The notes beneath the pieces were generated by a model that had not been told where the DNA came from, made no database searches, and saw only the letters and a list, made by a program, of their open reading frames with translations. Shown in pieces: positions 1 to 64,000 of a stretch of 64,000 nt of DNA (the first letter of the stretch is position 1; each line of letters opens with the position of its first letter). This DNA is from Elizabethkingia sp. YR214 (GTDB lineage Bacteria > Bacteroidota > Bacteroidia > Flavobacteriales > Weeksellaceae): assembly GCF_003058195.1 (NCBI RefSeq), contig NZ_QBUH01000002.1, forward strand, positions 372,001-436,000. The letters run 5' to 3'. The position numbers and the translations under genes are program-made.

Positions 1-974
1 TTGATAAAAATCATTACGGAATAATATTCAGTGCACTTATTGCTCCGTTTACTATTTTACCGGACTGGTTAGGAATGATTTTATGGAATATTGCCAATGT
101 AGGTTTATTTATCTACGCAGTAAAGCAATTACCATTTTCCGAAAAAATGAAATCTTTTTTTGCATGGCTATGTTTTCAGGAGCTTATTACAGCTATGGTA
201 AGTTTCCAGTTCAATGTTGCACTAACAGGACTTATTATATTGTCTGCCTGTTTTATTTACCAAAGGAAAGAAAGCCAGTCAGCTATTGCCATTCTTTTAG
301 GAACTTTTGTCAAAATCTATGGTATAGTAGGGCTTAGCTCATTCTTCTTTGTTCAGAATAAAAAGAAATTTATTGCAACGTTAATTATCGGTGCAGTCGC
401 ATTCTTAGCTATCCCTATGCTTTATTCATCCGTACATTTCGGACTGCAGTCCTATACAGACTGGTATGTAGAGTTGGTAAAGAAAAACAACGACAATCAG
501 GTTCTGGGGAATATGCAGGATATATCTTTAATGGGAATTGTAAGAAGAGTTTTGGGAGATGCAGGTATTTCCAATTTATGGTTTCTGGCAATCGGATTAC
601 CATTGTTTGGACTACCATATCTTAGAATCAAGCAGTATAAAAATTTGGCTTTTCAGCTGATGATATTAGCTTCTACTTTGCTTTTTACAGTTTTATTTAG
701 CTCAGGATCCGAATCTCCGACTTATATTATTGCAGTTGCCGGAGTTATGATCTGGTATCTTATTCAGAAAGATAAAAACAAGCTTGTTAATGGCCTTATG
801 TTGTTTGTACTAATTCTGACTTGTTTCGGTATGTCGGATTTATTCCCTAAATATGTGAAACAAAACTACATCATAAAATACTCATTAAAGGCACTCCCTT
901 GTTGTATTGTATGGTTTAGAATTACATATGAACTGCTAACAAAAGATTTTAATAAAAACTATCAATTACAATAA
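1..974 (+). CDS. GT87/DUF2029-type membrane glycosyltransferase, 5' end outside the window
   Basis: The reading frame is open from base 3 to the stop at 972-974, so the first available ATG (75) is probably internal and the gene begins upstream. The visible part of about 323 residues is almost wholly hydrophobic, with roughly eight membrane segments separated by short basic loops. The phrase VKIYGIVGL and the periplasmic-looking SYTDWY segment fit GT87 polyprenol-phosphate-sugar-dependent transferases, which use lipid-linked sugars on the outer face of the inner membrane. The stop is followed after one base by the ATG of a GT2 transferase, so the two are co-transcribed. The GT2 enzyme could make the polyprenyl-phosphate sugar used here. 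The family call rests on overall pattern; substrate unknown. Confidence 0.6.
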   Translation, partial: DKNHYGIIFSALIAPFTILPDWLGMILWNIANVGLFIYAVKQLPFSEKMKSFFAWLCFQELITAMVSFQFNVALTGLIILSACFIYQRKESQSAIAILLGTFVKIYGIVGLSSFFFVQNKKKFIATLIIGAVAFLAIPMLYSSVHFGLQSYTDWYVELVKKNNDNQVLGNMQDISLMGIVRRVLGDAGISNLWFLAIGLPLFGLPYLRIKQYKNLAFQLMILASTLLFTVLFSSGSESPTYIIAVAGVMIWYLIQKDKNKLVNGLMLFVLILTCFGMSDLFPKYVKQNYIIKYSLKALPCCIVWFRITYELLTKDFNKNYQLQ

Positions 975-975
975 A

Positions 976-1902
976 ATGAAGAAAATTAATATTGTAATAC
1001 CAGCTCATAATGAGGAAAAAAATGTTCCTATAATGAGGGAGCGTATCGCTGCTGTATTTTCTTCATTAAGTGATTATACCTATGAAATTATTTTTGTAAA
1101 TGATGGCAGTCGCGATACTACGCAGCAGGTTCTTGAAGATCTTGCTGATAAACACCCAGAGGTTAGGTATATAGAGCTTTCCCGTAATTTTGGACATCAG
1201 GCTGCATTAAAGGCTGGTTTGGATAATGCTGATGGAAATGCTGTGATTTCTATGGATGGAGATTTGCAACATCCACCGGAGTTGATTCCACAACTTATTA
1301 AAGAATGGGAAAACGGGAACGATATCGTATATACTATCAGAAGATATAACGAGAATATTTCTTTAAGCAAAAAATTGACTTCAGATATCTATTATAGAAT
1401 AATCTCTTCAATGTCCGATTTTACAATTGAAAAAGGAGCTGGTGCAGATTTTAGATTATTAGATGCCAAAGTTGTTGAAGAAATAAAGCAAAACCATGAA
1501 TCGGACCTTTTCATACGTGGACTAGTCAGATGGGTAGGATATAAGCAAAAAGGAATAAAGTTTGTCGCTGCGGATCGTGAAAACGGAATTAGTCAGTATA
1601 CAATAAACAAGATGTTTAAGCTGGCATTAACGGGTGTAACATCTTTTAGTGTAAAGCCATTGTATTTTGCAGCTTATCTAGGTTTTTTCTTTTCTGCTTT
1701 ATCACTACTATATGTGCCTTATGTTATCTATTCATTTATGAATGGAAGTGAAATATCCGGATGGGCATCTCTGATCATGACAGTAGTTTTCTTCGGGGGA
1801 CTACAATTGGTAATGCTTGGGATTATAGGTATTTATCTTGGTAAGGTATTCAAACAGGTTAAAGACAGACCTCTATTTATTATAAGATCAAAAAATTTCT
1901 AA
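976..1902 (+). CDS. GT2 polyprenyl-phosphate glycosyltransferase (GtrB/DPM1-like)
   Basis: 308 residues. A cytoplasmic GT-A domain fills about residues 1-220: PAHNEE near the N-terminus, VNDGSRD at 41-47, and the metal-binding DGD at 94-96 followed by LQHPPE. Two hydrophobic segments at about 228-252 and 264-290 anchor it in the inner membrane. This is the layout of GtrB and related enzymes that move a sugar from a nucleotide donor to undecaprenyl phosphate. It starts one base after the upstream GT87-like gene and ends directly against the deacetylase ATG at 1903, so it sits in a tight glycan operon. Family assignment is firm; donor sugar and final polymer are unknown. Confidence 0.85.
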   Translation: MKKINIVIPAHNEEKNVPIMRERIAAVFSSLSDYTYEIIFVNDGSRDTTQQVLEDLADKHPEVRYIELSRNFGHQAALKAGLDNADGNAVISMDGDLQHPPELIPQLIKEWENGNDIVYTIRRYNENISLSKKLTSDIYYRIISSMSDFTIEKGAGADFRLLDAKVVEEIKQNHESDLFIRGLVRWVGYKQKGIKFVAADRENGISQYTINKMFKLALTGVTSFSVKPLYFAAYLGFFFSALSLLYVPYVIYSFMNGSEISGWASLIMTVVFFGGLQLVMLGIIGIYLGKVFKQVKDRPLFIIRSKNF

Positions 1903-2676
1903 ATGATTCTATTAAGTTTTGATATAGAAGAATTTGACATGCCTCTGGAATATGAAGGAACAATTCCGTTTGAAGAGCAATTACAAGTCTCCAGAAATGG
2001 ATTGCAAAATATATTAGCCATTCTAAAAAAATATAATGCAAAAGCAACTTTTTTTTCGACTGTTGTTTTTGCAGAAAATAATAAAGACCTGATAGAGCAA
2101 TTGCTTGCAGATGGTCATGAGCTGGCATCGCATACCTGGTATCATTCAGAATTTTCAATTGAAGATCTGAAGAAATCCAGAGAGAGACTTCAGGAAGTTT
2201 TTGGTACTGATATTATCGGACTCCGAATGCCAAGGATGATGGAAGTAGATGCTGTAGAAGTAGAAAAAGCTGGTTATACTTATAATTCGTCAATTAATCC
2301 TACATGGCTTCCGGGAAGATATAATAACCTGAAAGTTAGCAGAAGATACTTTCCGCAGGGTAATGTACTTCAGATTCCAGCTTCGGTTTCGCCATGGAGA
2401 GTGCCTTTATTTTGGTTGTCATTTCATAATTTTCCTGTAAATATTTACAGATACTTAGCGAAGCGTGCTATACAAAAAGACGGATATCTTAATATTTATT
2501 TCCACCCTTGGGAATTTATGGATATTACTAAAAAAGCGTATTCGCTGCCTTCTTATACATCTGTAAATACAGGTGATAAAATGGTGCAAAGATTCGATGA
2601 ATTTGTACACTGGCTGAAGCATAACCAATATACATTTGGTACCTTTAAGGACTTCTTAGAAACTATAAAAAAATGA
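1903..2676 (+). CDS. Polysaccharide deacetylase (NodB/CE4-type)
   Basis: 257 residues, no signal peptide. The NodB metal and catalytic elements are recognisable: SFDIEE with D7, SHTWYH giving the H77-x3-H81 pair, GLRMPR as the arginine motif, and FHPWEF near the C-terminus for the second histidine. Such enzymes remove N-acetyl or related groups from sugars or lipid-linked glycans with a divalent metal. It starts immediately after the GT2 stop codon and overlaps the next glycosyltransferase by 4 bp (ATGA), so it probably modifies a sugar in the pathway these transferases build. The lack of a secretion signal suggests action on a cytoplasmic or membrane-embedded precursor. Confidence 0.85.
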   Translation: MILLSFDIEEFDMPLEYEGTIPFEEQLQVSRNGLQNILAILKKYNAKATFFSTVVFAENNKDLIEQLLADGHELASHTWYHSEFSIEDLKKSRERLQEVFGTDIIGLRMPRMMEVDAVEVEKAGYTYNSSINPTWLPGRYNNLKVSRRYFPQGNVLQIPASVSPWRVPLFWLSFHNFPVNIYRYLAKRAIQKDGYLNIYFHPWEFMDITKKAYSLPSYTSVNTGDKMVQRFDEFVHWLKHNQYTFGTFKDFLETIKK

Positions 2677-3776
2677 AGATAGGTTACGACGCGAAACGTT
2701 TTTTTCATAATACATCGGGACTCGGAAATTATTCACGTGACCTGGTGCGTACTTTATCAGAATACTTTCCGGAAAATCAATATTTAATGTTTGCTAAAAA
2801 TACATCCGAAAGGACGAAAAACCTTTTGGAACGTAGCAACATTATCTTCAGAAAAATAAGCAAAGGAAATCTTGCCCGTCAAATGAAAATGGGGAAGGAT
2901 GCCCAGAATGAAGGGTGTAATATTTTTCATGGTTTGTCTGGTGAACTACCATTAAAATGGAATGATAAAAAGATAAAAAAAGTTGTAACGATTCATGATC
3001 TTATATTTCTGAAGTATCCTCAGTTTTATTCATTTTTCGATCGTAAAATTCATACATGGAAGTTTAAAAGGGCAATAAAAGACTCGGATCTTGTCATCGC
3101 AATTAGTGAACAGACTAAAAAGGATATCATAGAGTATTTCAAAACTCCTGAATCCAAGATAAGGGTGATCTATCAGACTTGTCACGAAGCTTTTAAACAG
3201 AACTTTTCGGAAGATGAATTTACTGTTGTAAAGGCTAAATTTAATCTTCCCGAATGCTTTATCCTAAATGTGGGAACAGTAGAAGAGCGCAAAAATTTGT
3301 TTTCTGTTGTAAAAGCCATAAAAGGAACTGATATCCCTTTGGTTATTGTTGGCAAAGAAACTAAATATAGCCAGAGAATAAGAAAATTCATAGCTCAGAA
3401 TAATATGGAAGGGCAGGTCCATTTTCTTACCAATGTCAGTATGACTGAACTTGCACAGATCTATCAGCTGGCCGATATCTTTATTTATCCTAGTTTGTAT
3501 GAAGGATTTGGTATTCCTGTTATAGAAGCTCTTTTCTCTAAGACACCTGTTATAACGAGTAATATAAGCTGCCTTCCGGAAGCAGGAGGGCCGGATAGTC
3601 TCTATGTAAACCCAACGAATACAGAGGATATTAAATCCAAAGTATTACACTTATGGGAAAATCCGGATGAAGGAAAAAGGAGAGCAGAGAATTCTTTTCA
3701 ATTTGTTCAGAAGTTCAATGAGAAACAAATTGCTGAAGAGGTTATGAATGTTTATACGGAAGTTATTACATTTTAA
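2673..3776 (+). CDS. GT4-family glycosyltransferase
   Basis: 367 residues with GT-B organisation. The N-terminal Rossmann half carries SGLGNYSRDL, an acceptor-side glycine motif. The C-terminal half carries the retaining-enzyme E-x7-E signature in EGFGIPVIEA, followed by a PVITSN strand and LPEAGG. It overlaps the deacetylase by 4 bp and is last in the glycan operon, since the next gene begins after a small gap. It probably adds a hexose or related sugar from a nucleotide donor in the cytoplasm. Family is clear; donor and acceptor cannot be told from sequence. Confidence 0.85.
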   Translation: MKIGYDAKRFFHNTSGLGNYSRDLVRTLSEYFPENQYLMFAKNTSERTKNLLERSNIIFRKISKGNLARQMKMGKDAQNEGCNIFHGLSGELPLKWNDKKIKKVVTIHDLIFLKYPQFYSFFDRKIHTWKFKRAIKDSDLVIAISEQTKKDIIEYFKTPESKIRVIYQTCHEAFKQNFSEDEFTVVKAKFNLPECFILNVGTVEERKNLFSVVKAIKGTDIPLVIVGKETKYSQRIRKFIAQNNMEGQVHFLTNVSMTELAQIYQLADIFIYPSLYEGFGIPVIEALFSKTPVITSNISCLPEAGGPDSLYVNPTNTEDIKSKVLHLWENPDEGKRRAENSFQFVQKFNEKQIAEEVMNVYTEVITF

Positions 3777-3802
3777 AAATAGTAGTATTATAGTTAAATT
3801 AT

Positions 3803-4744
3803 ATGGAACAGTTACTGGCAATAGGATCTCAGGCACTTCGAAAAGCAGCATTAAATGAAGATGCAAAAGCTTATATAATACAAAACGAAGCATTATTCAA
3901 AGTATTGAAAAAAGCTGCAAACCGATATATTGGTGGTGAAAATCTGTCTGAAACAGTTAATAAAGTTATCAAAGAAAATTCTAGAGAGTTTAAATGTTCT
4001 ATAGAGTTTATGGGAGAGAGTACACGTACTGTAAAAGAAGCATTGGAAGCTAAAGATAAATTTGTAAATATTTGTCAGGCAATTCATAACCAAAATTTGA
4101 ATTCTACAGTGTCTCTGGATTTGTCTCATATAGGATTGGCCATTTCAGAAGATTTATGTTTTGAAAATATTTCAGCTATTTGTACAGCGGCTGGAGATAA
4201 GGAAGTAATTATAAGTGCAGAAGGCACTGAAAGAACAGATGCAATATTACAATTGTATAAAAAAGCTTCCAAAGACTTCTCTAACTTATCAATAACATTA
4301 CAGGCATATCTCTATAGAACAAAAGATGATTTTGTTGATATAATTAAAGAGAAAGGCAGAATACGCATGGTAAAAGGAGCATTTGAAACAGAAAAAGGCT
4401 TATCTCTTCCACGTGGTAATGCTTTGGATGATCAATATCTGTATTATGTTGAACAATTGCTATCTCAGCAACATCTGTGTTCTATCGCTACACATCACCA
4501 TGAAATTCAGCAAGAGGCCAAAGCTCTTATCAATAAATACCAGCCTGAAAAAGAGACCTATGAATTTGAAAGCTTATATGGTATACAGACTGAACAGTTA
4601 ACCAAATTAAAAGAAGAAGGTTATCCTACCAAATTGTATTTTGTATATGGAAAGGAATGGTATCTTTATGTTTGTAATCGTTTAGCCGAATATCCACTTA
4701 ATTTGTTTCGGGCATTACAGGATGTTATGGAAGAAAACGCTTAA
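3803..4744 (+). CDS. Proline dehydrogenase (PRODH) family, FAD enzyme
   Basis: 313 residues, no membrane segments. The (beta/alpha)8 FAD-binding PRODH domain shows RMVKGAF (about 193-199, basic residue contacting FAD) and the C-terminal YPTKLYFVYGKEW, which leads to NRLAEYPLN. PutA-type enzymes have two adjacent arginines in the last helix that hold the proline carboxylate; here the first is Asn (CNRLAE), so substrate handling may differ. The reaction expected of the family is L-proline to pyrroline-5-carboxylate, with electrons to quinone. It is monofunctional and no P5C dehydrogenase is nearby. It lies 26 bp after the GT4 gene and converges with the DUF962 gene. Confidence 0.8.
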   Translation: MEQLLAIGSQALRKAALNEDAKAYIIQNEALFKVLKKAANRYIGGENLSETVNKVIKENSREFKCSIEFMGESTRTVKEALEAKDKFVNICQAIHNQNLNSTVSLDLSHIGLAISEDLCFENISAICTAAGDKEVIISAEGTERTDAILQLYKKASKDFSNLSITLQAYLYRTKDDFVDIIKEKGRIRMVKGAFETEKGLSLPRGNALDDQYLYYVEQLLSQQHLCSIATHHHEIQQEAKALINKYQPEKETYEFESLYGIQTEQLTKLKEEGYPTKLYFVYGKEWYLYVCNRLAEYPLNLFRALQDVMEENA

Positions 4745-4757
4745 TAATAAATCACTG

Positions 4758-5075
4758 TCATTTCTGTTGTCTGAACTTTTGTTTACCTGTTAATAATTCA
4801 AAGAAAAGTTTAAAGTCTGAGATAAGACTCCATAGAGGATAGGTAAATGTAGCGGGTTTATTCTTTTCAAAAAATGCATGACCAACCCATGCAAAGCCAT
4901 ATCCAACAACCGGAACAAACCAAAGAAGATAATATCTCTCTGAAAAGAGTGCATAGAATAGCAGGATAAATACTAATGCTGTACCTGTAAAGTGCAATAC
5001 TCTGCAGGTATAATCCTTATGCTCTGTAAGATAGAAGCTATAAAAATCTTTGTAGTTATCTATTTTCTGTTCCAT
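4758..5075 (-). CDS. DUF962/Mpo1-like membrane protein
   Basis: 105 residues. Two hydrophobic hairpins at about 24-42 and 48-68 follow an N-terminal YxSFYLTEH stretch. The GHAFFEKNKPATF segment is the hallmark of the DUF962 family, which includes yeast Mpo1, an iron-dependent dioxygenase of 2-hydroxy fatty acids. The histidines in TEH, LHFTG and GHAFFE fit the family's metal ligands. It lies downstream of trpA on the same strand, but an inverted repeat at 5132-5181 separates them, so it is probably transcribed separately. Enzymatic activity is inferred from the family only. Confidence 0.8.
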   Translation of the reverse strand: MEQKIDNYKDFYSFYLTEHKDYTCRVLHFTGTALVFILLFYALFSERYYLLWFVPVVGYGFAWVGHAFFEKNKPATFTYPLWSLISDFKLFFELLTGKQKFRQQK

Positions 5076-5131
5076 AATAATAGAATTTACTACTAAGTTA
5101 ATTAAAATCAGTATATTGTTATTAATGAAAA

Positions 5132-5181
5132 TTGAGCTGTATTCAACCAGGTTTTATTAAATCAGGAGAAGTACAGCTCAA
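5132..5181 (-). terminator. Inverted repeat after trpA, probable operon terminator
   Basis: Perfect 10-bp arms TTGAGCTGTA (5132-5141) and TACAGCTCAA (5172-5181) flank a 30-nt loop. Read on the minus strand the stem begins 30 bp after the trpA stop and is followed by ATTTTC. The loop is long for an intrinsic terminator and the T-run short, so termination may be partial. Confidence 0.5.
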
Positions 5182-5211
5182 GATATTATACCCATTTAAT
5201 GGAGGATAATC

Positions 5212-5940
5212 TTATTTAATTGATTTTATAAATTCTGCAGCTTTGGTTTCCCATTCCTGATTTTCTAAAAGAATTTTCACAAAAGCTGAACCTATAATTG
5301 CACCATCTGCATGTTGTGCTACTTTGTCAAAATCAGTTTTATTTTTGATACTAAATCCAATTAGTATTGGGTTTTTCAGATTCAGTGAACTTAGACGTTT
5401 AAAATAAGCATCGTTATCAATTTCCTGATTGGTACCGGTTGTAGAAGAACTACTCACTGCATACAGGAAGCCAGAACTTAGACTATCCAAATACAGGATT
5501 CTCTCATCCGAAGTTTCCGGAGTCACAAGAAAAGTAAAATTGATACCATATTGCTCTAGAATCTTTTGATATTTCTTTTCAAATTCTATAGGAGGTAAAT
5601 CGGGAAGTATTAATCCGGAAACACCGGAGGCCTGACATTCCTGGCAGAATTTTTCGAAACCGAATTTCAAAACAGGATTCAGGTATCCCATAAGAATTAC
5701 CGGAATATTGATTTCATCTTTTACTGTTTTCAATTGTCCAAAAAGCTTAGCAATGGTCATCCCGTTTTGTAAAGCCAATTCATCAGATTTCTGAATAACA
5801 GGACCATCTGCAACAGGATCACTATATGGGATTCCCACTTCTATCATATCGGCACCGGCAGACTGAATGGTTCTCATTATTTGTGCTGTATCATTCAGCT
5901 GAGGAACTCCGGCAGTAAAATATATATTGAGTTTTTTCAT
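5212..5940 (-). CDS. trpA: Tryptophan synthase alpha chain
   Basis: 242 residues, somewhat shorter than the roughly 268 of the enterobacterial enzyme. A TIM barrel splits indole-3-glycerol phosphate to indole and glyceraldehyde 3-phosphate. The catalytic pair is visible: E34 in IEVGIPYSDP and D45 in PVADGP. GYLNP and a phosphate-binding loop near IGFSIK are also present. It is last in the trp operon, 17 bp after trpB, with which it forms the channelled alpha2-beta2 complex. It should share the attenuation control described at 12019-12217. Confidence 0.97.
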   Translation of the reverse strand: MKKLNIYFTAGVPQLNDTAQIMRTIQSAGADMIEVGIPYSDPVADGPVIQKSDELALQNGMTIAKLFGQLKTVKDEINIPVILMGYLNPVLKFGFEKFCQECQASGVSGLILPDLPPIEFEKKYQKILEQYGINFTFLVTPETSDERILYLDSLSSGFLYAVSSSSTTGTNQEIDNDAYFKRLSSLNLKNPILIGFSIKNKTDFDKVAQHADGAIIGSAFVKILLENQEWETKAAEFIKSIK

Positions 5941-5957
5941 TGTTTAGAGATTAAAAG

Positions 5958-7139
5958 TTAAGCTAAATGCTTCAAATAAGTTTCCATATCCTTATCACCA
6001 CGTCCGCTAAGGCATATTACAACAACATCCTCTTTACCGAATTTTTTATGATCCAATACTGCTAAAGCATGTGCAGATTCCAATGCAGGAATAATTCCTT
6101 CAAGTTTGGTAAGTTCAAAAGCGGATTTCAATGCTTCATTATCATTTATACTGAAAAACTCTGCTCTTTTTTCCTGGAATAAATGCGCATGGAATGGACC
6201 GATACCCGGATAATCAAGCCCTGCAGAGATACTGTAAGGTTCTATAACTTGCCCGTCTTCTGTTTGCATTACAAGGCTCTGGCTACCATGTAAAATCCCT
6301 AATGTTCCTAAAAAAGTAGTTGCAGCGCTCTCACCGGAATCTTTACCCAGACCGCCGGCTTCTGCAGCAATAATACCAACACCAGGTTCATCTACAAAAT
6401 GATAAAAGGTTCCTGCAGCATTGCTTCCGCCGCCTACACAAGCAATAACATAGTCAGGATTCTCACGTCCGATATGTTCCTTCAGTTGGAATTTTATTTC
6501 TTCACTTATTATACTCTGGAATCTTGCCACCATATCTGGAAAAGGGTGAGGACCTACAACGCTGCCAATGATGTAATGAGTAGTAGAGGCATTGTTAATC
6601 CAATCTCTTAAAGCCTCGTTTACGGCATCTTTAAGTGTTTTGCTTCCGGAAGTTGCAGGGACTACAGTTGCTCCAAGCATTTTCATCCGGGCAACATTTG
6701 GAGCCTGGCGCGCAATATCAATTTCACCCATATAAACAATACATTCCAGTCCCAATAGGGCACAAGCTGTTGCTGTAGCTACACCATGTTGGCCAGCTCC
6801 GGTTTCTGCAATAATTCTGTTTTTGCCCAGTCGTTTTGCTAGCAGAGCCTGTCCTAGTGCATTATTAATCTTATGGGCACCTGTATGGTTCAGATCTTCT
6901 CTTTTCAGATATATATTTGTCTGGTATTTGTCACTGAGATTTTTAGCAAAATAAAGTGGAGTAGCTCTGCCTACATAGTCTTTAAGTAGAGCATTGTATT
7001 CCTTTCTAAAATCATCACTATTGATAATATCCAGATAATTGTCTTCTAACTCTTTTACATTAGGATAAAGCATTTCAGGGACGAATGCACCTCCGAAATC
7101 TCCATAATATCCGTATTGATCAGGATTTTTGTATTTCAT
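5958..7139 (-). CDS. trpB: Tryptophan synthase beta chain
   Basis: 393 residues, full length for the family. It is a PLP enzyme that condenses indole with serine to make tryptophan. The PLP lysine is K90 in [11 protein letters not shown], and the phosphate-binding loop is [18 protein letters not shown] gives the catalytic glutamate region. The N-terminal start [15 protein letters not shown] is the usual TrpB beginning. It lies 9 bp after trpF and 17 bp before trpA, consistent with translational coupling and a matched subunit ratio. Confidence 0.97.
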
Positions 7140-7148
7140 TTTTAGTTT

Positions 7149-7808
7149 TTATAATTGTTGGATATGTTGTATAAATTCTTTTATCTTTTCTAAGTTCTTG
7201 TCTCCCGGACTATTTTCAAATTTGGAGTTGATGTCCAAAGCAAAAGGTTTTGTTTTTAAGCCTTCCATTGTAGCTATATTTTCAGAAGAAATTCCTCCGC
7301 TTAGCAAGTATGGTTTTTGTAAATCTAATTGATCCAAAACCGACCAGTTAAATGTTTCCCCGGTTCCGCCATAAGCTTTAGAGTCCGTGTCAAACAGAAG
7401 TAAATCTGAATAAACCTCAAATTCTGAAATTTTGGATTTAAGAGCTTCGGTATTTACCTCCTGACCAATTCGGAATACTTTAATAATCTGTATATCCGGA
7501 AGAAGTTTTTTCAGATTGAGTATATATTCTATAGTTTCGTCGCCATGAAGCTGTATGTAATTCAAATGTGCTTTTTTGGCAATATCAGAAACTATAGCAA
7601 CATCTTCATTTACAAAAATGCCAACTTTTCCCAAATGATTTATTTCTGATATTTGTTCTAAATTCAAATGGTTCAGAACATAACGTGGCGATTTAGGATA
7701 GAATATAAATCCAAGAAAATCAACTTCAGACTTCTGTAGTTCCTGAATCTGATCGAGGTGTGCTAATCCACATACTTTAAGTTTCGGGTGATGATTTTGA
7801 TTTTCCAT
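7149..7808 (-). CDS. trpF: Phosphoribosylanthranilate isomerase
   Basis: 219 residues, a single TIM barrel. It catalyses the Amadori rearrangement of N-(5-phosphoribosyl)anthranilate. The general-base cysteine is in KVCGL near the N-terminus; the general-acid aspartate is in LLFDTD, followed by YGGTGETFNW and LSGGI, which bind phosphate. It is separate from trpC, unlike the fused E. coli enzyme, and only 2 bp separate the two genes. There is nothing unusual in the sequence. Confidence 0.95.
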   Translation of the reverse strand: MENQNHHPKLKVCGLAHLDQIQELQKSEVDFLGFIFYPKSPRYVLNHLNLEQISEINHLGKVGIFVNEDVAIVSDIAKKAHLNYIQLHGDETIEYILNLKKLLPDIQIIKVFRIGQEVNTEALKSKISEFEVYSDLLLFDTDSKAYGGTGETFNWSVLDQLDLQKPYLLSGGISSENIATMEGLKTKPFALDINSKFENSPGDKNLEKIKEFIQHIQQL

Positions 7809-7810
7809 TG

Positions 7811-8590
7811 TTAGACTGTTATATTGGACACGAATTCAGAGAATGTGTGTCCCGGATTTTCTCCTTTCATAAAGTATTCACCCATCAGGAAAGCATCAAA
7901 TCCCTTCTCTTTTAGGAATAAAAAGTCTTCGGTATTGTAAATCCCACTTTCTGCCACGGATAAGGTTCCAGTCGGAAGGAGGTTTTTAAGATTAACAGAG
8001 TGTTGTAAATCTACTTTAAAGTCTTTCAGATTACGATTGTTAATACCAACCAAATCAATATTGGTATTGAAATGTTTTAATTCTTCTTCTGTATGAATTT
8101 CCAAAAGAACTTCCAGATCCAGAGAATGTGCCAATACTGTAAACTCGGAAACCTGCTCCGGTGACAAACAAGCTGCAATAAGGAGAACCACATCTGCTCC
8201 CATAGCTTTGGCTTCATAGAACTGATAAGCATCGATCATGAAGTCTTTACGGAGAATAGGGATGTTGATATGTTCTCTTACATTTAGAATATCTTCTTTT
8301 GATCCTCCGAAGAATTCCGTATCTGTAAGTATAGAAATACCGCTTGCTCCATATTTTTCATAAGAAGAAACAACAGAGAGGGGATTTTGGATATCGTTAA
8401 TAATACCTTTAGAAGGAGATTTTCTTTTGAATTCAGCAATAATACCACTTTTGTTTTTTACACTTTCTTTTAATGAAAAAGTCTTACGTGAAAAGAAAGC
8501 ATGGTCTTTTAATTCTTCTGTTGAGATAAGCTTCTTAGCAGCCGTTAGCTCCAGCTGTTTTTGTGCAACAATTTTATCTAGTATATTCAT
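7811..8590 (-). CDS. trpC: Indole-3-glycerol phosphate synthase
   Basis: 259 residues. The conserved IGPS elements are present in order: EFKRKSPSKG (catalytic lysine), ISILTDTEFFGG, ILRKDF, VLLIAACL, LEVLLEIHTEEEL, VGINNRNL and VAESGI. It closes the ring of carboxyphenylaminodeoxyribulose phosphate with loss of CO2. It is followed almost directly by trpF. A 56-bp AT-rich gap separates it from trpD, larger than other gaps in the operon, with no terminator visible in it. Confidence 0.96.
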   Translation of the reverse strand: MNILDKIVAQKQLELTAAKKLISTEELKDHAFFSRKTFSLKESVKNKSGIIAEFKRKSPSKGIINDIQNPLSVVSSYEKYGASGISILTDTEFFGGSKEDILNVREHINIPILRKDFMIDAYQFYEAKAMGADVVLLIAACLSPEQVSEFTVLAHSLDLEVLLEIHTEEELKHFNTNIDLVGINNRNLKDFKVDLQHSVNLKNLLPTGTLSVAESGIYNTEDFLFLKEKGFDAFLMGEYFMKGENPGHTFSEFVSNITV

Positions 8591-8646
8591 TTTTTTAGTT
8601 CTTAGTTATTGGTTATTAATTGATGGATTTATTTAGATAAAAACAT

Positions 8647-9636
8647 CTAATTGTGAACCAACAATTGTAAACTTCTAAAGGCTTTTCCGCTTTCCAAGCT
8701 TTCTCTGCTTAATGCCAGACAAGAATCGTAATCTCCATATTTACCTGTATTCTTTAAAGCCATAGCAGCATTAGCTAGTACAACTGCGTTTTGCTCGTAG
8801 GTAGCATTACCTTTTAATATATTCAGGAAAATTTCTGCAGCTTCCTGCTTACTTGTACCACCAAATATACTATCTGCTGTGATAGTTTTAAAATGTAAGT
8901 CTTCTGCAGAATAAATTTCTTCTCCTTTTTCAGAATAAATTTTGGTATCCTGTGTAAGGCTAATCTCATCGTACCCGTCTAAAGCATGTACCAGCATAAA
9001 CTTCTCTTTTTGTTTTTGCAGTAAATATTGGTATATGCGTGCAATTTCCGGATTATAAACACCAATCATGGAGTATTTCGGTTTCGCAGGATTTACCAAT
9101 GGACCAAGAATATTAAAGAATGTACGAAGTCCAAGATTTTTACGAAGTGGTCCTACAGCTTTCAGTGCCGGATGGAAGAGTGGAGCATGGATAAAGCAGA
9201 TGTTTGCCTTTTCCAGATCTTTTTTCAGATCTTCTGCATTATCTTTAAACTGATAACCTAATTCTTCCAATACATTCGAGGCTCCACTTGTAGAAGAAAC
9301 TCCATAGTTACCATGTTTGGCTACTTGTTGTCCTGTTCCGGCTACAATGAAGCTGGCCAATGTTGATATGTTGAAAGTGTTTTTTCCGTCTCCGCCTGTA
9401 CCTACGATATCAACGAGATCATTAGTGCCTAAATCTGCAGGAACAGCTAATTGTAATAATGCTTCCTGAAAACCTTCTAATTCAGCAAGTGTAATGTTAC
9501 GCATGAGAAATACTGATACAAAAGCTGTGACTTCGTTTTCATTGTATCTGTTTTGTGCGATTTCACTAAGTATAGCTTTGGCTTCAGCCCGTGAAAGTGT
9601 ATGATGATCGAAAAGGTATTGTAATATCTGTTTCAT
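8647..9636 (-). CDS. trpD: Anthranilate phosphoribosyltransferase
   Basis: 329 residues. The PRPP-binding glycine loop GTGGDGKNTFNIST is clear, as are KHGNYGVSS and GPLVNPAKP. The enzyme joins anthranilate to PRPP. It is stand-alone, not fused to the TrpG glutaminase as in enterobacteria. It begins 6 bp after trpG, so anthranilate made by TrpEG passes to it next in the pathway. Confidence 0.96.
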   Translation of the reverse strand: MKQILQYLFDHHTLSRAEAKAILSEIAQNRYNENEVTAFVSVFLMRNITLAELEGFQEALLQLAVPADLGTNDLVDIVGTGGDGKNTFNISTLASFIVAGTGQQVAKHGNYGVSSTSGASNVLEELGYQFKDNAEDLKKDLEKANICFIHAPLFHPALKAVGPLRKNLGLRTFFNILGPLVNPAKPKYSMIGVYNPEIARIYQYLLQKQKEKFMLVHALDGYDEISLTQDTKIYSEKGEEIYSAEDLHFKTITADSIFGGTSKQEAAEIFLNILKGNATYEQNAVVLANAAMALKNTGKYGDYDSCLALSRESLESGKAFRSLQLLVHN

Positions 9637-9642
9637 GGATTA

Positions 9643-10212
9643 TTAAGCATTTAAAAAGTTTTTAAGAATAGTTTCACCTTGTGGTGTAAGGATACTTTCG
9701 GGATGAAACTGTACAGCATGGACATTGTAATTTTTGTGCTGCAGAGCCATGATCATTCCTTTGTCGTCCACAGCCGTTATTTCCAACTCTTCAGGGAAAT
9801 TCTCATTAGCCACAGCCCAGCTGTGGTATCTTCCTGCTTCAAAGTTTTCAGGTAAATCTTTAAAGAGTAATGTATTGTCTTTTATAATCTGTACATCAGT
9901 AGCCACCCCATGGTATATTTCGGAAAGGTTAATAAGGCTTCCACCAAATGCTTCTGCAATAGCTTGCTGGCCAAGACATACACCAAAAATCTCTTTTTTT
10001 GGAGCATATTCTCTGATCAAATCCAGAAGAATTCCTGCTTCCGAAGGAATTCCAGGTCCCGGTGAAAGAATGATTTTGTCATACTGATCTACTTCAGCAA
10101 GTGTGATTTGATTATTTCTGATCACGTCTACAGAATGTCCGACTATTTTTTCAATGATCTGTACAAGGTTATATGTAAAACTATCGTAATTGTCAAAAAC
10201 TAATATCTTCAT
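9643..10212 (-). CDS. trpG: Anthranilate synthase component II (glutamine amidotransferase)
   Basis: 189 residues, a class I glutaminase. The nucleophile is in GVCLGQQ, and the His/Glu partners are in VQFHPES near the C-terminus. The start MKILVFDNYDSFTYNL is typical of TrpG/PabA. It supplies ammonia to TrpE. PabA and TrpG cannot be separated from sequence alone, but the position between trpE and trpD decides for trpG; it might also serve folate synthesis. Confidence 0.95.
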   Translation of the reverse strand: MKILVFDNYDSFTYNLVQIIEKIVGHSVDVIRNNQITLAEVDQYDKIILSPGPGIPSEAGILLDLIREYAPKKEIFGVCLGQQAIAEAFGGSLINLSEIYHGVATDVQIIKDNTLLFKDLPENFEAGRYHSWAVANENFPEELEITAVDDKGMIMALQHKNYNVHAVQFHPESILTPQGETILKNFLNA

Positions 10213-10231
10213 AATTGTTAATTCTCAATGG

Positions 10232-10561
10232 TTAATTGTTAATGTTATTTTTAGTGGTTTTAATAATGCTTGTTATCAACTTTATAATCTCAACAGCATC
10301 CTCATTCATACTTTCAAATTCTTGCACTGAAAGGTAATCAGTAGCCTGAAATAACTCCAACCAATAAATAGTTTCGTTAATTTCTTTTTGTGCATGTTCA
10401 CTTTCTCTTATCATTGCACCTACGCTGGTTCCGCTTCGTAATATTTGTTTGCTTAAAACAAACTCCTTCTTATCACTAGATAAATACTGGTAAAGCTTTA
10501 TGATCCGAACCGCAAAATCAAAACTTTTCTGTTTAACAATATTGTCTTCTTTCATAACCAT
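10232..10561 (-). CDS. Four-helix bundle protein (23S rRNA IVS-type), inserted in the trp operon
   Basis: 109 residues, all helical, with the family phrase LRSGTSVGAMIRESEHAQ in the middle (written in part: GTSVGAMIRE). Proteins of this four-helix bundle family (S23/IVP) are encoded in intervening sequences of 23S rRNA and as scattered ORFs in Bacteroidetes; no enzymatic role is known. It sits between trpE and trpG on the operon strand. The ATG lies 6 bp after the trpE stop, and a second in-frame ATG two codons later may be used instead. AT-rich sequences at its two ends are partly inverted copies (GGTTAATT near 10230 and AATTAACC near 10575), which suggests a mobile module. Confidence 0.85.
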   Translation of the reverse strand: MVMKEDNIVKQKSFDFAVRIIKLYQYLSSDKKEFVLSKQILRSGTSVGAMIRESEHAQKEINETIYWLELFQATDYLSVQEFESMNEDAVEIIKLITSIIKTTKNNINN

Positions 10562-10567
10562 TAACGA

Positions 10568-11995
10568 TTAATAATTAACCATTTTATTGGCTTTCTTTAA
10601 TGCAGATTTTAATGCATTTAATTTGTTTTTTACTTCCTGCACTTCACTTTGAGTATCGGATTTGGCAACAACCCCGGCTCCGGCCTGATAATAAAGTGTA
10701 TTATTCTTACTAAGGAATGTACGGATCATAATAGCCTGATTACAACTCCCGTCGAATCCTACAAATCCTATACAGCCACCATAGTAGCCTCTGGAAGTTT
10801 TTTCATATTTATCAATAAGTTCCATAGCCATATATTTTGGAGCACCGCTTAGTGTTCCCTGCGGGAAAGTTGTAGCAATCATTTCAAAAGGATTTGTTCC
10901 TACAGCAACATCTGCAGTAACTTCACTTACCATATGAATAACATGAGAGAAGAAGTGGATTTCTTTGAGCTTGGATACTGTTGTATTTTTACCCATTATG
11001 CTAAGGTCATTTCTTGCGAGGTCTACAAGCATAGTGTGTTCAGCATTTTCTTTTGGATCTTTTCTTAGCGCTTCTGCAGAAGCAAGATCAGTTTCTACGT
11101 TTCCTGTACGTTTAAATGTTCCGGCGATAGGATGGATAATTGCCTTCTGATCCTTGATAATCAACTGGCTTTCCGGACTGGAACCAAAGATTTTATAACT
11201 TCCGTAATCAAAATAAAAAAGATAAGGGGAAGGGTTGATATTTCGCAATGCTCTGTAGACATTGAATTCATCTCCTGAAAATTGTTGCTCGAATCTGCGG
11301 CTAAGTACCATCTGAAAAGTATCGCCTCTCATCGCATGCTTTTTGGCCATTTCTACTAATTCAGCCATTTCTTCATCAGTAAGGTTGGACTTTTCCTCAT
11401 CTTTTGTTTCAAAAGGGAATACAGGTGCATTTTTCTGATTGATAAAAGTTTCCAGAGTGGAAAAATCAGATTCCAGACCTTTGATTTTATTCTCGAAAAT
11501 TGTCATTTCGTCATTGAAATGATTGATGGCAACTACGTATTGATATAATCTGTAACGCATTAACGGAATATCGGTTTCCGGAGAAGCTGGTTTGAATTTT
11601 ACCGTATCGAAAAACTGAACAGCATCGTAGCTGGTGTATCCGTATAATCCCTGTGCCAGATTTGCCAAAGGATGTTCAGATTTTTCCGGAACAAAACAAT
11701 TCGAGAATTCCTGTAAAACCTGTGTGAGTTTTTCACTTCCCAGCTGGTGTTTTTCGGGTGCCTGATTAGGAAATTTAACTTCTATTTCTGTAAGGCTTTT
11801 AATCTCAATACCGGAAATTGCATTTACACAGATAAAAGAGTAGTTGTTGTTTGTATTTTGGTTTCCGGCACTCTCTAATAGAATAGTGTCGCGGTAACGG
11901 TCGCGAAGACGAAGATAGATTCCTATAGGCGTATACAGGTCACTCAGGTAATTTTTATGTTTGGTTGTAATGTTAATGTTCTGGTTAAAATTCAT
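10568..11995 (-). CDS. trpE: Anthranilate synthase component I
   Basis: 475 residues. An N-terminal regulatory domain carries LLESA, the tryptophan feedback-binding motif. The C-terminal chorismate-utilising domain carries PSPYLFY, HPIAGT, HTMLVDLARND, GTLSGAPK and a final RAGAG-like QAGAGVVA. It converts chorismate and ammonia to anthranilate. It is the first structural gene, beginning 23 bp after the attenuator U-tract, so it is controlled both by feedback and by attenuation. The last codons (MVNY) lie in the AT-rich repeat that borders the four-helix ORF. Confidence 0.97.
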   Translation of the reverse strand: MNFNQNINITTKHKNYLSDLYTPIGIYLRLRDRYRDTILLESAGNQNTNNNYSFICVNAISGIEIKSLTEIEVKFPNQAPEKHQLGSEKLTQVLQEFSNCFVPEKSEHPLANLAQGLYGYTSYDAVQFFDTVKFKPASPETDIPLMRYRLYQYVVAINHFNDEMTIFENKIKGLESDFSTLETFINQKNAPVFPFETKDEEKSNLTDEEMAELVEMAKKHAMRGDTFQMVLSRRFEQQFSGDEFNVYRALRNINPSPYLFYFDYGSYKIFGSSPESQLIIKDQKAIIHPIAGTFKRTGNVETDLASAEALRKDPKENAEHTMLVDLARNDLSIMGKNTTVSKLKEIHFFSHVIHMVSEVTADVAVGTNPFEMIATTFPQGTLSGAPKYMAMELIDKYEKTSRGYYGGCIGFVGFDGSCNQAIMIRTFLSKNNTLYYQAGAGVVAKSDTQSEVQEVKNKLNALKSALKKANKMVNY

Positions 11996-12018
11996 GGTTT
12001 AATATTGTAAGTATGGTT

Positions 12019-12053
12019 AAAAAAAAGACTTCGACACAATATGCCGAAGTCTT
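12019..12053 (-). terminator. trp attenuator: intrinsic terminator hairpin
   Basis: The stem arms AAGACTTCG (plus-strand 12025-12033) and CGAAGTCTT (12045-12053) pair perfectly over 9 bp around an 11-nt loop. On the minus strand they are followed by eight U residues (12019-12026). The hairpin sits between the leader peptide stop and the trpE start at 11995. Confidence 0.92.
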
Positions 12054-12117
12054 AAACTCTTTTCTAATATTATTTATCCTAATTATAATACATAGAGGAA
12101 GCGCCCAGATCCGACAT
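12041..12117 (-). promoter_or_regulatory. trp antiterminator pairing (segment 2 with segment 3)
   Basis: Leader RNA from 12117-12107 (AUGUCGGAUCU, codons 17-20 of the leader peptide) can pair with the 5' side of the terminator, 12041-12052 (AGACUUCGGCAU), giving about 11 pairs with one bulge and two G-U pairs. A ribosome stalled at the Trp codons would leave segment 2 free and so prevent the terminator. A competing stem forms between CCAAATC (12132-12126) and GATCTGG (12111-12105) with one mismatch. Pairing was worked out by eye. Confidence 0.75.
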
Positions 12118-12165
12118 AGATTTGGAAAGCCACCACCAGTTAGTATTATTAGTATTAAATTTCAT
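12079..12165 (-). CDS. trpL: trp operon leader peptide with three consecutive Trp codons
   Basis: A 28-residue ORF reads M-K-F-N-T-N-N-T-N, then W-W-W at codons 10-12, then 16 more residues to a TAG. Three adjacent UGG codons in so short a peptide, immediately ahead of a terminator and trpE, mark it as an attenuation sensor. Charged tRNA-Trp lets translation run to the stop and cover segment 2, so the terminator forms; scarcity stalls the ribosome over codons 10-12 and frees segment 2. No strong Shine-Dalgarno is seen, which is normal in this phylum. Confidence 0.9.
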   Translation of the reverse strand: MKFNTNNTNWWWLSKSMSDLGASSMYYN

Positions 12166-12209
12166 ATGTATTATCTATCTGCTTTGAAGCAGTTAATATT
12201 TTATCGGAG

Positions 12210-12217
12210 CAAATGTA
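12210..12217 (-). promoter_or_regulatory. trp operon promoter, -7 element
   Basis: TACATTTG on the minus strand matches the Bacteroidetes -7 consensus TAnnTTTG. Transcription would start about 6 bp downstream and give a 5' leader of roughly 40 nt before the leader peptide. A small hairpin (CTGCT/AGCAG, 12180-12193) falls in that leader. No clean -33 TTG is visible. Confidence 0.7.
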
Positions 12218-12248
12218 AATATTTTTTTGATATAAAAAATACTTTCTG

Positions 12249-12659
12249 TTATTTTTTTGAATAAAAATTTTTATAAAACTCCCAATTCTCATCTGTATCA
12301 TGTATGATATCCAGCTCTGTTTCTACATTAGCGGCCATATTGATAGCAACAATTGCACTATGTACATCAGAAGTGTATACGTACCACACTCTTCTGTTTT
12401 TACCAGTAAAAGATAGGGCTAAAATAGCTTTACCATCTTTTGCAAATTCTTTTTCAAATTTATGCTCAAGATTATCAAGTTTGCCCAGCATAGTTTCGTC
12501 CGGTAAATGTGTTGTTTCATTTCCTTTGAAGCGATAAGCAATTTCTAAACGTTGAGAATATTTTCCCGAAGCAATATGTTCATCGATGTTTTCTTTACCT
12601 CGAAGGAATACAACATTTCCTTCTTCATCGTGAAACCTGTAGTTAAACCAACTGCTCAT
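12249..12659 (-). CDS. DUF695-like hypothetical protein
   Basis: 136 residues, soluble and acidic, no signal peptide. The WYVYTSD segment after ALSFTGKNRR resembles the core of DUF695 proteins, whose function is unknown; the link is tentative. The C-terminal DTDENWEFYKNFY is aromatic-rich. The start overlaps the end of the upstream permease gene by 17 bp, so the two are translationally coupled. It ends 32 bp before the trp promoter element on the same strand, and no terminator between is obvious. Confidence 0.6.
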   Translation of the reverse strand: MSSWFNYRFHDEEGNVVFLRGKENIDEHIASGKYSQRLEIAYRFKGNETTHLPDETMLGKLDNLEHKFEKEFAKDGKAILALSFTGKNRRVWYVYTSDVHSAIVAINMAANVETELDIIHDTDENWEFYKNFYSKK

Positions 12660-14322
12660 ATTTTTTATTCAGTTTACTGTTTTTGTATCCGTAAGTAAAG
12701 TAGATTACCAATCCTATTGCTAACCAGATAAGGAACATCGTCCAGTTGGACAAACCTAGTTCTGTCATTAGATACAGATTGAATAAAATACCAAGTATAG
12801 GGATTAATGAAAATTTGTATTTAAGAGCAGCTATAGCAAGACCTGTCCATACAGCTATGAAAACAACAAGCAATGGCTTCTCTGTAATAGATTCTTTAAT
12901 TTGGGCAATACCAAATTTATTATACACGATAATACCTGTTGCGATCAATAAAATTCCTATCAGATATTTACCATTAATGTATGGGATCTTGAATTTAGCT
13001 GTTTTGCTGTAACCTTTGTAATCCAGATATAGGATTCCGGAACATACCATAATAAAAGCAAAGAACGTACCTACACTGGTTAAGTCTACCACAAACTGCA
13101 TATCCAGGAACATAGCCGGAAGTCCAACCAGAATACCGGTAATAATAGTAGAGTAGCTTGGTGTTTTGTATTTAGGGTGAATTTTCCCGAATTTCTTTCC
13201 TAAAAGGCCATCACGGCTCATTGTCATCCAGATTCTCGGCTGTCCGATTTGATATACAAGCAAAGCACTGGTAATTGCGATAACGGCACTTACAGAGATT
13301 ACACCTGCAATAAAATTCATCCCTACTTTTCCGAAGACAAAGGCTAATGGATCATCTACACGTAATTCTTTATAGTTTACCATTCCTGTAAGCACAAGAG
13401 AGATAATAATATATAAAACAGTACAAACTACCAATGAATAGATCATCGCTCTTGGCATATCCCGTTGCGGATTTTTACATTCTTCGGCAGTGGTGGATAT
13501 GGAGTCAAAACCAATAAAGGCAAAGAAAACAGCGGCTACACCTTTTAGAATTCCGCCTACACCATTTGGAGCAAAAGGCGACCAGTTTTCAGGCTTTACA
13601 AAGAAGGCCCCCGCAACTATAACTAGGGCAATAATACCTAATTTAAGGATTACAAGGCCATTACTTACATTTTTAGATTCTTTGATCCCTACAAATACCA
13701 ATGCAGTAATCAGTACAGTAATTAAACCTGCAGGTAGATCGAAAAGAATATGAAGATTTCCTATAACAGGAGCTGTTTCGTATGTTTTAGCTGCTGCAAT
13801 AATATTACTTGGCAGGTGTTCTCCGACTTTAGCATGCAAAACCTGTTCGTATGCACGTGATGCGGAACCTGCATCTATTGCCAGCCAATCGGGCCACTTT
13901 ATACCAAAGCCCTGAAGCATGGAGGTGAAATATTCGGACCAGGAAATAGCTACTACCATGTTCGATACAGCATATTCCAGAATAAGTGCCCAACCAATAA
14001 TCCAGGCAAAAATTTCGCCCAGAGAAGCATAAGCATAAGTGTAAGCACTTCCACTTACAGGAATCATAGATGAGAATTGTGCATAACACAGCGCTGTAAA
14101 AATACAAGCTACAGCAACCATTAGAAATAGTAAGCTTACTGCGGGACCACCGTCATAAGAAGCCCTACCTATGGTACTGAATATTCCGGCACCAATAATG
14201 GCTGCAATCCCGAAAAACGTTAAGTCCCTTACACTAAGGATTCTTTTTAAACCAGATGAATCTTCATTATCTTTTTTCGATGCTAAGTCGATTATATTTT
14301 TCCTTCTGAAAAGTTGCTTCAT
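12643..14322 (-). CDS. APC-superfamily amino-acid permease (cationic amino-acid transporter type)
   Basis: About 559 residues from the preferred start MKQLFRRK at 14322; an upstream in-frame ATG at 14349 would add nine residues. About 12-14 membrane helices run from residue 35 on. The signature of TM1 is GIAAIIGAGIFSTIG, the substrate-binding glycine motif of APC transporters, and FFAFIGFDSISTTAEE in TM6 is typical of the CAT/YfnA subfamily. The extra C-terminal helices also fit CAT-type. It probably imports an amino acid with protons. It lies next to the trp operon, but no sequence feature shows that tryptophan is the substrate. Confidence 0.88.
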   Translation of the reverse strand: MKQLFRRKNIIDLASKKDNEDSSGLKRILSVRDLTFFGIAAIIGAGIFSTIGRASYDGGPAVSLLFLMVAVACIFTALCYAQFSSMIPVSGSAYTYAYASLGEIFAWIIGWALILEYAVSNMVVAISWSEYFTSMLQGFGIKWPDWLAIDAGSASRAYEQVLHAKVGEHLPSNIIAAAKTYETAPVIGNLHILFDLPAGLITVLITALVFVGIKESKNVSNGLVILKLGIIALVIVAGAFFVKPENWSPFAPNGVGGILKGVAAVFFAFIGFDSISTTAEECKNPQRDMPRAMIYSLVVCTVLYIIISLVLTGMVNYKELRVDDPLAFVFGKVGMNFIAGVISVSAVIAITSALLVYQIGQPRIWMTMSRDGLLGKKFGKIHPKYKTPSYSTIITGILVGLPAMFLDMQFVVDLTSVGTFFAFIMVCSGILYLDYKGYSKTAKFKIPYINGKYLIGILLIATGIIVYNKFGIAQIKESITEKPLLVVFIAVWTGLAIAALKYKFSLIPILGILFNLYLMTELGLSNWTMFLIWLAIGLVIYFTYGYKNSKLNKKYEQLV

Positions 14323-14483
14323 ATGTTGGACTTTATAGTTGAGAAGCACAAAAGTAAAATAAAATATAATAAAGCTTTAATAAAAATTAACATAATGTTA
14401 ATTCCCGGAAAGAAAATATCTGGAAATCAGGGGTAGAAGAGAACGCATTATTTTAAATATAAATTAAGTCCGGAAAAGCCGAA

Positions 14484-14954
14484 TTAGATGCTTGCAATAA
14501 GCTTTCTGATAAGAGAAATTTGGCCTAAATGGTAATAACAATGTTCAATCATTCCTTCAATATTTCTAAGGTTAGTACCATACTTTTCATCTATAAAAGT
14601 TTCCTGTAATTGTTCATCAGAAATTTCTTCTACTTTAGCCGTAAACATTTCTGCATTTCTCAGAAAATCATCTGTAAGCGTCTGCCAGTCTGTTTCATTT
14701 TCTATAGGTGACAGATCAAAACTATACTGATCTTTTATTTCAAGTTTTCCTGTATTAAAAGTGTGCAAAACTCCTGAAATATAGTAGTTAAGATGAAAGG
14801 TAAGTGCTGCAATGGTATTTAGATTGCCAATCTTATAGATAGCCTGCTGCCAGGTAACCAGTTGTAGTTGTTCTTTATAATTGGTATTGGCTATCCAATG
14901 TCCGTTGAGTAGTACTTCACGTAATCGATTGGCAATGGCGGTACTTTGTTTCAT
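14484..14954 (-). CDS. DinB-like four-helix metal-binding protein
   Basis: 156 residues, all-alpha. The three histidines expected of DinB/YfiT-type proteins are visible: one in ALTFHLNYY (about 54) and two in EHCYYHLGQ (about 138 and 142), arranged to bind a divalent metal. Members include thiol transferases and stress proteins, but most have no known role. It is monocistronic, divergent from the TPR gene at 15170, with 215 bp between them. Confidence 0.75.
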   Translation of the reverse strand: MKQSTAIANRLREVLLNGHWIANTNYKEQLQLVTWQQAIYKIGNLNTIAALTFHLNYYISGVLHTFNTGKLEIKDQYSFDLSPIENETDWQTLTDDFLRNAEMFTAKVEEISDEQLQETFIDEKYGTNLRNIEGMIEHCYYHLGQISLIRKLIASI

Positions 14955-15169
14955 GATGCTGTATTTTATTACACTTAATTTCTATATGTAGCTAAAATTA
15001 CAAATTATTCAGGCTCAATTCTGTAAAGTTAATTTATGCTTTTTTTAACAACTACGGTTTATGGCAATCACTAAGTTTTTAGTACTTTTACCCGAAATAT
15101 ACCATTACTACAATAAATCTTATTGGTTTATCGTTGTAGAAAAAGACGTTTAACACCTACTTTTTATTA

Positions 15170-18139
15170 ATGAGTCCTAAAAACATTCTCATTTACGCCG
15201 GGCTTTTTGGTGCAGTAACTCCTGCATTTGCCCAACAATCGGCCTTCTTTAAGAATAGAGAAGAGTACAGAACATCCTTAGCAGAGAAGCTTTACCAGAA
15301 TAAAATTTATAAAGCAGCACAATATGAATTTGCACGCCAATATTTTTATCAGAACCCAGAGGGAGCCAAGAAAGAGGCATCCCTTTTCTATGATAATATT
15401 ATAGGAGTAATCCTGAATCAGAATCATTCTGAAGAAGGGTTGGAAGCTTTTACAAAAAAGTATCCGAAGAGTGCTTATTTTGCATTGGCGAATGGTCCTT
15501 TAGCAGATTATTATCTGGCAAAAAAGGATTTTCCAAAAGCTTTGGAAAGCCTGAAGAAAGTAAATCAGTATAACCTGAGCAAAGAGGAAAATACACAGTA
15601 TATCCTGAAGCTGGGTTATGCCAAATTTATGACAGGTGATACCAAAGGAGCTATTGAAGCATTGGATGAAGCTTATGCCAATGCTAATGAAGATGGGAAA
15701 AAGGATGTAGCTTATATGCTTGGGCATTTACAATATGCAGAAGGCAATACTGAAAAAGCATTCCAGTATTTCGATACTATAAAGGATAATCCTAAATATG
15801 CACAAACTATCCGACCTTACTATGTACAGTTATATTTCAATCAGAAGAATTATGACAAGGCAATAGAGGAGGGAAAATCATTACTGAATGAGAATATTTC
15901 CAAAGATTATACTGCAGAAGTAAACAAAATCATAGGAGAGTCTTACTTTATGAAAAAGGACTATGCTGCTGCATATCCTTATCTGAAAACTTACCTGAAC
16001 AGTAAAAGTGTTCCTTCAGAAAGTGATCTTTACGAAATGGGATTCGTAGCGGCACAGATGAAGCGTTATGATGAAGCGGTTAGCTATTACAATCAGCTAA
16101 TCAGTTCTCAGTCTGCTTTAGCACAAAATGCATACTACCAATTAGGAAATGCATATCTGGAAGTAGGAAAGAAACGTGAGGCATTATCGGCATTCCGTTC
16201 GGCATCACAAATGAATTATGATTCCAGAGTTCAACAATTGGCCTATGAGCAATATGCTAAATTAGGTTATGATATTGGTAACCCTTTTGAGTCCAATTCT
16301 CAGGTTATTCAGAATTATTTAGCTAAATATCCGAATGCAGGAAATTCTCAGGAGATGAAAAGTCTTTTGGTAAAATCTTATCTGTATTCCGGTAACTATA
16401 AAGAGACACTTTCTGCAATTAAAAAATTGGGAAGCCAATCTGCAGAAACTGGTAAAATTGAGCAGGAAGCTGCTTTCCTGTTAGGTACTGAAGAATTTAA
16501 TAAAGGAAACTTCACAGAAGCTGAAACGCTTTTTGAATATTCACTAAAGTACAATTACAACAAAGACTTCAACGCCCGTGCACAATACTGGATGGGACAG
16601 AGTCAATATCAAATGGGGGATTATGGTTCGGCAACAGAAACCTTGCAGAAACTATATAACTCTGGTGTAAACTTTGAAGAAAAACAACAGTTGTCATACG
16701 ATTTGGCTTATGCATACTTTAAGAACAAAAAGTTCGAGGATGCTCAGAAATACTTTAAGTTATACCTGCAAAATCCTAAAACTGAGTTTAAAAACGATGC
16801 AGAACTTCGTTTAGCCGATACGCATTATGCAAATAATGAGCTGAATGATGCTATTGCTATCTATGATCAAAATTCAGATGGTACAGATTATACTCAGTTC
16901 CAGAAAGCAATGTCTTTAGGATTTAAAGGGGATTCTGAAGCTAAAATTGCTGCTCTGAAGAAACTTATCTCCACTTATAAGAATAGTGAGTATACAGACG
17001 ATGCTCAGTATGAAATCGGTGTAGCTTATGCATCCGACGAAAGATATGCTGAAGCCAACGATTACTTCAATCAGGTTATTAAAACTTCTCCGGATAAGGA
17101 CCTAGTTGCAAATGCTTCTATCTACAGAGCACAGAACTATGCAGATCTGGGACAGGCAGACAAAGCTATTGCAGAATTTAAGAGCTTAGGAAATACTTAC
17201 AAAGGGACAGCCTACGCGGACAAGATAGTAGCTGCAGCTAAGACTGTATATCTTAAAAATGGAGATACAGCAGGCTACCAAAGTTTTGCTTCATCTCTTG
17301 GTGTTAAAATAAGCAGTGGCGAACTGGATGAGATTAACCTTTCTACAGCACAGAAGCTTTATGCCAATAAAGACTACAAAGGAGCTATTACTTATTATGA
17401 AAAATATCTGACACAGCGTCCGACAGGTGAAAAGCTATATCAGGCTCAGTACGAATTAGGAGAAAGCTATTACCAGACTAAGAATAACACAAAAGCAGTT
17501 GTTGTTCTTAATGAAGTAGCAAATACTCAAAACGAATATCAGGAAGATGCACAGGTAAGATTGGCTCAATTGTACATTGCACAAAACAATCCTGTGGAAG
17601 CGAAGAAATACCTTCAAAATCTTGTTAATTCATCCAATGCTGGTATCAAGAACTATGCTGTTACAGAAATGATGAAGATTGCTGTAGATGCAGAAGACTT
17701 TAGCCAGGCAGAAAAATATGCAGATCAGGTTTTAGCCAATACTAAAAATTCTCCTTCAGTAAAAGAGCAGGCTCAGATTATCAAAGCCAGAAGTTCTATG
17801 AAGCGCGGTAATGATTCTGAAGCTAAAAAAGCTTATACAGCTCTAGAAAAATCTGCTAACCCGGAGGTTGCCGCTGAAGCACTATATGCAAAAGCTTATT
17901 ATCAGAACAAAGGAAAAGCATTTAAGTCTTCTAACGAGACCATCTTTAAGCTTTCCAACAACTATGCTTCTGAAGAATATTGGGGAGCTAAATCCCTGGT
18001 ATTAATGGCTAAAAATTATCTTGCGTTAGGAGATAAGTATCAGGCATCCTATACAGTAGATCAGATTATTGCTAATTATAAAGATTTCCCGGATGTGCTA
18101 ACAGAAGCTAAACAGGTGAAATCTCAAATCAAAAAGTAA
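15170..18139 (+). CDS. Large periplasmic tetratricopeptide-repeat protein
   Basis: 989 residues. A signal peptide (about 1-21, ending TPAFAQ) is followed by some 20 TPR or TPR-like helical hairpins through to the C-terminus, with repeated A-x-Y-x-L-G and YxxA-x-x-Y-F-x-K phrases. Such proteins in Flavobacteriia scaffold envelope complexes. It is followed after 55 bp by an outer-membrane barrel gene on the same strand, so the two probably work together at the outer membrane. A promoter-like TACTTTTA lies at about 15081. No catalytic domain is seen. Confidence 0.85.
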   Translation: MSPKNILIYAGLFGAVTPAFAQQSAFFKNREEYRTSLAEKLYQNKIYKAAQYEFARQYFYQNPEGAKKEASLFYDNIIGVILNQNHSEEGLEAFTKKYPKSAYFALANGPLADYYLAKKDFPKALESLKKVNQYNLSKEENTQYILKLGYAKFMTGDTKGAIEALDEAYANANEDGKKDVAYMLGHLQYAEGNTEKAFQYFDTIKDNPKYAQTIRPYYVQLYFNQKNYDKAIEEGKSLLNENISKDYTAEVNKIIGESYFMKKDYAAAYPYLKTYLNSKSVPSESDLYEMGFVAAQMKRYDEAVSYYNQLISSQSALAQNAYYQLGNAYLEVGKKREALSAFRSASQMNYDSRVQQLAYEQYAKLGYDIGNPFESNSQVIQNYLAKYPNAGNSQEMKSLLVKSYLYSGNYKETLSAIKKLGSQSAETGKIEQEAAFLLGTEEFNKGNFTEAETLFEYSLKYNYNKDFNARAQYWMGQSQYQMGDYGSATETLQKLYNSGVNFEEKQQLSYDLAYAYFKNKKFEDAQKYFKLYLQNPKTEFKNDAELRLADTHYANNELNDAIAIYDQNSDGTDYTQFQKAMSLGFKGDSEAKIAALKKLISTYKNSEYTDDAQYEIGVAYASDERYAEANDYFNQVIKTSPDKDLVANASIYRAQNYADLGQADKAIAEFKSLGNTYKGTAYADKIVAAAKTVYLKNGDTAGYQSFASSLGVKISSGELDEINLSTAQKLYANKDYKGAITYYEKYLTQRPTGEKLYQAQYELGESYYQTKNNTKAVVVLNEVANTQNEYQEDAQVRLAQLYIAQNNPVEAKKYLQNLVNSSNAGIKNYAVTEMMKIAVDAEDFSQAEKYADQVLANTKNSPSVKEQAQIIKARSSMKRGNDSEAKKAYTALEKSANPEVAAEALYAKAYYQNKGKAFKSSNETIFKLSNNYASEEYWGAKSLVLMAKNYLALGDKYQASYTVDQIIANYKDFPDVLTEAKQVKSQIKK

Positions 18140-18194
18140 GTTTTTAAATTAATGCAGCGATGATCCGCTAAATGCGGAAAATAAAAATATACGA

Positions 18195-19970
18195 ATGAAA
18201 AAACATATTCAATATATAGCAGTTATCGGTGTTTTAGGAGTGGCAGGAGTACAAACTGCCCATGCACAGATTAAAGAAGAAAAATTGGTTCTTAATCGTA
18301 AGCGTGAGCCTGAAGTAAAGAAAATTGAGAAAAAGAAAACTTCTGTTCCTACAGAAAAAAACTTCCCGCCAAAAGGGAAGGACTCTCTGAAATATCAGGT
18401 AACTAATATTCCTTTGATTTCGGATTTCAAAACTTCTACTATCAAAGGGGAAGATATTTCTCCGAAATTCAATACAGGTTATAACCGTAACTATTTCCAG
18501 CTGGGATATGGTAACTATGGTAAATTTCTGGTAGATGGAAATGTTTCGGGAGAAATACAGCCTAATCTGGAGGTTGGTGCAGATGTACACCACATCTCTA
18601 CCAGTGGATTAAAGAAGTACTATAACTGGGATTCTAAACAACAGAATACTGAAGCAAATGTATTCTTAAACTCATATGGTGAAGTAGGGAAGCTGAATGT
18701 AGATGCAGGTATCGAACTAAACAACTATAATTACTACGGGAATTATCAGAATGTAATACAGCCTGCTAACAATGCAGATCTAAAGCAAAGTTATACCAAA
18801 TTTGGTGTAAATGCTTATTATGATTTTTATGCTAATAATTATCTGAATGATATCCGTGTAAAAACAGCATTTACCAAAGACCATTTCAATGCGAAAGAAA
18901 ACTTCTATGACGCATTGGTAAACTTTGCAAAACACGATCTTACAATCAGTTCTTCTGATGGTATTACAATGAATGCCGATCTAGGTGTAGGAATACAAGG
19001 TGTAAATACACAATTTGATATTCTGAATAAAAATGAGTCAACTCATTTTGTGGCTAACTTCACGCCTGAAGTTACTTTCTTTAAAGGAAACCATTATCTG
19101 AAAATCGGATCGCGTTTTACATCGCTTACATCCAAATACCAAACAGCAACAACAGACAGAACCAAAAATAATAAGTTCTACTGGTTCCCGACTGCTGAGA
19201 TCTTAATTGCACCAAAAGATGAAGTTAAATTTTACGCTGGGGTAGATGGTGGTATTAAATTAAACACTTATACAGATTTGTTACATGACAATCCGTTCTT
19301 AGTATCAGATCTTCAGCTTCGCCCGACAGAGACCAAATACCATATTTATTTCGGTATTAAGGGTGATATCGAGCAGAACTTTAAATATGACATTAACGCA
19401 GGTTACAGCAAGCTGAATGATATGTTATTCTATAAGTCGAATAACCTGTTCTCTGCAGATCCTGTGGCTCAAAGAAATGCATACGATTATCTGAATACTT
19501 TTAACACTGTATATGATAACGGAAATCTAAGTGAAGTCACTATCAATGCTCAGTATTTCCCATTGGAAAACTTAAACTTTACAGGGGAGTTAAAATATAT
19601 GAGTTACTCACTGAAAAACTTCAGTAATGCATTCTACAAGCCTGTTGTACAAACAACATTGGGAGCGAAGTATTCTATGCTGAATAAAAAGTTAAATCTT
19701 GGTTTTAAAGGTATTTTTGTAACTGACAGAAAAGCGAATGCTTTCGATGTGCAGCCATTAGGCACTAATAGCCAATATACAACTACTGAAGCAAACGATA
19801 GAAAGGTTTCCGGATATGTAGATCTTAACCTTTCCGCAGAATACAAATTACACAAGAATATCAGTGTTTTTGTAATGGGGAATAACCTAACCGGAACATC
19901 TTATCAGAACTATTTAGGCTACAAAGTAATGGGAGCTCAGGTACTTGGCGGAATCAAGCTGGAATTTTAA
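18195..19970 (+). CDS. Outer-membrane beta-barrel protein, TonB-receptor-like without plug
   Basis: 591 residues. A signal peptide ends at about residue 25 (HAQ). A short basic linker (EKKKTS) leads into a long run of alternating beta strands with many aromatic and Asn/Tyr residues, ending in the terminal phenylalanine LEF required for barrel insertion. The last strands (VMGNNLTG, GAQVLGGIKLEF) resemble TonB-dependent receptor barrels, but no plug domain or TonB box is evident. It is probably co-transcribed with the TPR gene upstream. The gene ends 56 bp before tRNA-Arg. Confidence 0.75.
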   Translation: MKKHIQYIAVIGVLGVAGVQTAHAQIKEEKLVLNRKREPEVKKIEKKKTSVPTEKNFPPKGKDSLKYQVTNIPLISDFKTSTIKGEDISPKFNTGYNRNYFQLGYGNYGKFLVDGNVSGEIQPNLEVGADVHHISTSGLKKYYNWDSKQQNTEANVFLNSYGEVGKLNVDAGIELNNYNYYGNYQNVIQPANNADLKQSYTKFGVNAYYDFYANNYLNDIRVKTAFTKDHFNAKENFYDALVNFAKHDLTISSSDGITMNADLGVGIQGVNTQFDILNKNESTHFVANFTPEVTFFKGNHYLKIGSRFTSLTSKYQTATTDRTKNNKFYWFPTAEILIAPKDEVKFYAGVDGGIKLNTYTDLLHDNPFLVSDLQLRPTETKYHIYFGIKGDIEQNFKYDINAGYSKLNDMLFYKSNNLFSADPVAQRNAYDYLNTFNTVYDNGNLSEVTINAQYFPLENLNFTGELKYMSYSLKNFSNAFYKPVVQTTLGAKYSMLNKKLNLGFKGIFVTDRKANAFDVQPLGTNSQYTTTEANDRKVSGYVDLNLSAEYKLHKNISVFVMGNNLTGTSYQNYLGYKVMGAQVLGGIKLEF

Positions 19971-20026
19971 GGAAAATAATTGCAAATTCCCGTAATAAGT
20001 ACTTATTTTGCAATCCGAATAAGGGA

Positions 20027-20098
20027 GGCCCCATAGTTTAATGGATAGAATTAAAGATTCCGGTTCTTTAGGTTGAGGTTCGATTCCTCATGGGGCTA
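20027..20098 (+). tRNA. tRNA-Arg (anticodon CCG)
   Basis: A full cloverleaf can be drawn. The acceptor GGCCCCA pairs with TGGGGCT (20091-20097; first pair G-U), discriminator A at 20098. D arm GTTT/GAAT. Anticodon stem AAAGA/TCTTT around loop TTCCGGT, giving CCG, which reads CGG (Arg). T stem TGAGG/CCTCA with TTCGATT loop. CCA is not encoded. Its 3' end is the integration site of the downstream element. Confidence 0.93.
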
Positions 20099-20101
20099 CA
20101 A
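20083..20101 (+). repeat. attL: 19-bp direct repeat at the tRNA 3' end
   Basis: ATTCCTCATGGGGCTACAA covers the end of the T loop, T stem, 3' acceptor strand, discriminator and three further bases. It is identical to 28527-28545. Bases on either side differ between the two copies, so the match ends sharply, as expected for an integrase core site. Confidence 0.9.
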
Positions 20102-20113
20102 TCAGTACAATTA

Positions 20114-20138
20114 GGACTTTTTCGAAAGTCCTTTTTTT
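20114..20138 (+). terminator. Intrinsic terminator just after tRNA-Arg, carried by the element
   Basis: GGACTTT (20114-20120), TTCG loop, AAAGTCC (20125-20131), then seven T. It lies inside the element, 13 bp past attL, and so replaces the terminator the tRNA had before integration (see 28544). Confidence 0.9.
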
Positions 20139-20235
20139 ATGCTCTCATTCTTTATTAATGCAGTATTCATAGCATTTAATATTGATATTCAAAGATTGTA
20201 TTAAAATTCATCAGATTGTAACATATTGTAAATTG

Positions 20236-20259
20236 GCGGAACAACAGTGGTAACAAATT
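20236..20259 (+). repeat. Left copy of a 24-bp direct repeat, possible integrase arm site
   Basis: GCGGAACAACAGTGGTAACA plus AATT recurs with one mismatch at 28460-28483, in the same orientation, near the other end of the element. Paired repeats inside both ends suit arm-type binding by a tyrosine integrase or excisionase. Confidence 0.7.
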
Positions 20260-20273
20260 TTGTATTGTTACCA
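20248..20273. promoter_or_regulatory. 9-bp perfect dyad upstream of the integrase, operator-like
   Basis: TGGTAACAA (20248-20256) and TTGTTACCA (20265-20273) are separated by 8 nt, about one helical turn and a half between centres. The left half overlaps the 24-bp repeat. It lies 46 bp before the integrase ATG and may bind an autoregulator. A hairpin without a T-run makes termination unlikely. Confidence 0.6.
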
Positions 20274-20318
20274 TCAAAGTATTATATTTGAATTGTTCAA
20301 AATATAAAATCCAAACCA

Positions 20319-21665
20319 ATGGCAACCATTAGATTCTTTTTAAGAGGAAAGGAACAAATTCAAAAAATCTATTTCCGCTACCGTCCAAACAAGCAATTTG
20401 ACTTAGTTCTCGCTACTCCCTATGACATAAATATAGACAACTGGGACAATGAGAACCAACAATGGAATTTAAGCCAGTATACTAAAGGAGCAAAAACCAC
20501 AGAGAAAAAGATGCTTAATGCCGAAATTGAGAGATTAAATAATAATCTCAATTCATTTCGAATTGAAATATCCAATTCAATAGATGATAATTTAAGTTTA
20601 ACAGCTCCTGAATTAAAAGAACATATTCGGGATTATGTCAAACGTAATTATTTCGGACATCGGATAAATACACAGGTGAGAAATTCAAAACCTGAACGGT
20701 TTTCAGAACTGTTGGATTTCTATATTAACTTTCGAAGTGTAGAAGACAAAACCAAAGGCACTGCACCACTGGCAGAAAATACCATTAAAAAATATAAAAC
20801 ACTTCAAAAAGTAGTATCCGATTTTGATCGCAATTTAAAGGTTACTGAAATAAATGATCTGTTTAGAAATAACTTTGTTAATCATCTAAATAAACTTAAT
20901 TACTCTACCAATACACAGGTAAAATATATTAAGGACATTAAAATGCTTTGCAAATTTGCTGATACAGATTATCCAATAAGCAAAGAGGTTCTAAACTGGA
21001 AAATAAATTCTAATATCGAAAATGTAGCAGAATATGTTACTTTTAGTTTTGAGCAACTAAAAAAGATAAAGAATACCATTCTACCAAATGACTATCTGGA
21101 TAATGCGAGGGATTGGTTACTAATTTCTTGCTATACCTCTGTTAGAGTATCTGAACTATTTACATTTGATGAGGACAATATTGTTGAAGACAATAACAAT
21201 AAATTTTTAAAAGTTATTGAAAAGAAAAACCGTAACTCCAAAGAAGGTGGACAGAAATATATTTATCTATTACCTGAAGTATTGGACATAATGGAGAAAA
21301 GAAATGGTAAATTTCCAAGGAAAATATCAGAACAGCGGTATAATGGATATATTAAAAAAGTTTGCCAGATTGCAGGTTTGACCGAGATAACAGAGGGCGG
21401 AATTACTGAAGTTAGAAACAATATCAAAAGAAAGGTAAAAGTTAAAGATGAGTTTTGGAAGTTGGTAACATCACATTCAGGTCGTGCAACGTACGTTACT
21501 TTATTTAGTCAGTATTTACCAAGTGAAATAATCCAAATGCAGACAAACCACCATAGCAAGGAAATGGTAGAACATTACAATAAAACGGATCTAAATGAAG
21601 TCTTATTACAGCGTGCCAGAGTAGTAGCACAGGCACACAAAGAAGTAGAACTAAAAATATCTTAA
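20319..21665 (+). CDS. Tyrosine recombinase/integrase of the tRNA-Arg element
   Basis: 448 residues. An N-terminal arm-binding domain (about 1-110) precedes a SAM-like core-binding domain (about 125-225) and the catalytic domain. Active-site residues can be placed: Arg in TSVRVSE, Lys in the KKNRNSKEGGQ region, the H-x-x-R box as SHSGRATY, the second His in TNHHSKEM and the nucleophile Tyr in VEHYNK. It lies next to attL and reads away from it, the usual place for an integrase. It most resembles the family used by Bacteroidetes integrative elements. A terminator follows at 21726-21744. Confidence 0.95.
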   Translation: MATIRFFLRGKEQIQKIYFRYRPNKQFDLVLATPYDINIDNWDNENQQWNLSQYTKGAKTTEKKMLNAEIERLNNNLNSFRIEISNSIDDNLSLTAPELKEHIRDYVKRNYFGHRINTQVRNSKPERFSELLDFYINFRSVEDKTKGTAPLAENTIKKYKTLQKVVSDFDRNLKVTEINDLFRNNFVNHLNKLNYSTNTQVKYIKDIKMLCKFADTDYPISKEVLNWKINSNIENVAEYVTFSFEQLKKIKNTILPNDYLDNARDWLLISCYTSVRVSELFTFDEDNIVEDNNNKFLKVIEKKNRNSKEGGQKYIYLLPEVLDIMEKRNGKFPRKISEQRYNGYIKKVCQIAGLTEITEGGITEVRNNIKRKVKVKDEFWKLVTSHSGRATYVTLFSQYLPSEIIQMQTNHHSKEMVEHYNKTDLNEVLLQRARVVAQAHKEVELKIS

Positions 21666-21725
21666 AAAAAGAATACTGATTAAATTTGAAATTCAGAACT
21701 ACATTATTCTCAAATAAAATTTCAG

Positions 21726-21744
21726 AGCGACATATTTTGTCGCT
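21726..21744 (+). terminator. Hairpin after the integrase gene
   Basis: AGCGACA (21726-21732), loop TATTT, TGTCGCT (21738-21744), then TTACTCATTTATTTTAG. The T-run is interrupted, so strength is uncertain. The GCGACA arm also occurs in the iteron-like block at 24663. Confidence 0.6.
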
Positions 21745-21779
21745 TTACTCATTTATTTTAGCCCTCAAAATTACAAGCT

Positions 21780-22499
21780 ATGGAAATCCCTTTATATTTT
21801 TCTCTCAAGAAATTTGAACAAAACTACATGTTTGATTTTATGCATGTGAGGGATAGGAATTTAAGTTTAATGTCTTACTACGACATACTTTCGGAAAAGT
21901 ATCTAAATGTATTTTCCGAAACAAATCAAATTCTTTTAGATGAAGATTCTTTAAGGAAATACCTTAGTAAATATTCTGATCATGAAGGATTTATTGACTT
22001 TGTCTTGACTAATTATGAAGGCTATAAAGACTTTCTGGAAGAAAGAAATCCTCCTGATGATGTAGATTTACTACCTGAATTTATAGACTTAAATATTTCT
22101 AATATTGGTATTGGTGCAGTACTTGAGATTAATAGTATACACACCTACATAATAAGTGAAATGGTTAAATTAAAGTTTTCCAGTAAGGATAACCAATATA
22201 GACGAGTATCTGATAAAACCAATAAAATCAATTCCAAAATTACAAACATTCAGGCAATCGGATATTTATTTACGGAGTTAATAAATAAGGGGCTAATAGA
22301 ACCCATTAATAAAGGAGGAAATTTAAGTCCGACCAATACAGCCAGAATGATATTAGATCATTTTCATTTTGAAGACTTAGAAGAACAACCAAGTGTTGAA
22401 TATTTAAAAAAGACACTATTTGCAGATAACAGTCTTTCAGGAGATAAAACAAAACATTTTAAACTTCCTACACTGAAGCAACTCAATCAAAAGCAATAG
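21780..22499 (+). CDS. Unknown protein of the integrative element
   Basis: 239 residues, no signal peptide or membrane segment. The C-terminal half contains AIGYLFTELINKGLIEP, a stretch of helices, then ARMILDHFHFEDLE and PSVEYLKKTLF. A comparable helical C-terminal module occurs in proteins next to integrases in Bacteroidetes elements, where some are RteC-like regulators; I cannot confirm that relation here. The N-terminal 140 residues are acidic. It has its own terminator (22521-22547) and lies 114 bp after the integrase. A regulatory or DNA-binding role is a guess from position. Confidence 0.5.
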   Translation: MEIPLYFSLKKFEQNYMFDFMHVRDRNLSLMSYYDILSEKYLNVFSETNQILLDEDSLRKYLSKYSDHEGFIDFVLTNYEGYKDFLEERNPPDDVDLLPEFIDLNISNIGIGAVLEINSIHTYIISEMVKLKFSSKDNQYRRVSDKTNKINSKITNIQAIGYLFTELINKGLIEPINKGGNLSPTNTARMILDHFHFEDLEEQPSVEYLKKTLFADNSLSGDKTKHFKLPTLKQLNQKQ

Positions 22500-22520
22500 T
22501 AAAAGGAAAAAAATATTGTC

Positions 22521-22559
22521 ATAACCGTCTAAAATATAGGCGGTTATTTTGTTTTTAGG
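22521..22559 (+). terminator. Intrinsic terminator
   Basis: ATAACCG (22521-22527) pairs with CGGTTAT (22541-22547), followed by TTTGTTTTT. The inner TCTA/TAGG bases may extend the stem. It lies 21 bp after the stop of the 239-residue protein. Confidence 0.8.
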
Positions 22560-22632
22560 ATATACCGGATAGGTTTCAGGATAACACCTGCGCTATACAA
22601 TACCCAATCTTTGCAATGTAAATAAAAAACCA

Positions 22633-22923
22633 TTGCATATGTCAACAATACAATTCATCGGTACAACTCCAACCGACCTTATCAAAGAATTAAAAGATGC
22701 TTTAATTCCGGAACTTAAAGAACAACTCTCAAAAGATTTTCAACCAAAAGAACCAACCCAGTACCTAACCCGTAGCGAAGTTTGTGAGCTTTTGAAAATA
22801 GATCTATCCACTTTACACCGCTGGCGAAAAGAAGGGCAGATTCCCTCTTATGGCTTCGGTAACCGTGTATATTTTAAACGTGATGAGGTAGAACAGATCA
22901 TAAACCAAAACAAGCTTTCCTAA
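22633..22923 (+). CDS. Excisionase/AlpA-like helix-turn-helix protein
   Basis: 96 residues. A helical N-terminus (about 1-40, with KELKDALIPELKEQL) leads to a MerR-type winged HTH of the excisionase family at about 45-92: YLTRSEVCELL, STLHRWRKEGQIP and GNRVYFKRDEVEQII. Such proteins bend DNA for excision or act as AlpA-like activators. Placement between integrase and replication genes fits either role. It may bind the repeated AATAGTGGYAAC sites found at four places in the element. Confidence 0.85.
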   Translation: MHMSTIQFIGTTPTDLIKELKDALIPELKEQLSKDFQPKEPTQYLTRSEVCELLKIDLSTLHRWRKEGQIPSYGFGNRVYFKRDEVEQIINQNKLS

Positions 22924-23161
22924 GTTTTCGTATAGCTTTCTTTACAGATGGTTCTTACTCTTCGCCTGTTTACTTATGTTACTGGTATTTCATATTCAGC
23001 ATTCAGTATTCCATTACCATACAATATTCAAAACTTCTCTATAGTACAATTACACATCACTACGAAAAAGAAAAGGGAGTAAAATAATTACTCCCTGTGT
23101 TCAAAATATTTGTGTAATAGTGGCAACCATTACAACCTTCCAAAGGTAGTGAAAAATAATA

Positions 23162-24085
23162 GTGTTAAAGATTATTATGTTGGACAATCTCAAATTAATA
23201 ACTACCAATCCTGATATTATTCGTCGGCTATCTTTGGAAAATAAGTTTCCACGAGTAAGACCTCCGAATAATAACTACTTAAGTTTCGGAGTATACGGGA
23301 ATAAGTTAAGGTTAGACTTTAGAAAAGTCATGCAGTACGGAAACCTCATCGGATTTGGTTCCGTAGCTGTCAATATCAGTCCTCACTATCACTTTAATAA
23401 TTATCAACACAACGGAAACGACTTAACACCTGAAGACTGTATGAACTCTATTATCACAATTCTTAACAGCATTGGAATAACCAAATCAGAATACCCTGAT
23501 TTTAAAGTTGTCAATATCGAATTTGGCGTTAATATTATTCCTGATATGGGTATTGAAAACATTATTGAGGGTATTCTATACCACCGGAAAACGCCCTTTA
23601 GAATTAAAGGCTTTCCTTACTTTAAAAAATCAGATGCTACAGAATTCAAGCAAATCAAAGCATATGCTAAGGGTATACAGTTTATAGATAACCCTGAATA
23701 TAATATTGATAAAGATATGTTCCGGTATGAAGTAAGAGCCAAACAGACAAAGAATATACACAGGTATGGCATTTATACCGTAAATGATTTACTTAATTCT
23801 GATGTATATAATACCTTATGCGGGGAGCTGGTAAATGAATGGGGAAGTATGCTTATTGTAAACATTAATCCTGTTACTGATAACATTAATTCTAAAAATA
23901 TGCAATTCATTACAAAAGCAAAAAATGGCGAATTCTGGCAGGAACTTATAAAAGAGAAACACCGCAATACTTTTAACTTAAACAAGAGAAAATACTATAA
24001 GACTTTAGGAGTTGAAAATAACCTTCATACTCATCTAAAATGTAAGATTATAGACAAAGTAATTTCACTGCAAAACAGTACTTGA
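23162..24085 (+). CDS. Putative replication protein (phage gene II/X or plasmid Rep-like)
   Basis: 307 residues from GTG at 23162; ATG at 23177 (MLDNLK) is an equally good start. The middle reads VNIEFGVNI, then IKAYAKGIQF and FRYEVRAKQ, then YTVNDLL and LVNEWGSML. This order (core strand, K-x-Y-x-K-G, F/LRYEVR) is typical of phage/plasmid replication initiators of the gene II/X type, which nick and join single strands. The catalytic tyrosines cannot be assigned with confidence. It lies directly ahead of a 960-bp repeat-rich region, a likely origin. Confidence 0.55.
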   Translation: MLKIIMLDNLKLITTNPDIIRRLSLENKFPRVRPPNNNYLSFGVYGNKLRLDFRKVMQYGNLIGFGSVAVNISPHYHFNNYQHNGNDLTPEDCMNSIITILNSIGITKSEYPDFKVVNIEFGVNIIPDMGIENIIEGILYHRKTPFRIKGFPYFKKSDATEFKQIKAYAKGIQFIDNPEYNIDKDMFRYEVRAKQTKNIHRYGIYTVNDLLNSDVYNTLCGELVNEWGSMLIVNINPVTDNINSKNMQFITKAKNGEFWQELIKEKHRNTFNLNKRKYYKTLGVENNLHTHLKCKIIDKVISLQNST

Positions 24086-24087
24086 AA

Positions 24088-24231
24088 ATGCTCAAAAAAT
24101 ACACTAAAAAAGCAGGAAAGAAATGCACAAAAAATGACATGAAAATACTTTTCAAAAAAATGTGCAAATTCCACACAGAGAAGTACCATGAACAGGGGAA
24201 AAGTACATTTTTAAAAAATACCCCAAAATAA
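24088..24231 (+). CDS. Possible small basic peptide
   Basis: A 47-residue ORF begins 2 bp after the stop of the putative replication protein. It is strikingly lysine-rich (about 14 Lys) with three Cys and three His and includes KKAGKKCTKND. Its 3' half runs through the long inverted repeat at 24155-24258, so it may be coincidental coding in AT-rich DNA. No similarity is recognised. Confidence 0.25.
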   Translation: MLKKYTKKAGKKCTKNDMKILFKKMCKFHTEKYHEQGKSTFLKNTPK

Positions 24232-24258
24232 GATAAACGTGGAATTTGCACATTTTTT
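24155..24258. repeat. Perfect 20-bp inverted repeat with 64-nt spacer
   Basis: AAAAAATGTGCAAATTCCAC at 24155-24174 is the exact reverse complement of 24239-24258. Each arm ends in A6/T6, so the stem could terminate transcripts from either side. The spacer contains a smaller GGGG...CCCC pairing. It may be a terminator for the Rep-like gene or a folded single-strand origin. Confidence 0.85.
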
Positions 24259-24457
24259 CTTAAAATAAGCAAGAGAAAAGTAAAGGAAAATGAGAGAAAA
24301 AAGAATTGAAGAATTGAACCTGATTTTTACTTGAAAAGTGATGAGGTTTTATTACAAATAATTTACTGTAGCGGAATAATAAAATTTAAGATGATCCGAG
24401 TTTATTTACCCATAAAAAAGAAGAGATATTTAAAACAGTATATTAGAATATATCCGT

Positions 24458-24503
24458 ATCTGTACACGTGAAAACAAAAACTTCATTACTATCTGTTCAC
24501 GTG
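24458..24503. repeat. 13-bp direct repeat with palindromic CACGTG cores
   Basis: ATCTGTACACGTG (24458-24470) and ATCTGTTCACGTG (24491-24503) differ at one base, with start points 33 bp apart (about three helical turns). CACGTGAA/TTCACGTG also makes an 8-bp inverted pair. A further CACGTG lies in the right arm of the iteron block. Confidence 0.6.
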
Positions 24504-24662
24504 CAGAGAAGATTAAAACAAAAAGTGTACGGTTTTTCTTACCTGTAAAAAAGACTGGTATTTTAAATTATAAAGTTTTCAAATAAAAATAAAGTTCTTT
24601 TATTGGCTACACCAGATACACCCTATAATATTTTTATGATGAATAAAAAAGGTTTTATTTCA

Positions 24663-24769
24663 GCGACACATTCGACACTTCCGACACGGATGTTTTCCAA
24701 ATAACTGTGATATAGTGTTTTATATTTCGGTCATAATTACGACGGTGTCGCACGTGTCGGATATGTCGC
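24663..24769. repeat. Inverted array of CGACAC iterons
   Basis: The left arm (24663-24689) has GCGACA, CGACAC and CGACAC about 10 bp apart. The right arm (24743-24769) is its imperfect inverted copy (GTGTCG, GTGTCG, TGTCGC), about 22 of 27 positions matching, with a 53-nt AT-rich spacer. Helically phased repeats around an AT-rich centre are typical of initiator-binding origins. Confidence 0.7.
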
Positions 24770-25047
24770 AAGAAAAACAAAAATATTTTTGCAAAAGTCA
24801 GTAAACAAAGACATTCTATTTTAGAGAAAAGGTGTAGATGGGTGTAGAAGTGTATCTAAGAAAATAGAAATATTTCCGTACGATATGAATAGCCCAGCAG
24901 AAGTAAAATAACACTCAAAAAAAAGGAAAATTAAGATAAGGCTCGCTTAAGCAGTGCCACCATAAAATATAAACCCAAATAAAGCGGTGGGTTTTTCTGG
25001 GTTTTAAAACATAGAACAAGTAAAGTAAAACAAAAAGTAAAAATGAT

Positions 25048-25755
25048 ATGAATAATAAGAAAGCAAAAAGCCCCTCCAAAAATAAGGGTGTACAAAAGTT
25101 TACAGAAATAGAGAAAAAAATAAATACTGTTTTTGAGCTAAAGAAAGTTACCATTAATGATATTACAAACTTCAATAAAGAGGAACAAGATTACTTCTCT
25201 GATGAGGTTAACAGGCGTATTAATAAGCTTCAGGGAGAAGAGCAAGAAAAGCTATATACAAAGCTAGAAGATGTTTTGCATCCGGATATTAAAAATCAGC
25301 GTTGGGAGGTTAACCATTATAATATCATGTGGGCAATATCGACCCTTACCAAGGAATACGCAAACTTCCCACCTGTGAATTTTATTGCAGAAAAGCTTAA
25401 TTTAAGCAGAACAACAATATATAAACATCTAAAAACCTTCAAAGAATCTGCTCTATACAAAGAGCAACAGCAAAGTATAGAACTCATGGCAGATAAGATT
25501 ATTTGGCAAATGTACTCGCTTGCTGACAGAGGTGATGTAAAAGCTGCAAGGTTATTTTTGGATATAGCAGGTAAAACCGGAAAGAATGAAAGCAGAAAAC
25601 CTCATCAAATAAAAAACCAGAATAATTTTATCCAGATTAACGGAATGGTATTCAATGAACAGATACTAAATAAACTCTCCCCGGATCAATTAAGCAGTAT
25701 TGAAGGAATCTTGAAAACAGTTACTTTAAAAGACCAAAATACAATCGAGGAATAA
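25048..25755 (+). CDS. HTH protein resembling a small terminase subunit
   Basis: 235 residues. A lysine-rich N-terminus leads to a helix-turn-helix at about 105-135 (FIAEKLNLSRTTIYKHLKTF). Then follow a helical segment with LADRGDVKAARLFLDIAGKTG, and a C-terminal tail with NNFIQINGMVF and LSPDQLSSIEGIL. HTH, helical oligomerisation region and IQINxxxxxxxxLxxLxxxxLxxIExIL tail is the architecture of small terminase subunits of the phBC6A51 type. No large terminase gene accompanies it. In a satellite element such a protein would redirect packaging; it might instead be a plain regulator. Confidence 0.55.
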   Translation: MNNKKAKSPSKNKGVQKFTEIEKKINTVFELKKVTINDITNFNKEEQDYFSDEVNRRINKLQGEEQEKLYTKLEDVLHPDIKNQRWEVNHYNIMWAISTLTKEYANFPPVNFIAEKLNLSRTTIYKHLKTFKESALYKEQQQSIELMADKIIWQMYSLADRGDVKAARLFLDIAGKTGKNESRKPHQIKNQNNFIQINGMVFNEQILNKLSPDQLSSIEGILKTVTLKDQNTIEE

Positions 25756-26363
25756 AACGTATGACAACATATTTATACATTTCGTAGAGACTAATAATTC
25801 TGCATTACTTATTTTAAGGCGTTAAAAATCGATTTAATTTGAAAAAGCAATTAAGATATAATAAAGTGGAGAAAAACTTTAAAAACAACCCTCTATTGAG
25901 TTTTTATGCTTTATTACCCGCAAACAAGAAAAGGTTTTTCCGAAGTCATTATGCACGCACATAACATATTAGAAATAAAGATTATTTCACGGTCATTTTA
26001 CGGGGAATAAAAGCAGAATATAAAAAAGGTTTTTCCACGGTCAATGGCTACCAAATACAACGGTTTTTTTACTCGTAAAAAATAGTGGTAAACGATGCAT
26101 TCTCTAATTATTTAGGTTTTAATTATCAGAAATATAAATAACCTGTACAAGGAACAAGAATAATTTATATATTAGCACCAGAATAAATTTTTTTTCATAT
26201 AAAATTTTGTGTTTTATGTGATTCGAAGCACCCTTGGGAAGATGGGGTGCTTTCTTATTTGGTACTTGTAATGTTAAATTTTCATTCATTTACGGGAAAC
26301 CGTATTTTGTTTTTAAAATATTATCCTATATTTAACACAATAAATTATAAAAAAGCACATTTT
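25756..26363. other. 608-bp non-coding stretch between TerS-like gene and cargo
   Basis: No gene is seen. It has partly repeated phrases (AAAAGGTTTTTCCG near 25928 and AAAGGTTTTTCCACGGTCA near 26026, with TTTCACGGTCATT near 25985), an 8-bp TTTTTTAC/GTAAAAAA dyad at 26065-26082, a copy of the AATAGTGGTAAAC motif at 26081-26093 and a hairpin with T-rich tail at 26226-26256. Confidence 0.6.
26226..26256 (+). terminator. Hairpin before the cargo lipoprotein
   Basis: AAGCACCC (26226-26233) pairs with GGGTGCTT (26245-26252) around an 11-nt loop, followed by TCTTATTT. It would insulate the cargo genes from transcription entering from the element backbone. Confidence 0.7.
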
Positions 26364-27836
26364 ATGAAGAAATTTCTATTCTATCCCTGTTTATGGGGAG
26401 TTCTGACTTTATCCTTGTTATCTTCTTGTCGAACAGAAGATAATATTTCCAAACAAAATCAGGAAGACAAACGTTTTGCAACATTCACTTCTCAATCGGG
26501 GAAAACAATTAACTATGCCAATGGCTTTGCATCCCTGATGATAAAGTATGATGAACTAAACAAATCCAATTTATCAGGAATTGCTAATAAACCAATATTA
26601 AAAGCCTCATCTGATCAAAATACATCTACTACAGGCTCTTATATAGAGTTCAATGTACGTTCTCAGGTTATAAAGAATACAGATGGCAATATATGGGTTG
26701 TTTTTCCTAAAGTTGAAAATGGAACTGTAACCAGTTTAATTGTTTCATTATTATCTGAAAAAGAAACCAAGCTATCCTATTATACTATAGATAAGAATGA
26801 TGAGTTTTATAAAACTAATGTTCCGTTATTTCAAGAAGCCTATAATAGGTATAAGAAAAGAAATGTGCGCTTAGCATTGAGTGCTAGTGCAAGTATACAA
26901 TTCATGGCAAATAATGATTGTGATAATAGACCGGATGAAAGATGTAGTGAAATTGAAGAAGTAATTATTACTAATCCCAGACCAATTAAAACACCTAATA
27001 AAGACATAACTTTACCAACAGGAGACCAAACTGATAATAGTATTCCGGGAAGTGATTGCGGAACATTTGGAGACTGCTTTGGAGGTGGAGGGGGTGGAGG
27101 CACCGGTACTGGTACTCCACAACAAGATGCTTGTAGTAAGGCGAAAATAGCAAGCGTAACAGCTAATAATATCACGCAAGACTTACAAGTTAAAGAAAAA
27201 GCGCTTGATCCACTTAACAAAATAAGAACCGATAAAGTTGAGCATGGTATAGGAGTTGGTAGAAATTCTAATAGAAATATAACTGTATCTCCAATTTCCA
27301 CAGGAGTGGCTGATCAAACTACGGTTCAGGCACCTGATGGCGATTATGTATTTAATGCTCATACACATCCTTCTGGAACTGATACTCCACATTCTGGACC
27401 GGATTTATATAATGCATTAGAAAATATTGCTAAATCGTCATCATTCGAAGGAACTCTCGTTATTAATAGCTCAGGGACAACTTATGGAATTTTTGTAAAT
27501 GATAGGAACGCTGTCATAGAGTTTTTAAAAAAATATCCAAAAGAAGGTAATTTAGGGTCAAAAGAGTTTAATACTTCAAATGATATAGGTAAGGACTATA
27601 ACGCAATAAGAGATAGTTTTAGTTCAGGTAGAAGCCCTAGTAATGGTCTAGCAGAACAAACAGCAGGAATGGAAGCGGCATTATCTTATGTTATACAAAA
27701 ATATAATATGGGAGTTAGCATTCTGAAAGCAGATAAAAATGGTAACTTTAAAGGAATAACGGCTAAGGCCGAAAAAGTATACGATCCTGTTAATAAGGAA
27801 TATAAAGATGGTTATTCTTCAAATCTATGTAATTAA
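26364..27836 (+). CDS. Lipoprotein with JAMM-like C-terminal domain, candidate effector (cargo)
   Basis: 490 residues from MKKFLF at 26364; an ATG at 26247 would add 39 residues and bury the signal peptide, so it is rejected. Lipobox LLSSC puts the lipid on C22. Residues about 23-200 match the N-terminal part of the lipoprotein at 29194-30645 (RTED, EDKRF, INYxxGFA, SQ, VFP). A Gly/Thr-rich linker at about 240 precedes a C-terminal domain with E293 in VEHGIG, H333-T-H335-PSG and S344-x2-D347, the residues of a JAMM/MPN zinc peptidase with one extra spacer residue. A fixed secreted N-terminus joined to an exchangeable hydrolase domain suggests a polymorphic effector. The next gene is a likely partner. 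Confidence 0.7.
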   Translation: MKKFLFYPCLWGVLTLSLLSSCRTEDNISKQNQEDKRFATFTSQSGKTINYANGFASLMIKYDELNKSNLSGIANKPILKASSDQNTSTTGSYIEFNVRSQVIKNTDGNIWVVFPKVENGTVTSLIVSLLSEKETKLSYYTIDKNDEFYKTNVPLFQEAYNRYKKRNVRLALSASASIQFMANNDCDNRPDERCSEIEEVIITNPRPIKTPNKDITLPTGDQTDNSIPGSDCGTFGDCFGGGGGGGTGTGTPQQDACSKAKIASVTANNITQDLQVKEKALDPLNKIRTDKVEHGIGVGRNSNRNITVSPISTGVADQTTVQAPDGDYVFNAHTHPSGTDTPHSGPDLYNALENIAKSSSFEGTLVINSSGTTYGIFVNDRNAVIEFLKKYPKEGNLGSKEFNTSNDIGKDYNAIRDSFSSGRSPSNGLAEQTAGMEAALSYVIQKYNMGVSILKADKNGNFKGITAKAEKVYDPVNKEYKDGYSSNLCN

Positions 27837-27853
27837 CAATTAATATAATAAAT

Positions 27854-28327
27854 ATGAAAGCAAATATTCTAATAATAACAGCGATGCTTACAATATTTTC
27901 TTGTAAAGCACAACAAAATAATAACTATTCGAAGAGTTATAGTGAAAATGTAACTAAATTAAAAAAGGTAATTCCAAATAAGGTAAGTTTTTATGGGAAG
28001 CCTCTTTATACGTTTTTACAAGATTTAAATGATAAAAATATAACTATACGGGAAGGTTATAATGCCGATGAATGGGATAATGATAAATTAAGATTATATT
28101 TTATAGATTGGGATTCCAGGAATACTTTGAAAGATGGAGAAATTGCTTCATCAATTTTAATCACATTTGACAAACCTTTTGAGAAGGATAAAGCAAGTAG
28201 TATTGTCAAAGAAAACAGAGCGAAATGGAATGAAAATATGGTGAACTTTTTTAAAGATATGATCATAAAAGAAATTGCTTTTGAAAATGTATCGGGTATT
28301 AATGCATTAGGTAGTAAGCCTAAATAA
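27854..28327 (+). CDS. Small lipoprotein, candidate immunity protein
   Basis: 157 residues. A signal peptide ends in lipobox TIFSC (lipid on C17), then AQQNNNYSKSY. The mature part is a compact, charged alpha/beta-like chain rich in Trp and Asp (EWDNDKLRLYFIDWDS). It begins 17 bp after the JAMM lipoprotein on the same strand and is last in the element. Size, export and position fit an immunity protein protecting the envelope from the partner's C-terminal domain. No family is recognised, so the role is inferred from context. Confidence 0.5.
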   Translation: MKANILIITAMLTIFSCKAQQNNNYSKSYSENVTKLKKVIPNKVSFYGKPLYTFLQDLNDKNITIREGYNADEWDNDKLRLYFIDWDSRNTLKDGEIASSILITFDKPFEKDKASSIVKENRAKWNENMVNFFKDMIIKEIAFENVSGINALGSKPK

Positions 28328-28459
28328 ATTTATGGACAATGTTATCTATATACCCCCTGACTAATTGAACCGAACCCTGAATCAAAATATTTTCAATCAT
28401 ATGCTTGGCGATACATTACCTAAAAAGTAATTATAAAAATAATAGCAAAAACAACTTTA

Positions 28460-28483
28460 GCGGAACAATAGTGGTAACAAATT
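28460..28483 (+). repeat. Right copy of the 24-bp direct repeat
   Basis: Same as 20236-20259 except T for C at position 10. It lies 43 bp inside attR, while the left copy lies 134 bp inside attL. Confidence 0.7.
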
Positions 28484-28526
28484 AAATAAGATAGCTTAAA
28501 AATGCCTTAAAACCTGTGATTCATAT

Positions 28527-28545
28527 ATTCCTCATGGGGCTACAA
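28527..28545 (+). repeat. attR: 19-bp copy of the tRNA-Arg 3' end
   Basis: Identical to 20083-20101. Only the last part of a tRNA is present; upstream sequence cannot form a tRNA. It marks the right junction of the element with the chromosome. Confidence 0.9.
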
Positions 28546-28573
28546 GCCGCTCGATAAACAGGGCGGCTTTTTA
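28544..28573 (+). terminator. Probable original tRNA-Arg terminator, now displaced
   Basis: AAGCCGC (28544-28550) and GCGGCTT (28563-28569) flank a 12-nt loop, followed by TTTATTTTT. In the empty site this would follow the tRNA directly. Confidence 0.75.
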
Positions 28574-28626
28574 TTTTTACCCCCACTTTTACCCCCGAAA
28601 ATATTATTTACAATCAATTTTTAAAT

Positions 28627-28697
28627 AAAAAAGGTCCCGATTTCTCAGGACCAACCAAATCACATTCCCATACAATAACCTTTGGGGGTTTGTAATA
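28627..28697 (-). ncRNA. Candidate small RNA with own promoter and terminator
   Basis: On the minus strand a TACATTTG -7 element (28703-28710) is followed about 50 bp later by GGTCC...GGACC (28652-28633) and TTTTTTATTT. No ORF of note lies between. The expected transcript is about 70 nt. It could equally be a short leader or a promoter-terminator remnant. Confidence 0.4.
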
Positions 28698-28750
28698 CTC
28701 TTCAAATGTAAATAGAAACATTTTTGAAGTTTTATGGATTACCGTAAGGA

Positions 28751-28779
28751 AAAGAAAAACCCCGAAGTTAGTCGGGGTT
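28751..28779 (-). terminator. Terminator of the 28784 gene
   Basis: AACCCCGA (28758-28765) and TCGGGGTT (28772-28779) form an 8-bp GC-rich stem with a 6-nt loop; on the minus strand TTTCTTTTCC follows. It lies 4 bp after the stop codon. Confidence 0.85.
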
Positions 28780-28783
28780 ATAT

Positions 28784-29206
28784 TTATTCGACAATTCCTT
28801 GAGAGGTTTCTATAGGTTTATGCAGCTTCTTTGCATTTATATCATAATAAACTTTATATATTTTAGTTTTCATAGGAACACTCCAGAAGTAAAGATTTTT
28901 TTTATCTTCATTTGAAACAAATCGTTTAGGGTAAAGCTTTACTTCTAGTAATTTAGGGGAGGTAAAATCAATAATACTGTAATCTCTATAATACTCTGGA
29001 TAACCATTGTTAATTTTACTAAAGGATTCTTCAAATTCTTTTAGCAACTGTACGTATTTAGCTTTACCTCCGACTCTTTTAAATTCAGTTGTTTCTGAAA
29101 CGCCTTCTACTGTCCCAATCTTTATATATTTAAGGCGGCTCTGGCTATAATAAAAAGTATTTACCCCCAGAAATAGGCAAAATCCTATTAATTTTATTTT
29201 CCACAT
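28784..29206 (-). CDS. Small secreted protein, candidate immunity partner of the HExxH lipoprotein
   Basis: 140 residues. A signal peptide (about 1-22, MWKIKLIGFCLFLGV to YYSQS) lacks a lipobox, so the product should be periplasmic. The mature chain is basic and beta-rich (SPKLLEVKLYPKRF, KIYKVYYDINAKK). Its start overlaps the end of the metallopeptidase-like lipoprotein gene by 13 bp, so the pair is translationally coupled. By position it is a candidate immunity protein. It is not similar by eye to the other small partner at 27854. Confidence 0.5.
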   Translation of the reverse strand: MWKIKLIGFCLFLGVNTFYYSQSRLKYIKIGTVEGVSETTEFKRVGGKAKYVQLLKEFEESFSKINNGYPEYYRDYSIIDFTSPKLLEVKLYPKRFVSNEDKKNLYFWSVPMKTKIYKVYYDINAKKLHKPIETSQGIVE

Positions 29207-30645
29207 GGTGCTTTTCTATTAAATGTATTATTCGCTTCAGTAATTTTATCTTTTTTTGCCTGAGAAAGAGCATCATAAGCTTTGGTTCTTTGAAGTCCTG
29301 TCCAAGCCAAATTTTCATAATCAGCCTTACTATGATTATACCCATCAAATTGCCCTAAGGCAGCTACCATTTTAGGTATATAGTATTCAGTCATAAATCT
29401 ATGCTGAGAGTTTTCATCTTTGTATAACTCCTTGCTATAAGCTTCCAATAAAGCAGGGAGACTTTCAGAATTTATTTCTTTTATATTGTCGCCATTCCAT
29501 CCTACGTTTACTAAATCATGAAACATTTTAGCATGAATCATTTCATGAATATAAGTTGTAGCAATACCTAAATCTGTTGAACCCAATGCATCTGGATTCA
29601 TGGTAATAGTGATATAGCCATTCTTTATATTTTCAGGATTAGTTTGTCCAGTTGTAATAGTTCCGGGTGGGGACGAAATAGGTTTTATTATAAAACTTAA
29701 ATTAAGTATAGAACTACTTCCTTTAAAATTGCCTAATAAATTATTAAACAGTCCTACCTTACTTTTTAGATTCTGATAAACATCATTTGCACATTTATTA
29801 TCTCTCAAATTTCTATCATCTATATGATCTTTTGCCCATTCATCACCAGATTGACCTAAAGCTCCACTACCTCCACCGCCACCTTTATAGGGAGGACAGT
29901 TTTCATACATTTCACAACCTCCACCCGGACCAACAGGGGGGAGTTTTATATCCTGTGGTAATGGAGGAGGTATTACTGGTGGTGGCGGTACTTTAGGTAC
30001 TGTAATAGTAACACCCGGAATTTCTTTTTCAGGTCCACTGCTTCCACCGTCTCCCTCTTTATTGGTGTCATTCTCTCCGTTTCCATTAATACTTATTCCA
30101 TGAGTTTTAATTGGTGGGGCTAATGCTACCGGAGAACTTCCGGGAGGGAATTTACCGGACGCAGGAATATGAATCGGTCTATCATTTTCTCTGTCTACAG
30201 CGAGAAAGCGTTGCATAGTTTCAGAATAGCCTTTCTGGTTCTCCTCTAAAACAGTATACCTTAAAGAAGTATCATTGTTTTCTAAAATTGCCATAATCAA
30301 TCCATTAATACTATTATCTTTTCTTAACGGAAAAACCATTGCTTTAGTACCATCCTCTAGTGTAAATAGTTGAGAGTGAATTCTGAAATCTATAACTCCA
30401 AAATCTTTGGCTACTAATTTTTGATCTTTTTCTTTAATACTGTTTTCCTTAAAGTAGTTCTGATAGAGATAAGCAAAGCCTTGAACATAATTAATTTTTT
30501 CGCCTTTAGACTTTGGAATAAAAACAGCAAACCGTTTATCTTCTACTTGTTTTTGAGTGATCACACCATCTTCAGTACGGCAAGACTGCAAGACGGATAA
30601 TATTAGAATGCCCCATAACAAAGCTTTTAATAAATTTTTTGTCAT
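29194..30645 (-). CDS. Lipoprotein with HExxH metallopeptidase C-terminal domain, candidate effector
   Basis: 483 residues. The lipobox LQSC puts the lipid on C22. Residues 23-190 are homologous to the lipoprotein at 26364 (RTED, EDKRF, INYVQGFA, SQ, MVFP). A long Pro/Gly-rich linker (about 195-280, with PPPPVIPPPLPQ and GGGGG) ends in a C-terminal zincin: H367-E368-M-I-H371 in THIS order within YIHEMIHAKMFHD, with glutamates in SESLPALLEAYSKEL as possible third ligand. It lies outside the element on the opposite strand, 650 bp from attR. Same N-terminus with a different hydrolase end indicates domain swapping. Target unknown. Confidence 0.7.
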   Translation of the reverse strand: MTKNLLKALLWGILILSVLQSCRTEDGVITQKQVEDKRFAVFIPKSKGEKINYVQGFAYLYQNYFKENSIKEKDQKLVAKDFGVIDFRIHSQLFTLEDGTKAMVFPLRKDNSINGLIMAILENNDTSLRYTVLEENQKGYSETMQRFLAVDRENDRPIHIPASGKFPPGSSPVALAPPIKTHGISINGNGENDTNKEGDGGSSGPEKEIPGVTITVPKVPPPPVIPPPLPQDIKLPPVGPGGGCEMYENCPPYKGGGGGSGALGQSGDEWAKDHIDDRNLRDNKCANDVYQNLKSKVGLFNNLLGNFKGSSSILNLSFIIKPISSPPGTITTGQTNPENIKNGYITITMNPDALGSTDLGIATTYIHEMIHAKMFHDLVNVGWNGDNIKEINSESLPALLEAYSKELYKDENSQHRFMTEYYIPKMVAALGQFDGYNHSKADYENLAWTGLQRTKAYDALSQAKKDKITEANNTFNRKAPCGK

Positions 30646-30767
30646 ATATGTTAAAGTTTTGTTTTCGGTGTGTTAAACTTAAAAATAATTTTTCATATAT
30701 TTGTTTAACATAATTTATTTTCTTTTACAGGAAACCGTAATGCTGTTAAAAAGTTTATAGTATAAAG

Positions 30768-30792
30768 AAAAATCCCAGCAACTTGTGCTGGG
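30768..30792 (-). terminator. Intrinsic terminator, minus strand
   Basis: CCCAGCA (30774-30780), 5-nt loop, TGCTGGG (30786-30792); on the minus strand ATTTTTCTTT follows. It lies 24 bp after the stop of the glucosaminidase remnant and presumably served it. Confidence 0.8.
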
Positions 30793-30816
30793 CAATTGAA
30801 CATCTCATTTTTTTAG

Positions 30817-31056
30817 TTATACGAATTTTACAATACTTCTAACTACATCTTTTAAGACTTTTGCATAATCTGGAGCAGTAGCAATTACATCAATAAATTT
30901 ATTAGGATCTGATTTAACAGTTAATGCAGCTGCATACCTTTTGTTCCGGAAAAAGGAATTAGCATGATCTGTGAAGCTTTTTTCAGGTGTCTTATATTTT
31001 CGGAAATAGTCTTTTCTGATATGTTTAAAAATTTTGCACCATTTTTTATTTCCTAT
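30817..31056 (-). pseudogene. 3' remnant of a peptidoglycan glucosaminidase (GH73-like) gene
   Basis: An open frame of about 80 codons without a start codon ends in TAA at 30817-30819. It reads DYFRKYKTPEKSFTDH, then ANSFFRNKRYAAAL and APDYAKVL. The phrase FRKYKxxExSxxDHxxFxxxNxRY is the C-terminal part of glucosaminidase domains of bacterial autolysins. The N-terminal catalytic half is missing; an in-frame stop lies just upstream. The retained terminator supports a once-functional gene. It may be a relic toxin domain in this effector-rich area. Confidence 0.7.
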
Positions 31057-31158
31057 TTATTTTTTGGAAACTAGAATAGCCCCATCTTTATTTACAAACC
31101 AATACATGTATATTTGTAAACACAATTAGTCTGGCGTCAATAATTTAGGATACTTGTT

Positions 31159-31671
31159 ATGATTGAAGATTTTAAAACTAAGCTGCTCGAAAACATTCCG
31201 CTAACTAACGAAGAAATAGGAGACATGGAATCAAGATTGAATAGTTTCAAAGCCAAGATAACAATCATTTTGAGCTTTGCTACGGTTTTGGTTATGGTAT
31301 TTGTTTCTTTTCTCATAAAAGATAATTTTAAAACTTTCAAATACTACGATTATATGTTGTTTGCAATGGCGGGGTTTGCTTTATTTGGGCTTGGTTATCT
31401 GATGGGACAGTTAGTTTTGTGGTACGATACTGCGAACTGGAAAAAAGACAAGGCTGCAGGGAAAAATGAATTGGTGGGCATCATTATCAATCGTGATAAA
31501 ACAGAGTACGGAGAGTATTTTACTTTTGCCGGAGCAAATAAAAATGAAAAGATAAGAATAAAAGTAGCACAGGAAGATTATTCCCGCTATGCGATAGGTG
31601 ACAGGTTATCCGTTATATATTTAAAGTTTAGCAAAGAAGCGCTGAAAATAAATCCAATATTTACAAAATAG
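31159..31671 (+). CDS. Membrane protein of unknown function
   Basis: 170 residues. A cytoplasmic N-terminal helix (1-33) is followed by two membrane segments (about 36-54 and 64-86) and a charged beta-rich C-terminal domain (YGEYFTFAGANK, RLSVIYLKF). I recognise no family. It is followed after 6 bp by another two-TM protein on the same strand. The pair lies between candidate effector genes, so immunity proteins whose toxins have been lost are possible, but the sequence alone shows no function. Confidence 0.5.
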   Translation: MIEDFKTKLLENIPLTNEEIGDMESRLNSFKAKITIILSFATVLVMVFVSFLIKDNFKTFKYYDYMLFAMAGFALFGLGYLMGQLVLWYDTANWKKDKAAGKNELVGIIINRDKTEYGEYFTFAGANKNEKIRIKVAQEDYSRYAIGDRLSVIYLKFSKEALKINPIFTK

Positions 31672-31677
31672 CTGTTT

Positions 31678-32274
31678 ATGAATACCTATCACTTCCGTTT
31701 TAACAATGGCAAGAAAACTGCGACTATTTTGTTTTGGTTTTTTGCTACTTTGCTTACTGTTTCACTAACAGGTGCTATGATTGTTGTATTACCAAATCCG
31801 CGTCCGTTTTTTCCTGCCTGGATATTGCTAATATCTTTTCCATTGATGTTAATGGCTATTTACAGGTTATTTAAAGTAGCCACCAAAAGAGGGGCGAGTG
31901 ACATTATTTCGCTTAGTCAAGAAGGCTTTATTAGCTCCTGCTTCGGTGAAGTTCTGTTTTCGGAAATACAATCCATTCAAGTACCAGTAAGAGAAATAAG
32001 TTTACTTGGTGGGCTACAGTGGGCTTATTACAAAAAAACAGATGCTGATCCACCTAACCTGAAATTTTCGATTGTCACCAAAGATGGGAAAATGTTAACT
32101 TTTATATTGAATGAATGGGGTGGGCTTTATAATTCGAAAGAAGACTTTTCTATTTTCTTCAATTTTATCACAGTGCTAGCCGATCATTTGTATCAGCTAC
32201 ATTACCTCAACGAACCATATAAAAGCTATTTGAAGATCCTTGATGAAGAAGGTTTCTGGAGAATACCGGGTTAA
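31678..32274 (+). CDS. Membrane protein of unknown function
   Basis: 198 residues. Two membrane segments at about 17-38 and 46-62 are followed by a soluble C-terminal domain with GASDIISLSQEGF and SEIQSIQVP, reminiscent of PH-like membrane-anchored domains. No family assigned. It is 6 bp after the 170-residue membrane protein and presumably in the same operon. The next 530 bp hold no intact gene. Confidence 0.5.
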   Translation: MNTYHFRFNNGKKTATILFWFFATLLTVSLTGAMIVVLPNPRPFFPAWILLISFPLMLMAIYRLFKVATKRGASDIISLSQEGFISSCFGEVLFSEIQSIQVPVREISLLGGLQWAYYKKTDADPPNLKFSIVTKDGKMLTFILNEWGGLYNSKEDFSIFFNFITVLADHLYQLHYLNEPYKSYLKILDEEGFWRIPG

Positions 32275-32369
32275 ATTAATATGAAATCTTCTGTTTTAGA
32301 TATATTCCATAGAACCGATCCGGAATTTGAATATCTCGCATAATTCCTGCAGATAATGTAAGACATCAT

Positions 32370-32592
32370 CTATTTTTTTCTGGACCATGCCCAAAAAAAA
32401 GAAGTCAATATTCCTACTGCCAAAAATTCTAAAGTAAATTGTATTTCATTAGCTATAGCCGCAATAAAATTGAGTTTGAGATAAGGTGTAAAATGGAAAA
32501 CAGGAAGTAACATCCCTTCGGTTAAATAAATTAAAATTCCGGCTAAAATTATTTTTTGCCAGGCTTTTCCAAAATGTAATACACTATTAATT
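32370..32592 (-). pseudogene. Possible remnant of a small membrane protein gene
   Basis: A frame of about 74 codons ends with TAG at 32370-32372 and includes GKAWQKIILAGILIYLTEG, LPVFHF and FLAVGILTSFFWAWSRKK: two hydrophobic helices with a basic tail. No start codon lies before codon 27 (ATG at about 32514, giving 47 residues), and a stop lies just upstream. It looks like the 3' part of a lost gene; a 47-residue protein is the alternative. Confidence 0.4.
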
Positions 32593-32770
32593 CAAAAAAT
32601 AAAATTATATTTTTTTACTATGACTTGGTTGTTTTATATTCAAAAAAGTAAATCTTAAAATTAAAATAAATTTTAATGGCCAAAATTGATTACGCCATAT
32701 TATATGACAACTTTATCTTTTTTGTTTTAAATATTCAATATTTCTATATCTCTTTATTGGGAATTATAAA

Positions 32771-32778
32771 TATATTTG
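32771..32778 (+). promoter_or_regulatory. -7 promoter element of the hydrolase-peptidase operon
   Basis: TATATTTG matches TAnnTTTG and lies 28 bp before the ATG at 32807. No well-spaced -33 TTG is seen. Confidence 0.6.
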
Positions 32779-32806
32779 CGTCCAGCCATTTTAAATATTA
32801 ATATAA

Positions 32807-33895
32807 ATGAAAAAAGTACTTACTCTTTTTTTTCTCATCAACTCATTTATTGGATTGATACAAGCTCAAACTCCTGTCAAAAAGGATTCTATAAGCCAGT
32901 CTAGTCTTTATAAACAATACAAATCGGAGTTTGAGCAATATGAAAAGCAGTATGGAAAGTATATCCAAACCAACAATACAAAAATGCATTATTTGGAATG
33001 GGGAAGTACTAAAAATCCTACTCTTATTTGGATTCCTGGAACATATAGTAATGGCTATGAGCTTTACGAAATCATAGAACAGCTTGTTCAGCTTAATTTA
33101 CATGTTATAGCTGTAGATTATTATGGACACGGCTTTACTTCAATTCCTAAAAAGGATGTTTCCATATACGATGTAGCGGATGATATCAAGTTTTTGCTAG
33201 ATAAATTGAATATAAAAAAAGCAATTGTTGGTGGTTGGTCAAGAGGAGGAAGCATAAGTACCGCTTTTTATGATGCCTATCCAGATATGGTCCAGGCGCT
33301 TATTCTGGAAGATGGCGGTTCAGTAGCCTGGGATTCTGGCGTGAAAGCTTCAGATATTGAGAAAGATATTGTAGAAACAAAACAATATTATAAAAATAAA
33401 AAAACATTGGTATTTGATACCGAATTTGAAGCCTACTGGTATATGTACAATAATTGGGGAATAAAAGGAAAGCAGGATGAAAAACTTAAGAAAGAAATAT
33501 TTACATCATATGCAAGGATTAAGAAAAATGAAGCCGGAAAATATGAAATAAATCCCGGCGCGGAAGAGCTGACTGGAGAAAATTCTGCAGAAGAAAATAT
33601 TGCTATTATCTATACACCATTTACAGCAAAAAAAGCTTTTGGAGCTTCTACGCATCAGCTCAATCCCAAAATTATTTACCGTAATCTCAACAAGCCAATG
33701 CTTATTTTTGACCCTGTCAGTAAAAATGACTGGTTCGATTTTAAGGATGAAAATACTGCGCTCACAAATGCTCACCAACAGTACATTACTCATAAGATCT
33801 ATAAAGATACATGGCACGGTGTGAAAGATGAAAGGCCAACGGAAGTAATAAAGGATATCAAGACATTTTTAATTCAAAATAAACTTATCAAATGA
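32807..33895 (+). CDS. Secreted alpha/beta hydrolase
   Basis: 362 residues. A signal peptide ends near IQAQ (about 21). The alpha/beta hydrolase core starts near 60: strand TLIWIPG, oxyanion-side HVIAVDYYGHG, nucleophile elbow GGWSRGGS with Ser in G-x-S-x-G, then acid in LIFDPVSKND and His in DTWHGVKDE. An insertion (about 185-280) is probably a lid. The substrate is unknown; esterase or peptidase are both possible. It overlaps the S41 peptidase gene by 4 bp (ATGA), so the two are co-translated and act in the periplasm. Confidence 0.8.
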   Translation: MKKVLTLFFLINSFIGLIQAQTPVKKDSISQSSLYKQYKSEFEQYEKQYGKYIQTNNTKMHYLEWGSTKNPTLIWIPGTYSNGYELYEIIEQLVQLNLHVIAVDYYGHGFTSIPKKDVSIYDVADDIKFLLDKLNIKKAIVGGWSRGGSISTAFYDAYPDMVQALILEDGGSVAWDSGVKASDIEKDIVETKQYYKNKKTLVFDTEFEAYWYMYNNWGIKGKQDEKLKKEIFTSYARIKKNEAGKYEINPGAEELTGENSAEENIAIIYTPFTAKKAFGASTHQLNPKIIYRNLNKPMLIFDPVSKNDWFDFKDENTALTNAHQQYITHKIYKDTWHGVKDERPTEVIKDIKTFLIQNKLIK

Positions 33896-35313
33896 GATTG
33901 CTACTAATTACTTTTTTGGTTTGTAATTTCTGCACTGCACAAAAAAAAGATTTATTATTAGATAAAACTTTAAAGAAAGATAGCATAGAAGCTGAGTTTG
34001 CAAAGCTCTATAATTTGACCAATACCATCCATCCCGGACAGTTTATGTTTTGCTCGAAAGCTAATTTTGATAAAACATATTTAGATCTAAAAAACTCAAT
34101 CAAAACAGATTTGTCAATTGTTGATTATTACAGATTAACAGCTACTCTAATGGCGAAAATAAAAGATGGACACACAACAGTTGACAGAACAAAAATCAGC
34201 AATTTACTGAAAGACCGGGCAGTTTTTCCTTTCAGCATTTATAAAATTAAAGACAAGTATTATTTAGATAAATCTATCCCGGAAAATAAAGACTATGTGG
34301 GGCTGAGAATTTTAAAGATAAATGGAAAAGAACTCAGCTCAATCGTTAATGATATTCAGAAATACATTCATCTCGAAGGCAAGAATGAAACTGGATTGAA
34401 TGTGCGATTCAGAAATTTCCCTTTTTATTATTTCATTTATAATCCGACAGGCAAGTTTGAAATCGAATATTTGGATCAAAAAGAGCAGAAGCAAAAGCTC
34501 GTTTTAAAAGGAGTAGTATATGAGACTTATTCAAAAGAAATCAAATACAATACAGAGCCATTAACCACCGAATTCAAGACAGATAATTTGGCTATTCTGA
34601 AATTTCATTCCTTTGAGAATGGCTATAACGAAGCCGACAGAAAAATTGCAGAAAAGAAATTGGACGTTTTCTTTAGCCGGCTTGATAGTCTGAAAACCAA
34701 AAACCTCATCATCGATTTACGAGATAACGCAGGTGGTTCTGCTGATATTGCAAACTATTTATTTTCATATTTAACCAATAAATCTTATTACTACCTTGAT
34801 TATTTTGGAGCAAAGTATAATACGACAAAGCAATGGAAACATTATGCCCAATATCCTAATAATATTGAAGATATAATTATAACCGAAACCAAGCGCAAAA
34901 ATGGATTGAATTGCTATACAGAAACTGACGCTACAGATTATTGGTGGTTTGAAAAGCAGCATAATAAACCCAATTACTATAAAGGGAAAATCAAAGTTCT
35001 GATTAATGGTGGCAGTTTTTCAACTACGGGACATTTGTTGGCATTGATGCGGGAGTATAAGGTTGGAAAATTTTATGGAGAATACTCCCAAGGGAGTAAC
35101 TACAGCAATGCTGGCGGACAAGCATTTGTGTTACCTTATTCTAAAATATTGGTTTGGATACCTACTTTTCAGTATAAAATGAGAACTCCGAATTTCCAAT
35201 ACGACCCAAAAGGAATAAAACCGGATCTAGAAATACAAATTGAACCAAGCGATTTGAAGACAGGGTTTGACAGACAAATGGATTTTGTAGTAAAGCAGAT
35301 AGAGAGCAATTGA
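33892..35313 (+). CDS. S41-family (C-terminal processing-type) serine peptidase
   Basis: 473 residues. A short signal peptide (about 1-16, ending CTAQ) leads to a helical N-terminal region, a PDZ-like part (YVGLRILKINGKEL) and the S41 domain: NLIIDLRDNAGGS is the conserved strand and loop, and GGSFSTTGH carries the catalytic serine. C-terminal KPDLEI is also typical. It is co-transcribed with the alpha/beta hydrolase. Cellular substrate not predictable. Confidence 0.85.
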   Translation: MRLLLITFLVCNFCTAQKKDLLLDKTLKKDSIEAEFAKLYNLTNTIHPGQFMFCSKANFDKTYLDLKNSIKTDLSIVDYYRLTATLMAKIKDGHTTVDRTKISNLLKDRAVFPFSIYKIKDKYYLDKSIPENKDYVGLRILKINGKELSSIVNDIQKYIHLEGKNETGLNVRFRNFPFYYFIYNPTGKFEIEYLDQKEQKQKLVLKGVVYETYSKEIKYNTEPLTTEFKTDNLAILKFHSFENGYNEADRKIAEKKLDVFFSRLDSLKTKNLIIDLRDNAGGSADIANYLFSYLTNKSYYYLDYFGAKYNTTKQWKHYAQYPNNIEDIIITETKRKNGLNCYTETDATDYWWFEKQHNKPNYYKGKIKVLINGGSFSTTGHLLALMREYKVGKFYGEYSQGSNYSNAGGQAFVLPYSKILVWIPTFQYKMRTPNFQYDPKGIKPDLEIQIEPSDLKTGFDRQMDFVVKQIESN

Positions 35314-35859
35314 GTAGGTAGGTACAAACCTAAGATAAATAATGCTTATTGAACCTTAATAAAAACATTTCTTCCAACTTTGCACTGTGCAAGATTTATT
35401 CCTGGGCAATGGAGGCGTGTTTTGGTCATATCCTGCTAAATAAGTAACAAGAGGTTTTACAATTATATTTTAGTCCCCAGACATAAAATTATGGACCGGA
35501 TCATGGATCTTTTTAATAGTGTTTATTGAACTATATTGGTGTATAAGCAAAGTTTTCATTGAGTTACAAACCATCTTATTACAAAAACAGTCTTTTATTT
35601 TACATTTATTATTTCTCTCTTAAAATGCTATTAGCAACAAGTAACACAAATTATAAATGTCCAAGCAGAGCTATTTGAAAAAGATATTGAGAAGGTTTTA
35701 TAATACCAATATTTTAACAGATATAATAATTCAACAGTCGTAGAAATACTACAATTTGTAAAATACATATGATTAATATCATACAGTATATAATAATCGT
35801 GTACTTTTACTAAAACCCATTGTCCAATAATATTTTGGGTATCAAAAAACACGAATAAT
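35314..35859. other. 546-bp gap before the VgrG island
   Basis: No gene, tRNA or clear repeat is seen. It is very AT-rich. A short frame at about 35634-35702 (containing NVQAELFEKDIEKVL before TAA) could be the tail of a lost gene, but is too short to call. The promoter of vgrG should lie in the last 100 bp; no good TAnnTTTG was found. Confidence 0.5.
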
Positions 35860-38100
35860 ATGGAAAGAGTAAATGATGGACATGTTCAACCATCTAAGTT
35901 CCGTCACCCAGATAATGCTGAAAAAATAGCAAAAAATTATATTGCTGGACTACAAAGAATAGTTCAGTTAAAAATTATTATAGAAGGAGAAGAGACTATT
36001 ACTCATTTTAAATATTTTAAACTCAATCAAAGCACCATAAAACATCACGAGTTTGAGTTAATACTTGCTCATGATATTTTAAAAAATGTCCAGAATCATT
36101 ACCTTGAAGATGTTCAAAAATTTTTAGGAAGAAAAGTAACAATATTTATACGCTATAAAGATACTTTAGGTGATAGTCCTGAAAGAGTATTTGTAGGAGT
36201 GATTACTAAAGTAGTATTTAACCAAGAGCAAGGTAACCTGGGTGATGTCATATTGAAAGGATACAGTCCAACTATTTTATTAGATGCAGCACCACATACT
36301 CAAAGTTTTGGTGGAGAACTCTCTGTGAATACTGGGATTATAGCAGATCAAATAATTAAACAAGGACTGGATATAAAATATAAGACACGTATTGAAAACA
36401 ACTACAGAGGTTCAATCAGCTATTCCACACAATATAACGAGACACATTATAATTACCTGTGCCGTTTGGCTGAAGCTTATGGAGAACAATTCTTTTATGA
36501 TGGTGAAATATTGCATTTTGGGAGTTTACCTCCATCTAATCCACCCATAAAGCTTGCATATGGAAGTAGCATTAGTAATATCTCTATAGAGATGAATGCT
36601 ATACATACTAAACCTATTTTTTTTGGTTACAATAGCAGTAGTAACGAAAAGTTGGCAGCTTCGGATATTAATATCCGTCATATGGGGGATTTAGCACAAA
36701 AAAGCTATCAACTTAATCAGAATATTTTTAAAACTAAATCACTGATACCTGCACCTATTAATGCTGGTATGTTTATGGATGTTACTGACACTCAGAAAAG
36801 CGCAATAGGTAGCAAAGTGGTGGAGGTTTTAAAGGTTACAGGAGATACAACAATACCATTTCTTTTCCCTAGCTGTGTTATAGATTTGGAGATGAGAAAA
36901 TCCAATACCAGCGAAACATCTTATTTTACACGCTTGATGATAGTTGAAGCACTGCACGAAGTAGATGCAAGAGGTTATTATAAAGGTAGTTTTCAAGCTA
37001 TTGCTGAAGGAACAGGTTTCCTGCCTAAGCCTATTTTTATTATACCAAAAGCTGAGCCTCAAATTGCCAACGTAATCTCTAATGTAGATCCATTAAATCA
37101 AGGGCGGGTTAAGGTCCAATTCGACTGGCAACAAAATAATACAACGCATTTTATTAGAGTGATGAGTCCTGATGCCGGTGGTACAGGAACAATTACTCAA
37201 AATAGAGGTTTTGTGGCTATTCCAGAAATTGGAGACCAGATTATGGTAGGGTTTGAATATCATCATCCTGATTTTCCTTTTGTAATGGGAGGAATGTTTC
37301 ATGGTGGAATAGGATTAGGAGGAAGTATTGATAACAAGGTAAAATCTATTCAGACAAGAAGTGGTCATCGCTTAATTTTTACAGAGGATGAAAGTATTTT
37401 ATTAACTGATAAAAGTGGAAATGAGCTCCGTTTCGATACCAAAGGTAGTAATATTAATATTATAGCTCCGGAAACTATTACTATAAAGTCCAAGAATCTA
37501 AAATTTGATATTGAGGAAAATATCGAAACCAAAGCTGGAAAAAATATGGAAACCAATATTGGGCAGAATATTAAGATTATTGCCCGAGATGAGATAAGCC
37601 AAGATAGTGGCAAGAAAACTATTATTTCATCAGGAGCAAATACTGAAATATCAGCTAAAGCTTACTTAGATTTATATGGAAAAGAGAAATTTATTGGTTA
37701 TACGGATGGGCATGCTGAACTCGGAGCTAAAGATAGGATGCATGTTTACGGAGCTAATTCACTACTTACAGCTAAAAATAAGATTGAGTATAAAGCTCCA
37801 CAAATGAATAAACTTCCGGAAAATGGAGAATTTGATTATACCAGAGAAAAGCAAATTGTAAGTGTACAATGGATGGATAATGTAATGGAGGAAAATATAG
37901 ACACTGCCTTTTTCGGGGATAAAGTCAGTCTTTTGGTATATACAAGAAATTATGAGGAAGGAGAGGTGATAGATGTTGAAGTAGAACATAAAATTGGTGA
38001 TGAAATAAAAGATGTAACATATTCCGGAACAGTAAATAAGGAGGGGTTTGCTGAATTAAAGGAAAAAGTAGAGATAAAAACACAAAAAAATAATGTTTAA
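35860..38100 (+). CDS. vgrG: Type VI secretion VgrG spike protein (subtype iii)
   Basis: 746 residues. A gp27-like base (about 20-390) is followed by a gp5 OB-fold (about 405-485: DPLNQGRVKVQF, RVMSPDAGGT, GDQIMVGFEYHHPDFPFVMGG), then a gp5C-type repeated beta region (about 490-645, with TITIKS, NIETKAG, EISAKA). A C-terminal extension (about 660-746) looks like an Ig-type beta domain (VSVQWMDNV, VSLLVYTRN, VIDVEVEHKI). VgrG trimers tip the T6SS tube and carry effectors. No sheath, tube or baseplate genes are in the window, so this is an outlying vgrG island. The effectors follow 17 bp later. Confidence 0.92.
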   Translation: MERVNDGHVQPSKFRHPDNAEKIAKNYIAGLQRIVQLKIIIEGEETITHFKYFKLNQSTIKHHEFELILAHDILKNVQNHYLEDVQKFLGRKVTIFIRYKDTLGDSPERVFVGVITKVVFNQEQGNLGDVILKGYSPTILLDAAPHTQSFGGELSVNTGIIADQIIKQGLDIKYKTRIENNYRGSISYSTQYNETHYNYLCRLAEAYGEQFFYDGEILHFGSLPPSNPPIKLAYGSSISNISIEMNAIHTKPIFFGYNSSSNEKLAASDINIRHMGDLAQKSYQLNQNIFKTKSLIPAPINAGMFMDVTDTQKSAIGSKVVEVLKVTGDTTIPFLFPSCVIDLEMRKSNTSETSYFTRLMIVEALHEVDARGYYKGSFQAIAEGTGFLPKPIFIIPKAEPQIANVISNVDPLNQGRVKVQFDWQQNNTTHFIRVMSPDAGGTGTITQNRGFVAIPEIGDQIMVGFEYHHPDFPFVMGGMFHGGIGLGGSIDNKVKSIQTRSGHRLIFTEDESILLTDKSGNELRFDTKGSNINIIAPETITIKSKNLKFDIEENIETKAGKNMETNIGQNIKIIARDEISQDSGKKTIISSGANTEISAKAYLDLYGKEKFIGYTDGHAELGAKDRMHVYGANSLLTAKNKIEYKAPQMNKLPENGEFDYTREKQIVSVQWMDNVMEENIDTAFFGDKVSLLVYTRNYEEGEVIDVEVEHKIGDEIKDVTYSGTVNKEGFAELKEKVEIKTQKNNV

Positions 38101-38117
38101 TATTTAAATACATTATT

Positions 38118-38861
38118 ATGACAAGTACTCTCACTGTAAAAAATGTAAATGGAAATACGAAATTTCAGCCAAATATTCAAGTTATAACCGGAGGGATAAT
38201 TGGGGTTAGTAAAGTATCGGGTCTTAGAATACTGGATGAAATTCAAAATTCATTCTATAACCATGAAAGCATTAAAAAGATTTTTAAATTAGAAGATAAT
38301 GGGTTGAAAATGCATACAATAGCCAGAAATGATTTAGAGGCAGCTATTATAGGCCAAAATACAGATATTAGATCATTAGCTTACGCATATTATCTTGCAA
38401 TAAATTCAAATAAATCTCATTATGTTGATATGACATTTTCATATGAAACATTAAATAGCCGTTCAATTAGTGCATTAAGCTTACCTGCAAGAACAAAGGG
38501 TTTACAAGCAGATAAAAATTATGGTGGTGGTGTTAATACAGGTTATTCAACAGGAACATTAACAGTAGTAGTTATGGATTCCAAAGCAGATATTGGAGAT
38601 TTCACTTATGCACCCAATGGAACTCAATATCCAAGACATTCGACACCAGCTGAACTATTGGCCCATGAACTGTTAGGGCATGGTTATGGAAGAGTTGAAA
38701 ATTCTGCAACTTATGGGCATGAAGATGCTGTAAGAATGAGTAATCTATACTGGAGGGCCAGAGGGTATCATAATTTTTATAGAAATGGATCATGGCACGG
38801 AACCCAGGTCTTGTTAAATAAGATATCCGCAAATCAAATTCCTACGCATTTTCAAAAATAA
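38118..38861 (+). CDS. Putative T6SS effector, zinc metallopeptidase (HExxH)
   Basis: 247 residues, no signal peptide, as expected for a T6SS cargo. Residues 1-17 hold TLTVKNVNG then FQ, shared with the effector at 39441. The C-terminal half has the zinc motif H183-E-L-L-G-H188 followed by GYGRVENSATYGHED, which offers further His/Glu ligands. The 17-bp distance from vgrG and a following lipoprotein gene fit an effector-immunity pair. The catalytic motif is clear; target (protein or peptidoglycan peptide) is unknown. Confidence 0.75.
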   Translation: MTSTLTVKNVNGNTKFQPNIQVITGGIIGVSKVSGLRILDEIQNSFYNHESIKKIFKLEDNGLKMHTIARNDLEAAIIGQNTDIRSLAYAYYLAINSNKSHYVDMTFSYETLNSRSISALSLPARTKGLQADKNYGGGVNTGYSTGTLTVVVMDSKADIGDFTYAPNGTQYPRHSTPAELLAHELLGHGYGRVENSATYGHEDAVRMSNLYWRARGYHNFYRNGSWHGTQVLLNKISANQIPTHFQK

Positions 38862-38869
38862 TAACGATT

Positions 38870-39382
38870 ATGAATATAATTAAACTCTTCACTATTTGTC
38901 TATTCTTTGCACCCTTAATATTTTTTGGTTGCTCTCAGAAGAATGAAAGTAAAATATCCCAAATAGAAAAGCGACAGATAAGAGAAACAAAAAAAGAAAA
39001 ATATAATTCCTCAAATATTATTATTGTCAATTTTGATAATAAAATAACTTTAAAATGGGATGCTGCTCATAATATGCTTGTTAAGGATACCTCATATTAT
39101 GAAATATTAAAAAATAAGAAGAAAATAGAAATTATTTCAAACAGTATCTCTAACAATGAAGACCTGAAAGTAAAAGTTTGTAGTAAGGAAGAGGCTAATT
39201 TAAAAAAAGGAGATGTCGCTTTTTTATATTTGCTTGAAAATCAAAAGATTTATTTATTTTCATGTTTGAAATTACAATTTGATGTAATAAATAAAAATTG
39301 TAAATATCCTGTTAATCTACTTAATTATATTGAAAAGCAACGATTTAAAGTGCAAAAACAGATTAAAAGCTGCATAGAATAA
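38870..39382 (+). CDS. Lipoprotein, candidate immunity protein of the HExxH effector
   Basis: 170 residues. Lipobox FFGC puts the lipid on C21, followed by SQKNESK and a strongly basic stretch (KRQIRETKKEKY). The mature domain is charged and beta-rich with no recognised family. It starts 8 bp after the effector gene and precedes the second effector by 58 bp. A periplasmic lipoprotein immunity suggests that the effector acts in the periplasm of target cells. Role inferred from context. Confidence 0.55.
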   Translation: MNIIKLFTICLFFAPLIFFGCSQKNESKISQIEKRQIRETKKEKYNSSNIIIVNFDNKITLKWDAAHNMLVKDTSYYEILKNKKKIEIISNSISNNEDLKVKVCSKEEANLKKGDVAFLYLLENQKIYLFSCLKLQFDVINKNCKYPVNLLNYIEKQRFKVQKQIKSCIE

Positions 39383-39440
39383 ATCTTTAAATAATCAATA
39401 TAAAATTATCAATGAAATAGCTATTAAATATAGTAATACA

Positions 39441-40853
39441 ATGGCTGGAACTTTAACAGTAAAAAAAGTAAATGGAAAAGGCAACTTTCAACATGTTGTT
39501 CTGGATGTTCTTGCGGAAAAAATCTACATGAACGATGGAGTAGCACTATTCCCTTTTATGTCAGCCGAGTATTACTTTGTAAGGATAGATAATGAGAGTA
39601 GTGGTTTTAATGGTGTTGAACCTAATTATGTAGAATTTTTTCATAGAATTAGAAAGGCAAACAGGGAAAGTAAAAAAAATAATAAAGAAGAAAAATGGAT
39701 TCATCCTAATCTTTTTTCGAACCGACCTCCAGGACAACTTGGTATTATTGAAAGAGTCTTTATTGGAGGGAAAGTATTTCCTGTAATGATGCTAATCTAT
39801 AGCACTGAGTTTGTTGGAGTGGTTCGTAAATCTGCAGATGCTGGAAAAATATCTATAAAGAAGATAAGTCTCAATACATCAGTTGGAAAATTCATATCAG
39901 GAAGTGCACGTTATAATGAATTTGACAACAGATATATTAGTATTGATAATGATAAAATTTCTATAATGTTGCCTAAGATTACTGAAATGGGAATTGATTA
40001 TACAGGTTTGTTATATGACTTTCTTACTAACGGTGACCAAACAATGATCGCTGCCACACATGGTGAATTTCCAAATATGGAATTGTACGAACTGGCAACT
40101 GATAAGAAAAGATTGCAAAATGGTTGTTGGCTAACAAAAGACAGAAAAGATGGTAAATATGGAAATCTTACTTATCAGTTTGCCTGTAATTATATAATAG
40201 AAAAAAAACTTCAAGGAGTTATAGCACCTTTCGAACAAATTTATTCTTTTTATGAATTTGTAGACCAAGCTTTACCTAAATTTAAACATAAATGCAGATG
40301 GACAAAAGGCGCTAAGAAGCTTGTAAAGGCTTTAACAATGTTGGAAGGAGGAAGCTCCTTTATTTATAATGATGTTGAAACAATTCTTTCAGAACTTAAT
40401 TTGGGTATTTGTGACTATGCTATAACGCAATTTTACGAATTATTTAATGGGAAATATGCGACAAAACCACTAGATACGCTGGAGAAAGCTTATGAATTTG
40501 ATAAAAAATTTATAAATTATGAACAAGGTACGGTAGCAGTACCTATCTATAATAAAACATCAGAAAAAACCATCCAAAGATATCAAGATATGGCAGATCA
40601 AGATGCCAAGGGACAGCATGGAACCGGAAGCTGGTTTATGGATAAGATTGTTAGAGATAAAGTAATCCCAGAGTTCGACGATCCATGGAATGCATCGGTA
40701 AAAGATGCCGGGTTTCGTATAGATTTGCCTTTACTAATGCTTTGGCTGGACAGACATAAACCAACTTCAGCTCCTTTTAAAGGAAAAGTAGATGAAAATG
40801 GCTATCTAAAAGAAAAATATAAAAAAATTATCAGAGTTTATGAAATCAAATAG
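39441..40853 (+). CDS. Putative T6SS effector of unknown activity with shared N-terminal signature
   Basis: 470 residues, no signal peptide. It begins MAGTLTVKKVNG with FQ at 16-17, matching the first 17 residues of the neighbouring HExxH effector at 11 positions, after which the two proteins are unrelated. The middle has ATHGEFPNMELYEL and a Lys/Trp-rich stretch (KHKCRWTKGAKKLVKAL); the end has GTGSWFMDKIV and PLLMLWLDRHKP. I recognise no catalytic motif. The multi-TM protein overlapping its 3' end by 14 bp is the likely immunity protein, which hints at a membrane or periplasmic target. Confidence 0.6.
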   Translation: MAGTLTVKKVNGKGNFQHVVLDVLAEKIYMNDGVALFPFMSAEYYFVRIDNESSGFNGVEPNYVEFFHRIRKANRESKKNNKEEKWIHPNLFSNRPPGQLGIIERVFIGGKVFPVMMLIYSTEFVGVVRKSADAGKISIKKISLNTSVGKFISGSARYNEFDNRYISIDNDKISIMLPKITEMGIDYTGLLYDFLTNGDQTMIAATHGEFPNMELYELATDKKRLQNGCWLTKDRKDGKYGNLTYQFACNYIIEKKLQGVIAPFEQIYSFYEFVDQALPKFKHKCRWTKGAKKLVKALTMLEGGSSFIYNDVETILSELNLGICDYAITQFYELFNGKYATKPLDTLEKAYEFDKKFINYEQGTVAVPIYNKTSEKTIQRYQDMADQDAKGQHGTGSWFMDKIVRDKVIPEFDDPWNASVKDAGFRIDLPLLMLWLDRHKPTSAPFKGKVDENGYLKEKYKKIIRVYEIK

Positions 40854-41289
40854 GTCAATTAATAAAATCAAATTTTTCTCATTAATTTGGGTGTTACATA
40901 TTTTTGTTTATTATACAATCTATGTAATTCTTCTAAGAATTATTGAAAACAATTATCAAGAATTTTATACGGTTTTAGGAGGTTTTATAGGAGGGATAAT
41001 GGGTTGGTTTGAACAGATACCTTTTTTTATAATAATTCCAATTATAATTATGGCTATTCTGGTAAATACAATTTTTGTGAAGAAATGGTATACAGCATAT
41101 ATAGCAACAGTTATTATTGCTTATTTATTAGATTATTTATGGCTGCTTTTAGAAGGAAAAAACAATAGAATCTTATTTTCTACAATGGATATTAATCTTA
41201 TTTACATTATTGTTCCCTCTTTATTGATAACAATATTAATTAACTGGCTTATTTTCAAAAAGAAGTATAAAATAATAGAACATAATTAG
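40840..41289 (+). CDS. Four-TM membrane protein, candidate immunity protein
   Basis: 149 residues, overlapping the preceding effector gene by 14 bp. Four membrane segments at about 11-30, 42-78 (possibly two), 83-104 and 124-142, with a basic C-terminus (FKKKYKIIEHN). No family recognised. Overlap with the effector gene implies tight co-expression, as usual for immunity genes. It is followed 2 bp later by the DUF4280 gene. Confidence 0.55.
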   Translation: MKSNRSINKIKFFSLIWVLHIFVYYTIYVILLRIIENNYQEFYTVLGGFIGGIMGWFEQIPFFIIIPIIIMAILVNTIFVKKWYTAYIATVIIAYLLDYLWLLLEGKNNRILFSTMDINLIYIIVPSLLITILINWLIFKKKYKIIEHN

Positions 41290-41291
41290 TA

Positions 41292-41621
41292 ATGTCTCAG
41301 TACGTAACAGATACAACCCAGCTTAGGTGTGATAAAGGAAGCATTCCAACCCCTATCATAGTAACAAGTCAATCTTTCATTTGTATCGAAGGAAAATTAC
41401 AAGCTACAGAAGAGGATAAACAACCTAATGTCAATATAAAACCTTTTGGAGTGTGCAGCATTACAAAATCATTATGTAATCCAGCTCCAATTAAATGGGA
41501 TAATACCTCTGTGTTTGAAATTGATGATAAAAAAGAACTTTTGGATTGCTCAACTTGTAAGTGTTCAATAGGTGGTAAAATTATAGTTGTAAGGTCAAAT
41601 CAGAATTTTGTTAAAGAATAA
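41292..41621 (+). CDS. DUF4280 PAAR-like spike-tip protein
   Basis: 109 residues. The DUF4280 pattern is visible: YVTDTTQLRCDKG, a small beta core, NIKPFGVCSI, CNPAPIKW and a C-terminal CSTCKCSIGGKI. The cysteines in CDKG, FGVC, LCNP and CSTCKC recur in the family and may bind metal. DUF4280 proteins act as PAAR-like tips on VgrG in non-proteobacterial contractile systems. Position at the end of the vgrG-effector operon, 2 bp after the membrane protein, supports this. It may sharpen the spike or adapt the upstream effectors to VgrG. Confidence 0.8.
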   Translation: MSQYVTDTTQLRCDKGSIPTPIIVTSQSFICIEGKLQATEEDKQPNVNIKPFGVCSITKSLCNPAPIKWDNTSVFEIDDKKELLDCSTCKCSIGGKIIVVRSNQNFVKE

Positions 41622-41825
41622 TTATAATTACTTTTTTACAGTAAAATTTAAAGACACTGTATAAAATTATTAAGACTATTTGCTTTTAATAATATATCAC
41701 ATATATAATTGACTAGTACGACTTAAAATAGATTTGGTATCAATATTATTTATAATGTTTTAAGAATCTATGGATATACTTATATTTGAATAATTCTTAT
41801 AACTTTCTTCTACATAAATAAAAAA

Positions 41826-42722
41826 ATGATATTAAATAGAAATGCCGGAATTGGACTTTTTGAAAAAAATAACCATAATGAAGAAGGTCTCTTTCTTTTT
41901 GATTTTAATACCCAAGAAAGAAAATATCTAAAAGCATATGCGGAGTGGAAGCCTGAAAGTATTTCACCTGATGGAAATAAAATTGTAATCACAAATTATC
42001 CGTCAACAAAAACAAAGTATTCTAAAACAGACTTGATAGTAATGGACTGCAGTAGTCAAAACGTATTATTTGACACTCATAAATATTTTGTTCTTGATAC
42101 AGCATTTGATGCGACAGGAAGCAAACTATTAGTTACTGCACATAAAATAAAAACTTTCTGTCTTGACATATTAAAAAATGAAATAATTGCTGAACTTCCT
42201 AAAGAACTCAGACTCTACAATGGAGATTTGGATTTGGAACATAATAGTTTCATAATGCCATATGAAAAGGCAAAAGATACTTGTCATACGTTCGACTTTA
42301 CAACAAATGAAATAGGAATTCAAAGATTTGGGATAAGAGAGAAAATTCGCAGGATTAAGTATTCTATTGATTCATCTCAAATTTACGCTATTTCAGAAGC
42401 TAATATTTTGTATTGTTTTGACGAATATTATAAAATTAAATGGAGTAAAGATTTTAATGATATAGGTAGAATTGATTCCTCAGATATATTTATAACTGAT
42501 GATAATAATTATATTGCAGTGGAAGCAGCGGATGTAAAAACAAATGATTGGGGAACTGATTTTGTAATTGAATGTAATAGTGGAGAAATTGTAAATCAAA
42601 TTGAAGGATATCAGTACCGTGGAAGATTTGCAACGGACTATTTCGAAAATAAGGTTTTACTTCATACCTTCAAAACGATAGACCTGATAACCGGACATAT
42701 CTCAGAAGAAAAAATAATTTGA
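41826..42722 (+). CDS. Beta-propeller-like (WD40-type) protein of unknown role
   Basis: 298 residues, no signal peptide. Repeated strand units with S/PDG turns (SISPDGNKIVIT, AFDATGSKLLVT, TDDNNYIAVEA) suggest a cytoplasmic beta propeller. I cannot assign a family. It follows the DUF4280 gene after 204 bp of AT-rich sequence and may be an immunity-like or accessory protein of the VgrG island, or an unrelated gene. A hairpin with T-run follows at about 42748-42774. Confidence 0.5.
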   Translation: MILNRNAGIGLFEKNNHNEEGLFLFDFNTQERKYLKAYAEWKPESISPDGNKIVITNYPSTKTKYSKTDLIVMDCSSQNVLFDTHKYFVLDTAFDATGSKLLVTAHKIKTFCLDILKNEIIAELPKELRLYNGDLDLEHNSFIMPYEKAKDTCHTFDFTTNEIGIQRFGIREKIRRIKYSIDSSQIYAISEANILYCFDEYYKIKWSKDFNDIGRIDSSDIFITDDNNYIAVEAADVKTNDWGTDFVIECNSGEIVNQIEGYQYRGRFATDYFENKVLLHTFKTIDLITGHISEEKII

Positions 42723-42747
42723 AAATACATTTTTGAAGAAACATAGA

Positions 42748-42775
42748 GCTCTTTCATAAGAGAGTGTTTTTTTGC
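42748..42775 (+). terminator. Terminator at the end of the VgrG island
   Basis: CTCTT and AAGAG make a 5-bp stem with a TCAT loop, followed shortly by TTTTTTT. The stem is weak, but the T-run is good. It lies about 30 bp after the propeller-like gene. Confidence 0.55.
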
Positions 42776-42869
42776 AAAGCCATATATAACTCATCTGTTT
42801 TATTTAAATACCTATAGAGCCTATCCTCGGCTTAGGAACACTTCAATTTATAGATTTTGGTATGATAAA

Positions 42870-42883
42870 CAATGCATGATATT
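42870..42883. promoter_or_regulatory. 14-bp site shared by the two molybdenum clusters (copy 1)
   Basis: CAATGCATGATATT lies about 100 bp upstream of the TSUP-moaDE-fdhD operon and is identical to 54481-54494, upstream of moaA. Both have TATGATA nearby on the 5' side. ATGCAT is palindromic. A common regulator site is likely; the AraC-type protein at 54639 is one candidate. Confidence 0.5.
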
Positions 42884-42984
42884 CTTTTCACAATCTATAA
42901 TACATTCTTTTATATTCAGTTAATCAGTTTAGTACCAAAAATCAGTATTATTGTAATAGTAAAATTAATACCGGTGGAAAGCCT

Positions 42985-43734
42985 ATGGGACATTGGGAAC
43001 TTCTGTTATTTTTCTTGGTAATTGCATTTGTTTATTCATCTGTTGGCTTTGGTGGCGGATCCAGTTATCTTGCGGTCCTGGCAATGTATAGTCTGCCATA
43101 TCAGGAAATGCGTTTAACAGCTTTAATTTGTAATATAATTGTCGTTACTGGCGGAGTGTATATTTATATCAAAAACAATCAGATCAATTGGCGCAAGATC
43201 CTACCCATTACTCTTGTCAGCGTGCCCATGGCCTATATAGGTGCTGTATTAAAGATTAGTCAGGAAACATTTTTTCTGATTCTGGGAGTTACTTTAATTA
43301 TCGCTGCGGTATTATTATGGATAAAAACTGAGACAAAGAATGAAGAAACTATTTTGGAAGAATCAAAGTCCTCAGTAGCCAGAAATAGCTTTTTAGGAGG
43401 TGGTATAGGCTTTTTATCCGGGCTGGTAGGCATTGGTGGTGGAATTTTCCTTTCTCCACTACTAAACCTGATGAAGTGGGATACACCGCGGAAAATTGCA
43501 GCTACATCCAGTGTTTTTATACTGGTCAATTCGATCTCCGGTATTGTAGGACAATTAACTAAACTATCAGCCGAAATAGATTTTATAAGGATTCTTAGCC
43601 TATGCCTGGCTGTATTTATAGGTGGGCAAATAGGTTCCAGAATGTCACTGAAATGGAATCCTTTGATTATAAAGAGAATGACGGCTATTCTTGTATTAAT
43701 AGCAGGTATCAATGTATTAATTAAATACTGGTAA
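42985..43734 (+). CDS. TSUP (TauE/SafE) family membrane transporter
   Basis: 249 residues with about seven or eight membrane segments in two homologous halves. Each half starts with a glycine-rich helix: GFGGGSSYL (about 22-30) and GLVGIGGGIFLSP (about 144-156), the TauE/SafE signature. Members export or import sulfur-containing anions and other small organic anions. It is first in the plus-strand molybdenum cofactor operon, one base ahead of moaD. An oxyanion such as molybdate or sulfur compound needed for cofactor sulfuration is plausible, but this is context only. Confidence 0.85.
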   Translation: MGHWELLLFFLVIAFVYSSVGFGGGSSYLAVLAMYSLPYQEMRLTALICNIIVVTGGVYIYIKNNQINWRKILPITLVSVPMAYIGAVLKISQETFFLILGVTLIIAAVLLWIKTETKNEETILEESKSSVARNSFLGGGIGFLSGLVGIGGGIFLSPLLNLMKWDTPRKIAATSSVFILVNSISGIVGQLTKLSAEIDFIRILSLCLAVFIGGQIGSRMSLKWNPLIIKRMTAILVLIAGINVLIKYW

Positions 43735-43735
43735 A

Positions 43736-43978
43736 ATGAAACTTAAAATATTAGCATTCGGAATTGCAAAAGATATTCTTGGCAGTGCAGAAAAAGAAAT
43801 AGAATTGACAGATGAAATAACAGTAAAGGATTTAAAGACTAAGCTTGAGAGTGAATTTGCTGAATTAAAGCGTCTAAGATCTTATTTTATTGCTATTGAC
43901 GATGAATATGCAGAAGATAATCAGATTATAAAAAGTACAAACGAAGTAGCAATAATACCTCCTGTAAGTGGAGGATAA
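43736..43978 (+). CDS. moaD: Molybdopterin synthase small subunit
   Basis: 80 residues with a ubiquitin-like beta-grasp fold, ending in PPVSGG. The C-terminal Gly-Gly is adenylated by MoeB and then thiocarboxylated to donate sulfur to cyclic pyranopterin. MKLKILAFGIAKDILGS is a typical MoaD start. It lies 5 bp before moaE, its partner subunit; the activating MoeB-type enzyme is encoded on the other strand at 50086. Confidence 0.93.
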   Translation: MKLKILAFGIAKDILGSAEKEIELTDEITVKDLKTKLESEFAELKRLRSYFIAIDDEYAEDNQIIKSTNEVAIIPPVSGG

Positions 43979-43983
43979 ATCAT

Positions 43984-44400
43984 ATGATTGATATAAAAAT
44001 AACAGACAGCAAACTGGATATTACAGAATGCCTCAATTTAGCCAAAGATTTAGGCAGTGGTGGTATTGCAACTTTTATAGGAACTGTACGCAACAAAACT
44101 AAAGACAAACCAGTTGTTCGGCTGGAATATGAATGTTATCAGTCCATGGCTATTAAAGAAATCCGGAAAATAATAGATAAAGCAATATTGCAATTTTCAG
44201 TACGGAATGTAGTAGTTCATCACCGGACAGGAGTTTTACTTCCCGGAGAAGAAGCTGTAATTATAGTTGTGAGTGATGGCCACAGAGATGCTGTTTTCGA
44301 TGCCTGTCGCTATATTATAGACACTATAAAACAAACGGTACCTATCTGGAAGAAAGAAATTTTTGAAGATGGTGAAGAGTGGGTTTCTGCACATCCGTAA
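43984..44400 (+). CDS. moaE: Molybdopterin synthase large subunit
   Basis: 138 residues. MoaE features: GGIATFIGTVRN, LEYECYQSMAIKEI (including an active-site lysine) and VVHHRTGVLLPGEEAV, then the C-terminal PIWKKE containing the second catalytic lysine. With MoaD it forms the heterotetramer that inserts two sulfurs into cyclic pyranopterin monophosphate. It follows moaD by 5 bp. A 49-bp AT-rich gap leads to fdhD. Confidence 0.95.
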   Translation: MIDIKITDSKLDITECLNLAKDLGSGGIATFIGTVRNKTKDKPVVRLEYECYQSMAIKEIRKIIDKAILQFSVRNVVVHHRTGVLLPGEEAVIIVVSDGHRDAVFDACRYIIDTIKQTVPIWKKEIFEDGEEWVSAHP

Positions 44401-44449
44401 TTTTTGAGGAATAAAAATTTGTATATTTACTATATAAGTCTCTTTAGAT

Positions 44450-45325
44450 ATGAAAGCTAATGTCCTGGAAAGCAATTCCGTAAAAAAGGCAGAGATTATC
44501 AAAGTTAAGGATAACCAGAGTTTTTCTTATTCAGATGATATTGCTGTAGAGGAACCTTTGGAAATAAGAATTACTTACGGTACTAAGGAGCAAAAACAGA
44601 GCAAAAATATATCCGTAACGATGCGGACTCCCGGACATGATGAAGAGCTTGCTGCCGGTTTTCTGTTTACTGAAGGAATTATTTCCGGAGAGCAGCAAAT
44701 TAGTAAAGTAGCACATCATCAGGCCGAATGTTCCCGAAATCAGGAGAATATTATAATCGCAGAATTGATTGACGATTTTATTCCGCAGCTGATGAAAACA
44801 GACCGTAATTTTTATACAACTTCCAGTTGCGGGGTCTGCGGAAAAGGCTCTATAGAATCTATCCGAACAGTAAGCCCTTTTAATAGTACTTATAAGGAAA
44901 ATTGCATACTTTCTTTGGAAACCCTGTATCAGCTATCCGATAAACTTCGCTCGTTCCAGAGTAATTTCAGTACCACTGGTGGTATACATGCTTCAGGAAT
45001 GTTTGATCTAAGTGGAAACTTACTGGCTTTACGGGAAGATGTAGGCCGGCATAATGCTTTGGATAAACTTATTGGCCATGCTTTGTTTACACAACAGTTA
45101 CCCCTTAAAGACAAAATATTGGTATTAAGTGGGCGGGCAAGTTTCGAGCTTATTCAGAAAGCAGCAATGGCTGGGATTTCTGTTGTTGTTGCGATAGGAG
45201 CACCTTCAAGTCTTGCTGTTGATCTTGCAAAAGAATTCGACATCACCTTATTAGGTTTCCTTAGGGATAACCGATTCAATATTTACCATTCAGGCAGCAA
45301 TTTTAAAATTGACAACTTATTATGA
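44450..45325 (+). CDS. fdhD: Formate dehydrogenase accessory sulfurtransferase
   Basis: 291 residues. The sulfur-carrying cysteines are in SSCGVCGK (C-x-x-C). GRASFELIQKAA and a nucleotide-type binding region (LREDVGRHNALDK) are conserved. FdhD passes sulfur from a cysteine desulfurase to the molybdenum cofactor of formate dehydrogenases, making them active. It lies in the same operon as a YdeP/FdhF-like enzyme, its likely client. Its 3' end overlaps the next small gene by 4 bp. Confidence 0.95.
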   Translation: MKANVLESNSVKKAEIIKVKDNQSFSYSDDIAVEEPLEIRITYGTKEQKQSKNISVTMRTPGHDEELAAGFLFTEGIISGEQQISKVAHHQAECSRNQENIIIAELIDDFIPQLMKTDRNFYTTSSCGVCGKGSIESIRTVSPFNSTYKENCILSLETLYQLSDKLRSFQSNFSTTGGIHASGMFDLSGNLLALREDVGRHNALDKLIGHALFTQQLPLKDKILVLSGRASFELIQKAAMAGISVVVAIGAPSSLAVDLAKEFDITLLGFLRDNRFNIYHSGSNFKIDNLL

Positions 45326-45672
45326 AAATAAGAATTAAAGATAATTCAGTAAGATTTCGTCTTACTCAGTCAGAAGTTCATGAACTAGGAGAGAATGGAA
45401 TTGTATCCAGTTTAACTCAGTTTGCAGACCGTCCTTTTATTTATATGGTTAAAAGAACGAATGATACAGAACTTTCTGCAGATTTTGTTGAAAACAGAAT
45501 CGTAATGAAAATGCCGGAAACTATGGTGGAGGAGCTTGTAATGACGGACAGAGTTGGCTTTGATGGCGAATCGGGGATTGTAAAGCTTCTGATAGAAAAG
45601 GACTTTGTTTGTATAGATAATACCGTGGAAGATCAGAGCGACAACTATCCCAATCCTAATATTAAATGTTAA
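45322..45672 (+). CDS. Small conserved protein coupled to fdhD
   Basis: 116 residues, soluble. It starts MKIRIKDNSVRFRLTQSEV and contains MPETMVEELVMTDRVGFDG, an alternation of strands and helices. It ends in a cysteine (NIKC), close after DNYPNPN. No function is known to me. The ATGA overlap with fdhD and 21-bp distance to the oxidoreductase place it in the same operon, so a part in assembly or maturation of that enzyme is plausible. Confidence 0.65.
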   Translation: MKIRIKDNSVRFRLTQSEVHELGENGIVSSLTQFADRPFIYMVKRTNDTELSADFVENRIVMKMPETMVEELVMTDRVGFDGESGIVKLLIEKDFVCIDNTVEDQSDNYPNPNIKC

Positions 45673-45693
45673 TCATCCTTAAATAAAAAGGTT

Positions 45694-48087
45694 ATGGAAG
45701 GAATTGATAAAAATAAAATCGAAAAAGAGATCGGCAGAGAACCCAATGCCGAGAATCCCTTTACTTTATTAGACCTTAAACTTACTCATGTTGAGAGTAA
45801 AGCTGCAGGAATTCCTGCTGTACTGGCTGCATTTAGTGATTTATTTGAAGAAAAAACACCAGTCCGCGGAATGAGGGCATTATTCAAAATGAACCAGATG
45901 GGAGGTTTTGACTGCCCAAGCTGTGCATGGCCAGATCCGGATGACGAGCGTTCTGCTCTTGGTGAATATTGTGAAAATGGTGCTAAAGCGTTAGCAGAAG
46001 AGGCTACGACTAAAACTGTAACACCTGAATTTTTTAAACAAAATTCTTTATATGATCTTGCCAAATTAGATGACTATCAGATCGGTAAAATGGGAAGACT
46101 TACAGATCCTATGTATTTACCAAAAGGTGGTACGCATTACGAACCGATCAGCTGGGACAATGCTTTCAAAAAAATAGCTGAGCATCTCAATGCATTAGAA
46201 TCTCCGAACGAAGCTGCTTTTTACACTTCGGGAAGAACAAGCAACGAGGCTTCTTTCGTCTATCAGTTATTTGCTAAAGAGTTTGGAACCAACAATATGC
46301 CCGATTGTTCCAATATGTGCCATGAAACATCAGGATCGGCATTGCGCCCTACTATAGGTATTGGTAAAGGAACGGTAACTTTAGAGGATTTTCATGATTC
46401 CGAAGTTATTATAATTATAGGACAAAATCCCGGAACCAATGCACCTAGAATGATGAGTGCACTGGCAAAAGCAAAGAAGAATGGTGCTAAAATTATAGCG
46501 GTTAATCCATTGCCTGAGGCTGGGCTAATGGGATTTATAAATCCGCAAAGTGTTAAAGATATTATTACCGGAGGCGTTCAGCTGGCAGATCTTTATTTAC
46601 CTGTAAAGATAAATGGAGATATGGCACTTCTGAAGGCTCTTGAACTTTTATTAATAGAATTTGAGAAAAATAACCCGGGTAAGGTTTTCGATAATCAATT
46701 TATAGAGGATAAAACTACTGGTTATGAAGAATTCCTGAAACAATTTGACTATTATAAACTTGAAGTGCTGGCAGAACTTTCAGGAGTTTCTACGGAAGCA
46801 TTACGCCAGGCTGCAGAAATAATTGCTTTCAAAAAACGAATTATCATCAGCTGGGGAATGGGGCTTACCCAACAGCCTAATGGTGTAGATATGTTACGCG
46901 AAATTCTGAATATTATACTGCTTAAAGGTAGTATAGGTATACAAGGTGGTGGACTTTGCCCTGTTCGTGGTCACAGCAATGTACAGGGAAACAGAACCAT
47001 GATGATTGATGAAAAACCAACTGATGAGCAGCTTGACCGTCTTGAAAATTTCTTTGGATTCAAGGTTCCAAGGAAACATGGTTATGATGTTGTTCGCGCT
47101 ATAAAGGCAATTCATGAGGAAAAAGTAAAAGTAATGTTTTGTATGGGCGGTAATTTTCTTTCCGCAACACCAGATACCACTTATACAGCAAACGCGTTAA
47201 GAAAACTTAATTTGCTGGTATGTGTTTCAACAAAACTGAACAGAGGACATTTGGTACATGGTAAGGAAGCTATAATTCTGCCAACATACGGGCGGAGTGA
47301 CAAAGATATTGTAAATGGTGAAATACAGATTGTATCCACCGAGAATTCCATGGGAGTAGTTCAGGATTCCAAAGGTATGCTGGACGCTGTTTCTGATAAT
47401 CTGGTAAACGAAACTCAGATTGTTTGCCGTATGGCAATGGCTACTTTAAGAGATCGGGCTGTTGTCAATTGGCAACGATATCACGACAGTTATGATGCTG
47501 TCCGTGATGATATAGAACAGTGTATTCCTGGTTTTGATGATTATAATATTCGTGTTCGCCAAAAAGGAGGCTTTTACCTACCCAATGCAGCACGAGATGA
47601 ACAATACTTCTCAAAAGAATTAGGCGGGCGTGCACCGTTTACTTTGACAGAGATTCCTGATAACACACTTGCTTCCGACGAATACATGATGGCAACAACC
47701 AGAACCCATGATCAGTTTAATACAACAATCTATGGACTGGATGACAGATACCGAGGTATAAAGAATGAACGCCGCGTAATTTTTATGAATCAGAAAGATA
47801 TTGATAAAGCCGGATTTAAAGCCGGAGATCGGGTAGATTTGTACAACTACGACGATGGTATCGAGAGGGTTGCACCTTTATTTATTATTGTTTCTTATAA
47901 AATTCCGGAAAAGAATACAGTAACCTACTTCCCGGAAACCAATGTATTGGTGTCTGTTAACAATGTGGTAAAGGAAAGCAATATGCCGGCATCCAAATAC
48001 GTGAAAATAAAAATAAAAAAACACGATCCAGAAGTTTACAAAAAAGTAGATGAAATGCTATACCAGGGAGCTATTCAGAGACCATAA
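45694..48087 (+). CDS. YdeP/FdhF-like molybdopterin oxidoreductase
   Basis: 797 residues. The N-terminal FDCPSCAWPDP replaces the usual Fe-S binding CxxC motif of formate dehydrogenases and marks the YdeP-like branch of the DMSO reductase superfamily. Molybdopterin-binding segments follow (EAAFYTSGRTSNEA, GQNPGTNAPRM, GMGLTQQPNGV, CMGGNFLSATPD), then a C-terminal dinucleotide-binding domain (ATTRTHDQFNTTIYG). YdeP relatives act in acid resistance, some oxidise formate; the substrate here is open. No signal peptide, so cytoplasmic. The genes around it supply its cofactor. Confidence 0.85.
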   Translation: MEGIDKNKIEKEIGREPNAENPFTLLDLKLTHVESKAAGIPAVLAAFSDLFEEKTPVRGMRALFKMNQMGGFDCPSCAWPDPDDERSALGEYCENGAKALAEEATTKTVTPEFFKQNSLYDLAKLDDYQIGKMGRLTDPMYLPKGGTHYEPISWDNAFKKIAEHLNALESPNEAAFYTSGRTSNEASFVYQLFAKEFGTNNMPDCSNMCHETSGSALRPTIGIGKGTVTLEDFHDSEVIIIIGQNPGTNAPRMMSALAKAKKNGAKIIAVNPLPEAGLMGFINPQSVKDIITGGVQLADLYLPVKINGDMALLKALELLLIEFEKNNPGKVFDNQFIEDKTTGYEEFLKQFDYYKLEVLAELSGVSTEALRQAAEIIAFKKRIIISWGMGLTQQPNGVDMLREILNIILLKGSIGIQGGGLCPVRGHSNVQGNRTMMIDEKPTDEQLDRLENFFGFKVPRKHGYDVVRAIKAIHEEKVKVMFCMGGNFLSATPDTTYTANALRKLNLLVCVSTKLNRGHLVHGKEAIILPTYGRSDKDIVNGEIQIVSTENSMGVVQDSKGMLDAVSDNLVNETQIVCRMAMATLRDRAVVNWQRYHDSYDAVRDDIEQCIPGFDDYNIRVRQKGGFYLPNAARDEQYFSKELGGRAPFTLTEIPDNTLASDEYMMATTRTHDQFNTTIYGLDDRYRGIKNERRVIFMNQKDIDKAGFKAGDRVDLYNYDDGIERVAPLFIIVSYKIPEKNTVTYFPETNVLVSVNNVVKESNMPASKYVKIKIKKHDPEVYKKVDEMLYQGAIQRP

Positions 48088-48110
48088 ATTCTTTTTACAA
48101 TCTATCATTT

Positions 48111-48596
48111 ATGAAAAAAATACAGCTTTTAGCATTTCTATTTGTTTTTGGCTTTGCATTTAGCCAGTCCGATTTTAAGCTTAAAGTAAATGGGGATGTT
48201 TTACAACCACTGGAGCTTACAATGTCAGATTTATCAAAAATGCCACATAAAAATGCTTCTTTAAAGGATAAAGACGGTAATAATCATATCTATTCCGGAG
48301 TTGCTTTACAGGATATCCTTGCAAAAGCAGGCGTGACTTCCGGTAAAGAGCTGCATGGTGAAAATCTTTCCAAATACCTTCTGGTAAAATGTACAGACGG
48401 ATATCAGGTATTATTTTCTCTTGCTGAATTAGATTCTTCGATAGCTGATAAAAACATAATTATAGCCGATACTGTGGATGGAAAACCTCTGCCGGTCGCA
48501 AAAGGTCCGCTCCGGATTATTGCTGAAGGGGAGAAGAAGCCGGCTAGAAGTTCTTATCAGGTAGCTGCCCTGGTCATCGGGAAAATTAGTAAATAG
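48111..48596 (+). CDS. Secreted molybdopterin-binding-fold protein (sulfite-oxidase-like)
   Basis: 161 residues. A signal peptide (about 1-19, ending AFSQ) precedes a domain with LKVNGDV, YSGVALQDILAKAGV, LLVKCTDGYQVLFSLAEL and GPLRIIAEGEKKPAR. This is the small Oxidoreductase_molyb-type fold; the cysteine in VKCTDGY lies where sulfite oxidases bind molybdenum, though proteins this short often lack full cofactor binding. It is 23 bp after the YdeP-like gene. It may be a periplasmic partner or carrier. Confidence 0.75.
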   Translation: MKKIQLLAFLFVFGFAFSQSDFKLKVNGDVLQPLELTMSDLSKMPHKNASLKDKDGNNHIYSGVALQDILAKAGVTSGKELHGENLSKYLLVKCTDGYQVLFSLAELDSSIADKNIIIADTVDGKPLPVAKGPLRIIAEGEKKPARSSYQVAALVIGKISK

Positions 48597-48625
48597 AATA
48601 TATTTAAAAGCATTATTGAAGCAGT

Positions 48626-49537
48626 ATGATTATACGAAAGAAAGAAAATTGGTTCAGAATGCTCTTCATCTGGCGAGGTTCTGTACTGCCGGCATTATTG
48701 CCACGGTTATTAATCTTGTTTACTTTATCATTATTAATAGTTTATTTTCACGGAACTATATTTTCATTCAAAATACCACTCAACACAGCGCCGCTCACAT
48801 TATTTGGTTTTGTACTGGCTCTCTTTTTAGGATTTCGAAACAACGTTAGTTATGACCGTTTTTGGGAAGGAAGAAAGCTATGGGGTTCTTTGCTCAATAT
48901 TTCACGTTCATTAATCCGACAGGCTCTTACTTTAGGCGATGCCAATAAAGATTCCGTATCGGAATTTGTTCAGTTAGTCAGTGCCTTTGTCTATGCACTA
49001 AAGCATCAGCTAAGAAGTACAGATCCAAGAGAAGATTTACAGATACGACTTACTGTCGAGCAATTTAGTATTGCCGAAGAATCAAGGTATAAACCTGTTA
49101 TACTCATGAAATTAATGGCCGATTGGGTGAATCGGGCCAGATTGGAAAACAGAATAGACTCTATACAACAGTCCCGTTTTGATGAGAATTTTGACAGACT
49201 TTCGGATGTTGTCGGTGGCTGCGAAAGAATTGTATCAACGCCAATTCCGTATAGTTATCAGGTTTTATTACACCGTACCGTTTATATCTATTGTTTTTTA
49301 CTGCCTTTTGCTTTAGTCGATTCTTTAGGATGGTTTATGCCTTTTATTGTTGTATTTATAGCTTATACCTTTGTTGCTTTTGAAGCTATTGCAGATGAGA
49401 TTGAAGAACCTTTTGGCACCGAAGCCAACGATTTAGCACTGAATAGTATGTGTAAAATGATTGATGAAACAATTCATGAACTTGCGGGAGATCATATTCC
49501 GACATCACAAAAATCAAAGCAAACAATCATTGACTAA
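48626..49537 (+). CDS. Bestrophin-family (UPF0187) anion channel protein
   Basis: 303 residues. Bestrophin hallmarks: an N-terminal WRGSVLPALLPRLL helix, FVLALFLGFRNNVSYDRFWEGRKLWG in the second helix region, and the late IADEIEEPFGTEANDLAL acidic segment. Bacterial homologues form pentameric anion or cation channels in the inner membrane. It lies 29 bp after the molybdopterin-fold gene and is probably last in the operon. A link with molybdate or chloride handling is not shown. Confidence 0.88.
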   Translation: MIIRKKENWFRMLFIWRGSVLPALLPRLLILFTLSLLIVYFHGTIFSFKIPLNTAPLTLFGFVLALFLGFRNNVSYDRFWEGRKLWGSLLNISRSLIRQALTLGDANKDSVSEFVQLVSAFVYALKHQLRSTDPREDLQIRLTVEQFSIAEESRYKPVILMKLMADWVNRARLENRIDSIQQSRFDENFDRLSDVVGGCERIVSTPIPYSYQVLLHRTVYIYCFLLPFALVDSLGWFMPFIVVFIAYTFVAFEAIADEIEEPFGTEANDLALNSMCKMIDETIHELAGDHIPTSQKSKQTIID

Positions 49538-49607
49538 TATTTTATAAATATCAGATTAAAACCATTAAGTACATTTTATCTGATTAAATAATTTCATCAG
49601 AAACTAC

Positions 49608-49623
49608 TGACAAACTGCTGTCA
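49608..49623. promoter_or_regulatory. Operator-like dyad before the VOC gene
   Basis: TGACA and TGTCA flank a 6-bp spacer (TGACAAACTGCTGTCA), ending 11 bp before the -7 element, in the -33 region. A bound repressor or activator there would control the VOC gene. Confidence 0.5.
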
Positions 49624-49634
49624 TAGCACCGGTT

Positions 49635-49642
49635 TATTTTTG
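49635..49642 (+). promoter_or_regulatory. -7 element of the VOC gene promoter
   Basis: TATTTTTG fits TAnnTTTG, 25 bp before the ATG at 49668, so the transcript leader would be about 20 nt. Confidence 0.6.
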
Positions 49643-49667
49643 TAGAGTAATTTAAAAACTCTAAAAA

Positions 49668-50057
49668 ATGAACTTAGTATCAGTACGTATTATTACTGCA
49701 AATATTGAAAATTTAATTCACTTCTATGAAAATGTAACAGGAATTGAGGCTGTAAGATACACTCCTGATTTTGCTGAAATACGGACAGCAACAGCAACAT
49801 TGGCTATTGGAAGTACCAAAACCTTACAGTTTTTTGGCGGCGAAACTATTGCTCAGCCAGCAAAGAATCAAACAGTAATCATAGAATTCTTCACGGAGGA
49901 TGTTGACATGGAATATATACGTTTAAAGGAATTTCTGGCTTCCTGCGTTGTACAGGAACCTACAATAATGCCATGGGGAAATAAATCATTATTATTCAGA
50001 GATCCCGATGGCAACCTGATCAACTTTTTTACATCAGTTATCAGAGAATCCGTTTAG
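49668..50057 (+). CDS. VOC (glyoxalase/bleomycin-resistance fold) protein
   Basis: 129 residues, two beta-alpha-beta-beta-beta units. VRIITANIENLIHFYENVTG at the start (conserved FYxxxxG) and LLFRDPDGNLINFF at the end are typical of the VOC superfamily. The metal ligands of true glyoxalases are not all present, so substrate is open: a glyoxalase, dioxygenase or drug-binding role are all possible. It has its own promoter and a dyad operator and converges with the moeB gene. Confidence 0.85.
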   Translation: MNLVSVRIITANIENLIHFYENVTGIEAVRYTPDFAEIRTATATLAIGSTKTLQFFGGETIAQPAKNQTVIIEFFTEDVDMEYIRLKEFLASCVVQEPTIMPWGNKSLLFRDPDGNLINFFTSVIRESV

Positions 50058-50085
50058 AAGTTGGGTTCTGTATAATATAGGGATA

Positions 50086-51129
50086 TTATCGTGGCATATT
50101 ATTAAGACCATCTTTTAAGGAGAAGACTTCTTTGTTGGGGAAAGCTTTTTTAATCTTTCTCGCGGCTTCTAAACTGCGTTTTCCCGACTGACAATATACC
50201 AGAACAGGCTGCAGGACAGAAGAAATATCATTCAACTGGTCCTGTAGTTTTTCTATTGGAATATTCTTGCCCCCAATATTAAATGCCTGATGCTCTTTCT
50301 CAGTTCGTACATCTATAATTTCAAAATGAGCTTTTCCCTGTTCAAATTGCTCAAAAGGGATTAGTGGAATTGTCTGTACCAAATTTGTAATCTGAACAGC
50401 AGTTGATTTCTTCAGTTTAATTACCTGAGTTTTTCCGGTCATTACACTTATCATCCATAATTTTCCGGCTAGAAGATCTTCTGATCCTGTTAAATATTTT
50501 ATAGCTTCATTGGCCTGTATGCAGCCAATAATACCAGCCAGAGTAGGAATTACACCACCTTCTCTGCAGTTAGGAACTTGTGACTCTTCCACATCAGGAA
50601 AAACATCGCGGTAATTAGGGCTATAAGTACCATCATTTTGTAAGACATTCCATAGGCTAACCTGGCCCTCATGTTGATAAATAGCTCCGTATATCAAGGG
50701 TTTTCCGGTTAATACGCAAGCATCATTCAGTAAATATTTGGTTTCAAAATTATCTGTGCCTTCAATTACCAAATCATATTCCCGTATAAGGTCTATTACA
50801 TTTTCAGAAGTTACTCTGAAATTTAGCGGGATAATATTTACAAAAAGATTCTGTTGCTGCAATCTTCTGGCAGCGACTTCTACTTTAGGAAGTCCTATAT
50901 CATCGGGTGTGTATAAGATCTGGCGGTGCAGATTACTTAACGAAACAGTATCATTATCCACAATACCAATTGTACCTACACCAGAAGAGACAAGGTATTG
51001 TGAAGAAGGGCATCCAAGGCCGCCCATTCCTACAATCAGAATTTTGGCATTTTTCAATGATTCCTGAGAACTAATCCCAAATCCTGGTAAAGCAATCTGA
51101 CATTGATAACGTTCAAAATGATCTTTCAT
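50086..51129 (-). CDS. moeB: MoeB-type adenylyltransferase fused to a rhodanese domain
   Basis: 347 residues. The N-terminal E1-like domain (about 1-240) has the ATP loop GMGGLGCPSSQYL, the acidic VDNDTVSLSNLHRQ and a later NCREGGVIPT segment. A C-terminal rhodanese domain (about 260-345) has the active-site loop VYCQSGKRS with its cysteine. It should adenylate the Gly-Gly tail of MoaD and transfer sulfur to it. The MoeB-rhodanese fusion resembles human MOCS3. Last gene of the minus-strand operon, one base after mobA. A ThiF role in thiamine synthesis is possible too. Confidence 0.88.
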   Translation of the reverse strand: MKDHFERYQCQIALPGFGISSQESLKNAKILIVGMGGLGCPSSQYLVSSGVGTIGIVDNDTVSLSNLHRQILYTPDDIGLPKVEVAARRLQQQNLFVNIIPLNFRVTSENVIDLIREYDLVIEGTDNFETKYLLNDACVLTGKPLIYGAIYQHEGQVSLWNVLQNDGTYSPNYRDVFPDVEESQVPNCREGGVIPTLAGIIGCIQANEAIKYLTGSEDLLAGKLWMISVMTGKTQVIKLKKSTAVQITNLVQTIPLIPFEQFEQGKAHFEIIDVRTEKEHQAFNIGGKNIPIEKLQDQLNDISSVLQPVLVYCQSGKRSLEAARKIKKAFPNKEVFSLKDGLNNMPR

Positions 51130-51130
51130 A

Positions 51131-51754
51131 TTAATCTTTTGGTCCGTTTAAAATCTGTTGCGCTTTTGCTGCGTCTTCAGGAGTATTTACATTCATCAAA
51201 GCATCCGGATTCTGAGGTTTTAAAATGAGTGTGTCACTGTTTATTAAAACTTTTCTGGGACATGTATTTCCGATTCCTAGAAAATGAAGTAAAAGTGGAT
51301 AGCTTTTGGGTTCCCAAATGCTAATTAAAGGTTCCGGTAATCCGTCGAATGGGCTTTCATAGGTTGTTGCAACTTTCTCCGGATCTCTGGATTCTATCAG
51401 AAATTTTAATGACTCCTTATCCAGCAAAGGCAAATCGCAGGCAACAACCAACCAGGCTTTATCTCTTTGAGAACGAAGAGCAGAGAGAATGCCTCCAAAA
51501 GGTCCCATGTTCAGAAAGGTATCGGTAAGGGCATTATAACCTGTATCAAAATGATCTAATTGATCCTGACGGCAAGAAATAAAAACTTCTTCGCAAAACG
51601 GTGCCAGTAAATCAGCAGCGAAGTAACGCTGTTCTTTTCCATGCCAGGTGAGCTGGTCTTTAGCTGTTCCCATTCTCACACTTTTTCCGCCGGCCAAAAC
51701 CAGTCCGTTGAGTAATGGGATATTATTCTGATCGTTTGAAGTCATTTTTTCCAC
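51131..51754 (-). CDS. mobA: Molybdenum cofactor guanylyltransferase
   Basis: 207 residues. The nucleotide-binding start LNGLVLAGGKSVRMG and the catalytic VVACDLPLLD (metal-binding Asp) are MobA features, followed by PLISIWEP. It attaches GMP to Mo-molybdopterin to make the bis-MGD or MGD form used by DMSO-reductase family enzymes such as the YdeP-like protein. The start overlaps moaC by 32 bp; a later start cannot be excluded, but none is better placed. Confidence 0.88.
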   Translation of the reverse strand: MEKMTSNDQNNIPLLNGLVLAGGKSVRMGTAKDQLTWHGKEQRYFAADLLAPFCEEVFISCRQDQLDHFDTGYNALTDTFLNMGPFGGILSALRSQRDKAWLVVACDLPLLDKESLKFLIESRDPEKVATTYESPFDGLPEPLISIWEPKSYPLLLHFLGIGNTCPRKVLINSDTLILKPQNPDALMNVNTPEDAAKAQQILNGPKD

Positions 51755-52211
51755 CGGATTTTTCCATTAATTTAATCTCTTTGATACTGATATCATGGCT
51801 TAGAGCCTTGCACATATCATATATCGTTAAGGCCGCTACAGAAGCACCAGTAAGGGCTTCCATTTCGATTCCTGTTTTAGCCTCAACTTCTGTAGTGCAA
51901 TAAATTTCAATCTCGTTGTTATTGGAAAGTTCAATGCTTACTTCACAATTTTCCAGTCCTATCGGATGACAAAGCGGAATAAGTTCACCCGTTTTTTTTG
52001 CGGCCATAATTCCGGCTATTATTGCAGTCTGAAATACTGAACCTTTAGGTGTTTTAAAGTCACCTTCTTTTAACTTGTCCAATACATTTTCAGGAAGCTC
52101 TACAGTTGCTCTTGCAATGGCTTTTCGTTGGGTAACAGGCTTGCTGATTACATTAACAATTGTTGGTTCCAGTTTTTTATTGAGATGTGAAAAATCTGTC
52201 ATTGTCTTCAA
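51723..52211 (-). CDS. moaC: Cyclic pyranopterin monophosphate synthase
   Basis: 162 residues, the normal MoaC length. It has FSHLNK, ELIPLCHPI, then VEAKTGIEMEALTGAS and ALTIYDMCKAL. With MoaA it converts GTP to cPMP, and MoaC catalyses the second step. It overlaps moeA by 4 bp upstream and mobA by 32 bp downstream, so the whole block is translated as a coupled operon. Confidence 0.95.
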   Translation of the reverse strand: MKTMTDFSHLNKKLEPTIVNVISKPVTQRKAIARATVELPENVLDKLKEGDFKTPKGSVFQTAIIAGIMAAKKTGELIPLCHPIGLENCEVSIELSNNNEIEIYCTTEVEAKTGIEMEALTGASVAALTIYDMCKALSHDISIKEIKLMEKSGGKNDFKRSE

Positions 52212-53410
52212 AAATTATATTTCCATACTTTATATACTTCACCTTTTCTGAATGAGTTCTGTTCCAGAGGTAATTCCAGAAAGGCATTGGTTTCTGCAAG
52301 ATGAGAGAAATCACCAGAGCCATTAGTATCTATAAAGGTTGCAGTTAACTGACCTGTCTGATTAATCAGAAGTTTTACCTGTACAAAATATTGCAAGGCA
52401 ACGGTGAAATCAATGTCATTCTGTAACGCAGCATATAGGGGAGAAGTTGGTAAGATTCCCAGAGATTTTTCCAACCACGGAATAAAATACCTGTGCAGAC
52501 ACATAAAGACTGAAACCGGATTACCAGGGAAGGCAAAAACAAGCTTTTTATTTTCATATTGACCAAACCAAAACGGCTTTCCGGGTCTTTGTTTTATTTT
52601 ATGGAATAGTTTTTTTATTCCCAGTTCCTCACATACCTGTGGAAGATAATCGAATTTACCCATGGAAACACCACCACTAATAAGAAGAACATCGTATTGA
52701 GTTACACAACGGATAAGTTTTTTTTTTATCACTTCATAATCATCATTCAGGTGAAGAAGGTCTGCCTGGATTTTGTATTTCTCCAAAACAGAGTGTATGG
52801 TGATTCCGTTAGATTGTCTTAGTTGGAATGCTCTCGGAACAAGTTCTGGATTTATCATTTCATCTCCTGTCGAAATAATGACAACCTTTGGCAACTTTTT
52901 TACCAACAAATTTGTTTTTCCAACTGATGCTGCTATGCCAATTATTGCAGGAGTTATAACCTGATTAGCCTTAACCAGTATCTCTCCTGCTTTTTTATCT
53001 TTTCCCTGCAGGTGTAGATTTTGTCTTTTATTAATTTCAATATTGATTGTTGCTATGCCGTTATCAATAGATATATCTTCATACCGGATAACAGTATCCA
53101 ACGTATTGTTTAGAGCCGCTCCGGTCATTATTTCAATACATTGATCTTCTGAATCAATAGCAACAGAATCTTCACCTGCCGACTGAACAGTTTTAATTCT
53201 AAAAGAACGTATTCCTTTTTCATAAGAAATAAAGTTGATAGCAATACCATCAACTGTAGGTCTGTCAAACGGAGGTAAGTCGCGGTCAGCCAAAATATCT
53301 TCAGCTAAAACCCTGCCTATAGCCAAATCATAAGAAATATTTTCTTTCCCATAATCCTGATATTGAGAAAGAATAATATCTTCTGCCTGCTGTACACTAA
53401 TCATTTCCAT
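52208..53410 (-). CDS. moeA: Molybdopterin molybdenumtransferase
   Basis: 400 residues. MoeA domains in order: N-terminal DLPPFDRPTVDG, a PTAGxx-like linker, the MPT-binding VVIISTGDE and LLISGGVSMGKFDYL, FAFPGNPVS and a C-terminal barrel (GSGDFSHLAETNAFLEL). It inserts molybdate into adenylated molybdopterin. The gene lies 2 bp after moaA. A separate MogA/MoaB adenylating enzyme is not in the window. Confidence 0.95.
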   Translation of the reverse strand: MEMISVQQAEDIILSQYQDYGKENISYDLAIGRVLAEDILADRDLPPFDRPTVDGIAINFISYEKGIRSFRIKTVQSAGEDSVAIDSEDQCIEIMTGAALNNTLDTVIRYEDISIDNGIATINIEINKRQNLHLQGKDKKAGEILVKANQVITPAIIGIAASVGKTNLLVKKLPKVVIISTGDEMINPELVPRAFQLRQSNGITIHSVLEKYKIQADLLHLNDDYEVIKKKLIRCVTQYDVLLISGGVSMGKFDYLPQVCEELGIKKLFHKIKQRPGKPFWFGQYENKKLVFAFPGNPVSVFMCLHRYFIPWLEKSLGILPTSPLYAALQNDIDFTVALQYFVQVKLLINQTGQLTATFIDTNGSGDFSHLAETNAFLELPLEQNSFRKGEVYKVWKYNF

Positions 53411-53412
53411 AT

Positions 53413-54399
53413 TTATCCACCTATTGTAGCCATAGACTGATGTACTTGTGAAGAGGAATGATTCAGCTTTTCAGCTTCCCATCCGTCTTTTGGCTTGTGT
53501 TGTATGCTGTTGATAATAATATCTTTTAGTTCCTGATCGGTTTTGCCTGCCCGTAAAGCTTCTTTAAGATTAATTCCTTTCTCTTCATACAGACAGGTGC
53601 GGAGTTCACCTGTGGGGGTGATCCGTATTCTGTTGCAATCACCACAGAAGGAACGGGTATATGCTGCAATAATTCCGATGCTTCCGACAAATCCGGGAAT
53701 TTTGTAATTATATGATGTAGAGCTTTTAGGATCCTCAGTTTTTATTATGTCAGGAAAGTAAGTTTTAATGTGTTCGTAAATCTGCTTATAGTCCCATTTC
53801 AGAGATACTGAGGTATTGGTTCCATTAAAAGGCATTTCCTCTATAAACCGTACATCAACAGGAAGTTCCTTAGTAAGTGTTACCAGAGAAATAATATCTT
53901 CAATATTCTGATCTTCCATTACCACAGCATTAATTTTTACTCTGATCTGATGTTCTAATAAACTGTCCAGAGTCTTCATTACTTTATCAAAACTCTTGCG
54001 TCTTGTTATTGTATAGAAACGTTCTGGATTGAGGGTGTCAAGACTCAGGTTAACTGATTTTATTCCGGAAGCTTTAAGTCGTGGTATATACTGATCTGTA
54101 AGGAGACCGTTTGTTGTTATACTAAGATCGTTAAGACCATCGAGCTGTGCTATTTTTTCAATAAATTCTATACAGTTTTTTCTTACAAAAGGTTCACCAC
54201 CTGTAATTCGGATCTTATCAATACCCAATACTGTAAAAACAGAACATATCCTAATCATTTCTTCATCCGTCATCAGTTCCTGCTGCTTGATCCATGTAAG
54301 ACCATTTTCCGGCATACAATAGGTACAACGAAGATTACACCGATCCACAACAGCCAGTCTTAAATAATTGATTTCTCTTCCAAACTTATCTCTCAGCAT
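53413..54399 (-). CDS. moaA: GTP 3',8-cyclase (radical SAM)
   Basis: 328 residues from the preferred start MLRDKFGREI at 54399; an ATG at 54429 would add ten hydrophobic residues not usual for MoaA. The radical-SAM cluster is C21-x3-C25-x2-C28 in DRCNLRCTYC. The C-terminal cluster is in FCGDCNRIRIT with a further Cys in LRTC. The chain ends in Gly-Gly, needed for activity in MoaA. It starts cPMP synthesis from GTP. First gene of the operon and divergent from an AraC-type regulator. Confidence 0.95.
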   Translation of the reverse strand: MLRDKFGREINYLRLAVVDRCNLRCTYCMPENGLTWIKQQELMTDEEMIRICSVFTVLGIDKIRITGGEPFVRKNCIEFIEKIAQLDGLNDLSITTNGLLTDQYIPRLKASGIKSVNLSLDTLNPERFYTITRRKSFDKVMKTLDSLLEHQIRVKINAVVMEDQNIEDIISLVTLTKELPVDVRFIEEMPFNGTNTSVSLKWDYKQIYEHIKTYFPDIIKTEDPKSSTSYNYKIPGFVGSIGIIAAYTRSFCGDCNRIRITPTGELRTCLYEEKGINLKEALRAGKTDQELKDIIINSIQHKPKDGWEAEKLNHSSSQVHQSMATIGG

Positions 54400-54480
54400 C
54401 AGATAAAAAGCATATAAACAAATATACATATTGTTTTGCCTGAGGTGTACATCTGTGCTTAAATTATGATACTATTATCA

Positions 54481-54494
54481 CAATGCATGATATT
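54481..54494. promoter_or_regulatory. 14-bp site shared by the two molybdenum clusters (copy 2)
   Basis: CAATGCATGATATT, identical to 42870-42883, lies 82 bp upstream of the moaA start, in the gap shared with the AraC-type gene at 54639. TATGATA lies 13 bp to its 5' side. Confidence 0.5.
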
Positions 54495-54638
54495 TATAAT
54501 TATTAGATGTAAAGGTAATAATGGTTATTATTGCCGGATTAAATAGATCAGTGATTACAGTGTAATATTTTGTTAAATAGAAATATTATTTTCCGGTAAT
54601 CCTATTTGATTGTAATTTAGTATTAGTAATAATTCAGA

Positions 54639-55523
54639 ATGAAAGGAGACAAGACATCTTATGGGAAAAATAAATCAACAGTTAATTCAGATGAGGCAAA
54701 GCAACAGAATACAAGTGGAATAAACGTAATATACCAAAATAGCGTTACGTCTGCTGAGCTCAATAATTTTCCGGATCATTCTTTTACCATCATTATTATT
54801 GATGAATGTGAGGAAGGCGAATGCATTACGGAGCTTAATAATTATGCTCTGAAGTCTAAACAATTGTTTATCCATCTTCCCGGGAAGGTCTACAATTGGA
54901 AATTATCTCCCAATACAATGGGTAGGAGGTTAATTGTAAGTGATATTATTCTTGAAACATTTTCGCCAACACTGAAACATACCTTTTCTCCACTAAACAG
55001 GTATGAAATGATTCATCCGGATGATGAAATCTATCAAAAACTTAGTGCTGAATTTAATGCCATACGTAAGGAAATAGATTCTGAACCTGCTTTTCCGGAG
55101 CTTATAGATGCCAGAGTGAGACTTCTGACACTCATGGTTAATCTCTGGATGGAGCATATCTATGGAACTGCAGCTTTGGTGAATACCAATAACCTTGCTT
55201 TTAGGTTTCATATGCTGGTAGATAAATATTATAAAAGCCAGAAAAATGTTTCTTTTTATGCTGACGAATTATGTATTACCTCCAATTATCTTGGGGTATT
55301 GTGCAGGAAGCAGTACAAAAAATCACCTTCAGCTTTTATTAAAGAAAGAATTCTTCTGGAAGCAAAACAATTATTACACAGCTCGGATAAATCAATTAAA
55401 GAGATTGCTTTTGAGTTGGGCTTCCGGAATTTTTCTCACTTTTCCTATTTCTTCAGAACAGAGACAAGAACAACGCCAAAAAGCTATCGCCAGACAATGA
55501 GTAAGACAAATGTAATTTCATAG
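54639..55523 (+). CDS. AraC-family transcription regulator
   Basis: 294 residues. Residues 1-185 form an unassigned sensor domain with an early acidic CEEGEC cluster. The C-terminal AraC domain (about 190-290) has two helix-turn-helix units: VSFYADELCITSNYLGVLCRK and IKEIAFELGFRNFSHFSYFFR, ending TTPKSYR. It is divergent from moaA and near a site shared with the other molybdenum operon, so control of cofactor genes is a fair hypothesis. The ligand is unknown. Confidence 0.85.
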   Translation: MKGDKTSYGKNKSTVNSDEAKQQNTSGINVIYQNSVTSAELNNFPDHSFTIIIIDECEEGECITELNNYALKSKQLFIHLPGKVYNWKLSPNTMGRRLIVSDIILETFSPTLKHTFSPLNRYEMIHPDDEIYQKLSAEFNAIRKEIDSEPAFPELIDARVRLLTLMVNLWMEHIYGTAALVNTNNLAFRFHMLVDKYYKSQKNVSFYADELCITSNYLGVLCRKQYKKSPSAFIKERILLEAKQLLHSSDKSIKEIAFELGFRNFSHFSYFFRTETRTTPKSYRQTMSKTNVIS

Positions 55524-55591
55524 GAAAGTATTTTTATTATGTTAAATTACTTTATGGTGAATATTTATTGTATTTAAACAAATATTACATT

Positions 55592-55783
55592 ATGAAAAAG
55601 CTAACCAGAAAATAAATGAAAGGTACAATAGGAAGTGGAGGTCCAAAAAAGCCAGACTTTGGAATTGGATACTGTCCAAATGATTGTAGTAAAGAAGAGA
55701 ATTTTTGCCTAGGAGGGAAGAGCTGCAGAGGCTATACAATAGGGACTGTAGATGGACAAATGGATTGTGCAATATGTGAATAA
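55592..55783 (+). pseudogene. Cys-rich bacteriocin-like precursor peptide with in-frame stop in the leader
   Basis: ATG at 55592 opens MKKLTRK, then TAA at 55613-55615, then in the same frame MKGTIGSGGPKKPDFG and a core with six cysteines (YCP, DCS, FCL, SCR, DCA, ICE) to TAA at 55781. MKKLTRK...GSGG resembles the leader and double-glycine site of small bacteriocin-like peptides common in Chryseobacterium-type genomes. The stop at codon 8 either kills the gene or forces initiation at 55616 (55 residues). A strong terminator follows, so the locus is or was a transcription unit. Confidence 0.6.
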
Positions 55784-55790
55784 GATAAAA

Positions 55791-55815
55791 GGGATGCTAA
55801 GGCATTCCTTTTTTA
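55791..55815 (+). terminator. Terminator of the Cys-rich peptide gene
   Basis: GGGATGC (55791-55797) pairs with GCATTCC (55802-55808; one G-U) around TAAG, followed by TTTTTT. It is 8 bp after the peptide stop codon. Confidence 0.85.
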
Positions 55816-55823
55816 TATCCTTT

Positions 55824-56693
55824 CTACCAGAAAGAAAGTTCTCTGAATTGTGTTGGTGTAAGCCCGGTTTTGGATTTGAAAAATTTAGTAAAATTGGTCA
55901 CTTCATTAAATCCTAAATTATAAGCTATAGAACTTATTCCAACTTCTTTATAGATCAGATTTCGCTTAATTTCTAAAATCATTCTGTCAATAAGCCATTG
56001 CTTTGGAGTTTGCTTCTCAGTCAGCTGAAAAGCATTTTGAAGCGTTCTGAGACTCACACTCAATTTTTCGGTATAATAATCCAGATTATACTGCCAGTTC
56101 AGATTAGCATTGACAATAGATTTAAACTTCGATACCAAGAGTTTTTCATCATTTACCACCAGCTTGATATCTTTTCTTTCACAAAGACTTTCTACAATTA
56201 AAAGTATATTGAATAAATAGTTATTGAGAATTGTTGTCTGGACTTCGTTATATGGCCTATCTAATTCAGCACTGATAAAATTGAACAAGGACATAACTTC
56301 TTCATATCTTTCACCCAGATCAAAATAGGGTAGCAGTAAAGGATCATTGAATAAATGTGTCTGACCAAAGAACTGTGTTTGGAATACGTTCTTTCCAAAA
56401 AAATCTTCAGTAAAGATCAGGATCTTACTTTTATAATTAACAGGATTATGAAGCTGGCTAATCTGATTCTGAGAAATAAACAAAATGTGTTTTTCCTCAA
56501 TATCGAATGTATTAAAGTCAACAGTTACTTTGCCTTTTCCTTCTGTAAAAAGGTGGACAATATTGAACATAGTCTTATGTGGCTGAAAGAGTTCTGTAGG
56601 TCTTAGCTGCAAAAGGTCATCAATATTCTTGGTATTGATATACTGATTGCTGTTATTGGCATGTAAAAAAGACTCTATCAAAAAATTCTCCAT
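55824..56693 (-). CDS. AraC-family transcription regulator
   Basis: 289 residues. An N-terminal cupin-like sensing region (about 30-130: FNIVHLFTEGKGKVTVDF) precedes the AraC DNA-binding domain (about 190-288) with LSVSLRTLQNAFQ and GISSIAYNLGFNEVTNFTKFFKSKTG, then LTPTQFRE. It is monocistronic. Target genes are not evident; the neighbouring Cys-rich peptide gene is convergent with it. Confidence 0.88.
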   Translation of the reverse strand: MENFLIESFLHANNSNQYINTKNIDDLLQLRPTELFQPHKTMFNIVHLFTEGKGKVTVDFNTFDIEEKHILFISQNQISQLHNPVNYKSKILIFTEDFFGKNVFQTQFFGQTHLFNDPLLLPYFDLGERYEEVMSLFNFISAELDRPYNEVQTTILNNYLFNILLIVESLCERKDIKLVVNDEKLLVSKFKSIVNANLNWQYNLDYYTEKLSVSLRTLQNAFQLTEKQTPKQWLIDRMILEIKRNLIYKEVGISSIAYNLGFNEVTNFTKFFKSKTGLTPTQFRELSFW

Positions 56694-57067
56694 AATCTAT
56701 TTATGATTATTTATATTAACCAATAATTGGATAAATATAAAAATATGCTGAATATACTAAACAGTTTTTTGCAATATTTATTATACAGAATACAAATATT
56801 ATTTGAAGAATAAATAAAAAGATAATGGAGAAGTATTTATAAAAGAAAGAACCGCGTCTGCTGAAGCGGTCCCAAAAACACAAATGATGAAAAAAAATTT
56901 ATAGCATTATTTGCTTTTAGAAAAGCCTGATATGCTATTGCAATTTAATTGATCGGTACAAAGGTACATTCCAATTGAGTATTCGTTTTGATAAAAATGC
57001 GTAAAAGAATGGTAAAAATGCGAAACAGCATGTTCAAACAAATTTCTTCTGTATCAGCATTATTATC
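56694..57067. other. 374-bp gap with a candidate small RNA
   Basis: No protein gene is seen. It contains a minus-strand TACCTTTG promoter element (56959-56966) and an intrinsic terminator (56841-56870). The part next to 56693 is very AT-rich and should carry the promoter of the AraC gene. Confidence 0.6.
56841..56952 (-). ncRNA. Candidate small RNA or short leader transcript
   Basis: A TACCTTTG -7 element lies at 56966-56959 on the minus strand. About 85 bp downstream ACCGC/GCGGT (56870-56866 with 56855-56851) forms a hairpin with a 10-nt loop, followed by TCTTTCTTTT. The expected transcript of about 110 nt has no convincing ORF. Promoter and terminator are visible; a function is not. Confidence 0.4.
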
Positions 57068-57556
57068 TTATTTTTTTGTCAGCATAAGACTTTCTGTGAT
57101 CATTCCGTCTATTGTAGCTGTCTTATAACTACTGAAACCGAATTTTTCTAATAATCTTTTTGAAGCTATATTCTCAGGATCAATATTCCCGATTATATTC
57201 ATACCGGGATTTATTTTTTCTGCCAATACAAGCAATTCTTTACAGATTGAGGAACCATAACCTTTTCCCCAGAATTCTTTCTTCAGAATATAACCAATCT
57301 CCAGAAGGGTATTATCGTGTCTGTATTTTTCCAATTTGCAATCACCGATAAATACATTCTGATCATTATAAATTTTAAAATATCCCAGAGAATCTTGTGT
57401 GCTGTTTACATGAAGAATTGAAGTAAATTTAGCTTTAGCCTTTTCTTCAGATAATGCTTCGCCGGAAACATATTTCATCACATCATCATCATCAACCAGA
57501 GACCGAAATATCAAAAAATCTTCCGGATTATATTTGCTCATCGTAATTAAAGCCAT
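57068..57556 (-). CDS. GNAT-family N-acetyltransferase (RimJ/RimL-like)
   Basis: 162 residues. The GNAT core shows LEIGYILKKEFWGKGYGSSI, the acetyl-CoA loop with G-x-G-x-G/S, and IDPENIASKRLLEKFGF near the end, typical of RimJ/RimL-type enzymes that acetylate N-termini or small amines. The substrate is unknown. Monocistronic on the minus strand. Confidence 0.88.
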   Translation of the reverse strand: MALITMSKYNPEDFLIFRSLVDDDDVMKYVSGEALSEEKAKAKFTSILHVNSTQDSLGYFKIYNDQNVFIGDCKLEKYRHDNTLLEIGYILKKEFWGKGYGSSICKELLVLAEKINPGMNIIGNIDPENIASKRLLEKFGFSSYKTATIDGMITESLMLTKK

Positions 57557-57646
57557 TGTCTTAATATTGTTTATTACAAAGATATTATTTTTAGTACTCC
57601 CGATTCCGTTCTTATTTTTTAGATTTAGTGAGAATACATAATGTTA

Positions 57647-59308
57647 TTATTTTATCTTCTTGAATTCTATATTTCCTAAACCAGCACCAGATAGTCTGAA
57701 TTCTTCAATATTTCCTTTTTCATCAGCTTTAAAATCAATCTTTCCGAAATACTGTTTTCCAGAAGAGAAACTTGTCTGACTGATAGGGGATAGAATAATA
57801 TCTTCATTCATAGCATGCTTTGCTACCAGGTGATTGTTTTCTATAACTAGCTGATAAATAGTATTGAACTCTTCGTTTCTGTAAAAACCTGTAAACTTAT
57901 TAAGGTTTACGCTCCCTGCTTTTGGCGGATTAACTTTCACTCTTTTGCATATATAAGTGAAATCGGCGATTCTAAAATTAATCTGTTCTGGCTTAAATGT
58001 AAAATATGCCGTAGGAATACTTGTAACTCTGAATTTATCATCACCTGCTATTTTAAGTTCTTCTCTTCCTTTTTCATTATAGACTCCCCAATATAGCTGT
58101 TTGCCTTTCTCCGATACTTCGATATAATATCCGGGACTAAGTTCGTATGTACCTTCAAATTTCTTGAGTTCTGCAGATGTATATGTTATTTTCCGAGGCG
58201 AAGTAGATGCTGTTTCTTTGTCACCTAAATACAAATCAACAAGTTGATAAGCCATTAATAATCCTTCAAATCCACTTCTGTTACTTAGAAATACGACTGA
58301 GAATTTTTGTGATGGAACATGTAAGATATAAGATCTGTACCCAGATGTACCACCACCATGAAATACAACATCCAAACCTTTATATTTCTCACTTTGCAGG
58401 CCCAGTCCATACTGTACTTCCTCGCTAATATTCTGAAGTGTGTTTTTCTGCATCTGATCGTAGATTTCTCTGCTGCCGACTTTAGGATTCTGAAAATTAA
58501 CAACCCATTTACAATAATCATTTAGACTTGTGTATATATTGGAAGAGCCATATTCTGCCTGCCCAACAGGATACTTTAGAAAATAACCATCTTTCGGTGT
58601 ATAAGATTCAGATCTGTTTGGAATGTTTTTTTCGGGATCACCAAATACAATGCTATTATCCATCTTCAGTGGAGTAAAAATATATTCTTTCACCAATTGG
58701 GCAAAGTCTTTTTTGTAAATCCGATGTAAGATTTCTGCTAATAGCATAAAGCCAGTATTGTTATATTGGTATTGTTGTCCCGGCGGGAAAACAATGTTTT
58801 TAATACCCAATACTGTACGAATTGCCTCATTATTGGTAACCCAGACTTCATCTCCGATACCCTGTAATTTCAGAATGTCTGTAAAATTAGGCAGACCATG
58901 GGTATGATTAGCCAGCTGTCGTACTGTAATTTTATAAGGCAAGTGCCCTAGCTCCGGAAGATAAATTCGAATATCATTATCCAATGATAACTTGCCTTCT
59001 TGTTCAGCTCTTAGTGCCATAAATGCAGTAAACTGCTTAGAGCCGGAGGCAATGTTGAATACTGTTGAATCTGTTACCGGAGTTTTATATTCAATATTGG
59101 AAAGTCCTGCCATTTTATGGTAAATAATCTTTCCATCTTTTATAATACCAAGAGCCATACCCGGGGCATCTGGTTTATAGTAAGCATCTACTAAAGAATC
59201 TGTTTTCATGATTTTATTTTTCAAATCAGACTGACCGAAAAATAATCCGAAAGTTGCTATTAAAAAAATAGGCAATACTGGTTTGAGATGTAGTTTCATT
59301 TGTTTCAA
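57647..59308 (-). CDS. Exported serine beta-lactamase-like hydrolase
   Basis: 553 residues. A signal peptide (about 1-26, ending FFGQ) precedes a class C/PBP-type domain (about 35-370): S88-x-x-K91 in ASGSKQF, the Y-x-N in YQYNNTGF and HGG in VFHGGGTSG. A C-terminal lipocalin-like domain (about 390-553) is common in this family. Such proteins are often esterases or peptidases instead of true beta-lactamases, and resistance cannot be inferred. It is preceded, 108 bp away, by an AraC-type membrane regulator. Confidence 0.88.
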   Translation of the reverse strand: MKQMKLHLKPVLPIFLIATFGLFFGQSDLKNKIMKTDSLVDAYYKPDAPGMALGIIKDGKIIYHKMAGLSNIEYKTPVTDSTVFNIASGSKQFTAFMALRAEQEGKLSLDNDIRIYLPELGHLPYKITVRQLANHTHGLPNFTDILKLQGIGDEVWVTNNEAIRTVLGIKNIVFPPGQQYQYNNTGFMLLAEILHRIYKKDFAQLVKEYIFTPLKMDNSIVFGDPEKNIPNRSESYTPKDGYFLKYPVGQAEYGSSNIYTSLNDYCKWVVNFQNPKVGSREIYDQMQKNTLQNISEEVQYGLGLQSEKYKGLDVVFHGGGTSGYRSYILHVPSQKFSVVFLSNRSGFEGLLMAYQLVDLYLGDKETASTSPRKITYTSAELKKFEGTYELSPGYYIEVSEKGKQLYWGVYNEKGREELKIAGDDKFRVTSIPTAYFTFKPEQINFRIADFTYICKRVKVNPPKAGSVNLNKFTGFYRNEEFNTIYQLVIENNHLVAKHAMNEDIILSPISQTSFSSGKQYFGKIDFKADEKGNIEEFRLSGAGLGNIEFKKIK

Positions 59309-59416
59309 TTTTTAAATAATGAAGCAAATCTGAAACTTTATATGCGTGAATATGTCCGGATACCGGAAGTCGGACTATTTTCTTGATAAAAAAGAGTCTG
59401 ATTAAAAGTCGGACAA

Positions 59417-60451
59417 CTATTTAACAGCTGATTTTCTGTAATCTGTGGGAGTAATACCTGTTTCTTTTTTGAAGGCTGTATAAAACGAAGATTTAGAATT
59501 GAAGCCGGCCTCATATAATACTTCCAAAACTGTTAATTGGGGTTGTTCTTTCAAAAGAGTTTTTGCATAATTGATTCTGAATTCGTTAATGAAATCAAAA
59601 AAGTGTTTTCCGGCAGACTGATTAATAAGAACGGATAGTTGCTTTTCCGGTATGTTTATTTTTTCTGCCAGTTTTTGAAGCGTAAGTGCATCATTTAAAT
59701 ATGGTTTTTCGGTTTCCATCAGATGCATAAGAGATTTTAGCTGTTCTGGTTCTTCCTTTGGTTTATCTGTCACATCTATAGCAATCAGATCCTGATCTAT
59801 TCCGGCAAATAAATTAGGTCTGTACAAGCAGTTTAGGACAAACCAGCTAATAGCAAAGAGTACAAAGAAACTTGTAAAGGTGTATAAATACATCAGGATA
59901 GCATCTTTTTTTACAAAATCCCTTAGTAATACAAAGAAATTACCAATAAGGAAGATTATTGTAATCTGCAGCAGCCATTTGTAGGTAATATGATGATTCC
60001 CCGAATAGTTGTCCCGATAGAGTTTTCTAAACCTGATGAGTGCAAGGAGTACTGCAATAATATAGCTGTAATACTGTACTATAGAAACAGTATCGAAAAT
60101 CTTATGATTCTGTTTTGAGATTCCGCTAATAGCAAACAATATAAAAAAGCATAGAAAGGGTAGTGTATGTAAAAGATCTTTTGAGTTTAAACGAAAATTG
60201 TAATAACAGGCAGATTTAACATACAGGTAATAAAGAGGCATCTGCAATAGAACAGTAGCCAATTTAAAAGCCTGATAAAACCTATTAGGTGGGGCGAGAA
60301 AAAAACCAGATAAATCAACAATAGAAACTAACAGAAAAGAGGCAAATAAATAATTCGGTAGTTTTCTTTTGTTCTTGGATGTAACCAGAAAAACAATCAA
60401 CAGCAAATAAAGAAAAACAATGATTTTGCCCAGATCAGCTATTAATGCCAT
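59417..60451 (-). CDS. Membrane-bound AraC-type regulator
   Basis: 344 residues. Seven or so membrane helices occupy about 5-225, then a cytoplasmic AraC domain (about 240-340) with LTLQKLAEKINIPEKQLSVLIN and LTVLEVLYEAGFNSKSSFYTAFKKETG, ending TPTDYR. 7TM-AraC proteins are frequent in Bacteroidetes and pair a membrane sensor with DNA binding. It lies upstream of the beta-lactamase-like gene on the same strand and may control it. Confidence 0.85.
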   Translation of the reverse strand: MALIADLGKIIVFLYLLLIVFLVTSKNKRKLPNYLFASFLLVSIVDLSGFFLAPPNRFYQAFKLATVLLQMPLYYLYVKSACYYNFRLNSKDLLHTLPFLCFFILFAISGISKQNHKIFDTVSIVQYYSYIIAVLLALIRFRKLYRDNYSGNHHITYKWLLQITIIFLIGNFFVLLRDFVKKDAILMYLYTFTSFFVLFAISWFVLNCLYRPNLFAGIDQDLIAIDVTDKPKEEPEQLKSLMHLMETEKPYLNDALTLQKLAEKINIPEKQLSVLINQSAGKHFFDFINEFRINYAKTLLKEQPQLTVLEVLYEAGFNSKSSFYTAFKKETGITPTDYRKSAVK

Positions 60452-60539
60452 ATTATCGTTTTATACCATATAAAAATACAAATTAAAACGTTTTCTGCAT
60501 TAAAAATTAAAATGCCCAAATTCTACATAGGTATTCCTG

Positions 60540-61226
60540 TTATTTATTCAATTGCTTTATGACAACCTTAGCCATTTCTTTAGAGCTAAAAGGATTTTGA
60601 CCCGTAATAAGATTTCCTGTGACTATAACATTAGAAGTCATCGGGATACAGGCTTTTCTCATATCGGCACCTCTTTCTTTCAGTGCTGCTTCCAGATTAA
60701 AAGGGACTTCTCTTTTTCTTCTGGCAAGAGTTTCTTCAAACCAGCCAAATCCCGTAAGAGCCTTTCCTTTAATCAGATATTCACCATTGGAAAGTTTTAC
60801 ATTGAGCAAACCGCCAACGCCATGACATATCGCTGCAACTATTCTGTTTTGTTCATATTGTTTTCGGATAATAGCTTGCAAGGTAACATCATCAGGAAAA
60901 TCATACATTGTTGCATGTCCTCCGGCCAGGTATACACAATCAAATGATTGTTCAGATACTTCCGACAGACTTTTTGTGCTTTCTAGCTCAGCCATAAAGG
61001 ATGAACTTTCATAATACTGTTTTGTTATTTTATCCATTACCAGAGGTTTTAGACTTTCCGGATCAATTGGTGTACGGCCTCCTTTTGGACTTGCAATAGT
61101 AATATTCCAGTTTTGTTCTTTTGCACTATGATAGAGGTGCGTAAGCTCGCTTAACCACAATCCGGTTTTAAGCCTGCCACTTTCGTACATGTCAATATTG
61201 GTTACTATTAATAAAAGCTCTTTCAT
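60540..61226 (-). CDS. DJ-1/PfpI (class I glutamine amidotransferase-like) protein
   Basis: 228 residues. The nucleophile elbow is AAICHGVGGLL with the conserved cysteine (about 138); FDCVYLAGGHATMYD and the early Glu-containing loops fit Hsp31/DJ-1-type proteins. Family members act as glyoxalase III, chaperones or deglycases. The sequence has the Hsp31-like GGHGxxxD variant (GGHATMYD). Monocistronic on the minus strand. Confidence 0.88.
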   Translation of the reverse strand: MKELLLIVTNIDMYESGRLKTGLWLSELTHLYHSAKEQNWNITIASPKGGRTPIDPESLKPLVMDKITKQYYESSSFMAELESTKSLSEVSEQSFDCVYLAGGHATMYDFPDDVTLQAIIRKQYEQNRIVAAICHGVGGLLNVKLSNGEYLIKGKALTGFGWFEETLARRKREVPFNLEAALKERGADMRKACIPMTSNVIVTGNLITGQNPFSSKEMAKVVIKQLNK

Positions 61227-61331
61227 ATTTTATTATGCTTTGTTTTACTATGACAAAATTCGTTGTAGAATTTAATTTTTGAGTAGCCCAATAAAGGATT
61301 GTTGTAACAATATCTCCGCTAAAAAATAAAA

Positions 61332-61357
61332 AAAGCATTTTTGATTAAAAATGCTTT
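61332..61357 (-). terminator. Terminator of the 61368 gene
   Basis: AAAGCATTTTT (61332-61342) and AAAAATGCTTT (61347-61357) pair over 11 bp around GATT, followed on the minus strand by a T-rich tract (61321-61331). It is 11 bp past the stop. Confidence 0.85.
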
Positions 61358-61367
61358 CATATGTTTA

Positions 61368-61724
61368 TCAGAAATCAAAAAAATCATCATTCTCCAGATA
61401 GTGGTTCAGTGCGGTAATTAACTGTTCGTCTGTTACTGCTGGCTGTTGGCGTAAAGCGAGATCTACGACATCCTGAACATCTTCATCCGAGCACATATAC
61501 AGCAAACCATTTTCGTATACAACATCCGGAAATATATCGTCGTAATCACCATCTATATCTGCTGGCGCACCAATATAAACAGTTATTCCGGGTTCGAAGA
61601 TATCTTGCTCTGAATAGATAGCATAAACGAAATCAGGATCATAATCCTCAGAACGTTCTTGTTTGTTTCTTACCAATGTGAGAAAATCTTCTATTTTGTA
61701 GTATTGATCTTTAAAACTGCTCAT
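61368..61724 (-). CDS. Acidic hypothetical protein
   Basis: 118 residues, strongly acidic (many Asp/Glu, ending NDDFFDF). It has an N-terminal helix (YYKIEDFLTLVRNK), a beta-rich middle (GITVYIGAPADI) and a C-terminal helix. The composition resembles immunity or DNA-mimic proteins, but no family is recognised and no toxin gene is next to it. It has its own strong terminator. Confidence 0.55.
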   Translation of the reverse strand: MSSFKDQYYKIEDFLTLVRNKQERSEDYDPDFVYAIYSEQDIFEPGITVYIGAPADIDGDYDDIFPDVVYENGLLYMCSDEDVQDVVDLALRQQPAVTDEQLITALNHYLENDDFFDF

Positions 61725-61881
61725 ATTTAATTCTAAATTATATAGTATTTGTTACAGAAGGTTAGTGTAATATTTTTCTGTAACACCTTTTGGTGCTGTA
61801 AAGATAAGGAGATAATATCAATAAGTTTCGGAGCTGTCTAATACACAGTTATTTTTTAGTATTCAATTATTAATTATAAAA

Positions 61882-61905
61882 AAAGCAGACTTGTGTGTCT
61901 GCTTT
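61882..61905 (-). terminator. Terminator of the 61916 gene
   Basis: AAAGCAGAC (61882-61890) and GTCTGCTTT (61897-61905) form a 9-bp stem with a 6-nt loop, followed on the minus strand by TTTATAATTAAT. Confidence 0.8.
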
Positions 61906-61915
61906 AAAAGTTGAT

Positions 61916-62233
61916 TTATTCTTCGGCCAGGTATTTCCTGAGTTTGTCTATAGCTTGTTCTATTTTGGAGTTCTCTTCTTCTCTCTCTATTTTTCGGATT
62001 GCATTTTCCAACATAATTAAAGAATTTGTCCAGTCTCCGGTACTGTTCTTAAAAACCAGTTCGTCTACAATAACTTCAAAAACAACTTTTTCCTTTGTTT
62101 TGTATAGTCGAAAGCTTACCTGATCATCTCCGCCAGAAACCACACCATCAATACTTTTCAGATCATAATTTTTAGGACTGGCATAGATCTTCTTTAAAAG
62201 CATTTGGGCATCCTGCATTTTCAATTCCGGCAT
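61916..62233 (-). CDS. Small hypothetical protein
   Basis: 105 residues, soluble. A beta-rich middle (GGDDQVSFRLYKTKEKVVFEV) is followed by a long charged helix (about 70-105, AIRKIEREEENSKIEQAIDKL), possibly a coiled coil. No family is recognised. It is monocistronic with its own terminator. Confidence 0.5.
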   Translation of the reverse strand: MPELKMQDAQMLLKKIYASPKNYDLKSIDGVVSGGDDQVSFRLYKTKEKVVFEVIVDELVFKNSTGDWTNSLIMLENAIRKIEREEENSKIEQAIDKLRKYLAEE

Positions 62234-62476
62234 ATTATAAAGTTTGACAGTTCACAGAAACGATAGTTTTTTTTCATATAATGCATTTATTAATGCTTGT
62301 GTAAAATTAAAAATTTTTATTTAAATCTATTGTTAACAATTTATAGATTTTGTTCTGCTTTAGGAATAATATATCTGTACAATCAGTTTCGGATAGCAAA
62401 AAGAACCGTTTTAAAACAGGAAATCAGTATATTTAGCATTCCCTAATGTATATAAACAAGCAATGAATCGGCTTAT

Positions 62477-62959
62477 ATGAAAACTGAATATCGAAATCTT
62501 TTGCCACATGAAAGTAAAATTTACAGAATGATCCGCCTGGAAAGCCTTAGAGAATTTCCGGATGCATTTAGTGCCAGCTATGAGGAATCTGTAAAAATGG
62601 AAAAACTCCGTCTGGAAGAAGATATAGAAAATCAGATACCGAAAAGATTCGTAACAGGAGCTTTTATTGATAATGAGCTATCGGGAATATGTGCTTTTGT
62701 AAATATTGGAAATAACACAGGAAACATTCTACAGATGTACGTTAAAAAAGAATTTCAGGGTAGTAATATAGGAATGGGGCTTGTACAGACTGCTATCCAG
62801 GAAGCAAAGAGCAGATTTATTAATATAGCAATAGAACTGGAAGTAAGGTCCGACAATGCCAAAGCTTTTAATCTTTATAAAAAAGCAGGATTCCAAGAGA
62901 TTACTAATAATGAGACATCAGATATTATTATCATGAGATATTCTGGAAATATAATTTAA
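62477..62959 (+). CDS. GNAT-family N-acetyltransferase
   Basis: 160 residues. GNAT core: GNILQMYVKKEFQGSNIGMGLVQ as the acetyl-CoA strand and loop, then IELEVRSDNAKAFNLYKKAGF, the classic final motif. The substrate is unknown. It converges with the gene at 62962, only 2 bp apart, with no terminator visible between. Confidence 0.9.
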   Translation: MKTEYRNLLPHESKIYRMIRLESLREFPDAFSASYEESVKMEKLRLEEDIENQIPKRFVTGAFIDNELSGICAFVNIGNNTGNILQMYVKKEFQGSNIGMGLVQTAIQEAKSRFINIAIELEVRSDNAKAFNLYKKAGFQEITNNETSDIIIMRYSGNII

Positions 62960-62961
62960 TA

Positions 62962-64000
62962 TCATTTTTTTGCTGGAGCAGGCGGCATTGGAGGAGAAAG
63001 AATTGTTGTAGTAGGTATTTTTTCATACTGGGCCTCCAATCCGGATTTTGGCAGACCATTGTAACGATAGCTTTTACCAGAAGCATCATTACATTTGCTG
63101 AAAAATACTGTAGAGAGTGAAATTTCTTTATCCAATATTCTGCTGTAGGATCTCGATTCCGGTTGTATTTTTGAGAATTTTCGGACATAACGGGCATCAC
63201 GAAACGGGTTGTCATTATAATATTCCGCGTTTTCTTCTATATTCTTACCAATGTATTGGTTAGAACCTGAATCATAATTATAAACTGACATATCCGGATT
63301 TGGAATTACACTATAATGTTTGTTGGCAATTATAAAGTCTTCTTTTTTCTCCTTGTATTTGGAATAGCTGTTTTTCATATCCAGAAGTTCTTTCCATTGG
63401 CTTTGCTTTTCCTCATATTTTTGATAGCCATTTTCTCCACCGAAGTTAGATAACTTTAATACTGTTCCTTTTTCATTAGTTTCCATTATGCCACTGAAGT
63501 TTTCATATTCGGGTCTTGGCTGGTTATAAACAAATATGAAGTCATTATAGCCTTTATCATTCTTATACTTCCAGGCGTTATATGGTCTTATCATATTGCT
63601 AAATTCCTTATCAGCAAGACTGTAAAGTGTAAATTTTTTTATATTTTTCTGTATTTCGGATACAAAAGGTCCGGAGAAGCAGTTAGGATTGTCATTAAAA
63701 ATATTTTGTACAGTATTAGCATTGTTAAAACGGATTAGTGTTTTACTTCCTCTTTCAAACCCTGCGTAGTCAATTCTGATATCAGAACCTAAGGATTTAT
63801 TCTGTGTAGCATATACCTCAAACAACTCTCGTTTTTCCGGAAAGAAAAGCAATACATCTTTATCAAAACGATATTCACCAAATACAGCTGTGGAATATCC
63901 GTATAAAATAAAAGTACCATCATCAAAAAGGTATACACCATCATTACTGCCATATCCACCTGCATATTGAATATATCTCGGATCTTTTTTATTCTCCTGT
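62962..64000 (-). CDS. Hypothetical protein, 5' end beyond the window
   Basis: The frame stays open from the stop at 62962 to the window edge, about 346 codons, and no convincing ATG is present (a TTG at 63852 is unlikely to be the start). Just inside the edge it reads GGYGSNDGVYLFDDGTFILYGYSTAVFGEYRF, given in part as DDGTFILYGYS, a beta-rich start seen in exported Bacteroidetes proteins. The rest is Tyr/Asn/Lys-rich; the end has a Pro-rich tail (SPPMPPAPAKK). No domain recognised. Confidence 0.6.
   Translation of the reverse strand, partial: QENKKDPRYIQYAGGYGSNDGVYLFDDGTFILYGYSTAVFGEYRFDKDVLLFFPEKRELFEVYATQNKSLGSDIRIDYAGFERGSKTLIRFNNANTVQNIFNDNPNCFSGPFVSEIQKNIKKFTLYSLADKEFSNMIRPYNAWKYKNDKGYNDFIFVYNQPRPEYENFSGIMETNEKGTVLKLSNFGGENGYQKYEEKQSQWKELLDMKNSYSKYKEKKEDFIIANKHYSVIPNPDMSVYNYDSGSNQYIGKNIEENAEYYNDNPFRDARYVRKFSKIQPESRSYSRILDKEISLSTVFFSKCNDASGKSYRYNGLPKSGLEAQYEKIPTTTILSPPMPPAPAKK

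Follow-up and report, generated by a model that had tools for sequence, protein, structure and literature searches.

Attenuation of the trp operon by a leader peptide has been proposed in Bacteroidetes before. The Bacteroid-trp RNA (Rfam RF01692; Weinberg 2010, PMC2864571) is a predicted class in which a hairpin ahead of trp genes contains Trp codons. For F. psychrophilum, Rochat 2019 (PMC6414381) and Guerin 2021 (PMC9723704) proposed leader-peptide attenuation of the trp and other amino-acid operons; as presented in their main text, these proposals rest on Rfam and on the structure of the 5' end. The main text of these two papers reports neither covariation between segments 2 and 3 of the leader (numbered below) nor a leaderless feature. 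A preliminary description of the locus that we consider here had called ribosome-polymerase coupling for attenuation of interest in this phylum; given these earlier proposals, the mechanism is not new there.

The leader at our locus shares with trpL of E. coli the Trp codons, the alternative 1:2, 2:3, and 3:4 helices, and a terminator with a U run. Unlike E. coli trpL, it has no Shine-Dalgarno sequence, its promoter has a -7 element of the TAnnTTTG type, its three Trp codons are adjacent, and its segment 2 falls within the leader ORF, with several more codons to go before the stop is reached. In other phyla, leaderless trpL genes are known from Sinorhizobium meliloti (PMC7298713) and Streptomyces lividans (PMC8079986).

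The trp leader of Elizabethkingia

We analyzed a 64,000-nucleotide stretch of an Elizabethkingia genome (the window), which encodes a trp operon on the minus strand with the gene order trpE-IVP-GDCFBA. The 23S_rRNA_IVP-family ORF, trpG, trpD, and trpC were assigned by Pfam, while trpF, trpB, and trpA were assigned from their translations and the gene order. (The 23S_rRNA_IVP-family ORF, at 10232-10561 on the minus strand, belongs to PF05635, encodes a four-helix bundle, and lies in the interval between trpE and trpG.) Upstream of the leader are genes for a DUF695 protein and for an amino acid permease; the DUF695 gene (12249-12659, minus strand) has its stop codon about 30 nt ahead of the -7 box of the trp promoter. 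TrpE is 98-99% identical in the named relatives Elizabethkingia miricola and E. occulta. We considered whether the operon was acquired by horizontal transfer from Chitinophagaceae and rejected this: genomes of the same family are closer (up to 79% identity), so the dominance of Chitinophagaceae in our first search was a search artefact. The features of the leader and operon are as follows.

12210..12217, minus strand: -7 promoter element TACATTTG (consensus TAnnTTTG; PMC6847099, PMC9723704)
12204..12205, minus strand: putative transcription start, placed by the 4-5 nt spacing rule, which gives a 5' UTR of about 39-40 nt
12179..12192, minus strand: 5'-UTR hairpin CTGCTTCAAAGCAG, found only in four closely related Elizabethkingia genomes
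12079..12165, minus strand: trpL leader peptide ORF of 28 codons, MKFNTNNTNWWWLSKSMSDLGASSMYYN
12130..12138, minus strand: putative regulatory codons UGG UGG UGG (codons 10-12); the Trp run is conserved in relatives
12118..12126, minus strand: segment 1, UCCAAAUCU, identified from the fold and covariation; it would lie under a ribosome stalled at the Trp codons
12104..12117, minus strand: segment 2, AUGUCGGAUCUGGG, whose partner is either segment 1 or segment 3
12041..12053, minus strand: segment 3, the 5' arm of the terminator, AAGACUUCGGCAU
12025..12037, minus strand: segment 4, the 3' arm of the terminator
12019..12026, minus strand: the eight-U run of the terminator, whose first two U are also in the stem
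10568..11995, minus strand: trpE, the first structural gene (PF00425 and PF04715), with its AUG at 11995
5212..10561, minus strand: the remainder of the operon (23S_rRNA_IVP-family ORF, trpG, trpD, trpC, trpF, trpB, and trpA)

Segment 1 forms a helix with 12112-12104 that is interrupted by a 1x1 A.C mismatch. Alternatively, AUGUCGGAUCU in codons 17-20 (12117-12107) pairs with the 5' arm of the terminator (11 pairs with one bulge, -12.3 kcal/mol). The terminator itself, AAGACTTCGGCAT-ATT-GTGTCGAAGTCTT (12053-12025), has 13 base pairs and a 3-nt loop and folds at -17.0 kcal/mol on its own; the AUG of trpE (11995) is 23 nt past the end of the U run (12019). The fold of the whole leader is more stable than those of all but one of 200 shuffled sequences (z = -2.72). 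The preliminary description had already picked out the -7 element, the 28-codon ORF with UGG at codons 10-12, and the pairing of codons 17-20 with the terminator, and all of these held up. It was also right about the eight U and the distance to trpE, but it gave the terminator a stem of 9 bp. We saw no convincing -33 element at the trp promoter. Sigma-70-type promoter scans did no better than shuffles and are not applicable to this phylum.

Conservation and covariation

Our comparison covers 186 regions that precede trpE; 110 come from the same family (by GTDB), and the other 76 are mostly from Chitinophagaceae. Of these, 181 (106 from the family and 75 others) have a leader in which Trp codons are adjacent, which argues that the leader elements in the window are not due to chance. 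(Four of the family loci, L183-L186, were fetched at the positions of Rfam matches and are not independent evidence.) These are short ORFs, with the Trp run usually in the context N-N-x-W-W-W, and a terminator lies downstream in 180 of the 181 regions. The residues after the Trp codons vary between genera, and the C-termini of the peptides are not conserved between genera. In a broader sample of 60 regions from the phylum, most have the leader, distant classes included. Three of the four family regions that lack it are from a single genus whose Rfam matches, where seen, are over 1 kb from trpE. In genus g14 (L192, L193, and L194), trpE has no adjacent Trp leader, and because several members have the Rfam match more than 1 kb away, a different gene may head the operon.

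Each of the three mutually exclusive helices is maintained by compensatory changes. Because MAFFT misaligned the hairpins in the mixed-clade alignment, which made RNAalifold unusable, we tested the helices on segments anchored by register. For helix 2:3, 95% of cells are paired, both sides have changed in 17 cells, and the covariation score is 0.364, as compared to at most 0.130 for slid controls. Helix 3:4 has 99% of cells paired, 16 cells changed on both sides, and a covariation score of 0.406; the corresponding values for helix 1:2 are 96%, 15, and 0.557, with the register of the window's own row picked from its fold. For all three helices, the slid controls were far below the real helices, and none of 500 shuffles per helix matched the paired percentage or the covariation score. 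(These shuffles ignore relatedness, so the scores are strong but are not probabilities.)

Segment 2 is also matched to the terminator that it accompanies. Across 112 dereplicated leaders, a leader's own segments 2 and 3 pair with a mean energy of -12.9 kcal/mol, versus -9.8 kcal/mol if segment 2 is swapped in from another species and -8.8 kcal/mol for dinucleotide shuffles; for the window's own segment 2, 1% of dinucleotide shuffles do as well. The pairing itself differs by lineage, each version being matched to its own terminator: GGGG/CCCC or GAGGC/GCCUC in Chitinophagaceae, UUGUGUCG/CGACACAA in a Ferruginibacter-type group, and CAAAGUCUU/AAGACUUUG in one genus of the family. A few genera (L175-L187) have a weak 2:3 energy in the swap test; judging by eye, segment 2 may pair with the loop of the terminator instead in some of these.

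A simpler account of the locus would be that it holds an ordinary terminator for the DUF695 gene and, by chance, a small ORF. The terminator would also halt read-through from 12249-12659, and we found no other terminator between that gene and the trp promoter. However, a -7 box and a conserved Trp leader intervene, relatives with a different upstream sequence retain the leader, and a plain terminator cannot yield a Trp run along with three mutually exclusive helices that covary. We consider this account extremely unlikely.

The 1:2 hairpin (12104-12126 on the minus strand of the window, and its counterparts in relatives) retains one 1x1 mismatch, in most cases A.C, at an equivalent position in two orders. 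The mismatched C pairs with G in helix 2:3, so the mismatch would weaken 1:2 relative to 2:3. A hairpin that is so unusually well kept might point to an RNA that binds a metabolite or a protein (a riboswitch or a TRAP-like system) and that overlaps coding sequence by chance. Yet its primary sequence differs widely between the orders, with the pairing kept and no conserved binding core, and no Rfam riboswitch is found on the minus strand of the window. We give this idea next to no credence.

The element is closest to Bacteroid-trp: it lies at the same site before trpE, its Trp codons occupy the corresponding part of the hairpin, and it has the same 1:2 hairpin. Helices 2:3 and 3:4, which we tested, are absent from the RF01692 model. 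The window matches the full length of this model (1-131) with 23.5 bits (E = 3.2), which is below the gathering score of 49. At the gathering level, Rfam finds nothing in the window besides a tRNA and nothing in 20 related loci. RF01692 matches 37 of 148 genomes of the family (26 of them over the cut-off), typically at the equivalent position before trpE; none of these matches is in the window's genus, and the model also misses most of the leaders in the family and in Chitinophagaceae. Members from sister genera that do pass the cut-off sit at the same place before trpE, and the window's element has the anatomy of the class, with Trp codons in a hairpin before the trp genes of a member of the Bacteroidetes. 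By position and anatomy it belongs with this known predicted class, and it would work like it, although it fails the score test. What is new here is the strong evolutionary evidence and, as a lead, a predicted leaderless variant in relatives; the kind of element was already known. Judging from their position or strand, the sub-threshold Rfam matches to GibS, SNORA20, and SAM-SAH (other strand) have no relation to the leader.

Ribosome position and the proposed switch

In a folding model, we placed a ribosome on the leader with each codon in turn in the A site, let it cover 12 nt counted from that codon, and folded the RNA beyond it. For A-site codons 10-12, segment 2 was free, and P(2:3) was 0.99 before segment 4 was made. 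With the ribosome at codon 17 or later, P(2:3) was 0.00 and only the terminator remained. For the full transcript at equilibrium, the model still preferred the terminator when the ribosome was stalled (P(3:4) of about 0.96). This implies that antitermination must be kinetic, or co-transcriptional, as in the classical system. Such a switch would require ribosome and polymerase to be coupled in this phylum.

We propose that the nascent transcript would be translated into a 28-amino-acid peptide with three Trp codons. If Trp-tRNA is scarce, the ribosome would stall at codons 10-12 and cover segment 1; segment 2 would then pair with segment 3 to form the antiterminator, and the polymerase would continue into trpE. 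If Trp-tRNA is plentiful, the ribosome would advance over segment 2 and segment 3 would pair with segment 4 to form the terminator. Behind the advanced ribosome, segment 2 could re-pair with segment 1. A ribosome at the leader's stop codon is already past segment 2, which lies inside the ORF, and in the model the stretch behind it folds at -13.1 kcal/mol in total, including the inner 1:2 hairpin. Since segment 2 is uncovered at this point, termination would depend on the re-formation of 1:2.

The locus thus has a short ORF that is rich in codons for the product of the operon (three conserved UGG codons), antiterminator and terminator helices that exclude each other, and, in the model, a stall site that leaves segment 2 free. 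From the sequence and the folding model, a ribosome-mediated transcription attenuator of the Bacteroid-trp kind is by far the best explanation, and very probably the correct one. The preliminary description had read the locus as a trp attenuator with its stall site placed as attenuation requires, and it had suggested checking the leader and stems in relatives; the conservation, the covariation of the three helices, and the position-dependent folding all back that reading.

The same anatomy, a short ORF followed by alternative hairpins, would be expected if the peptide instead sensed free tryptophan or an antibiotic within the ribosome, as in the arrest of TnaC or of Erm leaders. We think this very unlikely: it is the adjacent Trp codons that are conserved while later residues vary by genus, as stalling at codons predicts, and the peptide precedes biosynthetic rather than catabolic genes. 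Besides attenuation in cis, the terminated leader RNA or the peptide could act in trans, like rnTrpL and peTrpL of Sinorhizobium. S. meliloti offers a precedent (PMC7298713), and the attenuated RNA would be a discrete species of about 190 nt with a 5' hairpin, but the variable C-termini of the peptides speak against this. Overall, action in trans seems unlikely.

If attenuation in cis operates as proposed, it would be the usual control of trp operons across much of the Bacteroidota, bacteria that make no use of Shine-Dalgarno sequences, and its range would far exceed what the present Rfam model detects. For attenuation to work, a ribosome must load early and keep up with the polymerase.

Spacing of the -7 box and predicted leaderless leaders

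In F. johnsoniae, the -7 element is followed by the transcription start after 4 or 5 nt (PMC6847099), and the main text of Guerin 2021 places the -7 box of F. psychrophilum at -12 to -5 (PMC9723704). Among the 106 leaders of the family, 79 have a TAHHTTTG box that stops 4-6 nt short of the leader's start codon. Of these 79, which represent 13 of 18 genera, 77 have a spacing of 4-5 nt and 77 start with ATG; 49 have no other in-frame ATG, GTG, or TTG ahead of the Trp codons. Given this spacing, most trp leader mRNAs in the family should be leaderless, as in S. meliloti and S. lividans. None of the 55 large ORFs in the window has a box at 4-6 nt. Published rates of leaderless mRNAs or very short 5' UTRs are 3.7% for B. 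thetaiotaomicron, 5.5% for F. psychrophilum according to the main text of Guerin 2021 (PMC9723704), and at most 13% in F. johnsoniae (PMC6847099).

For comparison, His-rich leaders precede hisG in all 19 of the family genomes that have hisG, and their box is mostly 16-23 nt away (none of the 19 at 4-6 nt). The trp and his leaders thus differ in spacing (Fisher test, P = 3e-10, with relatedness ignored). The window's genome has a his attenuator as well, with the leader MQLNAVHHHHHHSCKAS and then a terminator upstream of hisG (L262:1190-1310, G000:C5). Phe-rich leaders before pheA were not convincing.

In the window, the -7 box is 44 nt from the leader AUG, so unlike trpL of S. meliloti and S. 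lividans, its own leader would have a 5' UTR of about 40 nt. This spacing is found in the four close Elizabethkingia genomes; in L007, the fifth Elizabethkingia genome, it is 5 nt, which suggests that the longer 5' UTR is derived. Judging from these sequences, we think it probable that the trp attenuator of Weeksellaceae operates on a leaderless ORF, with transcription beginning at the leader AUG and the ribosome loading at the 5' end; that, of the two attenuators compared, only the trp one has this design (the his leaders would have a short 5' UTR); and that the design gave way to a hairpin-bearing 5' UTR of about 40-47 nt in the window's Elizabethkingia lineage and, as a separate event, in a subgroup of another genus. 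In the literature that we searched, we found no report of a leaderless trp leader in Bacteroidetes. That trp but not his leaders appear to be leaderless makes the timing of ribosome loading directly testable in this phylum, and the Elizabethkingia leader, with its added 5' UTR, is a natural comparison.

The subgroup, in genus g7 (L088, L090, L097, L107, L191, and L199), has an insertion of about 47 nt that separates the -7 box from the Trp leader. The insertion has its own hairpin (GACAG..CTGTC), which differs from that of Elizabethkingia. In L090 and L097, the former 5'-terminal ATG now begins an ORF of 16 codons, and the TGA of this ORF overlaps the ATG of the Trp leader, which suggests that translation of the two is coupled.
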